NCBI RefSeq assembly: GCF_013364155.1
Contig: NZ_CP054916.1
Span: 3,220,501-3,284,500 of the forward strand
Origin: Streptomyces sp. NA02950
GTDB taxonomy: Bacteria > Actinomycetota > Actinomycetes > Streptomycetales > Streptomycetaceae
Direction of reading: 5' to 3'
Length of the DNA: 64,000 nucleotides
Shown: in pieces, positions 1 through 64,000 of the stretch
Numbering within the stretch: position 1 is the stretch's first letter
Layout: every line of letters starts with the position of its first letter
The notes under the pieces: model-generated
Told to the model about the DNA's origin: nothing
Database searches by the model: none
Seen by the model: only the letters and a program-made list of their open reading frames with translations
Translations under genes and position numbers: made by a program

Positions 1-376
1 GCGGCTCACCGGACGCGGACGCCTCCCCGGGAACCTTCAGCCCGTACGCCTGCCAGGCGCGGCGGGCCAGCGGCCAGTCCTGGAGGGCGGTGGCGGCGAT
101 GCCCACGTTCCACCAGTCGGGAGCGCCCGTCTCGCGGTCCAGCAGTGCGACCGCGCGCAGCCCGGCGGCGCGGGCCTGCTCCCAGTCGTGCCGGAACTTG
201 TGCAGCAGGGCCAGGTTGAACCAGGACTCCGACAGCCACGGCTCCAGGTCGGCGGCGCGGGTCAGCAGCGCGCCCGCGTCCTCGTACCGGCCGTCGCCGA
301 TGAGCGTGAACGCACGGTCCGTGGCCTGCCGCCATGAGGCGGACGGCCGGTGCCGTACCTTGCCGAAGATCTTCAC
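1..376 (-). CDS. Tetratricopeptide-repeat protein, 3' end cut by window edge
   Basis: About 125 codons are visible, running off the left edge. The GTG start at 376 opens a protein that begins MKIFGKVRHRPSASW. It contains helical-pair repeats typical of TPR proteins, for example LSESWFNLALLHK followed by DWWNVGIAATALQDW. TPRs are protein-protein docking scaffolds; no catalytic motif is visible and the partner is unknown. It is the last visible member of the minus-strand block that starts with sigR, separated by 218 bp from the HD gene upstream, so it may have its own promoter. The C-terminus lies outside the window. Confidence 0.75.
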   Translation of the reverse strand, partial: MKIFGKVRHRPSASWRQATDRAFTLIGDGRYEDAGALLTRAADLEPWLSESWFNLALLHKFRHDWEQARAAGLRAVALLDRETGAPDWWNVGIAATALQDWPLARRAWQAYGLKVPGEASASGEP

Positions 377-594
377 GATTCCCGCCTGCCGGTATCGAAA
401 TAGTCCCGAACCAGATGCCTTCGCGGACGGCGTCGCCCTCCCTGGAGGACAACCTGCCACACATTCGCGGACATCTCAGCCCGGCCCCTCTCGCTTCGGC
501 CGGGACACGATGCCCACCACACCTCCTTGCCACCGGCCATCGGCCCGACACCCCTCTCCTCGCATCCAACCATGCCTTCTGGGAGACCCGCTCA

Positions 595-2268
595 TTACCC
601 GCGAGTTCTCGACCGGGACCGGCCGTGCACCGGACGGGACAGCACCGTGGCGAGCGCCTCGACCACCGCCGGGTCGAAGTCACGGGCCGTGGCCAGCCGC
701 AGCCGCTCCAGGGCGTACAGCGCGGCCGCGCCCGCGGGGCCCGCCGGGCCGACCGCCCCACCGGCCGCCAGCTCGGTGTACGCGTTCACCGCGCGCACGA
801 TACGCGCGGTGAGCGGCTGGTCCCGATACGGATCGGCCTGCCGCTCGACAATCACCGCCACCTCGGCGGGTACCCCGGTCTGGCGTACCACAGCACCTCC
901 CAGCAGCGCGATTCTGCGCTGTTCCGCCCCGGGCAGCGGTTCGGTGGCCCCGGCGGGCACCGGGTCGAGCAGCGACAGCTGCCCGATGTCGTGCATCAGC
1001 GCCGCGTACTCCAGCACGGTCAGCGCCGGTTCGGAAAGCCCCAGCTCACGGCCGACGGCCCGGCTGAGTTCGGCGACCCTGCGGGCATGGCCCGCGGGGG
1101 TGTACCCGGCTATCTCGGTCGAACGGGCCAGCGAGGCGATGGTCTGCCGGTAGGTGGCCCGTATGCCCGCGTAGCGGCGGAACGCGTACTGGATCAGCAG
1201 CAGCGGCACCGACAGCACCGGCAGCGCCCACAGCCCGGCGACGGCGGCCGCGAGTGCCATCACCACCCCCGTCGCGCAGATCGCCGACCCCACCCCGGGC
1301 AGCGCCCACAGCTCGTCGCGGAGCAGCGGGACGTACGGCCAGCCGGTGCGGGCCCGCGCCAGCGCGGCGGCCAGCACGGCGTCGCACAGCGCGGTCAGGG
1401 CCAGCAGCGCGAGCAAGTAGCCGACCACCAGCGGCCCCTGGCCGAACCACGAGGTCAACCGGCCGGTCTGGTACACCGGTTGGAAGCAGGTGGCGGCGAA
1501 GGCGACGGTGAGCACCCGGCGGGCGGTGTGCCCGGGGTCGGCCGGGCAGCCGAACGCCAGCCGCGGCACCATGCCCGCCAGGGAGGCGGCCACGACGACG
1601 GTGACGACCTGGAGGACACCGTGGGTGGTGGGCTCACCGCCGAGGCTGCCCAGCAGGGCGTAGCCGAGGGCACCAGCGGCGGCCACGGGCGCGGGCTCAC
1701 CGCGCTGTTCGTGCGCCCCGCTCGCGCGCGGGAGCGTGGGCGGAACATCGGCGCACCGGATGGCCTCCCCGACGGCGATGAGCACCCCGAAGGCGAGCGC
1801 CGCCTCCGGCTCGCGCACCCCGTGCCACTCGGTCCAGCCGAGCGCGACAACGGCGAGCGCCCCGGCGGCGCCGTACACCCCGGCCACGGTGAGCGCCCCG
1901 GTCCGCCGCCCGCCCTCCGCCACGGCCCGCACCCGGCCCCGCCGTATCCGCCCCACCGCCCGCCCGTGCCGCCCGGCGAGCCGGTCGAGGGGACCGACGA
2001 ACCGGCCAGGCGCCCCGGGCAGGCCCAGGACTCCGGTCGCCCCGGTGGTGTCCCCGGCTGCGGGCGGGTCCGGCCGCCCCTCCGGACCCGGCCCTCCCGG
2101 CGCCCTGGGAGGCCCGCCCCGGCGCCCCGCCGGGACCGGCGGGGCGTCCGGTGCGTCGTCACCGCGTGCCCGCCCGCGCGCGATGTGCCCGGCGGCGTCC
2201 TCGTCGCGGGTGCTGCGCCGCCGCTCGGCCACGTCGCGGTCACGGTCGCGGTCGCGGTCGGCCGTCAT
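595..2268 (-). CDS. Membrane protein with degenerate HD-type phosphohydrolase domain
   Basis: A protein of 557 aa. The first ~100 residues are Arg/Pro/Gly-rich and probably disordered. Several hydrophobic segments lie between about residues 124 and 360, followed by a cytoplasmic HD-superfamily domain (about 380-540). The HD motif reads MHDIGQLSL (HD at 426-427), so the usual HDxGK lysine is Gln, and the HHExxDGxGYP signature of HD-GYP phosphodiesterases is missing. It is therefore probably a weakened or non-catalytic partner of the intact HD-GYP protein upstream. Its ATG overlaps that gene's stop by four bases (ATGA), implying translational coupling. A function in cyclic-dinucleotide turnover is inferred only. 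Confidence 0.85.
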   Translation of the reverse strand: MTADRDRDRDRDVAERRRSTRDEDAAGHIARGRARGDDAPDAPPVPAGRRGGPPRAPGGPGPEGRPDPPAAGDTTGATGVLGLPGAPGRFVGPLDRLAGRHGRAVGRIRRGRVRAVAEGGRRTGALTVAGVYGAAGALAVVALGWTEWHGVREPEAALAFGVLIAVGEAIRCADVPPTLPRASGAHEQRGEPAPVAAAGALGYALLGSLGGEPTTHGVLQVVTVVVAASLAGMVPRLAFGCPADPGHTARRVLTVAFAATCFQPVYQTGRLTSWFGQGPLVVGYLLALLALTALCDAVLAAALARARTGWPYVPLLRDELWALPGVGSAICATGVVMALAAAVAGLWALPVLSVPLLLIQYAFRRYAGIRATYRQTIASLARSTEIAGYTPAGHARRVAELSRAVGRELGLSEPALTVLEYAALMHDIGQLSLLDPVPAGATEPLPGAEQRRIALLGGAVVRQTGVPAEVAVIVERQADPYRDQPLTARIVRAVNAYTELAAGGAVGPAGPAGAAALYALERLRLATARDFDPAVVEALATVLSRPVHGRSRSRTRG

Positions 2269-3662
2269 GGTGCACCGTCCGCGCTGTCCGGCTGCGCTGC
2301 CGGGGCGGACGGGCCGGGGGCCGCCGCGACGGCCGGTTCCGGGAGCGCCCGCCGCGCGCCCGCCGGAGCGTTTCCGCGCTCCTCACCGGCGGCGTCCGCC
2401 GTGACGGCCGCGTGCCAGCCGTGCCGGTCCAGGGCGCGGGCCAGGGCCCGCACCATCCGGGGGTCGAAGTGCGAGCCCGCGCACCGCTTGAGCTCCTCGA
2501 CCGCGGTGGGCACCGGCCGCCCCCGCCGGTACGTACGCGTCGAGGTCATCGCGTCGAAGGCGTCGGCGACCGCGACCACCCGCGCGAACTCCGGGATCTG
2601 CGTCCCGGCGAGCCCGTACGGATAGCCGGTGCCGTCCAGCCGCTCGTGGTGGTGCAGGATGGCCGCGCGCGCCTCGCCCAGGAAGCCGATGCCGCGCACC
2701 ATCTCGTGGCCGTACTCGGGGTGCAGTTCGATGATCCGGCGCTCGTCGGGGGTCAGCGGCCCGTTCTTGCGCAGGATCCGGGTGGGGACGCCCAGCTTGC
2801 CCACGTCGTGGAGGATGCCCGCGATCCGCAGCGCCTCGAGCCGGTCGCCGCTCATGCCCAGTTCCCGGGCGATCATCGCCGAGGCGCGGCCGACGCGTTC
2901 GCTGTGGCCCCGGGTGTAGCGGTCCTTGATGTCGACGGCCTGGACGAGGGCGCGGATGGTGGCCTGGTGGGCGGTGCGCTCCCGGTGGTACAGGGCGAAG
3001 ACGCACGCGGAGACGTACATCGGCAGCAGCACCAGCAGGGCCGCCGCCGGCCCCCAGGCGCTGTGCCAGAGCACGGCCATGGCCAGCCCCGCGGACCCGT
3101 GCACCAGATGCGGGGCGAGCGAGCCGAGGACCCGGCCGCGCCAGGCGGCGCGCGGGGAGTGGCGCTCGGCGGTGACCAGCACCCCGCACTCCAGGGCGAT
3201 CACGGCCAGGCAGAGCACGAGCGCGGCGACGGCCGCGGCGGCCAGGGCGGACGAGAAGCCGGGTGCGCCGGGCGCCCGGACGGCGTCGAGCGCCGCACGC
3301 CCACCGAACGCGGCGAACGTGTGTCCGGCGGCCCAGACGGCCAGGGCGAGCTGGGCGGCGTGCCAGATCCGGCGTACCCCGGCCGGTCGCCGTCCGACGG
3401 GCGCGAGCAGCGCGCCGGGCACCGCGACCAGCGACGCGGCGCCGGGAGGCAGCAGAAAAGCCCCGGCCAGAAGGACGGGGCTGTACCACTCCGGCCATGG
3501 GGCGCGGGTCCCGCGGGCCCCCGCCGCGTAGACCGCGGCGAGGAGGACAACGGAGGCCCAGGGAACGGCGGCCTGGGGCCGGAGGAGGGGGGCGGCACAC
3601 AGCGCGGCGGCGAGCGCGGCGCACAGAACATAGACGCGCGCCCCGAGAGGAAGTGCCCGCAC
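2265..3662 (-). CDS. HD-GYP domain membrane protein (putative cyclic-dinucleotide phosphodiesterase)
   Basis: The frame extends up to 3824, but I choose the GTG at 3662 because GGGAGGAGGG sits just upstream as a Shine-Dalgarno sequence. This gives 465 aa. The N-terminal half is strongly hydrophobic with several membrane helices. The C-terminal half carries a complete HD-GYP domain: LHDVGKLGVP (HD near 285-286) and HHERLDGTGYP (near 337-348). HD-GYP proteins of this family hydrolyse cyclic dinucleotides such as c-di-GMP at a di-metal site. It is followed by a second, degenerate HD protein with a 4-bp overlap. It lies downstream of sigR-rsrA, so read-through from the SigR promoter could make it oxidative-stress responsive (inference). 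Confidence 0.88.
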   Translation of the reverse strand: MRALPLGARVYVLCAALAAALCAAPLLRPQAAVPWASVVLLAAVYAAGARGTRAPWPEWYSPVLLAGAFLLPPGAASLVAVPGALLAPVGRRPAGVRRIWHAAQLALAVWAAGHTFAAFGGRAALDAVRAPGAPGFSSALAAAAVAALVLCLAVIALECGVLVTAERHSPRAAWRGRVLGSLAPHLVHGSAGLAMAVLWHSAWGPAAALLVLLPMYVSACVFALYHRERTAHQATIRALVQAVDIKDRYTRGHSERVGRASAMIARELGMSGDRLEALRIAGILHDVGKLGVPTRILRKNGPLTPDERRIIELHPEYGHEMVRGIGFLGEARAAILHHHERLDGTGYPYGLAGTQIPEFARVVAVADAFDAMTSTRTYRRGRPVPTAVEELKRCAGSHFDPRMVRALARALDRHGWHAAVTADAAGEERGNAPAGARRALPEPAVAAAPGPSAPAAQPDSADGAP

Positions 3663-3837
3663 GGCGCCCTCCTCCCGGTCCAGGTCCGCCCTGTCCCCTG
3701 ACGGGCGGGGCGGGTCAGATTCGGGAGAATAGAGCCGCGAACGGCGGGGACGACCGGCCGAGCCGCCCGATTGCACACCTTCGGGTGATGATCGGACCGC
3801 TGGGGCACGTCGCGCGGCGGTCACGCTCCGCCGCGGG

Positions 3838-4167
3838 TCACTCCTGGGCGGTGCTGGGGGTGCTCTCCGGGGCGGGGGTCTCCGCGGTGATCTCCCGCTC
3901 GGGGACGGTCTGTCCGGACCGGATCAGCTCGATCCGGCCCATGACCTTCGACCGGAGGTCGCTGGGTACGTCGTCATGGCCGCAGCACCGCTTGACCAGC
4001 TTCTTCACGGCCTTCTCCAGGCCGTACTTCTCCAGGCACGGGGAGCACTCGTCGAAGTGCACCTCGAATTTGGCGCAGTCGCCGTCCGGCATCTCGTGAT
4101 CGAGGAACTCGTAGAGATGGTCGAGGACCTCGGAGCAATCCGTCTCGTGCGGCTCTCCGCAGCTCAT
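3838..4167 (-). CDS. rsrA: RsrA, zinc-binding thiol-redox anti-sigma factor
   Basis: A 109-aa ZAS-family anti-sigma factor. RsrA binds SigR in the cytoplasm when reduced and zinc-loaded; disulfide stress oxidises its cysteines, expels zinc and releases SigR. The key residues are at the positions described for the S. coelicolor protein: Cys3, Cys11, His37, Cys41 and Cys44 (H-x3-C-x2-C signature), plus Cys61 and Cys62. The ATG at 4167 overlaps the sigR stop as ATGA, so the two are translationally coupled and made in balanced amounts. The frame is open far upstream, but homology supports [11 protein letters not shown] as the start. Confidence 0.96.
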
Positions 4168-4853
4168 GAGTCCGCGCCTTTCCGATCGTGCGACTCGTCC
4201 GCCGCGGCGGACGCGCCCGCCGGGACCAGCCCGCGCCCACGGGCGTAGTCCTCCAGCAGTCCACGCAGCTGACGGCGCCCCCGGTGCAGACGGGACATCA
4301 CCGTACCGATGGGTGTACCCATGATGTCCGCGATCTCCTTGTAGGCAAACCCCTCGACATCCGCGAGGTAGACCGCGATGCGAAACTCCTCGGGAATGGC
4401 CTGAAGAGCCTCCTTGACATCGGAATCCGGCAGGTGGTCGAGGGCCTGTGACTCGGCGGAGCGCAGCCCGGTCGACATATGCGACTCGGCGCGCGCGAGC
4501 TGCCAGTCCTCGATCTCCTCGGCCGCGCTGCGCTGCGGTTCGCGCTGCTTCTTGCGGTACGAGTTGATGAACGTGTTGGTGAGGATGCGGTACAACCACG
4601 CCTTGAGGTTGGTGCCCTCACGGAACTGATGGAAGGACCCGTACGCCTTCGCGTACGTCTCCTGCACGAGATCCTCCGCATCGGCCGGATTGCGCGTCAT
4701 GCGCAGCGCGGCGGAGTACATCTGGTCGAGGAAGGTGAGGGCGTCCCGCTCGAAGCGCGCATTGCGCTCGGCAGTCGTCTCCTCCGGGCGCTCGGCCGGC
4801 TCTCCCTCGTTGACGCCGTCGGTCTCTGCGTCGGTCCCAGTGACCTGACCCAC
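4164..4853 (-). CDS. sigR: SigR, ECF sigma factor of the thiol-oxidative stress response
   Basis: An RNA polymerase sigma factor of the SigR/SigH group. From the GTG at 4853 ([10 protein letters not shown]) it is 229 aa, close to the S. coelicolor protein. Region 2 is seen in [17 protein letters not shown] and [14 protein letters not shown], and region 4 in [20 protein letters not shown]. The same frame continues upstream to an ATG at 5018 ([10 protein letters not shown]), adding exactly 55 residues. This matches the unstable longer SigR' isoform known in S. coelicolor, made from the autoregulated upstream promoter. A SigR-type promoter lies at 5078-5103. The gene overlaps rsrA by four bases. 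Confidence 0.96.
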
Positions 4854-5077
4854 CTCCTCCAGCTTCGCGGCGGGGCCGGATGCGGACCCGCTCGAATCGG
4901 AGAATAGACGACGATCCGGTCCGCCCGCCGCTTCGATCTTCGCGGTCTGCGCCCCTACCGCTTCCGTCCACTCCAGGTCAGCGGCGTGCGGGCGGGCCGG
5001 GCAAGCAAGCGAACCCATGCGGGGAACTCCCTTTCCTCGTGCGGTGCCATCGCGCGGTGAATACCGATGTCGGCTAC

Positions 5078-5103
5078 AACGCCGGACCCGGCCCCGGCAT
5101 TCC
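5078..5103 (-). promoter_or_regulatory. SigR-type promoter of sigR
   Basis: Read on the minus strand, GGAAT (5099-5103) is followed by exactly 18 bases and then GTT (5078-5080). This matches the published SigR/SigH consensus GGAAT-N18-GTT without mismatch. It lies about 60 bp upstream of the ATG at 5018, so a transcript from here would carry the longer SigR' start as well as the short one, giving positive autoregulation. Confidence 0.88.
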
Positions 5104-5137
5104 CGCGGCGCTCCGGGCCGGTGTGCTCGGCCCGGCC

Positions 5138-5785
5138 TCAGCCCAGGGCGCGCGGCAGCCACCCGGTGACCGCCCCGGTGATCACCGCGAGCGTCTCCGG
5201 TTCGCCGACCCCGGCCGACTTCGGCACCGCGAAGCCGTGGTCGCCGTGGGGCACCTCGACCAGTTCGGTACCGGCGGGCAGCTGGGGGAACTCCCCGGGG
5301 CGTCCGAACGGATCCCGTCCACCCTGGACGACCAGCGTCGGCACCCCGGCCCCCAGCAGCTCCTCGGCCCGGGACTTCTCCGGCTTGCCCGGCGGGTGCA
5401 GCGGGAAGGACAGCGCCAGTACGGCGGCGGCGCCCAGCTCACGGGCGGTCCGGCAGGCCACCCGCGCCCCCGCGCTGCGGCCGCCGGCGACCACCGGCAG
5501 TCCGGCCTTCTCCAGGGCGGGCCACAGGGCGCGCCAGCCGGTGTCGAGGGTCTTCGGCGCGGGCGCGACCTTCTTCCCGGCCACCCGCCACGGCTGCTCG
5601 ACCAGGGCGACGCTCACCCGCTGCCCGGGCAGCTCGGCGGCCAGGGCGCGCAGGTCCCGCGCCTCGATCCCGCCGCCCGCGCCATGGCTCACGGCGAGCA
5701 CGGCGTGGGCGCCGGGGGCGCGATGCCAGGTGATACGGGCATCACCGACCGGAGTCGGCACGGTTTCGGTCGTCTTCGTACTCAC
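5138..5785 (-). CDS. Alpha/beta-hydrolase, dienelactone-hydrolase/KANL3-Tex30 type
   Basis: A cytoplasmic alpha/beta-hydrolase of 215 aa from the GTG at 5785 (VSTKTTETV); the frame could start at 5821, but homologous proteins start near here. The nucleophile elbow is GGRSAGAR (G-x-S-x-G), the acidic residue probably lies in [10 protein letters not shown], and the catalytic His in [10 protein letters not shown]. This short family includes the KANL3/Tex30-like hydrolases, whose substrates are mostly unknown. It lies upstream of, and in the same direction as, sigR, separated by the SigR promoter, so it is a separate transcription unit. Its 3' end is only 35 bp from that promoter. Confidence 0.8.
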
Positions 5786-5841
5786 CCGGCCATCCTGCCG
5801 TGCGCCGGGGCCGGATCGCACGGGGCACCACCGGGGGCCGA

Positions 5842-6699
5842 TCAGAAGAGGGTGGCCTCCTCCGGCGCCTCCAGCTCCGTCACCAGCTCCGGCCCGTTGT
5901 TGCGAACATCACTCACCCCGGTCCCGACCGGGTACGCGCGCAGCAGACCCGCAGGCGGCGGGGCCAACAGCGGACGCAGATCGTCCGGATCGGTACGGGC
6001 GGGATCCAGCCATTCCGCCCAGCGGTCCTCGGTGAGCACCAGCGGCATCCGGGGATGAATATCGGCCAGCGAGCGCGGCCCGGCACCCTCGCCCGCCGTA
6101 TCCCCGGCCTCCGCCGCTCCGGCCACCTCGGCGAACGGCTCCTGCTCCGCCTCCGTGGTGATCACAGTGCAGGTCACCCACCACGCCCGCGGGTGCTCGT
6201 CCGGCAGCGTCCGGTCCCGCCAGAACTCGTACAGCCCGGCCATCGCCATCACCGAACCGTCCACCGGGGTCACGAAGTACGGCTGCTTGCGCGGCCGTTT
6301 CCGCTTCCCCCTCTCCTCCAGCTGCCGCTCCGAGGATCCGGTGACCCACTCGTAATAGCCGTCGGCGGGCAGGATGCACCGGCGCGAGGCGAACGGCCGC
6401 CGGTACGAGGGCTTCTCGTGCACCGTCTCGGCCCGGGCGTTGATCATCTTCACCCCGCCCTCGGGCGACTTCGCCCAGGACGGCACCAGTCCCCACTTCA
6501 GCGCCCTGAGCTGGCGGACCGGACGCGGCCCGGCGGCGTCGGCGCCGTTCTTCAGCGGGCGTTCGAGCACCGCGTACACGCCCTTGGTGGGCGCGACGTT
6601 CCAGTCGGGCGCCAGAGTCTCTTCCGGCTCCCACTTCTCCACTCCGAAGAGCCCGGCGAGATCCTCCGGCCTCCGGCTCGCTGCGTATCGACCGCACAT
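5842..6699 (-). CDS. HMCES/YedK family abasic-site DNA-protein crosslink protein
   Basis: A protein of 285 aa beginning MCGRYA. The family (SOS response-associated peptidase, SRAP) forms a stable thiazolidine crosslink between Cys2 and abasic sites in single-stranded DNA, shielding them from cleavage. The conserved residues are visible: Cys2, the Asn in MINARAETV, the Glu in LPADGYYEW and the His in IHPRMPLVL. I chose the ATG at 6699 because Cys2 must follow the initiator Met; the longer frame to 6906 would bury it. It is divergent from the M50-like gene. No LexA box is obvious to me in the 110-bp gap. Confidence 0.9.
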   Translation of the reverse strand: MCGRYAASRRPEDLAGLFGVEKWEPEETLAPDWNVAPTKGVYAVLERPLKNGADAAGPRPVRQLRALKWGLVPSWAKSPEGGVKMINARAETVHEKPSYRRPFASRRCILPADGYYEWVTGSSERQLEERGKRKRPRKQPYFVTPVDGSVMAMAGLYEFWRDRTLPDEHPRAWWVTCTVITTEAEQEPFAEVAGAAEAGDTAGEGAGPRSLADIHPRMPLVLTEDRWAEWLDPARTDPDDLRPLLAPPPAGLLRAYPVGTGVSDVRNNGPELVTELEAPEEATLF

Positions 6700-6809
6700 A
6701 GGTGCCACACTGCCACGACGCCCGGGCCCGGTGGCCGCCGAGCCGGGAATCGAGCCCGACGGCCGGAAGACGGCCGACCGCAACGCCAGCCGCGAGGAGC
6801 CGCCCGCCC

Positions 6810-7523
6810 ATGGACGCCACGAACGCCGCCGAGCTGTGGGACCGCGTCGTCGGGACCCAGCCGGACCCCACCACCTGGCTGGTCGCCTCCACCGGGCTCG
6901 TCGCACTGGCCGTGGTGGTCTACCGGACCACCTGGCGGATCACCCGCAACGCCATCACCATCGCCCACGAGGGCGGCCACGGGCTGGTCGCGCTGCTCAG
7001 CGGGCGGCGGCTGGACGGCATACGACTGCACTCGGACACTTCGGGGCTGACCGTCTCCCGCGGCAAGCCCACCGGCCTCGGCATGGTCCTCACCGCCGCC
7101 GCCGGGTACACCGCGCCCTCGCTGCTCGGCCTGGCCGGTTCCTGGCTGCTGGCCTCGAACCACATCACCGCCCTGCTGTGGGGGGCCACGGCGCTGCTCG
7201 CCGCGATGCTGGTGATGATCCGCAACGCGTACGGAGTGCTCACGGTCGTGGTCACCGGTGCCGCCTTCTTCCTCGTCTCCTGGCTGACCGGATCGGAGGT
7301 GCAGGCGGCGTTCGCCTACGCGGCGGTGTGGTTCCTGCTGCTGGGCGGCGTCCGCCCGGCGTTCGAGCTCCAGCGCAAGCGCCGGCACGGCGGCGCGCAT
7401 GACTCCGACCCCGATCAACTGGCCCGCCTCACCGGCATTCCGGCCGGTGCCTGGCTGCTGATGTTCCACGTCGTCTCGCTGTGCTCGCTGCTCGCGGGCG
7501 GTCGCTGGCTGCTGGGGATGTGA
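6810..7523 (+). CDS. M50-like integral membrane zinc metalloprotease
   Basis: A protein of 237 aa starting at the ATG at 6810, preceded by GAGGAG about 8 bases upstream. The zinc motif HEGGH (residues 53-57, in TIAHEGGHGLVALL) lies in the second hydrophobic segment, as in site-2-type (M50B) intramembrane proteases. Five or six further hydrophobic segments follow. A second metal ligand could be supplied by the MIRNAYG region, which replaces the usual NPDG-type motif, so the match to M50 is partial. Substrate and pathway are unknown; these proteases often cleave membrane anti-sigma factors or signal-peptide remnants. Confidence 0.75.
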   Translation: MDATNAAELWDRVVGTQPDPTTWLVASTGLVALAVVVYRTTWRITRNAITIAHEGGHGLVALLSGRRLDGIRLHSDTSGLTVSRGKPTGLGMVLTAAAGYTAPSLLGLAGSWLLASNHITALLWGATALLAAMLVMIRNAYGVLTVVVTGAAFFLVSWLTGSEVQAAFAYAAVWFLLLGGVRPAFELQRKRRHGGAHDSDPDQLARLTGIPAGAWLLMFHVVSLCSLLAGGRWLLGM

Positions 7524-7581
7524 GCCGTACGAGCCCCCGGCGTACCTCGTGCGCCACATGGCCCAGGGCTGTGTTTCGACT

Positions 7582-7639
7582 GGGTTTCGCCACTTTTGAT
7601 CAAGAATCGCACTCTCGGCGAACCACTAAAGTGAAACCC
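7582..7639 (+). promoter_or_regulatory. Long inverted repeat abutting the aroA start codon
   Basis: GGGTTTC (7582-7588) and ACTTT (7592-7596) are complementary to AAAGT (7628-7632) and GAAACCC (7633-7639). This gives a 12-bp stem with one 3-base bulge and a 31-base loop. The right arm ends one base before the aroA ATG. The loop starts at a TTGATCAA palindrome (7596-7603). It could be an operator or an mRNA fold that occludes initiation. No Shine-Dalgarno sequence is visible between it and the ATG. Confidence 0.45.
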
Positions 7640-8992
7640 ATGACCGGCATTGAGACCTCCCCGGGCGCACACCCCGCCCTCTGGCCCGCTCCGACCGCCG
7701 ACGGAGCGGTGGACGCGACCGTCACCGTGCCCGGATCCAAGTCGGTTACCAACCGCGGTCTGATCCTGGCCGCGCTCGCCGCCGAACCCGGCTGGCTGCG
7801 CCGTCCGCTCCGCTCCCGCGACACCCTGCTGATGGCCGAGGCGCTGCGGGCGATGGGCGTGGGCATCGAGGAGGGCGTCGGCCCCGACGGCGGCGGTGAG
7901 GTGTGGCGGATCATCCCGGCGGGGCTGCACGGCCCGGCCACCGTCGACGTCGGCAACGCGGGCACCGTGATGCGCTTCCTGCCGCCGGTCGCCGCCCTGG
8001 CCGACGGCCCGGTCCGGTTCGACGGCGACCCGCGCTCGCACGAGCGCCCGCTGCACGGAGTGATCGACGCGCTGCGCGCGCTCGGCGCCCGGATCGACGA
8101 CGACGGCCGCGGCGCGCTGCCGATGACCGTCCACGGCGGCGGAGCGCTGGACGGTGGCCCGGTGCGGATCGACGCCTCGTCCTCGTCCCAGTTCGTCAGC
8201 GCGCTGCTGCTGTCCGCGCCGCGCTTCAACCAGGGTGTCGAGGTGCGCCATGTCGGCGCCGCGCTGCCCTCCCTGCCGCACATCCGGATGACCGTGGACA
8301 TGCTGCGCGCCGTGGGCGCCCGGGTGGACACCGCCGAGGCGGGCGGCGAGCGGGGTGTCTGGCGGGTGGCGCCGAGCGCGCTGCTCGGCCGCGACCTGGT
8401 CGTCGAGCCGGACCTGTCCAACGCGGCGCCGTTCCTGGCCGCCGCCCTGGTCACCGGCGGTCGGGTGACCATCCCCGACTGGCCCGAGCACACCACCCAG
8501 CCCGGGGACGAGCTGCGCCGGATCTTCGTCGAGATGGGCGGCTCCTGCGAGCTGACCGAGACCGGTCTGACCTTCACCGGCACCGGCCGGATCACCGGTA
8601 TCGACGCCGATCTGCACGAGGTGGGCGAGCTCACCCCGGTGATCGCGGCGGTCGCGGCGCTCGCCGACTCCGAGTCGGTGCTGCGCGGCATCGGCCATCT
8701 GCGGCTGCACGAGACCGACCGGCTCGCCGCCCTCGCCAAGGAGATCAACGGGCTCGGCGGCGAGGTCACCGAGACCGAGGACAGCCTGCGCATCGTCCCG
8801 GCCCCGCTGCGCGGCGGGATCTTCCACACCTACGAGGACCACCGGCTGGCCACCGCCGCCGCCGTCATCGGTCTGGCCGTCGAGGACGTCCAGATCGAGA
8901 ACGTGGCGACCACCGCCAAGACCCTGCCCGACTTCCCCGGCCTGTGGACCGGCATGCTCGACGCGACGACACCCTCGGCGCGGAGAGCCTGA
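7640..8992 (+). CDS. aroA: AroA, 3-phosphoshikimate 1-carboxyvinyltransferase (EPSP synthase)
   Basis: A protein of 450 aa. It transfers the enolpyruvyl group of PEP to shikimate-3-phosphate, the sixth step of the shikimate pathway to chorismate and aromatic amino acids. Family motifs are intact: PGSKSVTNR near residue 32 (substrate/PEP loop), NAGTVMRFLPP, the PEP-contacting DGDPRSHERPLHG, the SSSSQFVSALLL segment and HETDRLAAL near the C-terminus. The ATG at 7640 has no convincing ribosome-binding site; TAAAGT at 7627-7632 could be a -10 element giving leaderless mRNA. The rsgA gene starts 12 bp after its stop, so the two are probably co-transcribed. Confidence 0.97.
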   Translation: MTGIETSPGAHPALWPAPTADGAVDATVTVPGSKSVTNRGLILAALAAEPGWLRRPLRSRDTLLMAEALRAMGVGIEEGVGPDGGGEVWRIIPAGLHGPATVDVGNAGTVMRFLPPVAALADGPVRFDGDPRSHERPLHGVIDALRALGARIDDDGRGALPMTVHGGGALDGGPVRIDASSSSQFVSALLLSAPRFNQGVEVRHVGAALPSLPHIRMTVDMLRAVGARVDTAEAGGERGVWRVAPSALLGRDLVVEPDLSNAAPFLAAALVTGGRVTIPDWPEHTTQPGDELRRIFVEMGGSCELTETGLTFTGTGRITGIDADLHEVGELTPVIAAVAALADSESVLRGIGHLRLHETDRLAALAKEINGLGGEVTETEDSLRIVPAPLRGGIFHTYEDHRLATAAAVIGLAVEDVQIENVATTAKTLPDFPGLWTGMLDATTPSARRA

Positions 8993-9004
8993 GAGCCCTC
9001 CGCC

Positions 9005-10012
9005 ATGCGCCGCTACGGCAAGCACACCGACGAGGACGACGTCCGGGTCCGCCCCAACCGCAAGGGGAACCGCCCGCGCACCAACATCCGCCCCAAGCAC
9101 GAGGACGCCACCGAGGGGTTTGTGCTGACGGTCGACCGCGGACGGCTCACCGTCCTGGTCGAGGACCGCACCATCCTCGCCATGAAGGCCCGTGAGCTGG
9201 GCCGCAAGGGTGTTGTGGTGGGCGACCGGGTCGCCGTCGTCGGCGATCTGTCCGGCGACAAGGACACCCTGGCCCGGATCGTCCGGGTCGAGGAACGCTC
9301 CTCGGTGCTGCGCCGGACCGCCGATGACGACGACCCGTACGAGCGGGTGGTGGTCGCCAACGCCGAGCAGCTGGCGATCGTCACCGCGCTCGCCGACCCC
9401 GAGCCCCGGCCGCGGCTGATCGACCGCTGTCTGGTGGCCGCCTTCGACGCGGGTCTGGAGCCGCTGCTCTTCCTCACCAAGTCCGATCTGGCCCCGGCCG
9501 ACACGCTGCTGGAGACATACGAGGCACTGGGCGTGCCCTATGTCGTTACCAACCGGGACGAACTGACCGACGGTCAGGCGGCGGAACGGGTGCGGGAGCG
9601 GCTCGCGGACCGGATCACGGTTTTTGTCGGCCACTCCGGCGTGGGCAAGACGACCCTGGTCAACGCGCTGGTGCCGGACCGCAGGCGGGCCACCGGCCGG
9701 GTGAACGCGGTCACCGGCCGCGGCCGCCACACCACCACCTCGGCGCTCGCCCTCCCCCTCCCGGACGACAAGGGATGGGTGATCGACACCCCCGGGGTGC
9801 GCTCCTTCGGGCTGCACCACGTGGACCCGGCGCGGGTCATCCACGCCTTCCCGGACCTGCAGCCGGGCACGGCGGAGTGTCCGCGCGCATGCAGCCACGA
9901 CGAGCCGGACTGCGCGCTGGACCAGTGGGTGGCCGACGGCCACGCCGACCCGGCCCGGCTGTACTCGCTGCGGCGGCTGCTCGCCACCCGGGAGCGGCGC
10001 GAGGGGGACTGA
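9005..10012 (+). CDS. rsgA: RsgA, small-subunit ribosome biogenesis GTPase
   Basis: A protein of 335 aa. RsgA (YjeQ) is a circularly permuted GTPase that checks the decoding centre of the maturing 30S subunit and releases assembly factors such as RbfA. An OB-fold region spans about residues 36-95. The G motifs come in the permuted order TKSD (G4, 158-161), GHSGVGKTT (G1, 209-217) and DTPG (G3, 261-264). A zinc site follows with Cys292, Cys296, His298 and Cys303. It sits immediately after aroA, an arrangement conserved in actinobacteria including mycobacteria. Confidence 0.96.
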   Translation: MRRYGKHTDEDDVRVRPNRKGNRPRTNIRPKHEDATEGFVLTVDRGRLTVLVEDRTILAMKARELGRKGVVVGDRVAVVGDLSGDKDTLARIVRVEERSSVLRRTADDDDPYERVVVANAEQLAIVTALADPEPRPRLIDRCLVAAFDAGLEPLLFLTKSDLAPADTLLETYEALGVPYVVTNRDELTDGQAAERVRERLADRITVFVGHSGVGKTTLVNALVPDRRRATGRVNAVTGRGRHTTTSALALPLPDDKGWVIDTPGVRSFGLHHVDPARVIHAFPDLQPGTAECPRACSHDEPDCALDQWVADGHADPARLYSLRRLLATRERREGD

Positions 10013-10119
10013 CCCCGGCCCCCCGGCCACGTTTGCCACCCCCGACGGGAGGTAAATGGATAATCGCATCAAGGCACCCTCCGGCGAAGGCAGCCGTCAG
10101 CGGTTCGGGAGGAATCTCT

Positions 10120-10443
10120 ATGGCGTGGCTGCTGGTCGTGGTCGCCGGGCTCCTCGAGACCGGGTTCGCCGTCTGTCTCAAGCTCTCGCACGGCTTCACC
10201 CGCGTCTGGCCCACGATCGCCTTCTGTGTGTTCGCCCTCGGCAGCTTCGGACTGCTGACGCTGGCGCTGAAGAAGCTGGACGTGGGCCCGGCGTACGCGG
10301 TGTGGACGGGGATCGGGGCGGCCGGCACCGCGATCTACGGCATGGTCTTCCTCGGCGATCTGGTCTCCACCCTCAAGATCGTCTCCATCAGCCTGGTCAT
10401 CGTCGGGGTGATAGGGCTCCAGCTCTCCGGCTCGGCTCACTGA
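10120..10443 (+). CDS. sugE: SMR-family exporter, SugE/Gdx-like (guanidinium or quaternary ammonium)
   Basis: A protein of 107 aa with four transmembrane helices. The essential SMR carboxylate is Glu13 in the first helix (LLETGFAVCLKLSHGFTR). The K-x-S-HGFTR-x-WP pattern and the AYAVWTGIGAAGTAIYG signature of helix 3 place it in the SugE/Gdx branch, whose members export guanidinium, rather than in the EmrE multidrug branch. It starts at ATG 10120 after GGGAGGAAT. A GATAAT hexamer at 10059-10064 could be a -10 element but lacks a well-placed -35. Its 3' end overlaps the convergent TetR gene by 47 bp. Confidence 0.88.
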   Translation: MAWLLVVVAGLLETGFAVCLKLSHGFTRVWPTIAFCVFALGSFGLLTLALKKLDVGPAYAVWTGIGAAGTAIYGMVFLGDLVSTLKIVSISLVIVGVIGLQLSGSAH

Positions 10444-11071
10444 GCGGCGCGGAGGTGAGCGCACCGCGCACCACCGTCGCCACGTCCGCCGCCGGGGCGG
10501 GGGCGACCACATACGCCAGCGCCAGCCGCGCGGCGGTGTCGCAGGCGCGGGCCAGCTCCCCCGGTCCGCCGCGTGGCCATTGATCCGCCAGCAGCCGCAC
10601 CGACCGCTCCCGGACCTGGCTCAGCAGTTCGACCGGCGTGGGCAGCGGCGCCATGGTCTCCGCCCGCTCCGCGGCCCGGGGCCGCAGCGAGCGCGACGGC
10701 CGCGGGGGCGCCGGGTCGAGCCGTACGGGCGCGGGCAGCCGGTCCCCCCAGCAGCCCGTGAGCACCGCCCGCACCAGCGGATTCTCGGTCGCGGTCCGTA
10801 CCGTCCAGACGGCCGCGGCGGCCAGCCGCTCCCCGGGGTCCACGGGGCCGGGCGGCTGGGTGAGCGCCTGTTCCAACCCGCTCAGATAGGCGTCCGCCTC
10901 GCGCCGCAGCAGGGCGCGGGCCAGTCCGTCCTTGCCGCCGAACTCGTTGTAGAGGGTCTGCCTCGAGACCCCGGCGGCCGCGGCGACATCGACCATCCGG
11001 ACCGCCGCCCAGGAGCCTTCCGCGAGCGCGGTGTAGGCCGCGTCCAACAAGGATTCGCGCGCTGCGGGCAC
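10397..11071 (-). CDS. TetR-family transcriptional regulator
   Basis: A protein of 224 aa from the second GTG (11071), which has GGGGAGG five bases upstream; a GTG two codons earlier overlaps that Shine-Dalgarno sequence. The N-terminal helix-turn-helix is clear ([20 protein letters not shown], near residues 28-47). The C-terminal ligand domain is variable, as usual for TetR proteins. It is convergent with the SMR exporter, overlapping it by 47 bp at the 3' ends, and divergent from hisN. It is a plausible regulator of the exporter or of itself. A TTGAC/GTCAA inverted repeat lies in its promoter. Confidence 0.88.
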
Positions 11072-11097
11072 CGTCACCTCCCCAGCCGGGTGCGGAC

Positions 11098-11126
11098 AGA
11101 ATTGACGGGCCGCCAGATACTGTCAA
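11098..11126 (-). promoter_or_regulatory. Candidate promoter and operator of the TetR gene
   Basis: On the minus strand a perfect -35 TTGACA (11121-11126) is followed by 17 bases and AATTCT (11098-11103). A transcript would start about 20 bases before the GTG at 11071. The -35 forms half of an inverted repeat, TTGAC (11102-11106, plus strand) with GTCAA (11122-11126), spacing 15. This is a plausible autoregulatory operator (inference). Confidence 0.45.
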
Positions 11127-11196
11127 GGGATCCGGTGCGCTCCGACGCACCCGGGCCACGGCCGCGCTCATGTGGCTTCGGTTCATTCCGTATCGA

Positions 11197-11211
11197 TACT
11201 GTTCGGCCATG
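11197..11211 (+). promoter_or_regulatory. Candidate leaderless promoter of hisN
   Basis: TACTGT (11197-11202) matches the actinobacterial -10 pattern TANNNT and is followed by six bases and the hisN ATG (11209). Transcription would start at or within one base of the A. No Shine-Dalgarno sequence is present and no good -35 is visible. Confidence 0.45.
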
Positions 11212-12003
11212 CCCGACTACCACGATGACCTGCGCCTCGGCCATGTGCTGGCCGACGCCGCCGACGCCACGACCATGGAGCGGTTCAAGGCCCTCGACCT
11301 CCAGGTCGAGACCAAACCCGACATGACACCGGTGACCGAGGCCGACAAGGCGGCCGAGGAACTGATCCGCAGCCAGTTGCAGCGCGCCCGGCCGCGTGAC
11401 GCCGTGCTCGGCGAGGAGTTCGGCAGCGAGGGCAGCGGACCGCGCCGCTGGGTCATCGACCCGATCGACGGCACCAAGAACTACGTCCGCGGGGTCCCGG
11501 TCTGGGCCACCCTGATCGCGCTCATGGAGCGCGGCGAGGGCGGCGACCGGCCGGTGGTCGGGGTGGTCTCGGCTCCGGCCCTGGGCCGCCGCTGGTGGGC
11601 CGCCGAGGGGCTCGGGGCGTACACCGGACGGAGTCTGTCGTCCGCCAGTCGGCTGCGGGTCTCCGGGGTGACCCGGCTCGCCGACGCCTCGTTCGCGTAC
11701 TCCTCGCTCAGCGGCTGGGAGGAGCGGGGGAAGCTGGACGGCTTCCTGGGGCTGACCCGCGCCTGCTGGCGCACCCGCGGCTACGGCGATTTCTGGCCGT
11801 ACATGATGGTCGCCGAGGGCTCGGTGGACATCTGCGCCGAGCCGGAGCTGTCGCTGTGGGACATGGCGGCGAACGCGGTGATCGTCCAGGAGGCGGGCGG
11901 CCGCTTCACCGGGCTGGACGGGGTACCGGGTCCGAACAGCGGCGATGCGGCGGCATCCAACGGACTGCTCCACGGACCGCTGCTGGATCACCTCCGGTCC
12001 TGA
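11209..12003 (+). CDS. hisN: HisN, inositol-monophosphatase-type histidinol-phosphatase
   Basis: A protein of 264 aa of the IMPase superfamily. It dephosphorylates L-histidinol phosphate, the penultimate step of histidine synthesis, in actinobacteria that lack the HisB-type phosphatase. Metal-binding motifs are complete: [12 protein letters not shown] near residues 43-54, LGEEFG, the [15 protein letters not shown] motif near residue 82, and [15 protein letters not shown] near the C-terminus. The ATG at 11209 lacks a ribosome-binding site and is probably leaderless. A strong hairpin follows at 12040-12082. Related inositol monophosphatases are the main alternative, but the family context favours HisN. 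Confidence 0.9.
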
Positions 12004-12039
12004 GCCCGGGCCACTCCGGATCCGTTCAGACTGTCAATC

Positions 12040-12082
12040 GGCGCGCAGGAGCCAGGAAGCGGCAGATCCGCTTCCGCGCGCC
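12040..12082 (+). terminator. Hairpin downstream of hisN
   Basis: An outer stem GGCGCGC/GCGCGCC (12040-12046 with 12076-12082) and a perfect inner stem GGAAGCGG/CCGCTTCC (12055-12062 with 12068-12075) are joined by a one-sided 8-base bulge. CTTGTTG follows. It probably terminates hisN transcription; it could also be the 5' part of the leader of the CBS gene. Confidence 0.55.
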
Positions 12083-12124
12083 CTTGTTGAGTCCGCCAAA
12101 GCATGTGAACATGAGAATCCAGGA

Positions 12125-12200
12125 CCTTGTGAACTTGTGCATCCTTTCACAGGCGCCTCCGGCGCCGGGTGTTCGCACCCTGGATGCACCAAGGAGGTGG
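12125..12200 (+). ncRNA. Candidate structured leader RNA upstream of the CBS-domain gene
   Basis: Three stems fit together here. P1 is GTGCATCC (12137-12144) with GGATGCAC (12182-12189). P2 is GGCGCC (12152-12157) with GGCGCC (12161-12166). P3 is GGGTG (12167-12171) with CACCC (12176-12180), closed by a TTCG tetraloop. Together they form a three-way junction. A competing stem, TGTGAA (12128-12133) with TTCACA (12146-12151), encloses the 5' arm of P1 and would make a pseudoknot. The strong Shine-Dalgarno AAGGAGG starts two bases after P1. I recognise no known riboswitch class. Confidence 0.5.
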
Positions 12201-12208
12201 CTCCATCC

Positions 12209-12607
12209 ATGCCCATGCACGTCCGTGACGCCATGAGCTCGGTGGTCCTCACCATCGGCCCCGCGCATACGCTCCGCCAGGCCGCCCGGCTGATGTCGGA
12301 CCGCCGGGTCGGATCGGCCATCGTGCTCGATCCCGACACCAGCGGCCTCGGCATCATCACCGAGCGCGACATCCTCAACTCCCTGGGCGCGGGCCAGGAT
12401 CCGGACCACGAGACCGCACACGCCCACACCACCGCCGACGTCGTCTTCGCCGCCCCCGGGTGGACGCTGGACGAGGCGGCGCGCACGATGGCCCATGGCG
12501 GTTTCCGCCATCTCGTCGTGCTCGACGCGGGTGATCCCGTCGGGGTGGTCTCGGTGCGCGACATCATCCGCTGCTGGGCCCCGGTCCCGCAGCCCGCGAT
12601 GGCCTGA
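12209..12607 (+). CDS. Two-CBS-domain protein
   Basis: A protein of 132 aa made of a tandem pair of CBS domains (about 1-60 and 70-128; for example MHVRDAMSSVVLTIGP, then GIITERDIL and GVVSVRDII). Such stand-alone Bateman modules bind adenine nucleotides or related ligands and sense energy state. No enzyme domain is attached. The ATG at 12209 is chosen because an almost perfect Shine-Dalgarno sequence (AAGGAGGTGG, 12191-12200) precedes it. The leader in front is unusually structured. It is convergent with katA, separated by a bidirectional hairpin. Confidence 0.88.
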   Translation: MPMHVRDAMSSVVLTIGPAHTLRQAARLMSDRRVGSAIVLDPDTSGLGIITERDILNSLGAGQDPDHETAHAHTTADVVFAAPGWTLDEAARTMAHGGFRHLVVLDAGDPVGVVSVRDIIRCWAPVPQPAMA

Positions 12608-12698
12608 GACCTCCGGGCCGGAGCATCCGGGCCGGAGCATCGGGCGCGGCCCGGCCGGCCCCGGGGCGCGCCGTACGGGGCGCCCCGTCCGAGGCACA

Positions 12699-12735
12699 CG
12701 GAGAGGCCGGAGCCCACTGGCGTCCGGCCTCTCCG
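12699..12735. terminator. Bidirectional hairpin between the CBS gene and katA
   Basis: A perfect 13-bp stem, CGGAGAGGCCGGA (12699-12711) with TCCGGCCTCTCCG (12723-12735) and an 11-base loop, lies in the convergent intergenic space. It is suited to end both transcripts. Confidence 0.75.
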
Positions 12736-12756
12736 GTTCTGTACGACAAGCGCCCG

Positions 12757-14223
12757 TCAGCCGCGCAAGGCCTGGACCGCGGCCTCCAGTCGCTTGCCGT
12801 AGTCGGCGTCCGCCTTGCGGAAGTTCTCGATCGCCCGCTGCGCGATGTCATCGCGCGACACCTGCGAGATGAACCCCGCGAGGTTGGCGATCAGGCGCTC
12901 CTTCTCCTCGTCCGACATCAGCCGGTAGAGGTTGCCCGCCTGGACGAAGTCGTCGTCCTCGGCGTGTGAGGGAGTCTCGTGGTCACCGGTGCGGCCGGAG
13001 ACCGCGACCGGCTGCCACAGCGGCCGACCGGTCTGCGCCGGGCCGCCGAAGCTGTTCGGCTCGTAATTCTTGGCGCCCGCGTGACGGCCGTCGTACAGGA
13101 GGCCGTCCCGGCCGTGGGTGCGCGCCTCGGTGGCGTGCGGACGGTTCACCGGCAGGTGGTCGGCGTTGATGCCGACGCGGTAGCGGTGGGCGTCGCCGTA
13201 GGCGAACAGCCGGCCCTGGAGCATCTTGTCCGGGGACGGGCCGATGCCCGGCACCAGATGGGCCGGCGAGAAGATCGACTGCTCGACCTCGGCGAAGATG
13301 TTCCGCGGGTTGCGGTTGAGCTCCAGCTTGCCGATCTCGATCGGGGGGTAGTCCTCGTGCGGCCAGACCTTGGTCAGGTCGAACGGGTTGAAGCGGTAGG
13401 TCGCCGCGTCCGCCTCGGGCATGATCTGCACCTGGACGGTCCAGCCCGGGAAGTCCCCGCGCTCGATGGCCTCGCGCAGATCGCGCTGGTGGCTGTCGGG
13501 GTCCTTGCCCGCGATCACCTCGGCCTCCTCGGAGGTGAGGTTCTTGATGCCCTGGTCGGTCTTGAAGTGGTACTTGACCCAGAAGACCTCACCGGCGTCG
13601 TTGTTCCACTGGAAGGTGTGCGAGCCGAAGCCGTCCATGTGGCGGTACGAGGCGGGGATGCCGCGGTCGCCGAACAGCCAGGTGACCTGGTGGGTGGACT
13701 CGGGCGACAGGCCCCAGAAGTCCCAGACGTTGTCCGCCTCCTGCGAGCCGGTGTACGGGTCGCGCTTCTGGGTGTGGATGAAGTCGGGGAACTTGATGGC
13801 GTCCTTGATGAAGAACACCGGGGTGTTGTTCCCGACGAGGTCGTAATTGCCCTCTTCGGTGTAGAACTTCAGCGCGAAACCGCGCGGGTCGCGCACCGCG
13901 TCCGCCGAGCCGAGGTTGCCGGCCACCGTGGAGAAGCGCAGGAACGTCTCGGTCTGCTTGCCGACCTCGGAGAGGAACGCGGCGCGGGTGTAACGCGTCA
14001 CATCGGCGGTCACCGTGAAGGTGCCGTACGCACCGGCGCCGCGCGCGTGGACGATCCGCTCCGGGATCCGCTCGCGGTTGAAGTGGGCCAGTTTCTCGAT
14101 CAGGTGCTGGTCCTGGATCAGACCCGGACCGCCGGCACCGGCCGTCTCGCTGTTCTGGTTGTCCGCCACCGGAGCGCCGGACTCCGTGGTCAGCGGACCA
14201 GCGATGTTCTCCTGGACCGTCAC
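12757..14223 (-). CDS. katA: Monofunctional haem catalase
   Basis: A clade-3-sized catalase of 488 aa that dismutates hydrogen peroxide. The distal His59 lies in [10 protein letters not shown], the distal Asn in [13 protein letters not shown] (near 132-133), and the proximal haem ligand Tyr342 in [12 protein letters not shown]. It is transcribed away from catR. The sequence between them contains the palindrome TTAGAC-TTT-GTCTAA, resembling the CatR box described for the S. coelicolor major vegetative catalase, so peroxide-inducible derepression by CatR is expected. The GTG at 14223 opens [11 protein letters not shown] bidirectional hairpin follows the stop. Confidence 0.96.
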
Positions 14224-14282
14224 GTGCGCCTCCTGCGTACTCGCGTCCTGACCCCTCGGTCCGGGGTGAGGACCACCCTACA

Positions 14283-14297
14283 TTAGACTTTGTCTAA
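14283..14297. promoter_or_regulatory. CatR (Fur/PerR-type) operator palindrome
   Basis: TTAGAC (14283-14288), TTT, GTCTAA (14292-14297) is a perfect 6-3-6 inverted repeat 60 bp upstream of katA. It resembles PerR/CatR boxes in its AT-rich palindromic core and contrasts with the G+C-rich surroundings. Metal-loaded CatR would repress here until oxidised by peroxide. Confidence 0.78.
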
Positions 14298-14385
14298 GTC
14301 AAGAACGCCTGGAGAGTGATACCGGATCTGGCCATGGACTCGCCCGCTGCTACCCTTGTCCTTATCTGACTGATAGGTGAATGGC

Positions 14386-14802
14386 ATGAGTGACCTGCTG
14401 GAACGGCTCCGGGGACGGGGCTGGCGACTGACCGCGCAGCGGCGTGTGGTCGCCGAGGTCCTCGACGGGGACCACGTGCACTACACCGCCGACGAGGTTC
14501 ACGCGCTGGCGGCCGACCGCCTGCCCGAGATCTCGCGCGCCACGGTGTACAACACCCTCGGTGAGCTCGTCTCTCTCGGCGAGGTGATCGAGGTCAGCAC
14601 CGACGGCCGGGCCAAGCGCTACGACCCGAACGCCCACCACGCCCACCAGCACCTGGTGTGCGCGCGGTGCGGCACGATCCGCGATGTCCACCCCACCGGT
14701 GACCCGCTGGCCGACCTCCCGGCGCCGGAGCGCTTCGGCTTCGCGGTCTCCGCGGTCGAGGTGACCTATCGCGGACTGTGCCCCGACTGCGCGGCCGCCT
14801 GA
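14386..14802 (+). CDS. catR: CatR, peroxide-sensing Fur-family repressor
   Basis: A protein of 138 aa. The N-terminal winged helix (MSDLLERLRGRGWRLTAQR, then ISRATVYNTLGELV) binds DNA. The C-terminal dimer domain has the metal-binding HHAHQHLVCARCG region and a second cysteine pair LCPDC near the end. By family it is a PerR-like sensor that represses the adjacent catalase gene. I take ATG 14386 (MSDLL) rather than the GTG at 14377, since AGGTGA precedes it at 14375-14380. A weaker TATC-N5-GATA repeat (14363-14375) overlaps its own upstream region and may allow autoregulation. Divergent from katA. Confidence 0.94.
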   Translation: MSDLLERLRGRGWRLTAQRRVVAEVLDGDHVHYTADEVHALAADRLPEISRATVYNTLGELVSLGEVIEVSTDGRAKRYDPNAHHAHQHLVCARCGTIRDVHPTGDPLADLPAPERFGFAVSAVEVTYRGLCPDCAAA

Positions 14803-14816
14803 CGCCCCCGTCCTGG

Positions 14817-14849
14817 GAAGCCCCGCTCCTGTTCGCGGAGCCGGGCTTC
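14817..14849 (+). terminator. Hairpin downstream of catR
   Basis: GAAGCCCCGCTCC (14817-14829) pairs with GGAGCCGGGCTTC (14837-14849), 12 of 13 positions, around a 7-base loop, 15 bases after the catR stop. Confidence 0.65.
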
Positions 14850-14872
14850 ATCTTGGCCGAATCACGACATGA

Positions 14873-14907
14873 CGAAGGGCCCGGATCCTGAGGATCCGGG
14901 CCCTTCG
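14873..14907 (-). terminator. Terminator hairpin of the first initiator tRNA
   Basis: A perfect 16-bp stem, CGAAGGGCCCGGATCC (14873-14888) with GGATCCGGGCCCTTCG (14892-14907) and a 3-base loop, lies just downstream of the minus-strand tRNA. Confidence 0.8.
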
Positions 14908-14913
14908 TTCTCG

Positions 14914-14987
14914 TAGCGGGGACAGGATTTGAACCTGCGACCTCTGGGTTATGAGCCCAGCGAGCTACCGAGCTGCTCCACCCCGCG
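14914..14987 (-). tRNA. Initiator tRNA-fMet (CAT), copy 1
   Basis: A 74-nt tRNA. The anticodon is CAT in the loop CTCATAA, with the anticodon stem CTGGG/CCCAG whose three consecutive G:C pairs mark initiators. Position 1 (C) and position 72 (T) do not pair, the second initiator hallmark. The D-loop and T-loop (GGTTCAAATCC) are normal. CCA is not encoded. It initiates translation with formyl-Met. Identical to the copy at 17339-17412. Confidence 0.96.
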
Positions 14988-15120
14988 TCGGTGTGGACCA
15001 ACCTTAACCCGCTGCCGACGATCGGAGCAAACCGGTTACCCGCGCGCCACCCGTGCGCCACGGGATGGCCCCGGACCCGCCCGGTGCGACGGCGCCCGGC
15101 GCCCCCGCCCCCGACGTGAT

Positions 15121-15315
15121 CTAGTACCGCGTCAGACGAGGTCCGCCCCGCTCGCCGGCCTGGCACGCTCCCCCAGCTACCGCTGGGAGGTGCCCCCTCT
15201 CGGCGCGTTGGCCGAAAGCCCGAGCAGGCCCATTGCGAGGGCTTCCCCGCCGCCTTGCGATCGCACGCACCAGGACGCCTCGCCACCGGTCACACCTCGG
15301 CTGACGCGGCACTAG
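15121..15315. mobile_element. 187-bp MITE with CTAG target duplication
   Basis: The CTAG at 15121-15124 is duplicated at 15312-15315. Just inside are 18-bp terminal inverted repeats (15125-15142 and 15294-15311) starting TACCGCGTCAG and TGCCGCGTCAG, 16 of 18 positions identical. No transposase is encoded. CTAG duplications are typical of IS5- and IS701-type transposition, so it is probably mobilised in trans. Inside is a hairpin-forming segment around 15170-15195 (CCCAGctacCGCTGGG) that I recall as common in Streptomyces intergenic DNA. The right-hand CTAG supplies the TAG stop of the Sel1-repeat gene. Confidence 0.75.
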
Positions 15316-17156
15316 GCCGTGAGCTCCTGCTGGAGCGCTTCCCGTAGCCGCGCCGCCCGCTCGGCGACCTCCGCGGGCCCCAGCTCGACCGCCCGCGCAC
15401 ACCACCGCTGCCCCTCGGTCAGCGCACCGCGGCGGGCCGCCAGCAGCGCGAGCCGCAGCGCGGCGCGGCCGTGCCCGGCCCCGGCCGCACGCGTCCACCA
15501 CAGGGCGGCCTCCGGCTCGCTGCCCTCACGGGCCAGCAGCAGCCCCAGGTTGAACGCGCCGTTGCTGCTGCCCGCCTCGGCGGCCATCCGGTACCAGCGC
15601 GCGGCCTCGACCACATCGCCCCGTGCGGCGGCGAGCATGCCCACCCGCACCTGGGCGCGGCGGTGGCCCTGACGCGCCGCCCGCTCGTACCACTCCTCGT
15701 ACTCGGGGACGGCGCCGTCCTCGGCCGCCGGGGTCGGGAACCGTGTCCCGGACGAGGTGCCCAGCCCGGTGCCGGTGGCCGCGGGCTCGCCGTCGACGGC
15801 CGAGCGGTCGAGCAGCGCGGCCAGCTGGAAGGCGGCCTCGGCGCTGCCGCCGCCCGCGGCGCAGCGCAGATGGCGCTCGGCGGCCCGGCCGTCGCCGTCC
15901 CGCAGCTGCGCGATGCCGACCTGGAGCGCCGCCTCGGTGTGCCCGGCCGCGGCGGCCCGCTCGTACCACTGCCGGGCCGCGCGCTCCTCGCCCCGGCCGG
16001 TGTGCAGGATCCCCAGGTTGAACGCGGCGTCGACGCTGCCCGCCTCGGCCGCCTTGGAGAACCACGGCTCGGCGCCCGCCGCGTCGCCCCGTTGCAGCAG
16101 CAGTACGGCGACCGCGTTGGCGGCCTCGCGGTGCCCGGCGTAGGCGGCGCGGCGGTACCACTGCTCGGCCTGGGCGGTGCGGCCCTGTTCGGCGCAGAGC
16201 AGACCGAGGTTGTACGCGCCGTTGATGTCGCCCGCGTCGAGGGCGGCGCGGTACCAGCGCTCGGCGGTCTGGGTCTCCCCGCGGTCCGCGTGCAGCGCGC
16301 CCAGCGCGTTCGCCGCGTTGCCGTCACCGTCCTGGGCGGCGCGGTGCCACCAGACGGCGGCGCTGTCGCTGTCGCCCGCGTCGCGCAGCAGGAAGGCGAG
16401 CGCGCAGGCGGCGCGGGCCTCGCCGTCCTTGGCGGACGTCAGGTACCAGCGCCCGGCCTCCTGGGTCTCACCGCGCTTCTCCAGCAGCGTGCCCAAGTGC
16501 AGGGCGGCGCGCCGGTGGCCGCGCGCGGCGGCCTGCCGGTACCACTGCTCGGCCTCCTGCGGCTCGGCCTCGGTGCCGGTCCGGCGCGGCTCGCCCTCGG
16601 CCCCGGCCGCCGCCTCATCGTGATGGCGGTCGAGGATACGGGCGAGCCGGTAGGCGGCCTCGCGGTGGCCGCGCTCGGCGGCCGTGCGGAACCAGCGCTC
16701 GGCGCCGATGTCGCTGCGGTGCTCGAGCAGATCGGCGAGGGCGTACGCGCCCAGCGTGTGGCCGGACTCGGCGGACTGGCGCAGCCAGTACTCGGCGGCG
16801 GGCTCGTCGCCCCGCTCGCGGTGGTGGCGGCCCAGGGCGTGGGCGGCCGCGGCGGATCCCGCGACGGCGGCGATCCGCCACCAGCCGGCCGCCTCGTCCG
16901 CGTAGCCGCGCTGGTGGAGCAGGACTCCGAGGTTGTTGGCGGCGGCGCGGTCGCCCTCGGCGGTGGCGCCCCGCAGATACGGCTCGGCGCCGTCGAGATC
17001 GCCCCGGCGCAGCAGCAGCGCGCCCAGCGCGCTCATCGCGGCGGTGTCGCCCGCTTCGGCGGCCCGGCGGTGCCGGGTCTCTTCCTCGGCATCGTCATGC
17101 GTCTGCGCAAAACGCCCTGTCTCCAACAGACTGACCCTGTCCCCCATATATCCCAT
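15312..17156 (-). CDS. Sel1-like/TPR repeat protein
   Basis: A protein of 614 aa made almost entirely of about 16 Sel1-like alpha-helical repeats of 33-36 residues. The recurring core is roughly AGHREAAYNLGxLLxxRGDxxxAExWYRRAA. It has no signal peptide and no membrane helix. Sel1 repeats form a superhelical scaffold for protein binding; no enzymatic domain is present. A short Pro/Thr-rich spacer interrupts the array near residues 468-500. ATG 17156 is used; the ATG three codons on (MGDRVSLLE) is equally possible because neither has a good ribosome-binding site. The stop codon lies in the duplicated target of a MITE. It sits between two initiator tRNA genes. Confidence 0.88.
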   Translation of the reverse strand: MGYMGDRVSLLETGRFAQTHDDAEEETRHRRAAEAGDTAAMSALGALLLRRGDLDGAEPYLRGATAEGDRAAANNLGVLLHQRGYADEAAGWWRIAAVAGSAAAAHALGRHHRERGDEPAAEYWLRQSAESGHTLGAYALADLLEHRSDIGAERWFRTAAERGHREAAYRLARILDRHHDEAAAGAEGEPRRTGTEAEPQEAEQWYRQAAARGHRRAALHLGTLLEKRGETQEAGRWYLTSAKDGEARAACALAFLLRDAGDSDSAAVWWHRAAQDGDGNAANALGALHADRGETQTAERWYRAALDAGDINGAYNLGLLCAEQGRTAQAEQWYRRAAYAGHREAANAVAVLLLQRGDAAGAEPWFSKAAEAGSVDAAFNLGILHTGRGEERAARQWYERAAAAGHTEAALQVGIAQLRDGDGRAAERHLRCAAGGGSAEAAFQLAALLDRSAVDGEPAATGTGLGTSSGTRFPTPAAEDGAVPEYEEWYERAARQGHRRAQVRVGMLAAARGDVVEAARWYRMAAEAGSSNGAFNLGLLLAREGSEPEAALWWTRAAGAGHGRAALRLALLAARRGALTEGQRWCARAVELGPAEVAERAARLREALQQELTA

Positions 17157-17293
17157 CGTGACATCACTCGTATCCGGCGTACACCTGGTATACCGCAGCC
17201 GAGGAGGTCACTTCAGCGTTTTGTCGACTTGCCCACAGAGAGACAACCCAAACGCTTGTATCCGAGTTCCCCGAGTAGACACTCACAGAACAA

Positions 17294-17333
17294 ACAACGA
17301 GGCCCGGATCCTTGCGGATCCGGGCCTCGTTGT
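17294..17333 (-). terminator. Terminator hairpin of the second initiator tRNA
   Basis: A perfect 18-bp stem (17294-17311 with 17316-17333, core GAGGCCCGGATCC) and a TTGC loop lie just downstream of the tRNA. The core GGCCCGGATCC is shared with the hairpin after copy 1, so gene and terminator were probably duplicated together. Confidence 0.8.
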
Positions 17334-17338
17334 GTCAG

Positions 17339-17412
17339 TAGCGGGGACAGGATTTGAACCTGCGACCTCTGGGTTATGAGCCCAGCGAGCTACCGAGCTG
17401 CTCCACCCCGCG
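17339..17412 (-). tRNA. Initiator tRNA-fMet (CAT), copy 2
   Basis: A 74-nt sequence identical to the copy at 14914-14987: CAT anticodon, GGG/CCC anticodon-stem pairs, mismatched C1-T72, no encoded CCA. The immediate 5' flank differs from copy 1, so the promoters are distinct. Confidence 0.96.
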
Positions 17413-17481
17413 CCGTTGTACGACCACCGTATCACGGCGCGGGGCTCGGCCGCTCACCCGTTATCCCAGGTCGGAAGCGGG

Positions 17482-20457
17482 TCAACCGCCCTTGTTGCCG
17501 GCGCTCTGGCTCTTCGGCTCGTTCTGCTTCCCGTCGTCCGGCTTCTGGGTCTTCCCGGCCTTCTCCTGGGCCTTGGCGGCCCGGTCCAGGGCGTCCTTCA
17601 GGTCGTCCTGGGCCCTGCCGTAGGCGTCCCAGTCCTGCGGCTTCTCCTGGAGCGCCTTCTGACCGTCGTCCCACGCCTCCTGGGCGTCCTTCAGGGCCTG
17701 CTGGAGCGTCGGGTTGGAGCTCGGCGGCTTCTCCCCGCCGTCGCCGCCGGACGGTGGCTTCTCCCCGCCGTCGCCGGACGACTCCCCGAACACGGTGTCC
17801 AGCGCCTCGCCCAGACTGTCCTTGAAGACGGGTTCCTTGCCGTTGTACGAGACGCCCACCTTCTTCAGCAGCGGGTAGTTGGCGCTGCCGCCCCGGGCGT
17901 ACACCGGCTCGATATACAGGAAGCCGCCGTTGAGCGGGACCGTGAGCAGATTGCCGTACTCGATGTCGGAGTCGGTGCCTCTCAGGTTCCGGACGAACTC
18001 GGCGACTTCCGCCCGGCCGTTGAGCTTGGACTGCACCTGCTGTGGTCCTGGCACATCGCTGGTGACCTTCAGCATTCTTATCGTGCCGTAGTCCTTGCTG
18101 TTGGCATCGGCGTCGATCGCCATGAAGGCACCGAGGTTGGGCCGGCCGTTGGGCGTGAAGGTGGTGGTCAGCGAGAACGTCTGGTTCTGCTGACCGGGCA
18201 TCTTCATGCTCAGGTAGTACGGCGGGACCGCGTTGCCCTCCTCGCGCTGGGTCGGGTCGTCCGGCACCTGCCAGGCGTCACTGCCGCTGTAGAACTGCTT
18301 GGGGTCGGTGACGTGGTAGCGGGTCAGCAGCTCGCGCTGGACCTTGAACAGGTCCTGCGGATACCGCAGATGCTCCATCAGCTTGTCGCTGATCTCGCTC
18401 TTCGGCTTGACCGTGCCCGGGAACGCCTTCTCCCAGGTCTTGAGCACCGGGTCCTTGGTGTCCCACTCGTAGAGGTCGACCGAGCCGTCGTAGGCGTCGA
18501 CGGTCGCCTTCACCGAGTTCCGGATGTAGTTGACCTTGTTCTGCTGGGCGACCACCGAACGGTCGCCGTCGCTCAGCGAGTCGGCCGTGCTGTCGCCCAG
18601 GGTCGTACGCGAGGCGTACGGATAGCCGTTGGTCGTGGTGTAGGCGTCCACTATCCACTTGATCCGGCCGTCGACCACCGCCGGATAGGCGTCACCGTCG
18701 ATGGTGAGCCAGGGCGCGACCTTCTCCACACGCTCCTTGGGCGTGCGGTTGTACAGGATCCGCGAGCCCTCGCCGATGGCTCCGGAGTACAGGATCTGCG
18801 GCTCGCCGAACGCCACCGCGTAGGCCGCGCGGTTGACCGGGTTGGAGAGGCTGACCCCGCTCTTGCCGCGGTAGCTGGTGGTCTTCTCGCCGTCGTCCTC
18901 GTAGTCGAGCTCCTTCTGGGGCCCGCCGACGATCGAGTACTGGTCGGTCTTCTCGCCGTAGTAGACCTGCTGGCGATAGGTCTCCATCCCGCCCTTGGTG
19001 GGCAGTCCGGCCTCGGTGAACGCCGGGGCTCCCTCCTGGTCCGCCTGGGGGTCGGGGTTGGTGCCCTTGGCCGCCACCACACCGTAGCCATGGGTGTAGG
19101 TGAAGTGGTCGTTGATCCAGTTCCGCTTGGGGACGCCGTCGAGGTTGAGCTCGCGCACACCGACGACGGTGTCCTGGTCCTTGCCTCCGGGGCCCTTGTA
19201 GCGGTCGACGTCCAGGGTCGAGGGGAACTGGTAGTACTTGCGCTTCTGCTCCAGCTGCTGGAACGTCGGCGAGACGACGCTCGGGTCGATCAGCCGGTAG
19301 CTGGCGGTGGAGTCGGCGACCTGGCGCAGCTTGGCGCCCTTCGCGCCGCCCTTGTCGTCGGTCCGGCCCGAGTAGTCCGCCACCTGGGAGCCATCGATGC
19401 CGTACGCCTGGCGCGTGGCGTCGATGTTCTTCTTGATGTACGGCGCCTCCTTTGCCTGCTCGTTCGGCTGGACCTGGAACTTCTGCACGATCGCCGGGTA
19501 GAGCCCGCCGATCAGGACCGCCGAGAGCACCATCAGCCCGAAGCCGATCACCGGCAGCTGCCAGGTGCGCCGCCACAGGGTGGCGAAGAAGAGCACCGCG
19601 CAGATGACCGCGATGCAGAACAGGATGGTCTTGGCGGGCAGATACGCCTGGGCGTCGACATAGCGCAGCCCGGTCCAGTTGTCCGTCGCCTTGAAGTCGC
19701 TGGACTTCACCGCCAGGGCGTACCGGTCCAGCCAGTACGCGACGGCCTTGAGGGCGACGAACACCCCCAGCAGCACCGACAGATGGCCGGTGGCCGCGCC
19801 GGTCGCGCGGGCGCCCGGGCTGGTGATCCGCAGGCCCCCGTAGAGGTAGTGCACCACGGCGGCGGCGATCAGGGAGAGCACCGTGGCCGCGAAGCCGAAG
19901 CTCAGCAGAAAGCGGTACCAGGGCAGATCGAACGCGTAGAACGCGACGTCCTTGTGGAACTGCGGGTCCTTCTGGCCGAACGGCACCCCGTTGACCCACA
20001 GCAGCCAGATCCGCCACTGACCGGCCGCCGAGGCGCCCGCGATCAGCCCGACCAGCGCGGTGACCGCGAGCAGCACCCACTTCTTGAACGGGGCGATGCC
20101 CATCCGGTAGCGGTCGAGGCTCTGCTGCTCCAGGGACATCGCGCTGAGCGGCGGCCGCAGCCGGTGCGCCAGCCAGATGTTGAGCCCCACGGCCGTGGCC
20201 ATCAGCGCGCCGAAGACGGCGAACAGCCCGATCTTTGTCTTCAGGGTGGTGCTGAAGACGGAGGAGTAATGAAGCGAGCGATACCAGAGCCAATCCGTCC
20301 AAAACCCGGCAAACATGACAAAGAGCATGGCCAGCACGGCCAGCACACCCAGGGTCATGAGCAGGGTCCGGACACGCCGGGACGGCCGGCCGACTCTGAT
20401 CCGCGGTCCCGTCGGGCCCCCGCCGCGGTCCGGCATCTGGAAAGCCAAGGTGCGCAC
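17482..20457 (-). CDS. UPF0182 family large membrane protein
   Basis: A protein of 991 aa. The N-terminal ~340 residues contain about seven transmembrane helices (first near residues 31-52, [16 protein letters not shown]). A large extracytoplasmic region of about 600 residues follows, then a low-complexity C-terminal tail rich in Gly, Pro, Lys and Asp. It is the Streptomyces member of UPF0182, an actinobacterial/cyanobacterial family of unknown function (M. tuberculosis Rv3193c). The start is either GTG 20457 ([10 protein letters not shown]) or ATG 20436 (MPDRGGG); neither has a strong ribosome-binding site. It is divergent from the PPA1309-family gene. Confidence 0.9.
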
Positions 20458-20573
20458 CTCGAAGTTCGCTGTCGGTGTGTACGGGCCCGGACACAGGAGG
20501 GCCCACCTGATGCAACTTACTCAGGCTTTACTCAGTTCCCGTTTCCGGGTTCGATCAGGGCACGATATGCACC

Positions 20574-21140
20574 ATGTCCAACGCAACCCCCGGCAGCGCC
20601 CCGATGGCCGCCAATCCGCTGACCCGAGCCGTCCTCGAGATCGACGAATACGCTTCCGGGCTCGGCTGGGACCAGCCCGCCCGGCTCTTCGCCCTCGTCG
20701 ACACCGCCCGGCTGCGCGCCCAGGAGCCCGATCTGGCGACCCAGCTCGGCCTTGACGAGCAGGGCGGGGAGGCCGCAGCCCCACTCACCCCCATCGAGCA
20801 GGACGAGCTGCCCCCGCGGACCCCGCTCGACGAGTTCCTCGCCACCATCGCCTGGCCCGACGCGGTGATCGGCTGCGCCATGACCGTGGAGCGGCTGATG
20901 CTGCCGCCGTCCGCCGAGAACGCCGTACCGGAGGACATGGACGAGGCCCAGCTGGCCTCCTGGGTCGCCGAGCACCCGGGCCGCCAGGAGGTCCGGATGA
21001 CGGTCGCGGTGCTGCGGGACGGGAAGCGCGAGTCGGCCGTACGGCTGCGCGAGAAGGACTCCCCCACCGAGGTGCTGACCGGGGCCGGTCTGGTGCCGGG
21101 GCTCGCGGACGCGCTCAGCGCCACCTTCGCCACCGACTGA
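20574..21140 (+). CDS. PPA1309 family protein
   Basis: A cytoplasmic protein of 188 aa, acidic overall, with no known catalytic motif. Recognisable landmarks of this actinobacteria-restricted family are NPLTRAVLEIDEYASGLGWDQPARLFALV at the N-terminus (residues 14-42), the DEFLATIAWPDAVIGCA stretch and HPGRQEVRMTVAVLRDG. Function is unknown. It is divergent from the UPF0182 gene, sharing a 116-bp promoter region, and convergent with the PDZ protease, with a hairpin between. Confidence 0.85.
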   Translation: MSNATPGSAPMAANPLTRAVLEIDEYASGLGWDQPARLFALVDTARLRAQEPDLATQLGLDEQGGEAAAPLTPIEQDELPPRTPLDEFLATIAWPDAVIGCAMTVERLMLPPSAENAVPEDMDEAQLASWVAEHPGRQEVRMTVAVLRDGKRESAVRLREKDSPTEVLTGAGLVPGLADALSATFATD

Positions 21141-21168
21141 CGGGCCCGCCTCCCCGCCGGGAGAGCGC

Positions 21169-21201
21169 GCCGGGGCGGCACCCTCAGGGCGCCGCCCCGG
21201 C
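21169..21201. terminator. Bidirectional hairpin between PPA1309 gene and PDZ protease
   Basis: GCCGGGGCGGC (21169-21179) pairs perfectly with GCCGCCCCGGC (21191-21201) over an 11-base loop in the convergent gap. Confidence 0.65.
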
Positions 21202-21232
21202 CCGTCTCAGCCCGTTCCGGCTCTGCCGCCGG

Positions 21233-22321
21233 TCAGCTCGTCGTACACGCCGGCAGTCCGTCGGTGTCGCCCTGACGGATCTTTTTCAGGGCCTTCAGCG
21301 CGTCGTCTATGGTGTGCACCTTCACCAGCCGCAGACCGCCGGGGACGTCCTTGGCCGCGGCCGCGCAGTTCTCCTTGGGCGTGAGGAAGTAGCGCGCTCC
21401 GGCCTCGCGGGCGCCGATCGTCTTCATCTCGATCCCGCCGATGGGACCGACCACGCCCTTCTCGTTGATGGTGCCGGTGCCCGCGATGAACTTCCCGTCG
21501 GTCAGATCGCCGGGCGAGAGCCGGTCCACGATCCCCAGCGCGAACATCAGGCCCGCGCTGGGCCCGCCCACGTCGGCCAGCTTGATGTCGATCCGGAACG
21601 GGAAGGTGTAGTCGAGCCCGGGCGTGATGCCCACGATGGTCCGGCCGTCCTTCGCCGTCGTGCTGGTCACCGTGACGCGCTTCTGGCCGGAGGGCTTCTT
21701 GCCGCGCTTCTCCGCCGCGGCGACCGCCTTGGCCGGAATCACCGAGAAGACGACCTTCTCACCGGGCTTGTGCTTGGTGACCAGCTTGGAGATGTCCTCG
21801 GGGCCGTGCACCGGGGTGCCGTCCACCGACTTGATCACATCGCCCGCGTGCAGCCTGTCCTGGGACGGGCTCCCCTTGCGGACGACGCCGACGATCACCT
21901 GGGAGGAGACGGGCTTCTTCAGCGCCCTGAGGGCGGCGACCTTGGCGCTCTCCTGGGACTGGGTGAACTCCTCGGCGTTCTGCTGGTTCACCTCGTCCGG
22001 CGTCTTGTCGTCCGGGTAGAGGGTGTCGTGCGGGACCACCACGTCGTCGTGGGCCAGCCAGCCGTACACGGCCTCCACGAGGTTCATCCGGTACTCGGAG
22101 CCGGTGACGCGGACGGTGGTCATGTTGAGGTGGCCGCCGGTGGTCTCACAGCCCTTGTGGCCCGAGATCTGCAACACGCACTCGCCGTTGTGCTCGCCCA
22201 GGGTGTTGTACGTGGGTCCTGGCGACATCTCCGCGTACGGCACCGGGATCAACACCCCGGCGCACAGCAGCGCGATCAGCATCAGGAGGGAGGCGAGCAT
22301 CGTCGCGGTGCGGCGTGGCAT
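21233..22321 (-). CDS. Membrane-anchored PDZ domain protein with Lon-type (S16) protease domain
   Basis: A YlbL-type protein of 362 aa. A single N-terminal membrane anchor (about residues 8-27) is followed by a PDZ domain (about 135-195) and a Lon-like Ser/Lys protease domain. The putative catalytic residues are Ser255 in DVGGPSAGLMFALG and Lys300 in GPIGGIEMKTIGA. It faces outside and may take part in envelope protein quality control. ATG 22321 lacks a ribosome-binding site, but TACTGT is placed six bases before it, so a leaderless mRNA is likely. Orthologue of M. tuberculosis Rv3194c by context. Confidence 0.9.
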   Translation of the reverse strand: MPRRTATMLASLLMLIALLCAGVLIPVPYAEMSPGPTYNTLGEHNGECVLQISGHKGCETTGGHLNMTTVRVTGSEYRMNLVEAVYGWLAHDDVVVPHDTLYPDDKTPDEVNQQNAEEFTQSQESAKVAALRALKKPVSSQVIVGVVRKGSPSQDRLHAGDVIKSVDGTPVHGPEDISKLVTKHKPGEKVVFSVIPAKAVAAAEKRGKKPSGQKRVTVTSTTAKDGRTIVGITPGLDYTFPFRIDIKLADVGGPSAGLMFALGIVDRLSPGDLTDGKFIAGTGTINEKGVVGPIGGIEMKTIGAREAGARYFLTPKENCAAAAKDVPGGLRLVKVHTIDDALKALKKIRQGDTDGLPACTTS

Positions 22322-22383
22322 GGAACGACAGTACGGGACGCGTCCGTCAGTCCACCCCCGGGGCCGTCCGTACGAGTGCGGCC

Positions 22384-22563
22384 TCAGGCGGCGTCCGAAT
22401 GGGAACGCTGCCGCTCCATGGCTTCGCGGAACCTCGCGTACCCGGCCAGTTCTTCGACGTCTCCCCCGCTGGTCCGTTTGCCGGCGCGGGCGGCTATGCC
22501 GGCGTATATCGCCGCGGCTATCGCCGCGAGCACTGGAATGAGCAACCAGAGCAGTGCGCCCAC
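22384..22563 (-). CDS. Small single-pass membrane protein (59 aa)
   Basis: GTG 22563 is preceded by GGGAGG with five-base spacing. The 59-residue product begins MGALLWLLIPVLAAIAAAI and continues as one hydrophobic helix, followed by a charged tail ending in EAMERQRSHSDAA. It lies 62 bp upstream of the PDZ protease, same strand. Function is unknown; it might form a small accessory subunit. Confidence 0.7.
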   Translation of the reverse strand: MGALLWLLIPVLAAIAAAIYAGIAARAGKRTSGGDVEELAGYARFREAMERQRSHSDAA

Positions 22564-22781
22564 AGCGGCCTCCCGTCCCCTTGTAGAACCGCGACCAGAC
22601 GCGCGACTGACAGATGAGCAGATTAATCCTCCGCACCGTCAACGCTCACGGCGGGGTGGGGGTTACGCAAGTGGAGTACACCCCTCCGTGTCCATCGCGC
22701 GCCAGAGGCTCGTGTGCCCGCTCGTGCGCCCCTCATGCCCCGCCGGAGCGCCCCCGCTTCACCGGACTTCGCGCCCCCGGG

Positions 22782-23243
22782 TCACTGCGCCCCGACCCAC
22801 TCCTCGGTGCCGTCCGCGAAGGTCTGGTGCTTCCAGATCGGCACCTCGCGCTTGAGGTCGTCGATCAGACGGCGGCAGGCGGCGAACGCCTCCGCGCGGT
22901 GCGGGCAGGAGACGGCCACGACCACGGCGAGATCACCGATCACGAGATCGCCGACCCGGTGCACGGCGGCCAGCGCGCGCACCGGGAAGTCGGCCGCGAC
23001 CTTCTCGGCCACGCGGCGCAGCTCGGCCTCGGCGGTCGGATGGGCGGAGTAGCCCAGGGCGCCGACCTCCGCACCCCCGTCATGATTGCGCACGGTGCCC
23101 ACGAAGAGGGCCGTGCCGCCCGCCGCGGCATCGCCGACGGCCCCGAACACCTCGTCCACCGAGAGCGGCTCGTCACGGACGGCGAGCAGGCGGATGGGGT
23201 CGGCGGCCGCGAGTTCGCCGGGGTGATCGTACGTACGTGCCAT
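22782..23243 (-). CDS. moaE: MoaE, molybdopterin synthase large subunit
   Basis: A protein of 153 aa, the normal MoaE length. MoaE binds precursor Z (cyclic pyranopterin monophosphate), and MoaD supplies sulfur to make molybdopterin. Conserved segments are FVGTVRNHDGGAEVGALGY, HRVGDLVIGDLAVVVAVSCPHR, and DDLKREVPIWKHQTFADG holding the active-site lysines. ATG 23243 is used; an ATG three codons upstream is possible. No moaD is in this window, but the sulfur-carrier activator MoeZ is encoded at 55497-56675. Confidence 0.93.
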   Translation of the reverse strand: MARTYDHPGELAAADPIRLLAVRDEPLSVDEVFGAVGDAAAGGTALFVGTVRNHDGGAEVGALGYSAHPTAEAELRRVAEKVAADFPVRALAAVHRVGDLVIGDLAVVVAVSCPHRAEAFAACRRLIDDLKREVPIWKHQTFADGTEEWVGAQ

Positions 23244-23352
23244 ACGGTCCATCGTGCCGTACCGTCCCTCGTCATGGAATCCCGGATTGCGGAAAGCGAT
23301 TTCCGAAGCCGACCTATGGGTGCGCCGGCCCGTCCCCAGGGCTCGCCCTTCG

Positions 23353-24462
23353 TCAGGCCCGGCGGCGTGCCTTGCGGGCGCGGCGCACGATCGCGGCGGT
23401 GCCCACCAGAGCCACGGTCGCGCCCGCGGCGCCGAGCGTCGTGGCGTCCTTGCGGCCCAGCCGCCGTCCGGCGACCGTATGGCGCCCGGCGACCTCCTCC
23501 AGCAGCTCGGCGAGGACCTCCTCGTTGGTCCACTGGGGCCGCCAGCCCGCCGCGTGCAGTCTGCTGCCGCTGACCGCCCAGGGGTGCATGGTGTAGGCGA
23601 GATCACCGGCCGGGGACGGGGTCAGTCCCAGCCGGTGCAGCCGGGAGGCGGCACCCAGGGCGACCGCCGACGGCAGCTCCATGCGCCGGATACCGGACAG
23701 CTCCTCGACCTCCTCCTGCTCCAGCCAGCCGTCGCAGCCGACCGCGAGCTCGCCCTCGACCTTCTCCAGGGCGGCGTACTCCAGTGCGCTGACCAGGTCC
23801 TCCACATGACAGAACTGCCAGGTCGGACGGGACCCCGCGACGACCAGCAGCCGCGGCGACTCGAAGTAGCGGGTGAGGGCGGTGTCCGTGCCGCCGACCA
23901 GGATCGCGGGACGCACCACGGTGACATTCAGCCCCGGATGCGCCCGGGGCGCGCGCTCCCCGAGCCGCTCGATCTCCAGCAGGTCACCGACGCCGGTGGC
24001 CTCGGCGGTGGCACGCAGCTCCGCGTCCTCGGCGAGCGGCACGTCGTTCTCGGGCAGTGCCCCGTAGACCATCGCGGAGGTGCACAGCACCACCCGGCGC
24101 ACCCCGGCGGCCGCGGCGGCCGTCAGTACGGTCTGGGTGCCCCGCACGTTGTACGCGGTCCGGGCGGCGGGGTCGGTGCCCAGGTCGAGGTCGACGGCGA
24201 GGTGGACCACGACATCCGCGCCGCGCAGCTTGTCGGCGATGACCGGATCGCGGACGTCCAGCAGATGCCACTGCGCCTCGCTCACCTCTCCCCTGCGCTC
24301 GTCGATGGCGAGCACCTGCTTGATCTCGTCGGACTCCGTGAGCCGCTGCGTGAGCAGGGCGCCCGGTCCCGACGCGGCTCCGGTGACCGCCACGACGGGG
24401 CGTCGTGCGGTACGGGCCGTATCGTTTCGCGCAGCGCGAACTTCTCGGTCTGGGGAACTCAC
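23353..24462 (-). CDS. Atypical extended SDR (NAD-dependent epimerase/dehydratase family)
   Basis: A protein of 369 aa from GTG 24462, which has GGAG seven bases upstream; the frame runs to 24528 without support. It has a Rossmann fold with an SDR-like glycine motif (TGAASGPGALL near residues 26-36), then DVVVHLAVDL and YNVRGTQTVLTAA. The catalytic Tyr region reads TSAMVYGALPEND, and no Lys follows at Y+4, so oxidoreductase activity is doubtful. A hydrophobic segment (TTLGAAGATVALVGTAAIV) sits at the C-terminus, ending in a basic tail, suggesting membrane attachment. It is divergent from the zinc-hydrolase gene. Confidence 0.83.
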   Translation of the reverse strand: MSSPDREVRAARNDTARTARRPVVAVTGAASGPGALLTQRLTESDEIKQVLAIDERRGEVSEAQWHLLDVRDPVIADKLRGADVVVHLAVDLDLGTDPAARTAYNVRGTQTVLTAAAAAGVRRVVLCTSAMVYGALPENDVPLAEDAELRATAEATGVGDLLEIERLGERAPRAHPGLNVTVVRPAILVGGTDTALTRYFESPRLLVVAGSRPTWQFCHVEDLVSALEYAALEKVEGELAVGCDGWLEQEEVEELSGIRRMELPSAVALGAASRLHRLGLTPSPAGDLAYTMHPWAVSGSRLHAAGWRPQWTNEEVLAELLEEVAGRHTVAGRRLGRKDATTLGAAGATVALVGTAAIVRRARKARRRA

Positions 24463-24653
24463 CGGGCGTCTCCAGCGGTTGTCTTCAGTACGCAGCGCGT
24501 GCACGCGTACGTACCAGGTGACGTCCATCCTGCCGCAGGGCGGCGATCAGCGAAGCACCGAGACCGTAAACCGGCGAGGTGTCTAGGCTGGGTGGTGATG
24601 TCGGGCATCCGCCGCCGGCCCGGGGCCGGTGGCCCAACGAGCCGAGGAAACCC

Positions 24654-26111
24654 GTGAGTGACACCCCATTCGGATTCGGCCTTCCGCCGGAGGAGCCGGA
24701 GGACGGCGACGACGGCAAGAGGAAGGGCGGCCAGGGCGGCGATCAGGGCCCCGCGAATCCCTTCGGGTTCGGCGGTGGCACGGGCGGAGCGGGCGGCGCG
24801 GAGAATCCGTTCGCCGCGATGTTCGGGTCGCTGAACCCCAATGATCTGGGCGCCGCCTTCCAGCAGCTCGGGCAGATGCTCTCGTACGAGGGCGGCCCGG
24901 TGAACTGGGACATGGCCAAGGACATCGCACGGCAGACGGTCGCCCGCGGCACCGCCGACGGCACCAAGGACGAGAGCGTGGGCCCGGCCGACCGCGACGC
25001 GGTCCAGGAGGCGGTGCGGCTCGCCGACCTGTGGCTGGACGGCGCCACCTCGCTGCCCTCGGGCTCCGGTACCGCCGTGGCCTGGAGCCGCGCGGAATGG
25101 GTCGAGGCGACCCTTCCGGTATGGCGCGATCTGGTCGATCCGGTCGCCGAGCGCGTCGGCGTCGCCATGGGCGATGTGCTCCCCGAGGAGATGCAGGCCA
25201 TGGCCGGTCCGCTGCTGGGGATGATGCGCTCCATGGGCGGCGCCATGTTCGGCACCCAGATCGGCCAGGCACTCGGGGTGCTGGCCGGTGAGGTGGTCGG
25301 CTCGACCGACATCGGGCTGCCGCTCGGCCCGGCGGGCAAGGCGGCGCTGCTCCCGGTGAACATCGCGGCGCTCGGCTCCGGCCTCGGCGTCCCCAAGGAG
25401 GAGGTGCGGCTCTACCTGGCGCTGCGCGAGGCCGCCCATCAGCGGCTGTTCTCGCATGTGCCGTGGCTGCGCTCGCATCTGTTCGGTGCCGTGGAGGGCT
25501 ACGCCCGCGGTATCAAGGTCGACACCGCCAAGCTGGAGGACGCGGTCGGCCAGCTCGACCCGACCCACCCCGAGCAGCTCCAGGAGGCGCTCCAGCAGGG
25601 CATGTTCCAGCCGGAGGACACCCCCGAGCAGAAGGCCGCCCTGGCCCGTCTGGAGACGGCGCTGGCGCTCGTCGAGGGCTGGGTGGACGCGGTGGTCCAC
25701 GCCGCCGCCGCGCCCCATCTGCCGTCGGCCGACGCGCTGCGCGAGACGCTGCGCAGGCGCCGGGCGAGCGGCGGGCCCGCCGAGCAGACCTTCGCCACCC
25801 TGATCGGCCTGGAGCTGCGCCCGCGCAGGCTGCGGGATGCCTCCCGGCTGTGGGCCTCGCTCACCGACGCGCGCGGTATGGAGGGGCGCGACGGGCTGTG
25901 GGAGCACCCCGACATGCTGCCGACCGCCCAGGACCTCGACGACCCGGACGGCTTCGTCCACCGCGAGCAGCTGGACTTCTCCGAGCTGGACAAGATGCTC
26001 GGCGAGGCGGCGGGCGGCGGTGAGCGGCCCGGCGGCGCGAGCGGCGACCGGGGCCCGGACGAGGGCCCGGAGAACTGCCCGGACGAGCGGCGGGACGACG
26101 GCGACAGGTGA
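24654..26111 (+). CDS. Zinc-dependent metalloprotease-like hydrolase (DUF2342 family)
   Basis: A protein of 485 aa from GTG 24654, preceded by GAGGAA. The N-terminus is Gly/Pro/Asp-rich. The core carries LREAAHQRLFSHVPWL, a variant metal-binding helix in which Glu precedes the first His, as seen in the actinobacterial family annotated as putative hydrolase or F420 biosynthesis-associated protein. Orthologue of M. tuberculosis Rv3195 by context. Its true substrate is unknown. It overlaps the start of the Nudix gene by four bases (GTGA), so the pair is coupled. Confidence 0.85.
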   Translation: MSDTPFGFGLPPEEPEDGDDGKRKGGQGGDQGPANPFGFGGGTGGAGGAENPFAAMFGSLNPNDLGAAFQQLGQMLSYEGGPVNWDMAKDIARQTVARGTADGTKDESVGPADRDAVQEAVRLADLWLDGATSLPSGSGTAVAWSRAEWVEATLPVWRDLVDPVAERVGVAMGDVLPEEMQAMAGPLLGMMRSMGGAMFGTQIGQALGVLAGEVVGSTDIGLPLGPAGKAALLPVNIAALGSGLGVPKEEVRLYLALREAAHQRLFSHVPWLRSHLFGAVEGYARGIKVDTAKLEDAVGQLDPTHPEQLQEALQQGMFQPEDTPEQKAALARLETALALVEGWVDAVVHAAAAPHLPSADALRETLRRRRASGGPAEQTFATLIGLELRPRRLRDASRLWASLTDARGMEGRDGLWEHPDMLPTAQDLDDPDGFVHREQLDFSELDKMLGEAAGGGERPGGASGDRGPDEGPENCPDERRDDGDR

Positions 26112-26635
26112 GTCTGCACAAGGACGCGGCGCGGGTCCTGGAAGCCTGGTCCGCGCCGGACGCCGCCCAGGAGCGGCTGCGGCTGGCCTATGGCGACCAT
26201 CTGGCCGCCCATCCGGACGGGATGTGGAAGGCGTGCCGGGACGGGCACATCACGGCGAGCACGCTGGTGATCGACCCGTCCCGGGAGCGCGTACTGCTCA
26301 CCCTGCACCGGAAGTTGCGGATGTGGCTGCAAATGGGCGGCCACTGCGAACCGGACGACGCCACCCTGGCGGACGCGGCGCTGCGCGAGGCATCGGAGGA
26401 GTCCGGGATCGCGGGGCTGACGCTGCTGCCGGACGGGCCGGTGCGGCTGGACCGGCATCACACCCCGTGCGCCTGGCACCTGGACGTGCAGTACGCGGCG
26501 CTGGCCCCGCGGGACGCGACGGCGGCGATCAGCGATGAGTCACTGGATCTGCGCTGGTTCGGATACGACGAGGTGGCGGGCGTGGCCGACGAGTCCGTGC
26601 GCCGGCTGGTGGACCGTACCCGCGCCCTGGTCTGA
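26108..26635 (+). CDS. Nudix hydrolase
   Basis: A protein of 175 aa with a complete Nudix box in the segment GGHCEPDDATLADAALREAS followed by EESGI (residues about 77-101). The box binds divalent metal and hydrolyses nucleoside-diphosphate-X compounds. The substrate cannot be read from sequence. GTG 26108 overlaps the upstream stop as GTGA, showing co-translation with the zinc-hydrolase. Confidence 0.88.
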   Translation: MSLHKDAARVLEAWSAPDAAQERLRLAYGDHLAAHPDGMWKACRDGHITASTLVIDPSRERVLLTLHRKLRMWLQMGGHCEPDDATLADAALREASEESGIAGLTLLPDGPVRLDRHHTPCAWHLDVQYAALAPRDATAAISDESLDLRWFGYDEVAGVADESVRRLVDRTRALV

Positions 26636-26686
26636 CCACCGGACGCACAGCAACCGGCGGCCGGGAGACGGGGCGAGGCAGACGAA

Positions 26687-26717
26687 GCGGCCGCGGACCC
26701 GAGGGTCCCGCGGCCGC
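26687..26717. terminator. Bidirectional hairpin after the Nudix gene
   Basis: GCGGCCGCGGACCC (26687-26700) pairs with GGGTcCCGCGGCCGC (26703-26717) apart from one bulged C. It lies between convergent genes. Confidence 0.7.
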
Positions 26718-26758
26718 GCCGCTCGTCGGTGACTGCCGTCGGCTGCCGTTGAGTGCCG

Positions 26759-27514
26759 TCAGTTGCCGAAGATGTTGCCCTGGTTCTGTCCCCGGGCGCC
26801 CTGCTGGCCCATCCCGAACTGGGCCGCCATACCCCCGCCGATCACCGCGTTCTGCGGCGGCAGCAGCTCGCTGGGCTGGACGAGGGCGTAACCCTGGCCG
26901 AGGAAGCTGAGCTCCCAGCCCTCCCCCGTGTTGCCGCGCCGCCGCCACACACCCGAGGAGTGCGTCTGCGCCTGCATCTGGACGCGCAGCGAGCTGGACC
27001 AGGCGACGATGGCGTCCGCGTCGACATTGACGTACTTGTCCGGCGTGACCTGGAGCATCAGCGGCTGGCCGGAGGTCATCAGCGCGACCTTGCCCCGCCC
27101 CGAGATGTTCAGGTTGTACTTGCCGGAGCCGGAGATCCCGTACTGGCTGTCGACCGCGATCGTCTCCCAGTGCAGGGTGGAGTCCAGCGCGAGGACATAG
27201 GCGCTGTCGACGGTCAGCCCCTCGCCCTCCACGTCCACCACATGGACGTACTGGGCGAGGTTGGCGAGGTAGACCGTGCCCTGCCCGGAGCAGCGCATCA
27301 GGTCCAGGCCCTCGCCGACGGCGCGGGAGCGGCGCTGCCCCGGCGTCTGGTACTCGCCGTCGAACTCGATCAGCCCCTGGTAGGCGACCATGCTGCCCTT
27401 ACGGGCGAGCACATCCTCATGACCGGTCAGGGCGACCCGCAGCATATGCGGGTTCTGGAGCGCGTAGCGGTCCTGGGTCTGGGCCTCGGTGAAGGCGAAG
27501 AGCGGGCTCTGCAT
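26759..27514 (-). CDS. AIM24 family protein, third in tandem
   Basis: A protein of 251 aa. The AIM24/TIGR00266-type domain is a mostly beta fold seen in LARKGSMVAYQGLIEF, LMRCSGQGTVYLANLAQYV and KVALMTSGQPLMLQV, ending in a Gly/Gln-rich tail. The biochemical role of bacterial AIM24 proteins is unknown; the yeast namesake affects mitochondrial inner-membrane organisation. It is the last gene of a three-paralogue operon, 16 bp after the preceding gene. Confidence 0.85.
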   Translation of the reverse strand: MQSPLFAFTEAQTQDRYALQNPHMLRVALTGHEDVLARKGSMVAYQGLIEFDGEYQTPGQRRSRAVGEGLDLMRCSGQGTVYLANLAQYVHVVDVEGEGLTVDSAYVLALDSTLHWETIAVDSQYGISGSGKYNLNISGRGKVALMTSGQPLMLQVTPDKYVNVDADAIVAWSSSLRVQMQAQTHSSGVWRRRGNTGEGWELSFLGQGYALVQPSELLPPQNAVIGGGMAAQFGMGQQGARGQNQGNIFGN

Positions 27515-27530
27515 GGTGTCTCTCTCCCCC

Positions 27531-28214
27531 TCAGCCCCGTGCCCGGAGCCGGTCGGTGCTGTCCTCACTGGGCTGTACGACGACGAAGCCCTGCCCGGAG
27601 AAGCCGAGCTGGTACGCCTCGCCGCTGCCCCGGCCGATCAGGGAGGACGCCTTGAAGCTGCGCTTCCCCTTGACCTTGAGCCCGGTGGACCAGGCGACGA
27701 GCGCGTCCGGGTCCACATAGGTCTCGTCGTCGCCGCGTCCGCAGTCGACGACGATGGGCGTGCCCCGGGAGGTCAGGGCGACCCAGCCGGTGCCGGAGAC
27801 GCCCACGTTGAACAGACCCTGCCCGGCGAACTTGGCGATGCCCTTGACGCGTTCGACACCCCACTGGAGATGGGCGTCGAAGGCGAGCAGATTGGTGCCG
27901 TTGACCGACAGCGAGTCGCCGCCCAGGTTGATGCAGACGACGTTGGCCCCGTAGTCGGCCAGGTAGAGCAGTCCGTCGCCGCTGCACCGCATGAGCGGGG
28001 CGCCCTCGCCGGTCAGCCACTGGGAGGCCATCTGGCGCACCGCGGGCGGATTCGGCTCGTACTGGACGAAGCCCTCGTACGCCACCATCGAGCCGGTGCG
28101 GGCGAACAGGTCCTGGCCGCTCTGCATGGCGACCTTGAGCATGCTGGCGCCGTGGTTCTCCATACGGGCGGCGACCGGCGCGGGGGCGAAGCCCGTGATC
28201 AGTTGCTGGTCCAT
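27531..28214 (-). CDS. AIM24 family protein, second in tandem
   Basis: A protein of 227 aa from ATG 28214 (MDQQLITGFAP). Same fold landmarks as its neighbours: FARTGSMVAYEGFVQYE, LMRCSGDGLLYLADYGA, WVALTSRGTPIVVDC and GFSGQGFVVVQPSE. It lies 11 bp after the TerD-AIM24 fusion and 16 bp before the third paralogue, so all three are one transcript. Function is unknown. Confidence 0.85.
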   Translation of the reverse strand: MDQQLITGFAPAPVAARMENHGASMLKVAMQSGQDLFARTGSMVAYEGFVQYEPNPPAVRQMASQWLTGEGAPLMRCSGDGLLYLADYGANVVCINLGGDSLSVNGTNLLAFDAHLQWGVERVKGIAKFAGQGLFNVGVSGTGWVALTSRGTPIVVDCGRGDDETYVDPDALVAWSTGLKVKGKRSFKASSLIGRGSGEAYQLGFSGQGFVVVQPSEDSTDRLRARG

Positions 28215-28225
28215 GTCGGTTGCCT

Positions 28226-29971
28226 TCAGACCTCGTAGGGCTGGACGACGATGAAATTGCCGGGCGCACCGCGGAACTGGAGGTTCACGGTCTCCCCGCT
28301 GTGGCCGGGGTAGGCGGCCCGACGCAGCCGCACCTGGCTGGAGATGATCACCTGCGAACCGGCGGACCACGCCACGATGGCGTTGCTGTCGGCGAAGGTC
28401 GTCGGGGTGACCGGGAGGACGACCGGGGTGCCCTCGGTCTTCACGATGACGGTGCCGGTGCCCTGGAACTGCATGGTGAACAGCGCGCCGCCCGGGATGC
28501 CGTGGCCCTCGATCCGGCGGACCTCGTGCTGGAGCGACTCGTCGAAGGCGAGCACGCTCTCGGCGGAGACACAGATCGCGTCGCCCTGGAGCTCGATCGG
28601 GTGGAGCTCGGCCGCGTTCTCGGCGAGGAAGACCTGCCCCTGGCCGCTGCAGCGCATCAGCTGCATCTCCTGGCCGGTCGCGTTGCCGACGATCCGGCCG
28701 CGGAAACCGGCGCCCTTGTAGCTGAAGTCGACCTTGCCCTGGTAGAGCACCATGGCGCCCTGGCGGGCCAGCACCGGCTGACCGCCGACGCCGAGGTCGA
28801 CCCGCATCAGACGCGGGTTCTGCGGGGTCCAGCGCTGCCCGGTGGGCGCCTCGCGGTACTGGGCGAGCGCGGCCTGTACGCCGGCGGCGCCGCCCTGGCC
28901 CTGGCCCTGGCCCTGGCCCTGCGGAACGCCCTGGGGGGCACCCTGCGGCTGACCGTAGGGGGCGGGCTGGCCCGGACCCGGCTGGCCGGGGTACGGCTGC
29001 GCCGGAGGCTGGCCGTACGGGGCGGGCGGTGCCTGGCCCGGTGCCTGGCCGCCGAACTGCTGCTGGCCGGGGAGCTGTCCCGGTGGACCGGGCGGGGGCA
29101 CCTGGCCGGGAGGCGCGAGCGGCGCGGCGATGGTGGGCGCCCCGTGCATCTGCGGCGAACCGGGCGCGGGCTGCGGCGGCGTGTGCTGTGCCGCGGGGGC
29201 GGGCTGCGGCGCCGGGGGCGTTGCCTGCGGGGGCGGCGCCTGGGGAGGCGTGCCCTGGGGAGGCGTGCCCTGGGGTGCGCCGAAGGCGGGCGCGGGCTGC
29301 GGCTGCTGCGGCTGTTGCTGCTGTTGCTGCTGGGCGGGCGGGCCACCGGCGGGGGGCGCGAAGCCCGGGGCCGCGGCCGCCTGGCCGGGAGGCGCGAAAC
29401 CGGGCGTACCGCCCTGGGCGGGCGCCGCGGGCGCGGGCTCCTCCTCGGCGACCTCCCCGCCGAAGTTCTTGAGCAGCGCGTCGAGTCCACCGTCGAAGCC
29501 CTGGCCGACGGCGGCGAACCGCCAGACGTCCTTCAGATAGAAGTCACCCAGCATCACCGCGCGCTCGGTGCTGAACTCCGCGCCGGAGAAGGAGTACCGG
29601 GCCACCTCCTCGCCGCCCGCGACGATCCGGATGTAACCGGAACCGATCTGCGACATCTGGCCCGCACCGTCGATGGTCGCGGTGAAGGAGAGCTTGTGGA
29701 TGGAGGACGGGATGGAGTCGAGGGTGACGCGGAACGACTCGGTGTCACCAGCCTGGTTCCCGAGCTGCTGGATCGCTTCTTCGGGAGATTTCGGCTGATT
29801 GAAGAAGATGAAGTAGCGGTCGTCCGACAGCCGCTCGTCCGCGTCGAGACCGAAGCAACTGATGTCGAACGTCAGGCCGGGGCCGGAGATCTGCACACCG
29901 ACGTACAGATCCCTCCCGGCCGTCAGATCACTGATCTTGGCCTTGTGGCCGCGCTGGAATTCCCTGGCCAT
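28226..29971 (-). CDS. TerD domain fused to AIM24 domain
   Basis: A protein of 581 aa. Residues 1-170 are a TerD domain (tellurite-resistance/stress family) with the acidic calcium-binding pattern FDISCFGLDADERLSDDRYF and FSGAEFSTERAVMLGDFYLKD. Residues about 171-345 are a Pro/Gln/Ala/Gly-rich linker. The remainder is an AIM24 domain (ARQGAMVLYQGKVDF, LMRCSGQGQVFLAENAA, FRGAPGNFIVVQPYE). TerD proteins in Streptomyces are linked to calcium-dependent development and metal or oxidative stress. The fusion implies that the two AIM24 proteins encoded downstream work with a TerD-type Ca2+ sensor (inference). Confidence 0.88.
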   Translation of the reverse strand: MAREFQRGHKAKISDLTAGRDLYVGVQISGPGLTFDISCFGLDADERLSDDRYFIFFNQPKSPEEAIQQLGNQAGDTESFRVTLDSIPSSIHKLSFTATIDGAGQMSQIGSGYIRIVAGGEEVARYSFSGAEFSTERAVMLGDFYLKDVWRFAAVGQGFDGGLDALLKNFGGEVAEEEPAPAAPAQGGTPGFAPPGQAAAAPGFAPPAGGPPAQQQQQQQPQQPQPAPAFGAPQGTPPQGTPPQAPPPQATPPAPQPAPAAQHTPPQPAPGSPQMHGAPTIAAPLAPPGQVPPPGPPGQLPGQQQFGGQAPGQAPPAPYGQPPAQPYPGQPGPGQPAPYGQPQGAPQGVPQGQGQGQGQGGAAGVQAALAQYREAPTGQRWTPQNPRLMRVDLGVGGQPVLARQGAMVLYQGKVDFSYKGAGFRGRIVGNATGQEMQLMRCSGQGQVFLAENAAELHPIELQGDAICVSAESVLAFDESLQHEVRRIEGHGIPGGALFTMQFQGTGTVIVKTEGTPVVLPVTPTTFADSNAIVAWSAGSQVIISSQVRLRRAAYPGHSGETVNLQFRGAPGNFIVVQPYEV

Positions 29972-30161
29972 ACGTAACGACCGTCCCCCATCCCGAAACC
30001 GGTGAGTGCAATGCGCGCCAGGCTAGCCGCTGCCGCCGACTATGAGCGACGCCGGGGAGGTGAGAACCGGTTCCGAGGTGGCGGTGGTTCCCGCATGCGG
30101 GTCCGCTTGTTACCGGTTTTGTTGTGCTCGTTCCCGGATTCAGGACCGCTGGTTCGCGGGC

Positions 30162-30791
30162 TCAGGAACCCTCGTTGCCCGATCCGGACAGATGCGGCAG
30201 CCGTCCGGCGGCCACCACGCCCTCGAGATAGCCGCGCGCCCGCTCGGTCCGCGGATACGCCTCCAGCAGCCGCCAGAAACGCGGACCGTGACCGGGCACC
30301 AGCAGATGGGCCAGCTCGTGGAGGAGGACGTAGTCCACGACGTACTCGGGCATGCCCTGGAGCCGGTGGGAGAGCCGGATGCTGCCCTCGGCCGGGGTGC
30401 ACGAACCCCACCGGGTGTTCTGGTTGGTGACCCAGCGAACGGTGGCGGGCCGGGCCCTGCCGTCGAGATACTGCTCGGACAGCCATTCGGCGCGGGCGGC
30501 CAGCTCGGCGTCGCCCAGCATGCGTTTGCTCTCCTGCGCCGCCAGCTTGTCGAGCATCACGGTCACCCAACGCCGCTCCTCCGCCTCCGACATCCGGGCC
30601 GGGATGAGAACGACGGTGCGGTCGCCCTCGCGGTACGCGGAGACCGTCCTGCGCCGCCGGGTGCTCCGGCGGACCTCGACCGCGCTGGCTCCCGAGCCGC
30701 GGTCCTGCGGGCTCGGGGCGGTGCGCGGAGTTCCGGCGGCGCTGTGCGCGGGGGGCTCCCCAGCGAAGCGAGGGGCAGGGTCGGCGGGCAC
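30162..30791 (-). CDS. YgjP-like (DUF45) metallopeptidase
   Basis: A protein of 209 aa. The zinc motif is LLHELAHLLVPGHGPRFW (HELAH, with the third ligand in the following H-G-x-x-F-W), preceded by the family signature TRWGSCTPAEGSIRLSHRL. YgjP/DUF45 proteins are putative metal-dependent peptidases related to wss1/SprT-like enzymes. The N-terminal ~45 residues are low-complexity. Start GTG 30791. It lies 190 bp from the TerD fusion, same strand. Confidence 0.85.
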   Translation of the reverse strand: MPADPAPRFAGEPPAHSAAGTPRTAPSPQDRGSGASAVEVRRSTRRRRTVSAYREGDRTVVLIPARMSEAEERRWVTVMLDKLAAQESKRMLGDAELAARAEWLSEQYLDGRARPATVRWVTNQNTRWGSCTPAEGSIRLSHRLQGMPEYVVDYVLLHELAHLLVPGHGPRFWRLLEAYPRTERARGYLEGVVAAGRLPHLSGSGNEGS

Positions 30792-30895
30792 GCCCCGACG
30801 TTACCCGCTGGCGGGCGGGGAAGTGCCACCCCTCACCCGGTGGCGGAACGAACCACTCCAGCGTGTGCACGGCTTGTACGACTATTGCCGCCGCC

Positions 30896-30904
30896 TGTGG
30901 ACAA
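30896..30904 (-). other. DnaA-box sequence
   Basis: TGTGGACAA, the reverse complement of TTGTCCACA, the preferred DnaA box of Streptomyces. It is a single perfect 9-mer in the intergenic region upstream of the ThiF-like gene. Confidence 0.4.
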
Positions 30905-31004
30905 CGCTCGGCGTGGGTGGTGGTGCCGGCCGCATGCTGGGGGAAGTCCGAGGGCCGCGCACCGGTGCGGCCCCGGCGAGGGAACGACGCGATCCACGGG
31001 CCAC

Positions 31005-31064
31005 GGGACCACGGACCGCGGGACCACGGACCGCGGGACCACGGACCGCGGGACCACGGACCGA
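31005..31064 (+). repeat. 15-bp tandem repeat, about four copies, in front of the ThiF-like gene
   Basis: Unit GGGACCACGGACCGC repeated at 31005, 31020, 31035 and 31050; only the last base of the fourth copy differs. The array ends 13 bases before the ATG at 31078, with a G-run (31065-31071) acting as the ribosome-binding site. The frame is open through the repeat (TAGPR repeats), but it is more likely 5'-untranslated. Confidence 0.85.
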
Positions 31065-31077
31065 CGGGGGGACGACC

Positions 31078-32208
31078 ATGCATTCCACACATCCGATGCT
31101 CAAGCCCGCGCTGCGGCGCGGCTGGCGAAGCCGGGACACGGTGCAGTTCGGGGTGGCGCAGGCACATGCGGTGGTGCTGGGCCCGCTGGACACGGCGACG
31201 GGCAGCTTTCTGGACCTGCTCGACGGCACCCGGGGGCTGCCCCTGCTGCGGCAGGAGGCCCAGGCCCTCGGGCTGCCGGAGGGGCGGGCCGAGGTACTGG
31301 TAGAGCGGCTGGCGGCGGCCGGGCTGCTGGAGGAACCGAGGGACGGCGGGGAGTCAGCCGCGGCCCTGGACCGGCTGCGGCCGGACGCGGCGGCGCTGTC
31401 GGTGCTGCACCGGCAGCCGGGGGCGGCGGCCCGGCTGCTCGCGGCACGGCGGGCCACCCGGGTGCAGGTGAGGGGCGCGGGGCGGGTCGGTGCGGCCGTC
31501 GCGGCCGCGCTGTCGGCCTCGGGCGTCGGGCTGGTCGATGTGGTGGACGGTGGCTGTGTCGAGCCCTGGGACGTGGCACCCGGCGGGCTGTCGGCCGAGC
31601 AGATCGGGGAGCGGCGGGAGGCGGCCGCGCGGCGACTGGTGCGGCGCTGTGCGCCGGAGCCCCGGCCGCGGCGTCCGGCGCGGGAGTCGGTTCCGTCGAA
31701 TGAACCGGGGCTGGCGCTGGTGGTGATCGCCCCGCGGGACGGCCTCGCGGCCTACGCTCCGGATCCCGCACCGGCCGAGCCGCTGTTGGCGGCGGGGATC
31801 CCCCATCTCTACGCGGGTGTGCTGGAGGCCACCGGGCTGGTGGGGCCCCTGGTGGTACCGGGCTCCACCCCGTGTGCGGGATGTCTCACTGCGGGCCGTG
31901 CGGCGCGGGAGCCCGCCTGGCCCCGGATGCTCGCGCAGTGGCGGTCCGGCCGCCGCCGGTGCGCGCCGGCCTGTGACAACGCGCTGGCCGTGATGGTCGC
32001 CGGGGTCACGGCCGGGCAGGCCCTGGCGTTCCTCGACGGGCGGGCCTCCCCGGTCGCGGGCGCCCGCTGGGAGTTGGCGCTGCCCGCGCTCACCGGGGAG
32101 GTACGGGCGGTCGAAGCGCATCCCGGGTGCGAGTGCGGAGCGGCCGGACGGCAGGATGCGGTATATGCCTCGGCCAAGGAGGCACCGCACGCGACAATGT
32201 CCGGGTGA
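31078..32208 (+). CDS. ThiF-like (E1-related) protein, TOMM/leader-binding type
   Basis: A protein of 376 aa. The middle region has a ThiF-type nucleotide fold (VRGAGRVGAAVAAALSASG near residue 138, then VDVVDGGCVEPWDVAPGG). The C-terminal half has a cysteine cluster PCAGCLTAGRA, RRCAPACDN and HPGCECG that could bind zinc. The usual ATP-binding Arg/Lys and adenylation Asp are hard to place, so it may be a non-adenylating relative, as in proteins that bind leader peptides of thiazole/oxazole-modified microcins. No precursor peptide or cyclodehydratase partner is adjacent. ATG 31078. Confidence 0.7.
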   Translation: MHSTHPMLKPALRRGWRSRDTVQFGVAQAHAVVLGPLDTATGSFLDLLDGTRGLPLLRQEAQALGLPEGRAEVLVERLAAAGLLEEPRDGGESAAALDRLRPDAAALSVLHRQPGAAARLLAARRATRVQVRGAGRVGAAVAAALSASGVGLVDVVDGGCVEPWDVAPGGLSAEQIGERREAAARRLVRRCAPEPRPRRPARESVPSNEPGLALVVIAPRDGLAAYAPDPAPAEPLLAAGIPHLYAGVLEATGLVGPLVVPGSTPCAGCLTAGRAAREPAWPRMLAQWRSGRRRCAPACDNALAVMVAGVTAGQALAFLDGRASPVAGARWELALPALTGEVRAVEAHPGCECGAAGRQDAVYASAKEAPHATMSG

Positions 32209-32282
32209 CCGACGTCCACGAGTGGGCGACGGGGGTCCGGGGGGCCTCCCCTGGAATGGCTCAGCTGTAGTTGGAGGGGCGC

Positions 32283-33671
32283 ATGTCCGATCTGCCGCGC
32301 AAGGCGATCACCCGAACCGCCAAACTCGCGGCGCTGCCTTTGGGATTCGCGGGGCGCGCCACATGGGGGCTCGGGAAGCGGATAGGGGGGCGACCGGCGG
32401 AGATGGTCGCGCGTGAGGTCCAGCAGCGCACCGCCGAGCAGATGTTCAAGGTGCTCGGCGAGCTCAAGGGCGGGGCCATGAAGCTGGGGCAGGCGATGTC
32501 GGTCTTCGAATCGGCGCTTCCCGAGGAGATCGCCAGGCCGTACCGGGCGGCACTGACCAAGCTCCAGGAGGCGGCGCCGCCCATGCCCACCCGCACGGTC
32601 CACGCCCAGCTGGCGGAGCGGCTGGGGGAAGACTGGCGGGAGCTGTTCCAGGAGTTCGAGGACAAGCCCTCGGCGGCGGCCTCGATCGGCCAGGTGCACC
32701 GCGCGGTCTGGCACGACGGGCGTGCGGTGGCGGTCAAGGTGCAGTACCCGGGGGCGGGTGAGGCGCTGCTGTCGGACCTCAACCAACTGAGCCGATTCGC
32801 TCGGGTGCTGGGCCCTCTGGTCCCGGGGCTCGACCTCAAGCCGCTGATCGCGGAGTTGCGGGACCGGGTGGCCGAGGAGCTGGACTACGAGCTGGAGGCC
32901 GAGTCCCAGCGGGCCCATGCCGCCGAGTACGCGGAGGACTCGGAGATCGTGGTGCCCGAGGTGGTGCACCAGTGCGACCAGGTGCTGATCACCGAGTGGA
33001 TGGAGGGCATACCGCTCTCCGAGGTGATAGCCGAGGGCGGGCCCGAGCAGCGGGACCGGGCCGGGCAGCTGCTGGCGCGCTTTCTGTTCTCGGGGGCGTC
33101 CCGTACCGGGCTGCTGCACGCCGATCCGCATCCGGGCAACTTCCGGCTGCTGACGGGTGACGCCCCGGACGGGCCGCCGGAGCAGTGGAGGCTGGGGGTG
33201 CTGGACTTCGGCTCGGTGAACCGGCTGCCCGAGGGGCTGCCCGCTCCCATCGGTGTCGCGCTGCGGATGGCGCTGGAGGGCGACGCCAAGGGGGTCTATG
33301 CGCTGATGCGCGAGGAGGGGTTCTTCAAGCCCTCGATCGATGTCGACCCGGACGCTCTGCTGGACTTCCTGCTTCCGATGCTCGAACCGGCGCAGGCCGA
33401 CACCTTCCTCTTCGACCGGAAGTGGATACGCGGCCAGGCGGCGCGGGTGGCCGACCGCCGTTCGCCCGTCTACGAGCTGGGCAATCAGCTCAATCTGCCG
33501 CCTTCGTACCTGCTCATCCACCGGGTCACGCTGAGCACGATCGGAGTGCTGTGCCAGCTGGGCGCCACGGTGCGGCTGCGGGACGAACTGGAGGCATGGG
33601 TGCCCGGCTTCGCCGCCGACGTGGGGGACGACCCGGAGGAGGAGGCGAAGGCGGCGGAGACCTCGGCCTGA
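32283..33671 (+). CDS. UbiB/ABC1 (AarF) family atypical kinase
   Basis: A protein of 462 aa with the complete ABC1 signature: the KxGQ motif in GGAMKLGQAMSVFE, AAASIGQVHRAV (Ala-rich nucleotide loop), VAVKVQYPG (invariant Lys), EELDYELEAESQ, LLHADPHPGNFR (catalytic loop) and VLDFGSV (metal-binding Asp). Family members are ATPases/kinases needed for isoprenoid quinone metabolism; actinobacterial members such as Rv3197 lie beside whiB7, as here, and some have been linked to antibiotic tolerance. ATG 32283 follows GGAGGGG. Confidence 0.93.
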   Translation: MSDLPRKAITRTAKLAALPLGFAGRATWGLGKRIGGRPAEMVAREVQQRTAEQMFKVLGELKGGAMKLGQAMSVFESALPEEIARPYRAALTKLQEAAPPMPTRTVHAQLAERLGEDWRELFQEFEDKPSAAASIGQVHRAVWHDGRAVAVKVQYPGAGEALLSDLNQLSRFARVLGPLVPGLDLKPLIAELRDRVAEELDYELEAESQRAHAAEYAEDSEIVVPEVVHQCDQVLITEWMEGIPLSEVIAEGGPEQRDRAGQLLARFLFSGASRTGLLHADPHPGNFRLLTGDAPDGPPEQWRLGVLDFGSVNRLPEGLPAPIGVALRMALEGDAKGVYALMREEGFFKPSIDVDPDALLDFLLPMLEPAQADTFLFDRKWIRGQAARVADRRSPVYELGNQLNLPPSYLLIHRVTLSTIGVLCQLGATVRLRDELEAWVPGFAADVGDDPEEEAKAAETSA

Positions 33672-33690
33672 GACGGCCGGGCCCGGGCCC

Positions 33691-33888
33691 TCACCACCAG
33701 GGGAAGTCGAGCCGCCCTTCGATCTCTCTGAGGTCGGCACGGGCACAGTCGTCGCAGAAGTAGCGGCGGGCGCCGTTCTCGAGGGAGCAGGTCCACGTCA
33801 ACGGCGCACCATCGGCATGAGCACCGCAGCGGGCGCAGACGAGGGTCAGGGTGTCCGATTGCACCGGTTCCGATGTCTTCTGGTCCAC
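33691..33888 (-). CDS. Small zinc-ribbon protein
   Basis: A 65-aa protein from GTG 33888 (VDQKTSEPVQ). Four cysteines in two pairs, LVCARCGAHAD and YFCDDCARAD, would bind one zinc. The C-terminus is GRLDFPWW. No known function. It is convergent with the UbiB-like gene, leaving only 19 bp between stops. A start at 33927 is possible but has no ribosome-binding site. Confidence 0.75.
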   Translation of the reverse strand: MDQKTSEPVQSDTLTLVCARCGAHADGAPLTWTCSLENGARRYFCDDCARADLREIEGRLDFPWW

Positions 33889-33963
33889 CCGGTGACGATA
33901 ACTCCGCCGACAGGGCCCAGCGGGCAAACGCGCCCTCTCACCCCCGTCCGGGGGGAAGCCGAA

Positions 33964-33987
33964 GGGCCGGTCCGATCGGACCGGCCC
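33964..33987. terminator. Hairpin after the wblC operon
   Basis: A perfect palindrome: GGGCCGGTCC (33964-33973), GATC, GGACCGGCCC (33978-33987). It is 20 bp downstream of the minus-strand stop at 34008. Confidence 0.7.
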
Positions 33988-34007
33988 CTGGTGTTCTGTT
34001 TCATTTC

Positions 34008-34319
34008 TCAGTGCATGACCGCCATGGCCAGAGCGCGGCGGGCACGGAGCGAGGCACGCTCGGCCTTGCGCTGCATCCGGCGGGCGGCGGCGAGCCGGAG
34101 GGCCCTGCGTTCGGACTCGGCCTCGCGCAGCCGCTCATGCATATGGGCACGAGCCAGGGCTTCTGGGATGAGTTGCATCTCTCGGTTCCTGTTCTGACGC
34201 GACTCGGGCGCGCCTGATGTACGGGGTGCGGGGGTTTCGGAGACCGGTGGGGTCATCGTCGGGACCTGATTCATGGGGTCGTGCGTCGCTGGGCGATCGA
34301 TGGTGCCGAGGGTGCTCAT
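34008..34319 (-). CDS. Conserved hypothetical protein downstream of wblC
   Basis: A protein of 103 aa. The N-terminal half is Pro/Thr-rich. The C-terminal half is an Arg/Ala/Glu-rich helix (LREAESERRALRLAAARRM) likely to form a coiled coil or bind nucleic acid. It overlaps wblC by four bases (ATGA) and so is translationally coupled to it; its expression should follow the antibiotic-inducible control of wblC. I recognise no domain. Confidence 0.75.
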   Translation of the reverse strand: MSTLGTIDRPATHDPMNQVPTMTPPVSETPAPRTSGAPESRQNRNREMQLIPEALARAHMHERLREAESERRALRLAAARRMQRKAERASLRARRALAMAVMH

Positions 34320-34678
34320 GCCGTGACCGGGTTCTTGCGCGGACGGCCACGCGGCCGCTTGCGGGCCACCACTACGCCCTGGACGAAGAGCTCGCCGCCC
34401 CAGACGCCCCAGGGCTCACGGCGGTCTTTCGCCCCGGCGAGGCAGGCCTCACGCAGCGGACAGGTCTGGCACAGGGACTTCGCGTACTCGACGTCGGCCG
34501 GGGACTCGGCGAAGAAGACCTCCGGGTCGTAGGAGCGGCACGGTACGGCGACACCCAGGTTCTCGATGGCCTCATCGAGTTCGGTGAGGGCGGTGAGCGG
34601 GGTCAAGGAGTCCTCCGAGGAGTCAGGCGGGCGGTTCAGGTCGGTGGCTACGGACGGGGCGTGCGCATTGAGTTGCAC
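34316..34678 (-). CDS. wblC: WblC (WhiB7-type) iron-sulfur transcription regulator
   Basis: A protein of 120 aa. WhiB family [4Fe-4S] ligands are Cys47, Cys70, Cys73 and Cys79, followed by the GVWGG turn (91-95). The C-terminal AT-hook RPRGRPRKN (108-116) is specific to the WhiB7/WblC subgroup. With the principal sigma factor it activates intrinsic multidrug-resistance genes when ribosome-targeting antibiotics are present. GTG 34678 (MQLNAHAPSV). The leader holds a 92-codon upstream ORF and a terminator hairpin, the hallmark of attenuation control. It overlaps the next gene. Confidence 0.96.
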   Translation of the reverse strand: MQLNAHAPSVATDLNRPPDSSEDSLTPLTALTELDEAIENLGVAVPCRSYDPEVFFAESPADVEYAKSLCQTCPLREACLAGAKDRREPWGVWGGELFVQGVVVARKRPRGRPRKNPVTA

Positions 34679-34734
34679 GGTGGTGTGTTCCTCGTCTCTT
34701 GGTCCGGCTGGTGGCCGGGCTCTGGCAAATCAAA

Positions 34735-34769
34735 AGGGCCGCGGATCCCGGTGTGGGTTCCGCGGCCCT
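34735..34769 (-). terminator. Attenuator hairpin in the wblC leader
   Basis: AGGGCCGCGGA (34735-34745, plus strand) pairs perfectly with TCCGCGGCCCT (34759-34769); one mismatch and three further C:G pairs extend the stem. In the minus-strand RNA the stem is followed by UUUUGAUUU, a rare T-rich tail for this genome. It lies between the upstream ORF stop (34794) and wblC (34678). A second hairpin, CCTGAT/ATCAGG (34782-34798), overlaps the upstream ORF stop codon. Confidence 0.85.
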
Positions 34770-34793
34770 GGAAGGTGCCGACCTGATTCTGGA

Positions 34794-35072
34794 TCAGGCT
34801 GGATAACTCCAGGGTTCGAGCCTGCGGAGGGCCCACTTCTTGTGCTGGTGCTGCTGCTTCGTCCGGGATCCGGCACCATTGGCCGCTTCGGCCGCAAAGG
34901 CATAGGCATTCGCCGCCGCCGCTGCCGCTACCGCAGGTGCCTCGATCGGTCGCTCACTGAGACGCGCTGCCTGGGCGCCGGACAGACCGGTGCCAGGGCG
35001 AGCGGAGCCGAGCAGGCAGGTGGCGACGACCGAGCGATCGGTCATTTTGATGGTCTTCATGAAGCTGATCAT
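34794..35072 (-). CDS. Upstream ORF of the wblC leader
   Basis: A 92-codon ORF from ATG 35072 with a strong purine-rich ribosome-binding region (GAGAGGAGGCGGAG). Product MISFMKTIKMTDRSV, an Ala-rich centre (residues about 45-65) and a basic end KQQHQHKKWALRRLEPWSYPA (residues 72-92). It has no recognisable domain. From knowledge of whiB7/wblC leaders, translation of the upstream ORF senses ribosome inhibition: stalling lets RNA polymerase pass the attenuator. Its stop codon is embedded in a small hairpin directly before the terminator stem. Confidence 0.75.
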   Translation of the reverse strand: MISFMKTIKMTDRSVVATCLLGSARPGTGLSGAQAARLSERPIEAPAVAAAAAANAYAFAAEAANGAGSRTKQQHQHKKWALRRLEPWSYPA

Positions 35073-35184
35073 TGGTCTCCGCCTCCTCTCGGCGTCTCAG
35101 GGACCGGTCTGGACCAGTCCGGGCTTCTTCAGTACAACACGGATTCCCCGGTTCCCGGAAGGGCCGTCGTTCTCCGTGCTCGGA

Positions 35185-35223
35185 AGGCTATGGGTACCTG
35201 CTCCGCGCGCGCAAACTATTTTT
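35185..35223 (-). promoter_or_regulatory. Candidate wblC promoter with AT-rich upstream element
   Basis: On the minus strand, TTGCGC (35209-35214) and TAGCCT (35185-35190) are 18 bases apart. An A-rich run (GGAAAAATAGTT, 35214-35225) abuts the -35. An AT-rich block touching the -35 is the arrangement bound by the WhiB7 AT-hook, so autoactivation is plausible. A transcript from here would have a ~500-nt leader. Confidence 0.5.
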
Positions 35224-37510
35224 CCGTCGAGTTCCGCCGCGGGTCACCCGGTTGGGTTCCCACGGCCCCGTCGTCCCCCTCGCCGTCGCGTGCCAAAGGG
35301 AGTTCCTGACCCGCACACAGCGCGAGAACATCGGCGCCGAACCTGTCGAGTTTCCGTCTTCCGACACCAGAGATGCGGGAGAGCTCCGATTCGGTTCCCG
35401 GAACGGCCTCGGCAATCGCCAGCAGCGTCTTGTCGGTGAAGACGCAATAGGCCGGCTGCGCCAGCAGCCCGGCCTGCTCCGCGCGCCAGTCGCGCAACCG
35501 CTCGTAGAGCGCCTCGTCCAGCTCGGACGGGCAGCCCTCGCAGCGCATCAGCTTCATCTCGCCCGCGTCGGTCAGGGTGCGGCCGCAGACCCGGCAGTGC
35601 ACCGGGCCACGACGACGGCGCACCGCACCACCGCCGACCGCACCACCCGCGCCGCGCTCGACGCCGGGGCCGCCGCCCGGCAGCCGCCCGGCGGCGGCCC
35701 CGGAGCCCGGCCGCAGCCCGTTCAGAAAGCGGGTGGGGCGACGGGAGGCGCGGCCTCCCGGAGTGCGCGACAGCGCCCACGACAGACTCAGATGACGGCG
35801 GGCCCGGGTGACCCCGACATAGAGGAGCCGGCGCTCCTCCTCGATCTGCTCATCGGTCCTGGCGTAAGTGATCGGCATCATGCCCTCGGTGAGACCGACC
35901 AGGAACACGGCGTCCCATTCCAGGCCCTTGGCGGCGTGGAGTGAGGCAAGAGTCACACCCTCGACCGTGGGCGCGTGCTGGGCAGCGGCCCGCTCGTCCA
36001 GCTCCGCCACCAGATCGGCCAGCGTGGCCCCGGGCCTGGCCCGGACGAACTCCTCGGCGAGCCGGACCAGGGCGGCCAGCGACTCCCAGCGGTCGCGCAC
36101 CGCGCCGGAGCCCGCCGGGGGCTCCGGCCTCCAGCCGCGGGTGCCCAGCACCGCGCGCACCTGGGACGGGACGTCCTCATCGATGAGGGCCGGGTCGGCG
36201 CTCCCGGCACGGGCCGCGCCGCGCAGCAGCAGCCCGGCCTCACGCACCTCGGGCCGCTCGAAGAACCGCTCGGCGCCCCGCATCTGGTAGGGCACCTGGG
36301 CATCGGCCAGCGCCTGCTCATACAGCTCGGACTGTGCGTTGACCCGGTAGAGCACCGCGATCTGGCTCGCCGGGACTCCGCCGCCGCCCTCCTCCACCGG
36401 CGTGATCAGCTCACGGATCCGGCGGGCGGTGGCCTCGGCCTCGGCGGGCTCGTCCGCATGGGCGGCGTAGACCGGGTCGGGGCCCGGGTCGCGCTGGGAG
36501 ATCAGCTCCAGCCGGTGCTCGGCGGCCCGGCCGCGGGCCTGGGCGAGCAGCCCGTTGGCCAGGTGGACCACCTGCGGGGTGGAGCGGTAGTCACGGACCA
36601 GCTTGACCACGGTGGCACCGGGGTGGCGGCTGCGGAAGTTCAGCAGATGGTCGGGGGTGGCGCCGGTGAAGGAGTAGATGGTCTGGCTGGCGTCGCCGAC
36701 CACGCACAGGCTCTGGCGGTCGCCGAGCCACAGCTCCAGCAGCCGCTGCTGCAAGGGGCTGACATCCTGGTACTCGTCGACCACGAAATGCTGGTACTGA
36801 CGGCGCACCTGATCGGCGATGTCCGGCCGCTCCTGGAGCACTCCGACCGTCAGCAGCAGTACATCCTCGAAGTCGATCACGCTGCGGTCGCGCTTCAACT
36901 GCTCGTAGGCGGCGTAGATCCGGGCGATCTCGGCGGGGTCGCGCGGGGCCTCCCGGCCGGACTTGGCGGCCGCGGCCGGATAGTCCTCGGGCACGGTCTG
37001 GGTGACCTTGGACCATTCGATCTCGCCGGTCACATCCCGCAGCTCATTGCGGTCCAGCCGGACCCGGCAGCGCGCGGCGGCCTCGGCGACCAGCTGCACC
37101 TTGCGCTCGAGCAGCCGCGGCACCTCACCGCCGACCGCCTTGGGCCAGAAGTACTGGAGCTGGCGCAGCGCCGCCGAGTGGAAGGTGCGCGCCTGCACCC
37201 CACCCGCGCCGAGCTGGCGCAGCCGGCCGCGCATCTCCCCCGCCGCCCGGTTGGTGAAGGTGACGGCGAGCACACTGGCGGGCTGGAGGATGCCCGCCCG
37301 GACCCCGTAGGCGATCCGGTGGGTGATCGCCCGGGTCTTGCCGGTGCCGGCACCGGCCAGCACGCACACCGCGCCGTGCAGGGCCGTCGCCACCTCGCGC
37401 TGCTCGGGATCGAGCCCCTCGAGCACCGCGTCGGCATCACGCGGGGTGGCCCCGTAGGCACTCGGCGTGGGGCCCTGCGGGAAGAGAGTGGAGGACGTTG
37501 CTGCTGTCAC
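35216..37510 (-). CDS. uvrD2: UvrD2-type ATP-dependent DNA helicase with HRDC domain
   Basis: An SF1A helicase of 764 aa. Motif I AGAGTGKT (52-59), Ia TFTNRAAGEM, II VVDEYQDVSP, III VVGDASQTIYSF, IV VKLVRDYRST, V TLASLHAAKGLEWD and VI EERRLLYVGVTRARR are all present. A four-cysteine zinc site (HCRVCGRTLT ... RCEGCPSE) and a C-terminal HRDC domain (residues about 680-745) follow, as in mycobacterial UvrD2 (Rv3198c). GTG 37510. Divergent from the mycoredoxin gene. Its 3' end touches the candidate wblC promoter. Confidence 0.94.
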   Translation of the reverse strand: MTAATSSTLFPQGPTPSAYGATPRDADAVLEGLDPEQREVATALHGAVCVLAGAGTGKTRAITHRIAYGVRAGILQPASVLAVTFTNRAAGEMRGRLRQLGAGGVQARTFHSAALRQLQYFWPKAVGGEVPRLLERKVQLVAEAAARCRVRLDRNELRDVTGEIEWSKVTQTVPEDYPAAAAKSGREAPRDPAEIARIYAAYEQLKRDRSVIDFEDVLLLTVGVLQERPDIADQVRRQYQHFVVDEYQDVSPLQQRLLELWLGDRQSLCVVGDASQTIYSFTGATPDHLLNFRSRHPGATVVKLVRDYRSTPQVVHLANGLLAQARGRAAEHRLELISQRDPGPDPVYAAHADEPAEAEATARRIRELITPVEEGGGGVPASQIAVLYRVNAQSELYEQALADAQVPYQMRGAERFFERPEVREAGLLLRGAARAGSADPALIDEDVPSQVRAVLGTRGWRPEPPAGSGAVRDRWESLAALVRLAEEFVRARPGATLADLVAELDERAAAQHAPTVEGVTLASLHAAKGLEWDAVFLVGLTEGMMPITYARTDEQIEEERRLLYVGVTRARRHLSLSWALSRTPGGRASRRPTRFLNGLRPGSGAAAGRLPGGGPGVERGAGGAVGGGAVRRRRGPVHCRVCGRTLTDAGEMKLMRCEGCPSELDEALYERLRDWRAEQAGLLAQPAYCVFTDKTLLAIAEAVPGTESELSRISGVGRRKLDRFGADVLALCAGQELPLARDGEGDDGAVGTQPGDPRRNSTEK

Positions 37511-37549
37511 CCCGCCATGCTGCCAGTTCCCCTGAGACCCCCGGGCCGG

Positions 37550-37558
37550 TTGTCCACA
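37550..37558 (+). other. DnaA-box sequence
   Basis: A perfect TTGTCCACA in the uvrD2-mycoredoxin intergenic region, 40 bp from the uvrD2 start. It is partly palindromic with the following AGCTGTGG. An isolated box is not an origin. Confidence 0.45.
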
Positions 37559-37661
37559 GCTGTGGGGGTGCGGTCGTACTTATCCCGGGATTCTGCTGGG
37601 CATCCGCCGGGAATCCGGCGGCGGTCCACGGGGACGTCCCGCGGAATCCCAGGAATCCCCG

Positions 37662-37687
37662 GGAATGGCCCGAGGATGTCGAACGTT
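37662..37687 (+). promoter_or_regulatory. SigR-type promoter of the mycoredoxin gene
   Basis: GGAAT (37662-37666), exactly 18 bases, GTT (37685-37687): an exact match to the SigR consensus, 43 bp before the ATG at 37730. Two further GGAAT pentamers lie just upstream (37653 and 37652 area) but lack a paired GTT. Confidence 0.85.
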
Positions 37688-37729
37688 CTTCCACTGCCCA
37701 CCCACCGACCGTCGAGGAGAACGAAACCG

Positions 37730-37972
37730 ATGTCCGGCACTGTGACGATGTACAGCACCACCTGGTGCGGCTACTGCCGCCGCCTGAAGGGCCAGATGGA
37801 CCGCGAGGGCATCACGTACACCGAGATCAACATCGAGCAGGACCCGGAGTCGGCGGCCTTCGTCGAGAAGGCGAACGGGGGCAACCAGACGGTGCCCACC
37901 GTCCTCTTCCCGGACGGCTCGACGCTGACCAACCCCTCGCTGGCCCAGGTCAAGGCGAAGGTCGGGGCCTGA
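37730..37972 (+). CDS. mrx1: Mycoredoxin-type glutaredoxin-like protein
   Basis: An 80-aa thioredoxin-fold protein with the active site TTWCGYCRRL (C-G-Y-C) and the cis-Pro segment NQTVPTVLFPDGS. Mycoredoxins reduce protein-mycothiol mixed disulfides using mycothiol as electron donor, the actinobacterial counterpart of glutaredoxin. ATG 37730 follows GAGGAGA. The perfect SigR-type promoter upstream fits a role in recovering from thiol oxidation. Neighbours uvrD2 and nudC match the mycobacterial order (Rv3198A between Rv3198c and Rv3199c). Confidence 0.93.
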   Translation: MSGTVTMYSTTWCGYCRRLKGQMDREGITYTEINIEQDPESAAFVEKANGGNQTVPTVLFPDGSTLTNPSLAQVKAKVGA

Positions 37973-38041
37973 CGCCGGGCCCGGCGCCCCGGTCCCGGGC
38001 CGGAAACGGCCCCTGACCGGAAACAGCCAAGGTCGCCGGGC

Positions 38042-38986
38042 TCAGCCCCGCGGACCCCGCGGCAGCGGCTCGCCGTACCAGAGCTCGATCAGCCGGGCCG
38101 CGATCGAGATGCCGGACGGAGGCAGCACCTCCCCGCTCTCGATCGCGGCCCGCAGATCGTCCCGGGAGAACCAGCGCGCCTCGTGGATCTCCTCCCCGTC
38201 CACCTGGATCCGGGAGGACGTCGCCCGCGCCTTGAAGCCCAGCATCAGGCTGGAGGGGAACGGCCACGGCTGGCTGGCCACGTACTCCGCCTCGCCGACC
38301 CGGACGCCCACCTCCTCCGCGACCTCGCGGACCACCGCCTGCTCGATCGACTCGCCCGGCTCCACGAACCCGGCCAGCGTCGAGAAGCGCCCCTCGGGCC
38401 AGTGCACCTGGCGGCCCAGCAGCGCCCGGTCCAGCTCGTCCGTCACCAGCATGATCACGGCCGGGTCGGTGCGCGGGTAGTGCTCGGCGCCGCACGCCGG
38501 GCAGCGGCGGATGTGGCCCGCCGCCGCGATCACCGTGCGCTCACCGCAGCGTGAGCAGAAGCGGTGCAGCCGCTGCCAGTTCTCCAGCGCCACGGCGTGC
38601 ACCAGCAGTCCCGCGTCCCGCTCGGACAGCAGCGCGCCCGCCTCGCGCAGCCCCGCGGGCCGTGCCGACTGGTCCATCCGCCCCGGCAGCGAGTCCTTCT
38701 GGAGCGCGAAATAGCGCACCCCGTCCTCGTCCGTCCCCAGGAAGTAGCGGTGCGTCTCGGTCAGCGGGGCCTCGAAGGACGGCGTCATGACCAGCTCGGT
38801 GCGACCGTCCGGGGTGTCGTCGACCAGGGCCTGGCCGCCGGAGACCACGAACACCCGCGTCGTCGGGTGGCTCCACGCCGCGGCCAGCCACGCCTCGTCC
38901 AGGCGGTGATGCGCCGCACGGTCGATACCGCTCGCGGCGCTGAGCGTGATCGGCCGGATGGCGGTGTGGTCGGTCCAGGTGGTCAC
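38042..38986 (-). CDS. nudC: NudC, NAD(P)H pyrophosphatase
   Basis: A protein of 314 aa from GTG 38986 (VTTWTDHTA), with GGGGGAG upstream; an in-frame TTG at 38998 is less likely. It has a zinc ribbon, FCSRCGE ... RRCPACGAEHYPR, then the Nudix box GFVEPGESIEQAVVREVAEE, then the NudC-specific SQPWPFPSS. The enzyme cleaves NADH to NMNH and AMP, and family members also remove NAD caps from RNA. Convergent with the mycoredoxin gene. Confidence 0.95.
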   Translation of the reverse strand: MTTWTDHTAIRPITLSAASGIDRAAHHRLDEAWLAAAWSHPTTRVFVVSGGQALVDDTPDGRTELVMTPSFEAPLTETHRYFLGTDEDGVRYFALQKDSLPGRMDQSARPAGLREAGALLSERDAGLLVHAVALENWQRLHRFCSRCGERTVIAAAGHIRRCPACGAEHYPRTDPAVIMLVTDELDRALLGRQVHWPEGRFSTLAGFVEPGESIEQAVVREVAEEVGVRVGEAEYVASQPWPFPSSLMLGFKARATSSRIQVDGEEIHEARWFSRDDLRAAIESGEVLPPSGISIAARLIELWYGEPLPRGPRG

Positions 38987-39037
38987 GGCTGCTTCCAACT
39001 CCCCCTGCGCAACGGGTGGTTTCCAATCATCGGTGAG

Positions 39038-40441
39038 TTACGCCCGTCCATTCTCGGCGAGATCGCCCCAGAGGTACGCGGCGGTTTCGGCGCCCTTCAT
39101 CAGCAGGTCCAGCTCGACCTTCTCATTCGGCGCGTGCCAGCCGTCGGACGGCACCGAGATGCCCAGGAAGAGCACCGGTGCCCCCAGGGCGTCCTGGAGG
39201 TCGGCGGCGGGGCCGGAGCCGCCCTCGCGGGTGAAGCGGACCTTCTGGCCGAAGGCCCGCCCCATGGCCCGGACGACCGACTGGAGGGCGGGGTGGTCCA
39301 GCGGGGTCAGACAGGGGCGGGTCGCTCCCCAGAAGGTGATCTCATGGCGGATCCCGGCCGGGAGCCGGCCCGCGACCCAGTCCCGCACGGCCGCCTGGAT
39401 CTTCTCCCCGTCCTGTCCGGCGACCAGCCGGAACGACAGTTTCAGCTGCGCGGTGGACGGCACGATCGTCTTGCCGCCGGGCCCCTGGTAGCCCCCGGCG
39501 ATCCCGTTGACCTCAGCGGTCGGGCGGGCCCAGATCCGCTCCAGGGTGGAGTACCCGGCCTCGCCCAGCGCGCCGTGCGAATGCGCCGTGCGCAGCCAGG
39601 CGGCCTCGTCGAAGGGCAGCTCGGCGAAGAGATCGCGCTCGCGGTCGGTCAGCTCCACGACACCGTCGTAGAAGCCGGGGACGGCCACCCGACGGTCGGC
39701 GTCGTGCAGGGCGGCGGCCAGCCGGGCGGCCTCGGTGGCCGGGTTGGGCACCGCGCCGCCGAAGGACCCGGAGTGGATGTCCTGATCGGGGCCGTAGAGA
39801 TCGATCTGGCAGTCGGTGAGCCCCCGCATACCGGTGCAGACGGTCGGGGTGTCCTCGGACCACATCCCGGTGTCGGAAACGATCACGGTGTCGCAGACGA
39901 GCCGGTCGGCGCGGTCCCGGATCAGCTCGGGGAAGTGCGGGGAGCCGGACTCCTCCTCGCCCTCGATCAGCAGCTTGAGGTTGACGGCGGGTGCGCCGCG
40001 GCCGGTCGCCGCCAGATGGGCGCGGACCCCCAGGGTGTGGAAGAGGACCTGCCCCTTGTCGTCGGCGGCGCCCCGGGCGTGGAGCCTGCCGCCGGAGACG
40101 ACGGGGTCGAAGGGGTCGGTGCGCCAGCCGTCCTCGCGGGCCGCGGGCTGCACATCGTGGTGCCCGTAGACGAGCACCGTGGGCGCGGTCGGATCGCCGG
40201 ACGGCCACTCGGCGAACACGGCGGGGGCACCGGGGGTCTCCCAGATCTCGGCCACCGGGAAGCCCGTCGCGGTCAGGTGCGCCGCGAGCCACTGGGCGCT
40301 GCGGCGGACGTCGTCCGCGCGTGCGGGATCGGCCGAGACGGACGGTATGCGCAGCCACTCGGAGAGCTCGTCGAGGAAGGCTGGGCCATGACCGTCCACA
40401 AAGGCGCGGACCGCGTTGTCCGTGTCCGGAGTGTGGCTCAT
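39038..40441 (-). CDS. M20 family metallopeptidase (CNDP-type dipeptidase)
   Basis: A protein of 467 aa. M20 metal ligands are visible in VLVYGHHDVQPA (first His), HARGAADDKGQVL (bridging Asp), LIEGEEESGSPHF (catalytic Glu pair) and VSDTGMW. It hydrolyses di- or tripeptides in the cytoplasm; the exact substrate is unknown. ATG 40441 (MSHTPDTD) is preferred over an ATG two codons earlier, because TAGGCT lies seven bases before it and there is no Shine-Dalgarno sequence, suggesting a leaderless start. Confidence 0.9.
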   Translation of the reverse strand: MSHTPDTDNAVRAFVDGHGPAFLDELSEWLRIPSVSADPARADDVRRSAQWLAAHLTATGFPVAEIWETPGAPAVFAEWPSGDPTAPTVLVYGHHDVQPAAREDGWRTDPFDPVVSGGRLHARGAADDKGQVLFHTLGVRAHLAATGRGAPAVNLKLLIEGEEESGSPHFPELIRDRADRLVCDTVIVSDTGMWSEDTPTVCTGMRGLTDCQIDLYGPDQDIHSGSFGGAVPNPATEAARLAAALHDADRRVAVPGFYDGVVELTDRERDLFAELPFDEAAWLRTAHSHGALGEAGYSTLERIWARPTAEVNGIAGGYQGPGGKTIVPSTAQLKLSFRLVAGQDGEKIQAAVRDWVAGRLPAGIRHEITFWGATRPCLTPLDHPALQSVVRAMGRAFGQKVRFTREGGSGPAADLQDALGAPVLFLGISVPSDGWHAPNEKVELDLLMKGAETAAYLWGDLAENGRA

Positions 40442-40495
40442 GGCCATGAGCCTATAGGCCCCATCGGGACGAAAGCGGCGCGGCCTCCGGGCCGC

Positions 40496-43400
40496 TCATG
40501 TGTGCTCGCTCTCAGTTACGGAACGGGCGCCGGCGTTGTCGTTTCCGATCACGCCCTCGGCCGTGCCGTCGTTCCCGGCCGTGCCGTCGTTCCCGCCCAG
40601 CAGGATCCGTTCCAGCTCCGCGCGGCCGGGCAGGGCGGCCGGGCGCACCACCTCGCCGCTGCGGACGTACAGGAACGCCGCGGAGACCGCCGACAGCGGC
40701 AGTCCGTGCTGCTCGGCCCAGGCCAGCCGGTAGACCGCGAGCTGGAGCGGATCGGCGTCCCGGGAGCGGCCGGTCTTCCAGTCGACGATCTCGTATCCGC
40801 CGCCCCGGGCGGGCTCGCGGTACACCGCGTCGATCCGGCCGCGGATGGTCCGGCCGGCCAGGGTCAGCTGGAACGGCGCCTCGACGCGGTGCGGGGTGCG
40901 CCGGGCGTACGGCGTGCGCGCGAACGCCTCCTTGAGCTCGGCCAGGTCCCGTTCGTCCACGATCCCGGCCCCGTCGTCGCGGCCGTCCGCGCCGTCTTCG
41001 GATCCCGGCAGCTCGTCCGGGCCGAGGAAGGGCAGCGGAAGCTCCTCGAAGCGCGACTCGACCCAGGCGTGGAAGCGGGTGCCGCGGCGCGCGGCGGGCT
41101 GGGGCGGCCGCGGCATGGGGCGGGCCAGCTCCCGCGCGAAGCCGTCCGGGTCCGCGGCCAGCCGCAGCAGTTGGGACGCGCTCAGCGACAGCGGTACGGG
41201 CACCTCGCGCACGGTCGTACGGGCCCGGCGCAGCTCTCCGGCGAGCGCGTCGAGATCGCGGTCCCAGGAGGCGATCAGCCGCTCTTCCTCGGGGGGCAGG
41301 GCGGCGTCCTCGGGGGGCAGGGCGGCGTCCTCGGGGGGCAGGGCCGGGTCCTCGGAGGGCAGGGCCGGGTCCTCGGAGGGCAGGGCCGGGACCTCGGGGG
41401 GCAGGGCCGGGACCTGCGGCTCCGGGGCGGACGCGGGGGGCGGGCTCGCACCGTCGTACGGGTCCTCGTACGGGTCGCCGTACGCCTCCCGCTCGTACGG
41501 GTCCTCCGGCGGCTCGGGCCATTCCGCCGGGTCCTCCGCCCCGGCACCCCCCTCCGGCGCCCGCTTCGCCTCCATCCGCGTCAGATGGCCGAGGACGACG
41601 TCGGCCGCGCGGCGGCGGCGGACCAGGGCGACGGGGTCGAGCGGAAGCGGCCACGCGCGGTCGGCCGCGGCCTCCTTCAGGGCCGGGTTCTCCTCACCCT
41701 CCTCCGGTTCCGGGGCCCACGCCTCCACCTCTCCGTGGCCGGACTCGCAGTGCTCGCGCAGCTCGTCCAGGAAGGCGGACGGGCCGCGGGGCCGCTTCTG
41801 GTTCGGGCCCCACCAGTGGCCCGAGCCGAGCAGCAGCGAACGCGGGCGGGTGAAGGTCACATAGCCCAGCCGCAGTTCCTCGGTCCGCTGGTGCTCCCTC
41901 ATGGCCTCCTTGAAGGCGGCCAGCCCCTTGCTGTCCCAGTCCGTGACGTCCGGCAGGGTGGCCGCGTCCCCGCGCAGCTCGTGCGGCAGGACCTTGGCGG
42001 CGGACGTCCAGGACTCGCGCGCCTGCTCGCTGGGGAACTGCTTGGCGACCAGGCCCGGCACGGCCACCACGTCCCACTCCAGCCCCTTGGACTTGTGGGC
42101 GGTGAGCACCTTGACGGTGTTCTCGCCGCCGGGCAGGGAGTTGTCGAGCCCCTTCTCGTACTGGGCGGCCGTCCGCAGGAAGGCCAGGAAGCCCTGGAGG
42201 GTGGCCTCGCCCTCCACCGGGGTCTCGCCCTGGCGTCCGGCGAAGGAGGCGGCGATGTCCAGGAAGTTGCTCAGCGTCTCGCGGCGGCGGGCGGCCAGGG
42301 CGTGCGGCGAGGCGGACAGTTCGACCTCCAGACCGGTGACGGTCAGCACCCGGTGGAGGACGTCCATCAGCGGATCGCCCAGCGAGCGGCGCAGATCGCG
42401 GAGTTCGGCGGCGAGGCGGGCGAAGCGGACGCGGGCCTCGGCCGAGAAGGGCAGCCCGCCGTCCGGTCCGTCCCCCTCGCCGCCGCCGGACTCCGGGAGG
42501 CCGGGCTCCAGGAAGGTGTCGAGCGCGTCGGCGAGCGAGATCACCTCGGCGGGGTCGACGCCTTCGACGGCCTCGGCCAGCCTGCGGTCCGGGTCGTCCG
42601 CCGCGCCGCCAGGGGCGCCGTAGGCGACCAGCGCCCGCGCCCGCCGCCCCAGCAGCGCCAGATCGCGGGGGCCGATCCGCCAGCGCGGGCCGGTGAGCAG
42701 CCGGACCAGCGCGGCATTGGCCGCCGGGTCCTGGAGGACCTCGCAGACGGCCACCAGGTCGGCGATCTCCGGCAGGTGCAGCAGCCCGGACAGCCCGACG
42801 ACCTCCACCGGGATGTCCCGCTCCACCAACGCGCCCTGGATCTCGGCGAAGTCCCCCGCCGTACGGCAGAGCACCGCGATCTCACCGGGCGGGGTGCCGG
42901 TGCGCACCAGATGGGCCAGCGAGTCGGCGAGCCAGCGCAGCTCCTCGGCGTGGGTGGGCAGCAGGGCGCAGCGCACCACGCCGTCCCGCTCGGCCCCGGG
43001 GGCGGGCCGCAGCGCATCCACGCCCTCGTGCAGCGTGCGCAGCGGGGCGGCGAGCCCGTTGGCCAGGTCCAGCAGACGGCCGCCGCTGCGCCGGTTCTCG
43101 CTGAGCGCGAAGCGGCGGGCCGGTTGGCCGTCGGCGTGCGGGAAGTGCCGGGGGAAGTCGTCGAGGTTGGCCACGGAGGCGCCGCGCCAGCCGTAGATGG
43201 CCTGGCAGGGGTCGCCGACGGCGGTGACCGGATGGCCGGTGCCGCCGCCGAAGAGCCCGGAGAGCAGCAGCCGCTGGGCGACGGAGGTGTCCTGGTACTC
43301 GTCGAGCAGGACCACGGCGTACTGGTCGCGCAGGATCCGGCCGACCTCCGCGCGGGTGCGGGCGAGGGTGGCCGAGTGGGCGATCTGGTCGCCGAAGTCC

Positions 43401-44200
43401 AGCAGATCGCGGCGGCGCTTCTCGTCGCGGTACGCCTCGACCAGACCCAGCAGCTCAAGGCGGGCGCGCGCGGTCTCGGGCACCTTGCGCAGGCCGTCGT
43501 TGGTCAGCCGCACGCCGTCCAGGGTGCGCAGCAGCTCGGTGTCGTGGCCGCGCAGCCGCTCGGCGGGGACGAGGTGTTCGGCCAGCTCGCCGTCGAGCGC
43601 GAGCAGATCGGTGACCAGGTCGGTGAAGGGGCGGGTGAGCGCCGGATACGGACCGGGCGCGGAGCGCAGCACACGCGCGGCGAGCTGGAAGCGGGTGGCG
43701 TCGGCGAGCAGCCGGGCGCTCGGCTCCAGGCCGATGCGCAGCCCGTGCTCCTTGAGGAGCTGTCCGGCGAAGGCGTGGTAGGTGGAGATGGCGGGCTCGC
43801 CCGGGGCCTCCTCGGCGGCGGCCGGATCCGGGTCGAGGTCGACGACGCCCGCCTTGACGAGCGCGGTGCGCACGCGCTCGGCCAGCTCGCCCGCGGCCTT
43901 GTTGGTGAAGGTGAGGCCGAGCACCTGATCGGGCGCGACCTGGCCGGTGCCCACCAGCCAGACCACCCGCGCGGCCATCACCGTGGTCTTGCCGGAGCCC
44001 GCTCCGGCGACGATCACCTGCGGAGCGGGCGGCGCGGTGATGCAGGCCGTCTGCTCCGGGGTGAACGGGATCCCGAGCAGCTCCTTGAGCTCCTCGGGAT
44101 CGGTGATGCGGGCTGACACTCCAGTGAGGCTATCGGTCCCCTCCGACAGTCCGGCGCCACCCTGGGACAGCCATGAACAAGCAGGGACGTAAACGGACAT
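40496..44200 (-). CDS. adnB: AdnB-type helicase-nuclease (UvrD motor plus RecB nuclease)
   Basis: A protein of 1234 aa from ATG 44200 (MSVYVPACSW), or 1207 aa from GTG 44119 (VSARITDPEE), which has TAGCCT seven bases upstream. UvrD-like motor: Walker A AGAGSGKT (65-72), LLDEYQDTSV, AVGDPCQAIYGWRG, LTAHKSKGLEWD. The C-terminal nuclease has GRIDAVYREP and EIVDWKTGRSRDADPLQLAVY (D-x-K and Q-x3-Y). With AdnA it forms the actinobacterial double-strand-break resection machine AdnAB. A proline-rich linker with six 7-residue repeats separates motor and nuclease. Confidence 0.92.
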   Translation of the reverse strand: MSVYVPACSWLSQGGAGLSEGTDSLTGVSARITDPEELKELLGIPFTPEQTACITAPPAPQVIVAGAGSGKTTVMAARVVWLVGTGQVAPDQVLGLTFTNKAAGELAERVRTALVKAGVVDLDPDPAAAEEAPGEPAISTYHAFAGQLLKEHGLRIGLEPSARLLADATRFQLAARVLRSAPGPYPALTRPFTDLVTDLLALDGELAEHLVPAERLRGHDTELLRTLDGVRLTNDGLRKVPETARARLELLGLVEAYRDEKRRRDLLDFGDQIAHSATLARTRAEVGRILRDQYAVVLLDEYQDTSVAQRLLLSGLFGGGTGHPVTAVGDPCQAIYGWRGASVANLDDFPRHFPHADGQPARRFALSENRRSGGRLLDLANGLAAPLRTLHEGVDALRPAPGAERDGVVRCALLPTHAEELRWLADSLAHLVRTGTPPGEIAVLCRTAGDFAEIQGALVERDIPVEVVGLSGLLHLPEIADLVAVCEVLQDPAANAALVRLLTGPRWRIGPRDLALLGRRARALVAYGAPGGAADDPDRRLAEAVEGVDPAEVISLADALDTFLEPGLPESGGGEGDGPDGGLPFSAEARVRFARLAAELRDLRRSLGDPLMDVLHRVLTVTGLEVELSASPHALAARRRETLSNFLDIAASFAGRQGETPVEGEATLQGFLAFLRTAAQYEKGLDNSLPGGENTVKVLTAHKSKGLEWDVVAVPGLVAKQFPSEQARESWTSAAKVLPHELRGDAATLPDVTDWDSKGLAAFKEAMREHQRTEELRLGYVTFTRPRSLLLGSGHWWGPNQKRPRGPSAFLDELREHCESGHGEVEAWAPEPEEGEENPALKEAAADRAWPLPLDPVALVRRRRAADVVLGHLTRMEAKRAPEGGAGAEDPAEWPEPPEDPYEREAYGDPYEDPYDGASPPPASAPEPQVPALPPEVPALPSEDPALPSEDPALPPEDAALPPEDAALPPEEERLIASWDRDLDALAGELRRARTTVREVPVPLSLSASQLLRLAADPDGFARELARPMPRPPQPAARRGTRFHAWVESRFEELPLPFLGPDELPGSEDGADGRDDGAGIVDERDLAELKEAFARTPYARRTPHRVEAPFQLTLAGRTIRGRIDAVYREPARGGGYEIVDWKTGRSRDADPLQLAVYRLAWAEQHGLPLSAVSAAFLYVRSGEVVRPAALPGRAELERILLGGNDGTAGNDGTAEGVIGNDNAGARSVTESEHT
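41287..41412 (-). repeat. 21-bp in-frame repeat, six copies, in adnB
   Basis: Six adjacent 21-bp units (41287, 41308, 41329, 41350, 41371, 41392) encode the heptapeptide PALPPED/PALPSED. They lie in the linker between the motor and nuclease domains; copy number changes would keep the frame. Confidence 0.9.
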
Positions 44201-44286
44201 GACGGGACGGGAGCGGAGCGTCCTCCATGGAAGCTCCCAAGCACCGACACCGCGGACGGGCCGCCCCGGGGGGGCGAGGAGGGCGC

Positions 44287-47200
44287 TCAGTCCACCACGT
44301 GGCGGCCCTCCGCGCGGGCGCTGCACGAGGCGCGGAAGGCACAGCGGTTGCAGTGCTCCCCCGCGCTCGGGGCGAACCGTTCGTCCAGGACCCGCCCAGC
44401 CGCCGTGGCGAGCAGCTCGCCCACCCACTCCCCGTCCAGGGGCTCCTGGGCCTGCACCTTGGGGACGCCCTCGCCGCCGTCCTTCTTGGCCGCGCCCTGG
44501 CGGAGCTGGACCAGCTCCGCGCCGCCCGGCTCCGGACGGTCGCCGTCGAAGAGGCCGTCGACGGCGCCCTCACGCACCGCGAGCTGATAGACCGCCAGCT
44601 GAGGGTGGCGTTCGACCGCGCCGCGCGTCACGGCCTGTTTGCCGGTCTTGAAGTCGACGACGTACGCGCGGCCCTCGTCGTCCGCCTCGACGCGGTCCAT
44701 GCTGCCGCGGATGCGCACCTGGTACGCGTCCGCCTCCAGGGTGACGTCGAAGCCGTGCTCCGATGCGACCGGCGCCCGGCCGCCGCGCTCCATCACGTGC
44801 CAGCGCAGGAAGCGCTCCAGCGCGGCCCGCGCGTTCTCCTTCTCCTGCCGTGACTTCCAGGGCGCGTCGAAGGACAGCGCGTCCCACACCGAGTCCAGCC
44901 GCTCCATCAGGACGGCGAGATCGGCGGGGGTACGGCCGGAGGCGACCTCGTCGGCCAGGACGTGGACGACGTTCCCGAAGCCCTGGGCGGCGGTCGAGGG
45001 GGCGTCCGCCTTGACCTCGCGCCCCAGGAACCACTGGAGCGAGCAGGTGTTGACGAGCTGGTCGAGCGCGCTGCCGGACAGCGCCACCGGCCGGTCGCGG
45101 GCGCGCAGCGGAACCTCGCTGTGCGTCGGCTCGTACAGCCCCCACCAGCGGTAGGGGTGGGCCGCCGGGACCAGCGGCTGGCCTTCCTCGTCGCGCAGCG
45201 CCGCCAGCCGGGCCAGCCGCCGCGCGGCGGCGTCCCGCAGCGCCTCGGAGACGTCCGGGTCGACGGTGGTGGCGCGCAGCTCGGCGACGAGCGCGGCCAC
45301 CGACAGCGGGCGGCGCGGGCGCTGGGTGATGTCCACGGGGGTGACGCCCAGCTCGGTCAGGAAGCGCGAGGGCTGGTCCCCGTCGTCGGATGCGGCCTTG
45401 ACGGCGGTGACCACCAGCCGGTCGCGGGCGCGGGTGGCCGCCACGTAGAACAGCCGCCGCTCCTCGGCCAGCAGCGCGCCCGGCGGCAGCGGCTCGGCCA
45501 GTCCGTCGCGGCCGATCCGGTCCGCCTCCAGGAGCGAACCGCGGCGCCGCAGATCGGGCCACAGCCCCTCCTGGACTCCCGCCACGACCACCAGCCGCCA
45601 TTCCAGGCCCTTGGAGCGGTGGGCGGTCATCAGCCGTACGGCGTCGGGGCGGGCCATCCGGCGCGAGAGGGTATCGGCGGCGATGTCCTGGGCGTCGATC
45701 TCCTCGAGGAAGTTGAGCGCGCCGCGGCCGCCGGTGCGCTCCTCCGCGCGGGCGGCGGTCTCGAACAGCGCGCACACCGCGTCCAGATCGCGGTCCGCGT
45801 TCCGCCCGGCGGCCCCGCCGCGCTGGGCGGCGCGCTCGAGCCGTCCGGGCCAGGAGGTGCCGTCCCACAGCAGCCACAGCGCCTCTTCGGCGGTGCCGCC
45901 CCGGGCCAGCGTCTCCCGCGCGGTGTGCAGCAGCCGCCCGAGCTGCTGGGCGCCGCGCGCGTACGCCGGGTCGTGGACGGCCAGCCGCTCGGGCTCGGCG
46001 AGCGCCTCGGCCAGCAGGGTGTCCGAGGGGCGGGGCACGGCCTTGCCCGCGGCCCGCTCCTCCTCGCGCAGCGCCCGGCCCAGACGGCGGAGGTCGGCCG
46101 CGTCCATCCCGCCGAGCGGCGAGGCGAGCAGGGTGAGCGCGGTCTCGACGTCGAGGGCGGCGGTGAGCCCGCCCGCGTCCGGCAGCGCGGCCGTGGCGGC
46201 GGCCCGCAGCGCCGTCAGCAGCGGGGCCACGGCGGGTTCGTGGCGCAGCGCCATGTCGTCGCCGTCCACCTCGACCGGGACCCCGGCGGAGGTGAGCGCG
46301 CGGCGCACCCCCGGGATCGAGCGCCCCCCGGCGCGCACCAGGACGGCCATCTCGCTCCAGGGCACCCCGTCCTCGAGATGGGCGCGGCGCAGGATGTCGG
46401 CCACGTTGTCGAGCTCGGCGCCCGCGGTGGGGTACGTGTACGCCTCGACGTGGCCGCCGTCACGGGCGGCGGCCAGCTCCCGGTGGGCGCGCACCGCCTC
46501 GGCGGGCAGCCGGGTCAGCGGCATCCGGCGGGTGATCAGCCGGGTGGCTTCGAGCAGGACGGCGCCGGAGCGGCGGGAGGTGGTGAGCACCGCCACGTCC
46601 GCGGGTCTGCCGTCCGGCCGCGGAAAGGCGTCCGGGAAGCCGAGGATACCGCCGACGTCTGCGCCGCGGAACGCGTAGATGGACTGGTCGGGGTCGCCGA
46701 AGGCGACGAGGGTGCGCCCCTTTGGCATCCGGCGCCCGACCGCCATCCCGTGCCCGCCCCGGGCCGACGCGGTCCGCCCGCCACCGTGGACACCCGCGAG
46801 CGCGCGCAGCAGCCGCCCCTGGGCGGCGTCCGTGTCCTGGTACTCGTCGACGAACACCGCGTCGTAGCGCGCGGCCAGCTCGGCCGCCACGCCCGGCCGC
46901 TCGGCCAGCAGCACCGCGCGGTGCACCAGCTCCGCGTAGTCCAGCACCCCCTGGGCGTCCAGGACGTCCAGGTACTCGGCGAGGAAGTCCGCCGCGGCGG
47001 ACCAGTCGGGGCGGCCGGTGCGCGCCGCGAAGTCCCCCAGGGCGCGCGGCCCCAGGCCCAGCTCCCGGCTGCGGGCGAGCACGGCGCGCACCTCGTCGGC
47101 GAAACCGCGGGTGGTCAGGCAGGCGCGCAGTTCGTCGGGCCAGCGGGCGAACGCCCGCCCCTCGCGCTCCAGCTCGGCCTGGCCCGCGAGCAGCTCGCGT

Positions 47201-47658
47201 ACGGCGACGTCCTGTTCGGGTCCGGAGAGCAGCCGCAGCGGGTCGGCAAACAGATCGGCGTCCTGATGGGCGCGGACCAGGGCGTAGCAGAAGGAGTGGA
47301 AGGTGGTGGCCTGCGGAGCGGTGGCGCCGCCCATCCGCGCGGCCATCCGGTCGCGCAGTTCGACGGCGGCCTTGCGGCTGAAGGTGAGGACCAGGATCCG
47401 TTCCGGGTCCGCGCCGTCCCGCGTCCGGCGGGCCACCGCCTCCACGAGCGTCGTGGTCTTGCCGGTGCCCGGCCCGGCAAGGACGAGCAGCGGTCCGCCC
47501 GGATGCTCAACCACAGCGCGCTGCCGTGCGTCCAGGACAGGCGGGGCAGCGGGCTCCGGCCGGTGACGGACCAGGCGGTACCTGCTCGGGGACGGCGGCC
47601 GTGGGGAAGGCTGCCGTGCCTGCCGCTGCCGCGGGAGGGACGAGGAGGAGGAGCTCAC
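44287..47658 (-). CDS. adnA: AdnA-type helicase-nuclease with Fe-S nuclease domain
   Basis: A protein of 1123 aa. UvrD-like motor with Walker A AGPGTGKT (61-68), FVDEYQDTDAAQ, AFGDPDQSIYAFRG and LMTAHRSKGLEWR. The RecB-like nuclease has IRGSMDRVEADDEG and YVVDFKTGKQ. Four cysteines (NTCSLQWFLG early, HCNRCAFRASC at the end) match the Fe-S cluster of AddB/Cas4-type nucleases. With AdnB, 87 bp downstream, it makes the AdnAB complex. The GTG 47658 start has no strong ribosome-binding site. The N-terminal ~40 residues are Ser/Arg/Pro-rich. Confidence 0.92.
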   Translation of the reverse strand: MSSSSSSLPRQRQARQPSPRPPSPSRYRLVRHRPEPAAPPVLDARQRAVVEHPGGPLLVLAGPGTGKTTTLVEAVARRTRDGADPERILVLTFSRKAAVELRDRMAARMGGATAPQATTFHSFCYALVRAHQDADLFADPLRLLSGPEQDVAVRELLAGQAELEREGRAFARWPDELRACLTTRGFADEVRAVLARSRELGLGPRALGDFAARTGRPDWSAAADFLAEYLDVLDAQGVLDYAELVHRAVLLAERPGVAAELAARYDAVFVDEYQDTDAAQGRLLRALAGVHGGGRTASARGGHGMAVGRRMPKGRTLVAFGDPDQSIYAFRGADVGGILGFPDAFPRPDGRPADVAVLTTSRRSGAVLLEATRLITRRMPLTRLPAEAVRAHRELAAARDGGHVEAYTYPTAGAELDNVADILRRAHLEDGVPWSEMAVLVRAGGRSIPGVRRALTSAGVPVEVDGDDMALRHEPAVAPLLTALRAAATAALPDAGGLTAALDVETALTLLASPLGGMDAADLRRLGRALREEERAAGKAVPRPSDTLLAEALAEPERLAVHDPAYARGAQQLGRLLHTARETLARGGTAEEALWLLWDGTSWPGRLERAAQRGGAAGRNADRDLDAVCALFETAARAEERTGGRGALNFLEEIDAQDIAADTLSRRMARPDAVRLMTAHRSKGLEWRLVVVAGVQEGLWPDLRRRGSLLEADRIGRDGLAEPLPPGALLAEERRLFYVAATRARDRLVVTAVKAASDDGDQPSRFLTELGVTPVDITQRPRRPLSVAALVAELRATTVDPDVSEALRDAAARRLARLAALRDEEGQPLVPAAHPYRWWGLYEPTHSEVPLRARDRPVALSGSALDQLVNTCSLQWFLGREVKADAPSTAAQGFGNVVHVLADEVASGRTPADLAVLMERLDSVWDALSFDAPWKSRQEKENARAALERFLRWHVMERGGRAPVASEHGFDVTLEADAYQVRIRGSMDRVEADDEGRAYVVDFKTGKQAVTRGAVERHPQLAVYQLAVREGAVDGLFDGDRPEPGGAELVQLRQGAAKKDGGEGVPKVQAQEPLDGEWVGELLATAAGRVLDERFAPSAGEHCNRCAFRASCSARAEGRHVVD

Positions 47659-47790
47659 GTGGATCGCCGGTCCTGGTGGGTTGGCTGGGTGCGGGACAGC
47701 CTCTCATGTGATGCGGAACGTCACCGGGAGACCTGTGGATATCTCCACGCCCCCGCCGCGCCCCCGCCGATGCCCGCGGAGCGGCGGCAC

Positions 47791-48180
47791 CCGGGGAGCG
47801 GGCCCGCGCCGCGGGGACGCGCGGGGAGCGGGCCCGCGCCGCGGGAATACGTACGGGCCGGGCTCACGCCGCAGGGTGCGTACGGGCCGGGTCAGCGCCG
47901 CAGGGATGCGCAGGGACTGGGCTCGCGCCGCGGGGGGATGTACGAAGTGGGCCCACGCCGCAGGCGTGCGTGGGAACCGGGTCAGCGCCGCAAACGCGCA
48001 TACGGTCCTGTCCCGGCGCCGCGGGGGCGTCTACGGGCCGGGCCCGCGGCACGGGAACGCGCACGGACCGGGCCCGCGCGACGAGGCTGCGAATATTCCT
48101 GGCCCGCGCCGCAGGCGTGCGCACGGACCGGGCCCGCGGTACGCGGCTGCGTACGTACCGGGCCCGCGGCGCGGCGGTCC
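47791..48180. repeat. Degenerate 30-bp tandem array, about 13 copies
   Basis: The 756 bp between adnA (47658) and the alkyltransferase-like gene (48415) hold no convincing gene. They contain about 13 diverged copies of a 30-bp unit of the form TACGGGCCGGGCCCGCGCCG followed by a ten-base end such as CAGGGATGCG. The period is exactly 30 over most of the array. Several frames are open through it on both strands (10-residue repeats), but no start or ribosome-binding site supports any. There are no spacers, so it is not CRISPR. Confidence 0.75.
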
Positions 48181-48414
48181 GGTACGGCCGGGGGCGGCAC
48201 GGGCGGACGTGCGCGGGCCGGGGGCGCGGCGGCATCGCCGCGCACCGGATCCGGCGGATCCGGCCGCGCGCGAAGCGGACTCGCACGGCCCGGCCGTGGA
48301 CGCGCCGAGGTCACGCCGGACCGTCCCGCGCAGCCCGCCACCCCGCCCACCGGAGCCGTACAGCTCGGGCCCGGCCGGGTCCGGCTGCCCGCGATCCCGC
48401 CCACACGATCCGCG

Positions 48415-48804
48415 CTACGCGGAGCGCGGCGATCCACTTCCGTTGGCGGATTCGCCGCCGTCCCAGCGGGCCCTGGCCATGTCGAGGCGGGGCAGATGGC
48501 CCTCCGCCGAGCGCGGGGCCTGGCGCAGCGGGGTGCCCTCCTCGCGGTAGTGGTCGAGCGCGCGCAGCTCATGGCCGGGCAGCAGCGCGCCGTCCGCGCG
48601 GACCACGCGCCACCACGGCACGGCGCCCCCGTAGAGCGCCATCACCCGGCCGACCTGGCGGGGCCCGCCCTCCCCGAGCCATTCGGCGACGTCCCCGTAG
48701 GTCATCACCCGGCCCGGCGGGATCAGCTCGGCGACATCCAGCACTCGTTCCGCGTACTCGGGCAGCTCGTCGGCGGCCCCCGGTTCCTCGTTCTCCCGGC
48801 TCAT
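48415..48804 (-). CDS. Alkyltransferase-like (ATL) DNA-repair protein
   Basis: A protein of 129 aa from ATG 48804 with AGGA seven bases upstream. It matches the DNA-binding domain of O6-alkylguanine methyltransferase (PPGRVMTYGDVAEWLGEGG, RQVGRVM). The acceptor motif PCHRV is PWWRVV here, so the reactive Cys is Trp. Such ATL proteins cannot accept the alkyl group; they flip and mark O6-alkylguanine for nucleotide-excision repair. The position next to helicase-nuclease genes fits a repair role. Divergent from the LPG-synthase-like gene. Confidence 0.9.
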   Translation of the reverse strand: MSRENEEPGAADELPEYAERVLDVAELIPPGRVMTYGDVAEWLGEGGPRQVGRVMALYGGAVPWWRVVRADGALLPGHELRALDHYREEGTPLRQAPRSAEGHLPRLDMARARWDGGESANGSGSPRSA

Positions 48805-49007
48805 CGGGCCCATCCTGCCGCACACCAACGACAGTCCCCCGGGCGCGCGCACCGGCAATTCCGGCCGTATCACCCATGCCTCGGTGTGATCACTCAGTGT
48901 GCGGGAATCCTTTACACGGCGTACGATCCGAGGTTCACGCCCCCGAAATGCACCCTGATGCCCTCATCCGCCTCCCGGGCATGCCACCATCTTCCGGGCG
49001 GTGACTG

Positions 49008-51782
49008 GTGATACGAGATCAAGAAGAGACGGCGAAGCAGGGTGCGCAGCCTCCGGAGGAGGAGGCCCGCACCCCTGAGGCGTTGTCGCGTCCCGATCCG
49101 CGGCCCGGCACTCCCGAGAGTCATGACGGCCGCCGCCCCGACCCCGACGACCCTCGGAGCGACGGCCACGCCGACGGCGACGGTGACTGCGCCCAGCCGC
49201 ATGTCGACCGGGTCTCCGGGGACGAGCCGCTGCTGCCCGCCCGTGTCCACCGCCCCTCCGATCTCATGCGGCTGCTGCTCGGGGTGCTGGGCATGGCCAT
49301 CGTGCTGGCCATCGCGGCCTTCGCGCACGGCACCACCGCCGGCCTGGAGAAGGACATCGGCCACGGCGCCAACCAGGCGCCCCCGCTGCTGATCGACTTC
49401 GCCGGGCTGACGGCCAGCGTCGCCGTCCTCGTCCTCCCGGTGGCGTTCGCCATCGAGCGGCTGATCAAACGGGACGGACTGCGGATCGCCGACGGCGTCC
49501 TGGCGGCGGTGCTCGCCCACGGGGTGTCCCTCACCACCGACCTGTGGGTCGCGGACGGCGCCCCGGCGTCGATCCGCGAGGCGCTCACCCAGCCCGCCCC
49601 CGGCGGCACCTTCAGCGACCCCGTCCACGGCTATCTCGCCCCCGTCATCGCCTATATGACGGCCGTCGGTATGGCCCGCCGCCCGCGCTGGCGGGTGGCG
49701 ATGTGGTGCGTTCTGCTGCTCGACGCCTTCGCGGTGCTCGTGGGCGGCTACACCACCCCCTTCTCGATCATCGTGACCGTGCTGATCGGCTGGACGGTCG
49801 CCTACGGCACCCTCTACGCCGTCGGCTCCCCCAACGTCCGCCCCACCGGGCAGAACCTGCTCGCCGGGCTGCGCCGCGTCGGCTTCCACCCGGTCAGCGC
49901 GATGCGCGCCGAGGAGCCCGCCGAGGGCGACCAGGGCAACCACGGGGAGCGGGGCCGCCGCTATCTGGTCGCCCTGGAGGACGGCCCGCCCCTGGACGTC
50001 ACCGTCGTCGACCGCGAACAGCAGGCCCAGGGGTTCTTCTACAGCGTCTGGCAGCGGCTGACGCTGCGCACCATCACCCCGCCCCGCAGCCTCCAGTCGC
50101 TGCGCCAGGCGCTCGAGCAGGAGGCGCTGCTCGCGTACGCGGCCATCGCCGCCGGTGCCAACGCGCCCAAGCTGATCGCCACCTCCGAACTCGGCCCGGA
50201 CGCGGTGATGCTGGTCTACGAGCACGTCGGCGGCCGTCCGCTGCACGCCCTGCCGGACGAGGCGATCACCGACGAGCTGCTGGCCGGGGCCTGGCACCAG
50301 GTCCAGGCGCTCCAGTCGCGGCGGATCGCCCACCGGCGGCTGGACAGCGACGCCCTCCTCGTCGACCGCGACGGCAGGGTGGTCCTCACCGATCTGCGCG
50401 GCGGCGAGATCGCGGCCGGTGATCTGGTGCTGCGGATGGACATCGCCCAGCTGCTCACCACCCTCGGACTGCGGGTCGGCGCCGAGCGCTCGGTGGCCGC
50501 GGCGGTCGAGGTCATCGGACCGGACGCGGTCGCCGACAGCCTTCCGCTGCTCCAGCCCCTGGCGCTCGGCCGCGGCACCCGGGCGACCCTGCGCCAGCTC
50601 GCGCGGGAGCGGGCTCAGCGGCAGCGGGACGCGGTGCTGGAGGCGTCGCGTACGGCCAAGGAGGCCAAGGAGGCGCGGGGAGCCCACGAGGACGAGACCG
50701 CCACCAGCGACCGCAAGGCCCAGAAGGCCGAGAAGCAGGCGGAGAAGCGGGCGATCGAAGAGGCCCTGGAGGGGGCGCGCGAGGAGGATCTGCTCGCCCA
50801 GATCCGGCAGCAGGTACTGCTGGTGCGGCCGCAGGCGCCGATAGAGCCGGTCCGGCTGGAGCGCATCAAACCGCGCACCCTGGTCAGCTTCTGCGCGGGT
50901 GCCTTCGCCGCGTACTTCCTGCTCTCCCAGTTCACCCACATCAAGCTGGGCGCCGTGGTCGGCGAGGCCAACTGGATCTGGGTGGTCTTCGCGGTCGTCT
51001 TCTCCGCGCTGACCTATGTGGCCGCGGCCCTGAGCCTGCTGGGCTTCGTCCCGGAGAAGGTGCCGTTCGGACGGACGGTACTGGCGCAGGTGGCCGCCTC
51101 GTTCGTGAAGCTGGTGGCACCCGCCGCGGTCGGCGGCGTCGCCCTCAACACCCGCTTCCTCCAGCGCGCGGGGGTCCGGCCGGGGCTCGCGGTGGCCAGT
51201 GTCGGGGCCTCCCAGCTGTTCGGCCTCGCCAGCCATATCGTGCTGCTGCTGACCTTCGGCTACATCACCGGGACCGAGCGCACCCCGACCCTCTCGCCGT
51301 CCCGGACCGTGATCGCCGGGTTGCTGACGGCCGCGGTGCTGGTCCTGGTGGTGACCGCGATTCCCGTTCTGCGGAAGTTCGTTTCCACCCGGGTGCGGTC
51401 GCTGTTCGCGGGTGTCGTCCCGCGCATGCTGGACGTACTCCAGCGGCCCAAGAAGCTGCTCGCGGGCATCGGCGGGATGCTGCTGCTGACCGTCGCGAAC
51501 GTGCTGTGCCTCGACTCGTCGATCCGGGCGTTCGGCGGCGAACTGAGCTACGCGAGCATCGCGGTCGTCTTCCTCGCGGGCAACGCCCTGGGGTCGGCGG
51601 CCCCCACCCCGGGCGGTGTCGGCGCGGTCGAGGCCGCGCTGATCGCCGGTCTCACCTTCGCCGGGCTGCCGTACGAGACCGCCGCGCCCGCGGTGCTGCT
51701 CTTCCGGCTGATGGTCTTCTGGCTGCCGGTGCTGCCCGGCTGGCTGGCCTTCACCCACCTCACCCGCAAAGAGGCGCTGTAG
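49008..51782 (+). CDS. Pseudokinase fused to LPG-synthase-like flippase membrane domain
   Basis: A protein of 924 aa from GTG 49008. A disordered acidic N-terminus (1-75) is followed by several membrane helices (about 85-265), a cytoplasmic region resembling an aminoglycoside/ABC1-type kinase (about 310-520; MLVYEHVGGRPLHALP, DALLVDRDGRVVLTDLRGGE), a charged linker rich in Lys/Glu/Ala, and about eight C-terminal helices with the lysylphosphatidylglycerol-synthase membrane signature (VAPAAVGGVALNTRFL, GSAAPTPGGVGAVEAALIAG). No lysyl-transferase domain is present. It may flip a lipid or a lipid-linked sugar under control of the kinase-like part (inference). Confidence 0.82.
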   Translation: MIRDQEETAKQGAQPPEEEARTPEALSRPDPRPGTPESHDGRRPDPDDPRSDGHADGDGDCAQPHVDRVSGDEPLLPARVHRPSDLMRLLLGVLGMAIVLAIAAFAHGTTAGLEKDIGHGANQAPPLLIDFAGLTASVAVLVLPVAFAIERLIKRDGLRIADGVLAAVLAHGVSLTTDLWVADGAPASIREALTQPAPGGTFSDPVHGYLAPVIAYMTAVGMARRPRWRVAMWCVLLLDAFAVLVGGYTTPFSIIVTVLIGWTVAYGTLYAVGSPNVRPTGQNLLAGLRRVGFHPVSAMRAEEPAEGDQGNHGERGRRYLVALEDGPPLDVTVVDREQQAQGFFYSVWQRLTLRTITPPRSLQSLRQALEQEALLAYAAIAAGANAPKLIATSELGPDAVMLVYEHVGGRPLHALPDEAITDELLAGAWHQVQALQSRRIAHRRLDSDALLVDRDGRVVLTDLRGGEIAAGDLVLRMDIAQLLTTLGLRVGAERSVAAAVEVIGPDAVADSLPLLQPLALGRGTRATLRQLARERAQRQRDAVLEASRTAKEAKEARGAHEDETATSDRKAQKAEKQAEKRAIEEALEGAREEDLLAQIRQQVLLVRPQAPIEPVRLERIKPRTLVSFCAGAFAAYFLLSQFTHIKLGAVVGEANWIWVVFAVVFSALTYVAAALSLLGFVPEKVPFGRTVLAQVAASFVKLVAPAAVGGVALNTRFLQRAGVRPGLAVASVGASQLFGLASHIVLLLTFGYITGTERTPTLSPSRTVIAGLLTAAVLVLVVTAIPVLRKFVSTRVRSLFAGVVPRMLDVLQRPKKLLAGIGGMLLLTVANVLCLDSSIRAFGGELSYASIAVVFLAGNALGSAAPTPGGVGAVEAALIAGLTFAGLPYETAAPAVLLFRLMVFWLPVLPGWLAFTHLTRKEAL

Positions 51783-51820
51783 GGGCGCTGGGCCACGCCG
51801 GGGCGCCCCCCAGGGTCCGT

Positions 51821-52036
51821 CCGGCCCACACCCCCGGGAGCCGCCCGATCCACACCCCCGGGAGCCGCCCGGCCCACACCCCCAGAGACCGCCCGGCCCA
51901 CACCCCCAGAGACCGCCCGGCCCACACCCCCGGGAGCCGCCCGGCCCACACCCCCGGAGGCCGCCCGGCCCATACCCCCGGGTGCCATTCGGCGCATACC
52001 CCGCGGAGCCGTTCGGCCCGTACCACCGCCGCCCGG
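51821..52036. repeat. 24-bp tandem repeat, nine copies
   Basis: Unit CCGGCCCACACCCCCGGGAG followed by CCGC, repeated every 24 bp from 51821; copies 1 and 5 are identical, and the last two are diverged. It fills much of the 394-bp gap before the lipoprotein gene at 52177. Frames on both strands are open (octapeptide repeats), but none has start signals. Confidence 0.85.
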
Positions 52037-52176
52037 GGCCGTGCCGCGGAACGCCGCCGTACGGCCCCCACCGGCGGCCGTGGGGGCCGTCTCACCCGTA
52101 CGTCCGCGCTGTGCGCGCGGTCCCGCGCCGGGCACCCGAGGATGGCGGTACGCCGCCCACCCCCGGGAGAGCCGCC

Positions 52177-53700
52177 GTGTCCCGACCCCTGCGCACCGGT
52201 GCGCTGTCCGTCGCCGTCCTGCTGCTGGCCGCCCTCGCGGCCGGATGCGGCGGCAACGGCGGGCGGCCGGACACCTCCGCCGGACAGAAGCTGGACTGGG
52301 CGCCCTGCCCGGCTCCCTCGGACAGCCAGGACGGCGGCGCCACCAAGGCCCCGGGCAAGGAGTGGGAGTGCGCGACGCTCCACGTCCCGCTGGACTACCG
52401 GAAGCCGGACGGCGACACCATCGGCATCGCCATGATCCGCGCCAGGGCCACCGACCGCCGCCACCGGATCGGCTCGCTCATCTTCAACTTCGGCGGCCCC
52501 GGCGGCTCCGGCGTCGCCACCCTCCCGGCGCTCGCCGAGAGCTACCGCCAACTGCGCACCCGCTACGACCTGGTGAGCTTCGACCCGCGCGGGGCCGGCC
52601 GCAGCAGCGGGGTGCGCTGCCTCGACGACGAACAGCTCGACGCCTACTACGCCGCCGACGCCACCCCGGACACCCCGGCCGAGGTGAAGGGGCTGGTCCG
52701 CCGGGTCAAGCGCTACGCGGCCGGGTGCGAGAAGAACTCCGGGAAGGTGCTGCCCTACGTCGGCACCACCAACGCCGCCCGCGACATGGACCTGATGCGC
52801 CGCGTCCTCGGCGACGGCAAGCTGCACTACTTCGGCATCTCGTACGGCACCGAACTCGGCGGCGTCTATGCCCATCTCTACCCGCGCACGGTGGGCCGCG
52901 CGCTGTTCGACGGGGTCGTGGACCCGGCGCAGACGCCGGAGCAGGGGGCGCTCGGCCAGGCCAAGGGATTCCAGCTCGCGCTGAACAACTACGTGAAGGA
53001 CTGCGACAAGAGCGGTGGCATGAGCGGCGTCATGAGCTGCCCCACCGCGGCGCGGATCCGCGCCTTCCTGAAACGGCTGGACAGCCGTCCGCTGCCGGGC
53101 GGTCAGGACCGGAAGCTGACCGAGTCGCTGGCGGCGGGCGGTATCGCGCAGTCCCTGTACTCGGAGCAGTTCTGGCAGTACCTCACCCAGGGGCTCGCCG
53201 CCGCCCGGCAGGGCGACGGCAGGATCCTGCTGGCCCTGGGCGACGCCATGAACGGGCGGGACCAGGACGGCGACTACAGCACCCTCCAGGCGTCCCTGAC
53301 CGCCATCACCTGCGCCGATTTCAAACAGCGCTACACGGTCGGCGACATCGGGCGGAAACTGCCCACCTTCCGCAAGGCGTCCCCGGTCTTCGGCGACCTG
53401 ATGGCCTGGAGCCTCACCCAGTGCACCGGCTGGCCGGTGCCCGGCACCTGGACAACACCCGACGTCAGCGCGCCCGGCTCGGCCCCCATCCTGGTCGTCG
53501 GGAACACCGGCGACCCGGCCACGCCCTACTCCGGGGCGCGGAAGATGGCACAGGAACTCGGCCCCGGCGTCGGCGTCGAACTCACCTACAAGGGACAGGG
53601 CCACGGCGCGTACGACAGCGGCAGCGGCTGCGTCCGCCGGATCGCCAACGCCTATCTCCTCCAGGGCAAAGTGCCGGAAAAGGGCAAGGTCTGCACATAG
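52177..53700 (+). CDS. Secreted tripeptidyl-aminopeptidase-like lipoprotein (alpha/beta hydrolase), copy 1
   Basis: A protein of 507 aa from GTG 52177 (GGGAGA upstream). The N-terminal lipoprotein signal ends in the lipobox LAAGC. An alpha/beta-hydrolase of the Streptomyces Slp/TAP family: oxyanion region FNFGGPGGSG, nucleophile YFGISYGTELGG (G-x-S-x-G), acid in VVGNTGDPATPY, and His in YKGQGHGAYDSG. It should remove tripeptides from protein N-termini outside the cell. It forms a tandem pair with the next gene, which has the same architecture. Confidence 0.92.
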   Translation: MSRPLRTGALSVAVLLLAALAAGCGGNGGRPDTSAGQKLDWAPCPAPSDSQDGGATKAPGKEWECATLHVPLDYRKPDGDTIGIAMIRARATDRRHRIGSLIFNFGGPGGSGVATLPALAESYRQLRTRYDLVSFDPRGAGRSSGVRCLDDEQLDAYYAADATPDTPAEVKGLVRRVKRYAAGCEKNSGKVLPYVGTTNAARDMDLMRRVLGDGKLHYFGISYGTELGGVYAHLYPRTVGRALFDGVVDPAQTPEQGALGQAKGFQLALNNYVKDCDKSGGMSGVMSCPTAARIRAFLKRLDSRPLPGGQDRKLTESLAAGGIAQSLYSEQFWQYLTQGLAAARQGDGRILLALGDAMNGRDQDGDYSTLQASLTAITCADFKQRYTVGDIGRKLPTFRKASPVFGDLMAWSLTQCTGWPVPGTWTTPDVSAPGSAPILVVGNTGDPATPYSGARKMAQELGPGVGVELTYKGQGHGAYDSGSGCVRRIANAYLLQGKVPEKGKVCT

Positions 53701-53794
53701 GGAATCGACAACAACAGCCGCGGCACCAACCGTGACGGTATTGAGAAGAAGCGCCGACACTCCCGCTCGTACCACCCTTCTAGGATCACCGGTC

Positions 53795-55399
53795 ATGTCG
53801 AGTTCCCCACGCACCATACGGACCAGGGCGCTGGTCTCCGCGACCGTGGTGGTCGCTCTCACCGCCGTCGCCGGCTGCAATGACGACCGCGGAAACGACC
53901 GGGGCAAGGGGCGGTCCACCCCGTCGGCCCAGGCGCCGGCCGAGCCGTCGGACATCGCCCTGCCGGGTTCGCTCACCGGCCAGAAGCCGAATTGGGATTC
54001 CTGCCCCGCGCCGTCACCGATACAGGGCACCGGCGCCGCCCCCGGGAGCGAGTGGGAATGCGCCACCGTCAAGGTGCCACTGGACTACGGAAAGCCGGAC
54101 GGCGAAACGATAGATCTCGCCATGATCCGCGCCAAGGCCACCGACAAGGACCGGCGGATCGGCTCGCTGGTGTTCAATTTCGGCGGCCCCGGCGGCTCCG
54201 GAGTCTCCTCGCTGCCCAGCTTCGCCGACGACTACGCGAAGCTGCGCACCCGCTATGACCTGGTGAGCTTCGATCCGCGCGGGGTCGGCGAGAGCGCGGG
54301 CGTGAAGTGCCTGAGCGACAAGGAGATGGACGCGGCCGACGCCGTCGACGGAACCCCCGACGACGAGGACGAGATCAAGGCCGCGACGGCGGACTCCAGG
54401 GAATTCGCCGCCGCCTGCAAGAAGAAGTCCGGCCGGGTTCTCCCTCATGTGGACACCGTCAGCGCCGCCCGGGACATGGATCTCATGCGGCAGGTGCTCG
54501 GTGACAAGAAACTCTCGTACTTCGGCATCTCGTACGGCACCGAACTCGGCGGCGTCTACGCCCATCTCTTCCCCCAGCACGTGGGGCGCGCGGTGCTCGA
54601 CGCCGTCGTCGACCCGACCGAGGATCCCGAGCAGGGCTCCTACGGCCAGGCCAAGGGATTCCAGCTGGCCCTCGACAACTATCTGAAGGACTGCGCCAAG
54701 AAGGGTTTCGCCTGTCCGACCGGTGGCGATGCCGAGGCGGGCAATGCCAAGATCGCGGCGTTTCTGAAGAAGCTGGACAAAAAGCCCCTGTCCACCGAGA
54801 GTGGCCGCAAGCTCACCCAGGGCGGCGCGCTGGGCGGAATCGCCGCTGCCCTGTACGACCCGGAGAGCTGGAAATACCTGACGCTCGGGCTTCAGGAAGC
54901 GCTGCACCTCGGCAAGGGCAACATGCTGCTGGCGATGTCGGATTCCATGTCCGGCCGTGACGAAAAGGGTCGCTACAGCAATATCAACGCCGCCAATATG
55001 GCCATCAACTGCGTGGACGACAAACAGCGCTACACCGTCGACGAGGTGAAGGCCCAGCTGCCCCGGTTCCGCAAGGCGTCGCCGGTCTTCGGGGAATTCC
55101 TGGCCTGGGGCATGCTCGGCTGCACCGACTGGCCGGTGGACGGCACGACGGACGGCCCGGATGTGAGCGCCAAGGGCTCGGCTCCGGTCCTCGTGGTCGG
55201 CAACACCGGTGACCCGGCCACCCCGTACGCCGGGGCGCGCAAGATGGCCAGGGAACTGGGCCCGGGCGTGGGGATCGAGGTCACCTACAAGGGCCAGGGC
55301 CACGGCGCGTACAACAGTGGCAACGCCTGTATGACCAAGACCGTGAACTCCTATCTGCTGGATGGGAAGGTGCCGTCGGGCGGCACCACCTGCTCCTAG
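53795..55399 (+). CDS. Secreted tripeptidyl-aminopeptidase-like lipoprotein (alpha/beta hydrolase), copy 2
   Basis: A protein of 534 aa from ATG 53795. The signal peptide ends in a lipobox-like TAVAGC. The same catalytic elements as its neighbour are intact: FNFGGPGGSG, YFGISYGTELGG, VVGNTGDPATPY and YKGQGHGAYNSG. There is no ribosome-binding site; TAGGAT, a textbook actinobacterial -10, sits eight bases before the ATG. It thus probably has its own leaderless promoter in the 94-bp gap. It is a diverged tandem duplicate rather than a fresh copy. Confidence 0.92.
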   Translation: MSSSPRTIRTRALVSATVVVALTAVAGCNDDRGNDRGKGRSTPSAQAPAEPSDIALPGSLTGQKPNWDSCPAPSPIQGTGAAPGSEWECATVKVPLDYGKPDGETIDLAMIRAKATDKDRRIGSLVFNFGGPGGSGVSSLPSFADDYAKLRTRYDLVSFDPRGVGESAGVKCLSDKEMDAADAVDGTPDDEDEIKAATADSREFAAACKKKSGRVLPHVDTVSAARDMDLMRQVLGDKKLSYFGISYGTELGGVYAHLFPQHVGRAVLDAVVDPTEDPEQGSYGQAKGFQLALDNYLKDCAKKGFACPTGGDAEAGNAKIAAFLKKLDKKPLSTESGRKLTQGGALGGIAAALYDPESWKYLTLGLQEALHLGKGNMLLAMSDSMSGRDEKGRYSNINAANMAINCVDDKQRYTVDEVKAQLPRFRKASPVFGEFLAWGMLGCTDWPVDGTTDGPDVSAKGSAPVLVVGNTGDPATPYAGARKMARELGPGVGIEVTYKGQGHGAYNSGNACMTKTVNSYLLDGKVPSGGTTCS

Positions 55400-55417
55400 G
55401 CCCTGTCCGGACATGGC

Positions 55418-55451
55418 GCGGGGCCCGGACCGTCACCGGTCCGGGCCCCGC
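55418..55451. terminator. Bidirectional hairpin between the peptidase and moeZ
   Basis: A perfect 15-bp stem (55418-55432 with 55437-55451, core GGGGCCCGGACCG) and a TCAC loop in the convergent gap. Confidence 0.8.
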
Positions 55452-55496
55452 CGCAGCTTCCGCGCCCCCGCGGGTGCGCGTTGCGGGTGCGCGCCG

Positions 55497-56675
55497 TCAG
55501 TAGACGGGCTTCTCGGGCTCGATCTGGTTGACCCAGCCGATCACACCGCCGCCCACGTGCACGGCGTCCGCGAAGCCCGCGGACTTCAGCACGGCCAGGA
55601 CCTCCGCGGACCGGACACCCGTCTTGCAATGCAAGACGATCTTCTTGTCCTGCGGAAGCTCCTGGAGGGCGCCGCCCATCAGGAACTCGTTCTTCGGGAT
55701 CAGACGGGCGCCGGGGATCGAGACGATCTCGTACTCGTTCGGCTCCCGGACATCGATGATGTCGATGTTCTCGCCGTCGTCGATCCACTCCTTGAGCTGC
55801 TTGGGCGTGATGGTGGAGCCGGCGGCGGCCTCCTGGGCCTCCTCCGAGACAACGCCGCAGAACGCCTCGTAGTCGATCAGCTCGGTGACCGTCGCGTTCG
55901 GACCGCAGACCGCGCAGTCCGGGTCCTTGCGGACCTTCACCTGGCGGTAGGTCATCTCCAGGGCGTCGTAGATCATCAGCCGGCCGACCAGCGGGTCGCC
56001 GGTGCCGGTGAGGACCTTGATCGCCTCGGTGACCTGGATCGAGCCGATCGAGGCGCACAGCACACCCAGCACACCGCCCTCGGCGCAGGACGGGACCATG
56101 CCGGGCGGCGGGGGCTCCGGGTACAGGCAGCGGTAGCAGGGGCCGTGCTCGGACCAGAAGACCGACGCCTGGCCGTCGAAGCGGTAGATCGAACCCCATA
56201 CGTACGGCTTGTTCAGCAGCACGCACGCGTCATTGACCAGATAGCGGGTGGCGAAGTTGTCCGTGCCGTCCACGATCAGGTCGTACTGGGAGAACATCTC
56301 CATGACGTTCTCGGCCTCGAGGCGCTCCTGGTGGAGGACGACCTTCACATACGGGTTGATGCCGAGTACCGAGTCACGCGCCGACTCGGCCTTGGAGCGG
56401 CCGATGTCCGCCTGGCTGTGGATGATCTGGCGCTGGAGGTTGGACTCGTCGACCTCGTCGAACTCCACGATGCCGAGGGTGCCGACACCGGCCGCGGCGA
56501 GGTACATCAGGGCCGGCGAGCCGAGACCGCCGGCGCCCACACAGAGGACCTTGGCGTTCTTCAGCCGCTTCTGCCCGTCCATCCCGACATCGGGGATGAT
56601 CAGATGGCGCGAGTACCTGCGGACCTCGTCGACGGTGAGCTCGGCAGCCGGCTCGACCAGGGGTGGCAGCGACAC
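55497..56675 (-). CDS. moeZ: MoeZ, adenylyltransferase-sulfurtransferase (ThiF plus rhodanese)
   Basis: A protein of 392 aa. The N-terminal ThiF/MoeB domain has the ATP loop GAGGLGSP, DESNLQRQIIHS, DGTDNFATRYL and zinc cysteines (CYRCLYP, CAVCGP). The C-terminal rhodanese domain (about 288-388) has the persulfide Cys in LHCKTGVRSAEVL. MoeZ adenylates and sulfurates carrier proteins such as MoaD, CysO and ThiS, feeding molybdopterin, cysteine and thiamin synthesis. GTG 56675. A perfect SigR-type promoter lies 69 bp upstream, linking sulfur transfer to thiol stress. Orthologue of Rv3206c. Confidence 0.95.
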   Translation of the reverse strand: MSLPPLVEPAAELTVDEVRRYSRHLIIPDVGMDGQKRLKNAKVLCVGAGGLGSPALMYLAAAGVGTLGIVEFDEVDESNLQRQIIHSQADIGRSKAESARDSVLGINPYVKVVLHQERLEAENVMEMFSQYDLIVDGTDNFATRYLVNDACVLLNKPYVWGSIYRFDGQASVFWSEHGPCYRCLYPEPPPPGMVPSCAEGGVLGVLCASIGSIQVTEAIKVLTGTGDPLVGRLMIYDALEMTYRQVKVRKDPDCAVCGPNATVTELIDYEAFCGVVSEEAQEAAAGSTITPKQLKEWIDDGENIDIIDVREPNEYEIVSIPGARLIPKNEFLMGGALQELPQDKKIVLHCKTGVRSAEVLAVLKSAGFADAVHVGGGVIGWVNQIEPEKPVY

Positions 56676-56743
56676 GGGGACTCCGTAAGGGAAGGAAGCA
56701 GACGGAATGCACCCCCGCGTGAGCGGGGAGGTTTTCTTCTCGT

Positions 56744-56769
56744 AACACTGCCACGCCCCATCTCATTCC
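56744..56769 (-). promoter_or_regulatory. SigR-type promoter of moeZ
   Basis: On the minus strand, GGAAT (56765-56769), exactly 18 bases, GTT (56744-56746). It matches the SigR consensus without mismatch and lies 69 bp before the moeZ start. The GGAAT overlaps the last codons of the spherulin-like gene. Confidence 0.85.
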
Positions 56770-57530
56770 ATGACACGCGGTCCGATGCGCGAGACGATGT
56801 CGTCCCAGTAGCCGGGCAGGGCTTCCCAGGGGGCGGTGGCGGAGGCCCGCTGCCCCGGATGGTGCGTACGGTCGGTGAAATAGATCGTCCCCGCGCCCTG
56901 CCAGCGGGCGATCCGCAGCGCCTCCTCCAGATGCGGCCGGGGGACGCCGTGCACCAGATGACAGAACCGTTCGGGGGGATATCCCGCCGTCCACTCCGCG
57001 ACCTGGGACCAACGGTAGTCCGCCCACGCGCCGCGGAAGGTCACCAGCTGCTCGGCGATCTCCATATACGCCTGGTACGGGTGGGTGCCCTGGCCCAGCA
57101 CCACATGCCCCCCGCCGAGCAGCGCGCGCAGCGTGACGACCGTACGGCGGACCTCCGCCAGACCGGGGCGGTCCGCGGGGCAGCGGTCCAGCAGGAAGCC
57201 GTCGACCCGGTACCAGTCCAGGAAGTGGTCGGCGTCGGAGACCAGCTCCCCGAACGGGCGGGTGCCCCAGCGCGCGTCCAGCAGGCCCAGCACCCGCACG
57301 CCCGCGGCGCGCAGCCGGGCCACCGCGGTGAGGCAGTGCGGATCCCGGCGTGAGCCGGGGCCGCGCGCCACCGAGAGCACCGTCCAGTCCACCGGAGTCC
57401 CCGGCCGGGTGAGCTCCGCCCACTCGGCGGGCGCCACCAGCGGATGCGCATAGCCCGGCACGCCCAGGCCGAGCGCATGGTCGGCGGAGGGGATGTCGCG
57501 CAGCGGACCCGGGGAGGTCAGATGCGACAT
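56763..57530 (-). CDS. Spherulin-4/GH114-like TIM-barrel protein
   Basis: A protein of 255 aa of the spherulation-specific family 4 type, related to the (beta/alpha)8 hydrolase domain that includes GH114 and the PelA endo-galactosaminidase region. Landmarks are GVPGYAHPLVAPAEW, RVLGLLDARWGTRPFGELV, WYRVDGFLLDRCPA and GAGTIYFTDRTHH. No signal peptide is visible, so it acts inside the cell or is exported another way. It overlaps the epimerase gene by 13 bp and is the last gene of the polysaccharide-like operon. A trimming or editing role on a polymer is inferred. Confidence 0.8.
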   Translation of the reverse strand: MSHLTSPGPLRDIPSADHALGLGVPGYAHPLVAPAEWAELTRPGTPVDWTVLSVARGPGSRRDPHCLTAVARLRAAGVRVLGLLDARWGTRPFGELVSDADHFLDWYRVDGFLLDRCPADRPGLAEVRRTVVTLRALLGGGHVVLGQGTHPYQAYMEIAEQLVTFRGAWADYRWSQVAEWTAGYPPERFCHLVHGVPRPHLEEALRIARWQGAGTIYFTDRTHHPGQRASATAPWEALPGYWDDIVSRIGPRVME

Positions 57531-58564
57531 GCCGCCTCCATCCAGATGTCGGCGAGCGACTCCTCCAGGGGGATCCTGGAGCGCCAGCCGAGCCGGTCCC
57601 GGGCGGTGCGCACATCCGCCTGCTGCCAGCTGCCGCAGCCGTCCGGGTAGGGGAAGGTGGCCGCGCCGCCGGCGGGGGGCCCTTCCGGCGCCGGGTGGGG
57701 GTGGTGGCCGGGGCCGTGCCCCGGGCCGTGGCCGTGCCCCGGGCCGTGGGCGGGGGCCGGGACATGGGCCCCGGCGCCGGGTCCGTGGTGCACCAGCCCG
57801 CGCCCCGGCGGGGCGTCGATCTCATGCAGGGAGCCGCCGAAACCCGCCACCCGGGCGAGTACGGAGGCGGCCTCGCGCAGCCGCACCGCGCGGCCGGTGC
57901 CGATGTTGACCACGCCCTGCGCGGCCGACAGCGAGGCGGCGTGCACCGCCCGCGCCACGTCCCGGACGTCCACGAAGTCCCGCTGGACGCCGAGCCCGCT
58001 CAGCTTCAGCTCGCTCTCCCCCGCCTGCATCGCCCGCCGCATCGCCTCGGCGAGCCTGCCCAGCGGCGACCCGGCCGGGGTGCCGGGCCCGACGGGGGAG
58101 AACACCCGCAGCACCACCGCGTCCAGGCCCGAGCCGAGCACCAGCTCGGTGGCGGCCAGCTTGCTGACGCCGTACGGGCCACCGGGGCGCGGTACGGCGT
58201 CCTCGGCGGTCGACGAACCGGGCTGCGAGGGTCCGTACTCGGAGGAGCAGCCGATCTGCACCAGCCGGGCGCCGCAGCCGCTGCGCCGCAGCGACTCGCA
58301 GACCGTCGCCACGGCCACCGTGTTGTGCCGGGTGAGCTCCCGGGCCCCGCCGCGTGTCGCACCCGCGCAGTTGATCACCACACCGGGGTGGACGGCGTTG
58401 AGGAAGCGGGTGAGCGCGCCGGGGCTGCCGCTGGAGAGGTCGAAACGCACATCGGCGTCGTCGCCGCGGCCGAGCGCGGTGAGCTGGACGGCGGGGTCGG
58501 CGAGCAGATGCTCCGCGACATACCGGCCGAGATATCCCCCGGAACCGAGCAGCAGGACTCTCAT
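57518..58564 (-). CDS. NAD-dependent sugar epimerase/dehydratase with histidine-rich insert
   Basis: An extended SDR of 348 aa. It has the nucleotide motif GSGGYLGRYV (G-x-G-x-x-G-like, residues 7-16), VINCAGATRGG, SSEYGPSQPG and the catalytic YGVSK (YxxxK), then RVFSPVGPG. Such enzymes interconvert nucleotide sugars. Between residues about 255 and 295 is an insert of alternating His/Gly/Pro (HGPGHGHGPGHGPGHHPHP) not expected in the family, which could bind divalent metal. It overlaps the spherulin-like gene and lies in the same operon as the glycosyltransferase. Confidence 0.87.
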   Translation of the reverse strand: MRVLLLGSGGYLGRYVAEHLLADPAVQLTALGRGDDADVRFDLSSGSPGALTRFLNAVHPGVVINCAGATRGGARELTRHNTVAVATVCESLRRSGCGARLVQIGCSSEYGPSQPGSSTAEDAVPRPGGPYGVSKLAATELVLGSGLDAVVLRVFSPVGPGTPAGSPLGRLAEAMRRAMQAGESELKLSGLGVQRDFVDVRDVARAVHAASLSAAQGVVNIGTGRAVRLREAASVLARVAGFGGSLHEIDAPPGRGLVHHGPGAGAHVPAPAHGPGHGHGPGHGPGHHPHPAPEGPPAGGAATFPYPDGCGSWQQADVRTARDRLGWRSRIPLEESLADIWMEAACRI

Positions 58565-58670
58565 CGGTCACGCCTCCCCGCACAGGCGCGTGGACGGGAC
58601 AGGGCGTCGCTCATGTGGGTGCTCCTCGAAGAGGTGGGAGGGTGCTGCGGTCGTGCGGGGGGTGACGGGT

Positions 58671-60149
58671 TCATCGGGGCGCCTCGCAGGGCGCGGGACG
58701 GCTGCCGTCGGCGCGATGGGGGCGGCGGCGGGTGAAGCGGCCGTCGGCGGCGCTCGCGGCGCCGCCGTGGGCCGAGGCGCGGGCCAGGACGGCGCAGGCG
58801 TACCCCAGCAGTCCGAGCGCCGCGGCGGCGCAGGCGGCCACGGGCAGGACGGCGACGCCGTGGGCGGCGAGGAGCCGCGTCACGGGCTCGCCGAGCGGGG
58901 CTCCGCCGGGCAGCCGGGCGGCCGACGCGATGACCTCCACCGCCGCCTCGGCCGCACAGGCCGCGGCCAGCCCGCTGACCGCCGCCCGGCGGAAGCCGTG
59001 GACGGCGAGCAGCCGGGCCAGGAACAGCAGCGCGGCCAGCGCGGCGGCTGACGCCTCGGCCGTGGTGACGGAGGCGGGGCCGGGCCCGGAGGGAGGTACG
59101 GGGAGGACGAGCCGGGCCGCGAGCACCAGGGGCGCCAGCGCGGCCAGGAAGCCGAGGGCGGTGAGCGCGAACAGCGGCCGCACTCCGGCCGCGAACTCCT
59201 CGAGTCCGCGGCTGCCGGTCAGCCTCCGGCGCGCGCGCACCGCGAACCAGCGGGCGCACCCGGCGGCGGGCGCGACGGCCAGGGCGAGGACAACGGCGGT
59301 CTCGGCGGCACGGGCCGTGTCGTACGCGCCGCGCTCACCGGTCACCAGCCCGGTGAGCAGCCAGTCCCCGCAGGCGGCATAGCCGAGCAGCCAGCCGACG
59401 CAGAGCGGCCCCGCGAGGTCCGCGAGCCGCCCGCCGCGCCCGCGTGCGGCGATCCGTAGCGGGCCCCGGCTCAGACACAGCCACAGCGCGGCGGCCACCA
59501 GGACGGCGCCGACCGCACCGAGGGCGGCCCGGGTGACGGGCGGCGCGAGGTCCGGTCTGAGCACGGCCCAGGCGGTCACCGCGCCCAGCGCCCCGGGCAG
59601 CGGCCACGGCGCCCAGGGGCCGCGCCGGGGGCGGGGGGCGGGGGGCTCGGCGGGCTCCTGGGCCCGGGGCACCCGGGCGTACAGCTCCTCGGCGAGGCCG
59701 AAGACATCGCGATGCCGGAAGCGCGCGGCGGTACGGTCCGTCACCCCATGGGCCTCCAGCCCGGCGGCGATCTCCAGCGGATCGACGGCGCGCGCGCAGA
59801 GATCGTGATGCCGGTGCATCAGCTCGCGCACCGGATCGGCCGGCCCCCGCCGCCCCGCCCCCGCGCCGACCGGCCGCGCCCCGCCGTCGTCCCCGGACGC
59901 GGTGCCACCCGCCCCGGACTCCGGGACGGGGTGGCCGCGCGCGTTGCGCGCCGCCTCCGGCCACCCCTCCGCTTCATCGCCCGCCCCCGACTCCCCCGCC
60001 ACGGCGTACGGCGCCCGGCCCGCGCCGGAGCCCGCCCGCTCCTCGGCGTCCGTGTCAGGGGCGATCAGGGCGCGGGAGGGGGAATTCCAGCCGCCGGGCG
60101 AGGTGGGGGTCGTGGGGGCGTCCGGGACGGGGTCGTGGGGTGTGGTCAT
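58671..60149 (-). CDS. Multi-pass membrane protein of the polysaccharide-like operon
   Basis: A protein of 492 aa from ATG 60149. The first ~95 residues are disordered (Gly/Ala/Glu/Pro). A short conserved cytoplasmic element follows (RHHDLCARAVDPLEIAAGLE ... HRDVFGLAEELYARVPR), then about ten hydrophobic segments from residue 185 on. I recognise no family signature. It overlaps the glycosyltransferase gene by four bases (ATGA), so the two are translationally coupled; a flippase or polymer-transport role is inferred from context only. Confidence 0.72.
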   Translation of the reverse strand: MTTPHDPVPDAPTTPTSPGGWNSPSRALIAPDTDAEERAGSGAGRAPYAVAGESGAGDEAEGWPEAARNARGHPVPESGAGGTASGDDGGARPVGAGAGRRGPADPVRELMHRHHDLCARAVDPLEIAAGLEAHGVTDRTAARFRHRDVFGLAEELYARVPRAQEPAEPPAPRPRRGPWAPWPLPGALGAVTAWAVLRPDLAPPVTRAALGAVGAVLVAAALWLCLSRGPLRIAARGRGGRLADLAGPLCVGWLLGYAACGDWLLTGLVTGERGAYDTARAAETAVVLALAVAPAAGCARWFAVRARRRLTGSRGLEEFAAGVRPLFALTALGFLAALAPLVLAARLVLPVPPSGPGPASVTTAEASAAALAALLFLARLLAVHGFRRAAVSGLAAACAAEAAVEVIASAARLPGGAPLGEPVTRLLAAHGVAVLPVAACAAAALGLLGYACAVLARASAHGGAASAADGRFTRRRPHRADGSRPAPCEAPR

Positions 60150-61981
60150 GCGCCCTCCTCGGCCGTGCCGCCCTGCGGGCCCACGCCCAGGGGTTCGCGC
60201 GGCGGTGCGGCCCAGGCGGGGGTGTGGTCCTGCGGGGCGCGGGACGGCACGGGCGCCGCGCACCAGTGGCCGAAGCGGTCGCCGTCGCGGCCCGCGGTCC
60301 AGCGGCCCGGGATGTGGGCCTCCGCCGGAAGGGCGAACGGCAGTGGCGCACCGCCCTCGCCGACCTCCTCGCGCCGCACCGGACAGTGCGACATCAGCTC
60401 CAGGTAGATACCGCGGAAGGCCGCCACGTTCTGCTCGATGGTGAACAGCTCCAGCGCACGGGCGCGTGCCGCGGCGCCCAGGCGCGCGCGGCGGGCGGGG
60501 TCGCGCAGCAGCGCGAGACAGGCGTCGGCGAGCGCCCGGGGGTTGCGCGGGGGCACCACCAGACCGGTGCCGCCGATGGCCTCGCACACCGCGCCCACGT
60601 CCGTGGACACCGTGGCCCGGCCGCAGAGCATCGCCTCGACCAGCCCCACCGGAAAGCCCTCGACCACGCTGGAGAGCACCACAACGGCGCCCGCCGCGTA
60701 CGCCTCCGGCAGGGACGGCACCCCGGGCTCGCCGAGCCGTTCGAAGGAGACCGGGTTGTCACCGACCGTGTGGGCGTCCGCGGCCTCGTCGGGGAAGAGA
60801 TGCGCGGCGAGGGCCCGGCAGCGGGCCGGGTAGTCCTCCCCCGGCGCATGCGCCGCACCGCTCCCCGCCGGTTCCGCGGAGGCGTCCGCGCGCCGGGTCT
60901 CGATGAGGCGCAGCCGCGCGTCCGGCTGTCGGCGGCGCACCTCCGCGAACGCGTGCAGCAGGGCGACGACGTCCTTGGCCGGCTCGATACGGCCCACCCA
61001 CACCAGCGTCCGGCCGTCGTCACGGGACACCGCGCCGCCATCGCCGTCGCCGCTCTCGCCGACCTCCGCGAAGCGGGCGGCGTCCATACCGGGATAGACG
61101 GTGCGCAGCCGCTCCGGGTCGGCGCCGCACCGCTCCTGCCAGCGGCGGGCGTGGGTGTTGCCGGGGGTGATCAGCGCGGCCCGGGCGTACACCTCGGCGG
61201 CCAGGCGGCCCTGGAACGCGGTGAGCAGGGTGCGGACGGGCGCGGGGCGGACGGCGGCGGGCCGTAGCGACTCCGCCGGACCGGCCGGGCAGCCCTCGAG
61301 ATAGTGCTCGCGCAGCCGTACGCCGTACTCGGTGACCAGCAGCGGCGTACCGAAGAGACGCTTGGCCAGCAGCCCCGGGAGCGCGGCCGCACCGCCGGAG
61401 GTGGCGTGGCACAGGTCGGCCCCGGCGAGGCCGCCGGGGCCGTACCAGTCCAGCGACAGGGGACGCAGCGCGCGCTCCAGTGCCTCGGTGACCGTCAGCA
61501 GATCGGCGACCCGCGCCTGCTGGGCGCCGCGCGCGGCCCCGGGGAGGTGGCAGGCGCGCTCCAGCAGGCGGACGGCGTCCTCGGAGCGGAGCGCGGCCGG
61601 GAGCCCACCGTGGTCGAGGGCGAGTTCGGCGAGGCCGTGCAGACCGGTGGTGAAACGGTCCGCCTGATGTCCGGTGCCCGGCTCCGGGGCGCCTGGAGCG
61701 GCAATGGCGGCGGCCAGTTCGCCGAAGTGCTCGGCGAACCGCCGCCGCTGTCTGCGGCCCGCGCGCCGCGCGGGCGGGGCGCCCCACAGCGGGGCGGTGC
61801 GCACCCGCCGTACCTGGGCGGGGAGTTCGGCCCAGCCCCCGGCGTCCTGGCGGGCGCTGCGGCTCAGCGCGTAGACCTCGAACTCGTGCTGGTCCAGGCC
61901 CCGGACGAGCCGGTCGCACCACACCCGCGCCTCACCGTTCGCATACGGATAACCACCTTCCATAAGCAGAGCCACGCGCAT
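60146..61981 (-). CDS. PelF-like family 4 glycosyltransferase
   Basis: A protein of 611 aa. The N-terminal part matches the DUF3492 lobe of PelF-type enzymes (MRVALLMEGGYPYANGEARVWCDRLV, LCHATSGGAAALPGLL, TPLLVTEYGVRLREHYLE). The C-terminal GT4/GT-B lobe has TLVWVGRIEPAKDVVALL and the nucleotide-sugar-binding SSVVEGFPVGLVEAML (E-x7-E). A proline-rich tail of ~90 residues is extra. PelF polymerises the Pel polysaccharide from a UDP-sugar. First gene of a four-gene operon; ATG 61981, with a 261-bp upstream gap. Confidence 0.88.
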   Translation of the reverse strand: MRVALLMEGGYPYANGEARVWCDRLVRGLDQHEFEVYALSRSARQDAGGWAELPAQVRRVRTAPLWGAPPARRAGRRQRRRFAEHFGELAAAIAAPGAPEPGTGHQADRFTTGLHGLAELALDHGGLPAALRSEDAVRLLERACHLPGAARGAQQARVADLLTVTEALERALRPLSLDWYGPGGLAGADLCHATSGGAAALPGLLAKRLFGTPLLVTEYGVRLREHYLEGCPAGPAESLRPAAVRPAPVRTLLTAFQGRLAAEVYARAALITPGNTHARRWQERCGADPERLRTVYPGMDAARFAEVGESGDGDGGAVSRDDGRTLVWVGRIEPAKDVVALLHAFAEVRRRQPDARLRLIETRRADASAEPAGSGAAHAPGEDYPARCRALAAHLFPDEAADAHTVGDNPVSFERLGEPGVPSLPEAYAAGAVVVLSSVVEGFPVGLVEAMLCGRATVSTDVGAVCEAIGGTGLVVPPRNPRALADACLALLRDPARRARLGAAARARALELFTIEQNVAAFRGIYLELMSHCPVRREEVGEGGAPLPFALPAEAHIPGRWTAGRDGDRFGHWCAAPVPSRAPQDHTPAWAAPPREPLGVGPQGGTAEEGA

Positions 61982-62242
61982 GAGCGCACCCCCGATCTTC
62001 CTGTGGGCAAGCTGTGATGCCGTCGTCGTGCGGCGTGAGCACGTTATGCGCGCATGACGGCAGCGCGACGGACGGTTGTCCGTGGCGCCACCAAAAGGGG
62101 TGAACGCCCGTGACCTTCCCTGCGCTCAGGCGTTGTTGGGCGCTATGGGGCCGGAATCGCGTCGTTCCCGGGCCCTGCCGGGCATTCCCGGGCCCGTGCC
62201 GGGTCACCGGCGCGGCCTGCCGCGGCCGCAGGAACGGTTGGG

Positions 62243-63679
62243 CTATCGCCTGGGGAACGGCCAGGCGTTGGGGCGGCAGGTGGCGCCGTCGGTCGACAGG
62301 AACTTCGTCTGCTGCATCATCACCGGGGCGAGCGCGCCCTGCCGCCCGCAGACCTCGTGGTTGTGGCCGAGCCGGTGGCCGACCTCGTGGTTGATGAGCA
62401 TCTGCCGGTAGCTGTGCACCTTGTCGTCGCCGAAGGTCTTGGCGCCCTGCGCCCACCGATAGGCGTTGATCATGACGCGCTGGGTCGACGCCGAGTCGCA
62501 GGAGACGTTGTCCTCGGCGGTGTCGAGCCCGGACTTGGCGCACCAGGCCGCGGTGGTCCCGGGGCTCGCGAGGGTGATCACGAAGTCGGCCCGCCCGGAG
62601 GAGACCCGCTCGAAGGTGCGGGTGCCGCCGTGGCCCCAGCTCCGCTCGTCGTTCAGCGTCTTGTGGACGGCCTCGGCGAACAGCTCGCCGTCGAGCGGCA
62701 GCCCCTTCTCCACGTCCACGCGGTAGCGCAGCACCTCCCCCCGGCCGGGCGCCCTGTCGTGCCCGCCGACGGTCGCGAAGGCGCCGGAGCCGCGCAGCTC
62801 GGGGTCGAGCGGAAAGACGGCCGCCATCTTCTCGGCGTACGACTCGGGGGCCTTGGCACCGGCGGACCGTGCCGGGGCACCCCGGCCCCGGTCGTCGTCG
62901 CGGGAGACGGTGTCGGAGCCGCCGCGCTCCGTGCCGCCCTTGGCGCGCGCCTTGTTGTCCTGCGGCGGGCCGCTCGCCACCTGCCCGGCCACCACGACCG
63001 CCAGCACGGTGGTCACGGCGGCCGCGGCGACACCGGTGAAGGTCCGGCTCTTGCCACCCTTGGTGACGCCCCGGGCGCCGCCCGCCGGATCGTCGTCCCC
63101 GGATCCGTCGGCGTCGTCGGCGTCGGCGTCGTCGTCGGCGGTGTAGTGCTCCTCGCCCCGGCCGCCGTCCGCGCCGGCACCGGCCGGCTCCGGCCCGCGG
63201 CGCGGCGCCGGGACCACTCCCGGCGCCCCGGCGGCGAAGACGTCGTCGCCGTCGTCCGTCGCGCCCGGGGCGTCGAACGCGGCGAGGTACTCCTTGCGCG
63301 GGCCGGGCATCAGCCCGCCCGCACCGGACACCGTGGGGCGCGACGGCGGGTTCATGGTCGTGGTACCCGCGGAGGCGCGCGGGCCGCCGAGGGCGCCCCA
63401 GCCGCCGCCGGGCTCATGGTGTTCCGGATGGCCGCCCCGGGCGCGCGGCGGCGGGGACTGAGGTCCGTACGCCGCCCGCGGTACGCCCTGAGGGGGTGTC
63501 ACCCCCGGGTCGGCCGCGCCCGGTGCGACGCGCCGCCGGCGCCCGGTGCCCGGGGCTCCCCCGGGTCCGGCCGGGCCGGGGGGCGTGGGCCCGGCGGTCC
63601 CGGGGCCGGAACCGGAGCCCGCAGCGGAGGGCCGGTGACCCCGGTCGTCCTGGCTGCCACGTGCGCTGTGTTTACCCAC
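62243..63679 (-). CDS. DUF3152 membrane-anchored metzincin-like protein
   Basis: A protein of 478 aa from GTG 63679 (VGKHSARGSQ). A ~190-residue Gly/Pro/Asp-rich cytoplasmic region precedes one membrane segment (GVAAAAVTTVLAVVVAGQVA, about 230-249), then an external DUF3152 domain. This carries LINHEVGHRLGHNHEVCG, an extended zinc motif H-E-x2-H-x2-G-x2-H, and two cysteines (WCAKSG, VSCDSA) probably disulfide-bonded. The fold is likely a secreted zinc protease of unknown substrate. Its start overlaps the previous gene's stop by eight bases. Confidence 0.85.
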   Translation of the reverse strand: MGKHSARGSQDDRGHRPSAAGSGSGPGTAGPTPPGPAGPGGAPGTGRRRRVAPGAADPGVTPPQGVPRAAYGPQSPPPRARGGHPEHHEPGGGWGALGGPRASAGTTTMNPPSRPTVSGAGGLMPGPRKEYLAAFDAPGATDDGDDVFAAGAPGVVPAPRRGPEPAGAGADGGRGEEHYTADDDADADDADGSGDDDPAGGARGVTKGGKSRTFTGVAAAAVTTVLAVVVAGQVASGPPQDNKARAKGGTERGGSDTVSRDDDRGRGAPARSAGAKAPESYAEKMAAVFPLDPELRGSGAFATVGGHDRAPGRGEVLRYRVDVEKGLPLDGELFAEAVHKTLNDERSWGHGGTRTFERVSSGRADFVITLASPGTTAAWCAKSGLDTAEDNVSCDSASTQRVMINAYRWAQGAKTFGDDKVHSYRQMLINHEVGHRLGHNHEVCGRQGALAPVMMQQTKFLSTDGATCRPNAWPFPRR

Positions 63680-64000
63680 GCGCCGCACCGCTCCCGTCCA
63701 CGCCGGGTCCCGGCACGGCGCCCCGTACCGGCACCCGGCCGCTCTCCCGGCCTTCTCGTCCGTCAACGTCATCGAGCAGCTCGCGCATGGCGCGGGCCAC
63801 TGCTTCCGGATACTCCATCATCGCGACGTGTCCGGCGTCCAACAGTGTCAACAGACGGGAGTCACGGAAGGTGGCGTTCGCCCGCCGTGCCATCCGGATG
63901 GACACCAGTCGGTCGCGCATACCGTAGACGAGGAGCGTGGGCGCGAGTACCCGCTCGGCCTGACGCCACAGGGAGTGCTGGCCGCCCAGGGTGTAGGAGT
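63672..64000 (-). CDS. Alpha/beta-hydrolase, 5' end cut by window edge
   Basis: The final ~108 residues are visible. LAPTLLVYGMRDRLVS is the strand and acid loop, and LLDAGHVAMMEYPEAVARAM supplies the catalytic His of an alpha/beta-hydrolase (HsaD/haloperoxidase-like). The N-terminal part with the nucleophile lies beyond the window. The tail after ELLDDVDG is low-complexity. The TAA stop overlaps the GTG of the DUF3152 gene by eight bases, suggesting coupling. Confidence 0.8.
   Translation of the reverse strand, partial: SYTLGGQHSLWRQAERVLAPTLLVYGMRDRLVSIRMARRANATFRDSRLLTLLDAGHVAMMEYPEAVARAMRELLDDVDGREGRESGRVPVRGAVPGPGVDGSGAARG

Follow-up and report, generated by a model that had tools for sequence, protein, structure and literature searches.

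Rex is a redox sensor repressor that responds to NADH/NAD+. In Streptomyces avermitilis its consensus operator is TTGTGAA-N4-TTCACAA, and at cydA1 the Rex footprint extends from -3 to +25, covering both the operator and a TTGTGAA half-site. A composite similar to that of cydA1, operator plus half-site, is described at wblE; at aveR, Rex protects a pair of adjacent half-sites in footprints but gives no clear gel shift (PMC5355995, in the part of the article available). Direct repeats in Streptomyces promoters are also described as the operators of BldC and WhiJ9 (available parts of PMC5859096 and PMC10294661). In translational riboswitches, helices adjoin the Shine-Dalgarno sequence and alternative pairings can be drawn in the leader, and both features recur at the locus analyzed here.

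This locus lies in a 64,000-nt stretch of the Streptomyces sp. NA02950 genome (NZ_CP054916.1, positions 3,220,501 to 3,284,500; hereafter the window, from whose first letter positions are counted). A preliminary description had placed a structured leader RNA, thought to be a cis-acting ligand switch, in front of a stand-alone CBS-domain gene. Our search of the open literature found no description of an operator or leader element for this gene. By comparing orthologous upstream regions, we find that what is strongly conserved is a direct repeat resembling part of a Rex operator, which in Streptomyces is accompanied by a predicted leader hairpin of variable geometry.

The CBS Gene and Its Neighbors

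The open reading frame at 12209-12607 (plus strand, 132 amino acids, with a possible second start at 12215) indeed encodes a stand-alone CBS protein. The domain search assigned two CBS domains, and no DNA-binding domain is known in the protein. Relatives of the gene are found in 118 of 150 related genomes (E up to 1e-20), and the solved relatives of the protein by sequence, MJ1225 and Rv2626c among them, are other CBS proteins. Tail to tail with the CBS gene lies an open reading frame (12757-14223, minus strand) that we take, by eye, to be catalase-like. It is adjoined by a gene for a Fur-family regulator (14377-14802, plus strand, PF01475). Two tRNA genes with equal Rfam scores of 61.7 bits are located on the minus strand at 14914-14987 and 17339-17412, about 2.4 kb apart. 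Upstream, the CBS gene is preceded by a gene of the inositol-monophosphatase family (domain search), presumably hisN. The single article found for SCO5208 concerns HisN (PMC5516325).

A Conserved Direct Repeat Downstream of a Predicted Promoter

Upstream DNA was compared across 80 named Streptomyces loci (the best 80 of 502 relatives), 30 loci from the related-genome search, which include the window's own locus, and 76 further regions. What stands out as strongly conserved is a 15-bp direct repeat with the consensus TTGTGAAC-TTGTGAA, situated just 3' of a predicted promoter. In the window it takes the form TTGTGAAC-TTGTGCA (12127-12141, plus strand), and we propose it as an operator. All 156 Streptomyces loci have the repeat (TTGTGAACTTGTGAA) on the strand of the gene, matching at 12 or more of its 15 positions, in a tally where some genomes come from two collections, identical leaders or upstreams being merged elsewhere. 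A first tally, to which locus L183 was then added, comprised 155 Streptomyces loci, 94 of them with a perfect repeat.

The element extends beyond Streptomyces. Family f3, of the same order, has 13-14 of 15 matches in 9 of 10 loci, and in family f20, which belongs to another order of the same class, the repeat is found inverted in 29 of 30 loci (11-15 of 15 matches) and is retained although the preceding gene differs there (by eye). In all 18 orthologous loci outside families f1, f3, and f20 the best match was at most 10 of 15, so that the CBS gene can do without the repeat in some lineages. The repeat is also kept in a family where no stem of the kind described below is seen. A constant position combined with a switch of strand is what we would expect of double-stranded DNA bound by a protein rather than of RNA, and the behavior of this most conserved element points to such a site.

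Column frequencies over 149 distinct Streptomyces upstreams (loci L100 and L160, which lack the strict pattern, were left out) show TTGTTG, a 17-bp spacer, an extended -10 of the form TGnnAnnnT, 14 nt, and then the repeat. The corresponding predicted promoter of the window occupies 12084-12112 (plus strand), with a -35 box TTGTTG at 12084-12089, 17 bp, and an extended -10 composed of TG at 12104-12105 and GAACAT at 12107-12112. A simple consensus scan for sigma-70 promoters and for terminators returned none. Transcription is predicted to start near 12118-12120. A start downstream of 12137 had been named as an observation that would speak against the leader; the predicted start, at about 12118, lies upstream of that position, so that the 8-bp stem proposed there would be transcribed. 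The bulged hairpin at 12040-12082 (plus strand), previously counted as part of the leader, does appear in the fold, but it lies 3' of the HisN-like gene and upstream of the predicted -35 box, and is therefore probably outside the leader.

A second copy of the repeat, ATGTGAACATGAGAATCC, was recognized by consensus match over the -10 (12103-12120, plus strand), 24 bp before the main copy. At this offset of -24 the window matches the consensus in 15 of 18 positions, and 23 of the 149 upstreams match in at least 12. As judged by eye, the repeat itself overlaps the likely -10 in the f3 loci, and in the f20 loci the inverted repeat comes just after a TACCGT-like -10.

Resemblance to Rex Operators

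The second half of the repeat, which starts TTGTGCATCCTTTCACAG in the window, is usually the start of a Rex-like operator in Streptomyces. In the window this is the palindrome TTGTGCA-TCCT-TTCACAG (12135-12152, plus strand), which departs from the published consensus at 2 of 14 fixed positions (PMC5355995). When the second repeat is read as the left half, the operator has at most two mismatches in 66 of 144 distinct Streptomyces leaders and at most three in 111. The left half coincides with the conserved repeat, and the test for Rex therefore rests on the right half, which is matched in at least five of seven positions in 66 of the 144 leaders. Speaking against Rex, the right half reads TTCAC or CTCAC in just 18 of them, with TTCTC (40), TGAAC (34), and CGAAC (14) as commoner forms. 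No Rex palindrome was seen at the CBS loci of f3 and f20.

The genome of the window's strain was scanned with WTGTGMANNNNTTCACRA, allowing up to one mismatch, which gave 15 matches at 11 places, as against 1 for the backwards control; the window site was recovered at one mismatch to this relaxed pattern. The rex promoter is among the places found (with a PF06971 match beside it), and further sites precede the genes for cytochrome bd subunit I (cydA) and NADH dehydrogenase chain 3 (nuoA). The gene behind another, encoding a pyridine-nucleotide oxidoreductase or NADH-dehydrogenase-like flavoprotein, we take to be ndh, and the protein behind yet another is presumably WblE, as we recognized it. 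A Rex-like site at 7032446-7032463 (around position 1500 of locus L289) stands upstream of a gene for a CtaA-like protein (PF02628), which may be another target of Rex.

The CBS site shares with the Streptomyces Rex operators at cydA, wblE, rex, and nuoA the half-site TTGTGAA and the N4 palindrome with TTCACAA. As at cydA and wblE, an extra half-site adjoins it, and its predicted position at or after the start would resemble that at cydA1, the candidate site spanning 12127-12152 relative to a predicted start at about 12118 (comparison with the available part of PMC5355995). In contrast to the cydA and wblE sites of the same genome, which are flanked by CTTGTGA at 6 bp, the spacing from half-site to operator at the CBS gene is 8 bp, the right half of the CBS site is often degenerate, and in f3 and f20 the element is a direct repeat without the palindrome. 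A rex gene (PF06971) is present in the window's own genome and in 142 of 150 relatives. The f20 genomes G122 and G142 have rex, and palindromic TCGTGAA-N4-TTCACGA sites occur in f20, yet the CBS element of that family is a direct repeat only; several genomes lacking the repeat at the CBS gene nevertheless have rex. The CBS gene is not named for S. avermitilis Rex in the available text of PMC5355995, where "cbs" occurs 0 times. On balance, we regard Rex as the likely repressor of the CBS gene in Streptomyces.

We propose that a repressor, most likely Rex in Streptomyces, would bind the 8-bp direct repeat just 3' of the transcription start and block or stall RNA polymerase, the second copy over the -10 also being bound in the window's clade. 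High NADH takes Rex off its operators, so that production of the CBS protein would be expected when oxygen is limiting, as for cytochrome bd. The transcribed operator would then form the 5' arm of a leader hairpin ending just before the Shine-Dalgarno sequence, which would probably tune translation or mRNA life with no metabolite sensing. We give an even chance to this reading as a whole, in which the CBS gene is a probable member of the Rex regulon, with a DNA operator and a transcribed copy of it in a lineage-specific leader hairpin. Should Rex control the gene, the NADH/NAD+ response would gain a widespread but functionally uncharacterized CBS protein, and this would give a first experimental handle on its role.

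A Predicted Leader Hairpin with a Sliding Register

At the sequence level, the 8-bp stem of the preliminary description, GTGCATCC (12137-12144) with GGATGCAC (12182-12189), is placed as claimed, and both perfect inner hairpins are present, GGCGCC-TCC-GGCGCC at 12152-12166 and GGGTG-TTCG-CACCC at 12167-12180. Together they make up a leader hairpin at 12137-12189 (plus strand), followed by the Shine-Dalgarno sequence AAGGAGG (12191-12197, plus strand). The three-way junction that had been drawn from these helices appears in the minimum-energy fold, which contains an extra pairing of CCUUG 12125-12129 with CAAGG 12190-12194 over the Shine-Dalgarno sequence. The inner hairpin was also searched for as a repeated element, and its exact 18-mer is unique in its own genome. 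Between GGAGG and the first ATG lie 11 nt (12198-12208), a rather long spacer, and an in-frame second ATG follows at 12215; TGGCTCCATCC, common to many Streptomyces leaders in the spacer region, could form a GGAG/CTCC hairpin.

A competing stem, TGTGAA 12128-12133 with TTCACA 12146-12151, is likewise present in the sequence, but the pseudoknot that it had been taken to create is not common to most other leaders (by eye). The same complementarity is what a Rex half-site and the inverted right half of an operator would give. The stability of a single-sequence fold is weak evidence. Over 12030-12215, a range that takes in the 12040-12082 hairpin, z was -2.99 and 1 of 200 shuffles folded as well; over 12118-12240, close to the predicted transcript, stability is unremarkable, with z = -1.56 and equal or greater stability in 17 of 200 shuffles.

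The stem was then compared across Streptomyces by pairing 16 nt from the second repeat onward with up to 16 nt before the Shine-Dalgarno sequence. The 152 loci with a recognizable repeat and Shine-Dalgarno sequence yielded 145 distinct leaders, of which the 144 of at least 37 nt were used (one further comparison took the 130 leaders of at least 40 nt). A helix score of at least 13 was reached in 62% of the 144 leaders, compared with 10% for shuffled and 30% for swapped 3' arms. When the 3' arm was exchanged for the one found in the closest relative whose stem differs, pairing weakened in 72 leaders, improved in 44, and was unchanged in 28 (p = 0.012). Compensatory changes were found among the orthologous leaders, with 12 reciprocally compensated nearest-relative pairs. 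One such pair is formed by the window (GTGCATCC/GGATGCAC) and locus L034 (GTGAATCC/GGATTCAC); because locus L031 shares the window's stem state, this compensation is probably one event. The change in the window comes at the expense of an operator position at which 94% of upstreams have A.

With the register fixed, the signal is small at best and depends on the class of leader. Of the 38 distinct arm pairs in the CAAGGAGG class, 7 form all eight pairs at the window's exact register, and in this class 71.1% of cells are paired as compared with 67.2% after arm swaps that leave shared descent in (1 of 2000 swaps as good). By the same procedure the CAGGAGG class gives 51.8% versus 47.3% (31 of 2000), and for the TAGGAGG class the signal is absent (49.4% versus 49.8%, 1251 of 2000). 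No structure emerged when 65 short leaders were aligned with MAFFT and folded with RNAalifold, the helix register sliding from leader to leader, and the inner hairpins as printed are not common to most other leaders (by eye). The score, swap, and fixed-register results favor a hairpin and not its exact geometry. What survives of the 8-bp stem is thus a recurrent, compensated hairpin between the second repeat and the sequence before the Shine-Dalgarno, but register, loop, and inner hairpins are not conserved. From these comparisons we favor a lineage-specific leader hairpin with a sliding register, maintained by compensatory changes in many Streptomyces.

The hairpin may be a mere insulator or stabilizer of the mRNA 5' end, with the operator doing all the regulation, a possibility that we hold tentatively, at a little under an even chance, and that is compatible with the operator-plus-hairpin reading. 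The sliding register and variable loops would suit such a role, and so would the predicted exposure of the Shine-Dalgarno sequence, which barely moves when the 5' arm is blocked (mean 0.26 unblocked and 0.31 blocked in the 144 leaders, with an increase in 62 and a decrease in 36). An argument against a mere insulator is that compensation is kept near the Shine-Dalgarno sequence across many species and, in the window, extends to a conserved base of the operator. Blocking the 5' arm in the window alone raises the predicted exposure from 0.24 to 0.56. A translational switch, as had been proposed, could thus be read from the window alone, but the predictions over the 144 leaders are not consistent and the set as a whole does not suggest one.

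Specificity of the Repeat and Alternative Regulators

The 17-mer CTTGTGAACTTGTGAAT occurs once each in 23 of 61 Streptomyces genomes and zero times in the remainder. The relaxed motif CTTGTGnnnTYGTGAA has 106 matches in 99 of 121 Streptomyces genomes, compared with 29 for the backwards pattern. Positions were assigned to 79 of these 106, those in genomes where the CBS gene had been located, and not to the other 27; 74 of the 79 lie at the CBS gene and 5 elsewhere. The window's own genome does not fit the relaxed motif, its second repeat being TTGTGCA. Across the class, 45 of 246 genomes have a match, and these are scattered beyond f1 and f20.

Having nearly one site per genome, at the CBS gene, would also fit the operator of another, dedicated regulator, possibly the CBS protein itself acting by autoregulation, the resemblance to Rex sites being secondary. 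The retention of the direct repeat without a palindromic right half in f3 and f20, in the latter despite a different preceding gene (by eye), is in line with such a regulator, and DNA-binding CBS proteins do exist (BCARR and MJ0729, as cited in the available part of PMC3795697). Nevertheless, we regard a dedicated regulator as rather doubtful, given that the CBS protein consists of two CBS domains only, with no known DNA-binding domain, and that the half-site TTGTGAA is identical to that of Rex (available part of PMC5355995). A more far-reaching version, which we consider unlikely, would make CTTGTGnnnTYGTGAA a dedicated, nearly single-target operator that serves the CBS gene of several actinobacterial families in either orientation. 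Either the CBS protein or a partner would sense the adenylate or redox state, bind the DNA, and control its own synthesis, and the Streptomyces operator would double as an RNA hairpin. Should the regulator be other than Rex, an operator that is specific to one gene, is conserved between orders, and has no known binder would offer a clean entry to a new one.

Other candidate binders were compared with the repeat by eye and rejected. The consensus AATTXXXX(C) of BldC (PMC5859096) and CGXXCTCAAC of WhiJ9 (PMC10294661), as given in the available parts of these articles, do not fit TTGTGAAC. A match to TTGTGAAC in the SimReg1 paper is a primer sequence.

A ligand-sensing leader RNA, or riboswitch, governing translation of the CBS gene, the central proposal of the preliminary description, is very improbable: its stem shows compensatory changes and adjoins the Shine-Dalgarno sequence, and the window allows alternative pairings, but, unlike translational riboswitches, the leader has no conserved aptamer or core outside the repeat, its length ranges between 37 and 106 nt but for one leader of 17 nt, its register slides, the predicted switch is inconsistent, and the main conserved element occurs in both orientations, being inverted in f20. 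Rfam gave no match to the leader (gathering cut-off; E up to 5). With Rex or with another regulator, this riboswitch-like leader would be mainly a DNA site, which calls for caution in searches for leader RNAs.

Some further occurrences of the repeat were noted. The 13-mer TTGTGAACTTGTG occurs twice in the window's own genome, and the other occurrence, at 6038487-6038499 (positions 1501-1513 of locus L112), lies about 100 bp before a secreted-looking open reading frame. Genome G703, of family f19, has five CTTGTGCGRTTGTGAA-type copies, on contigs C6, C9, C18, C20, and C25; two of the five are within 71 bases of a contig start, a pattern as expected of a repeated element.
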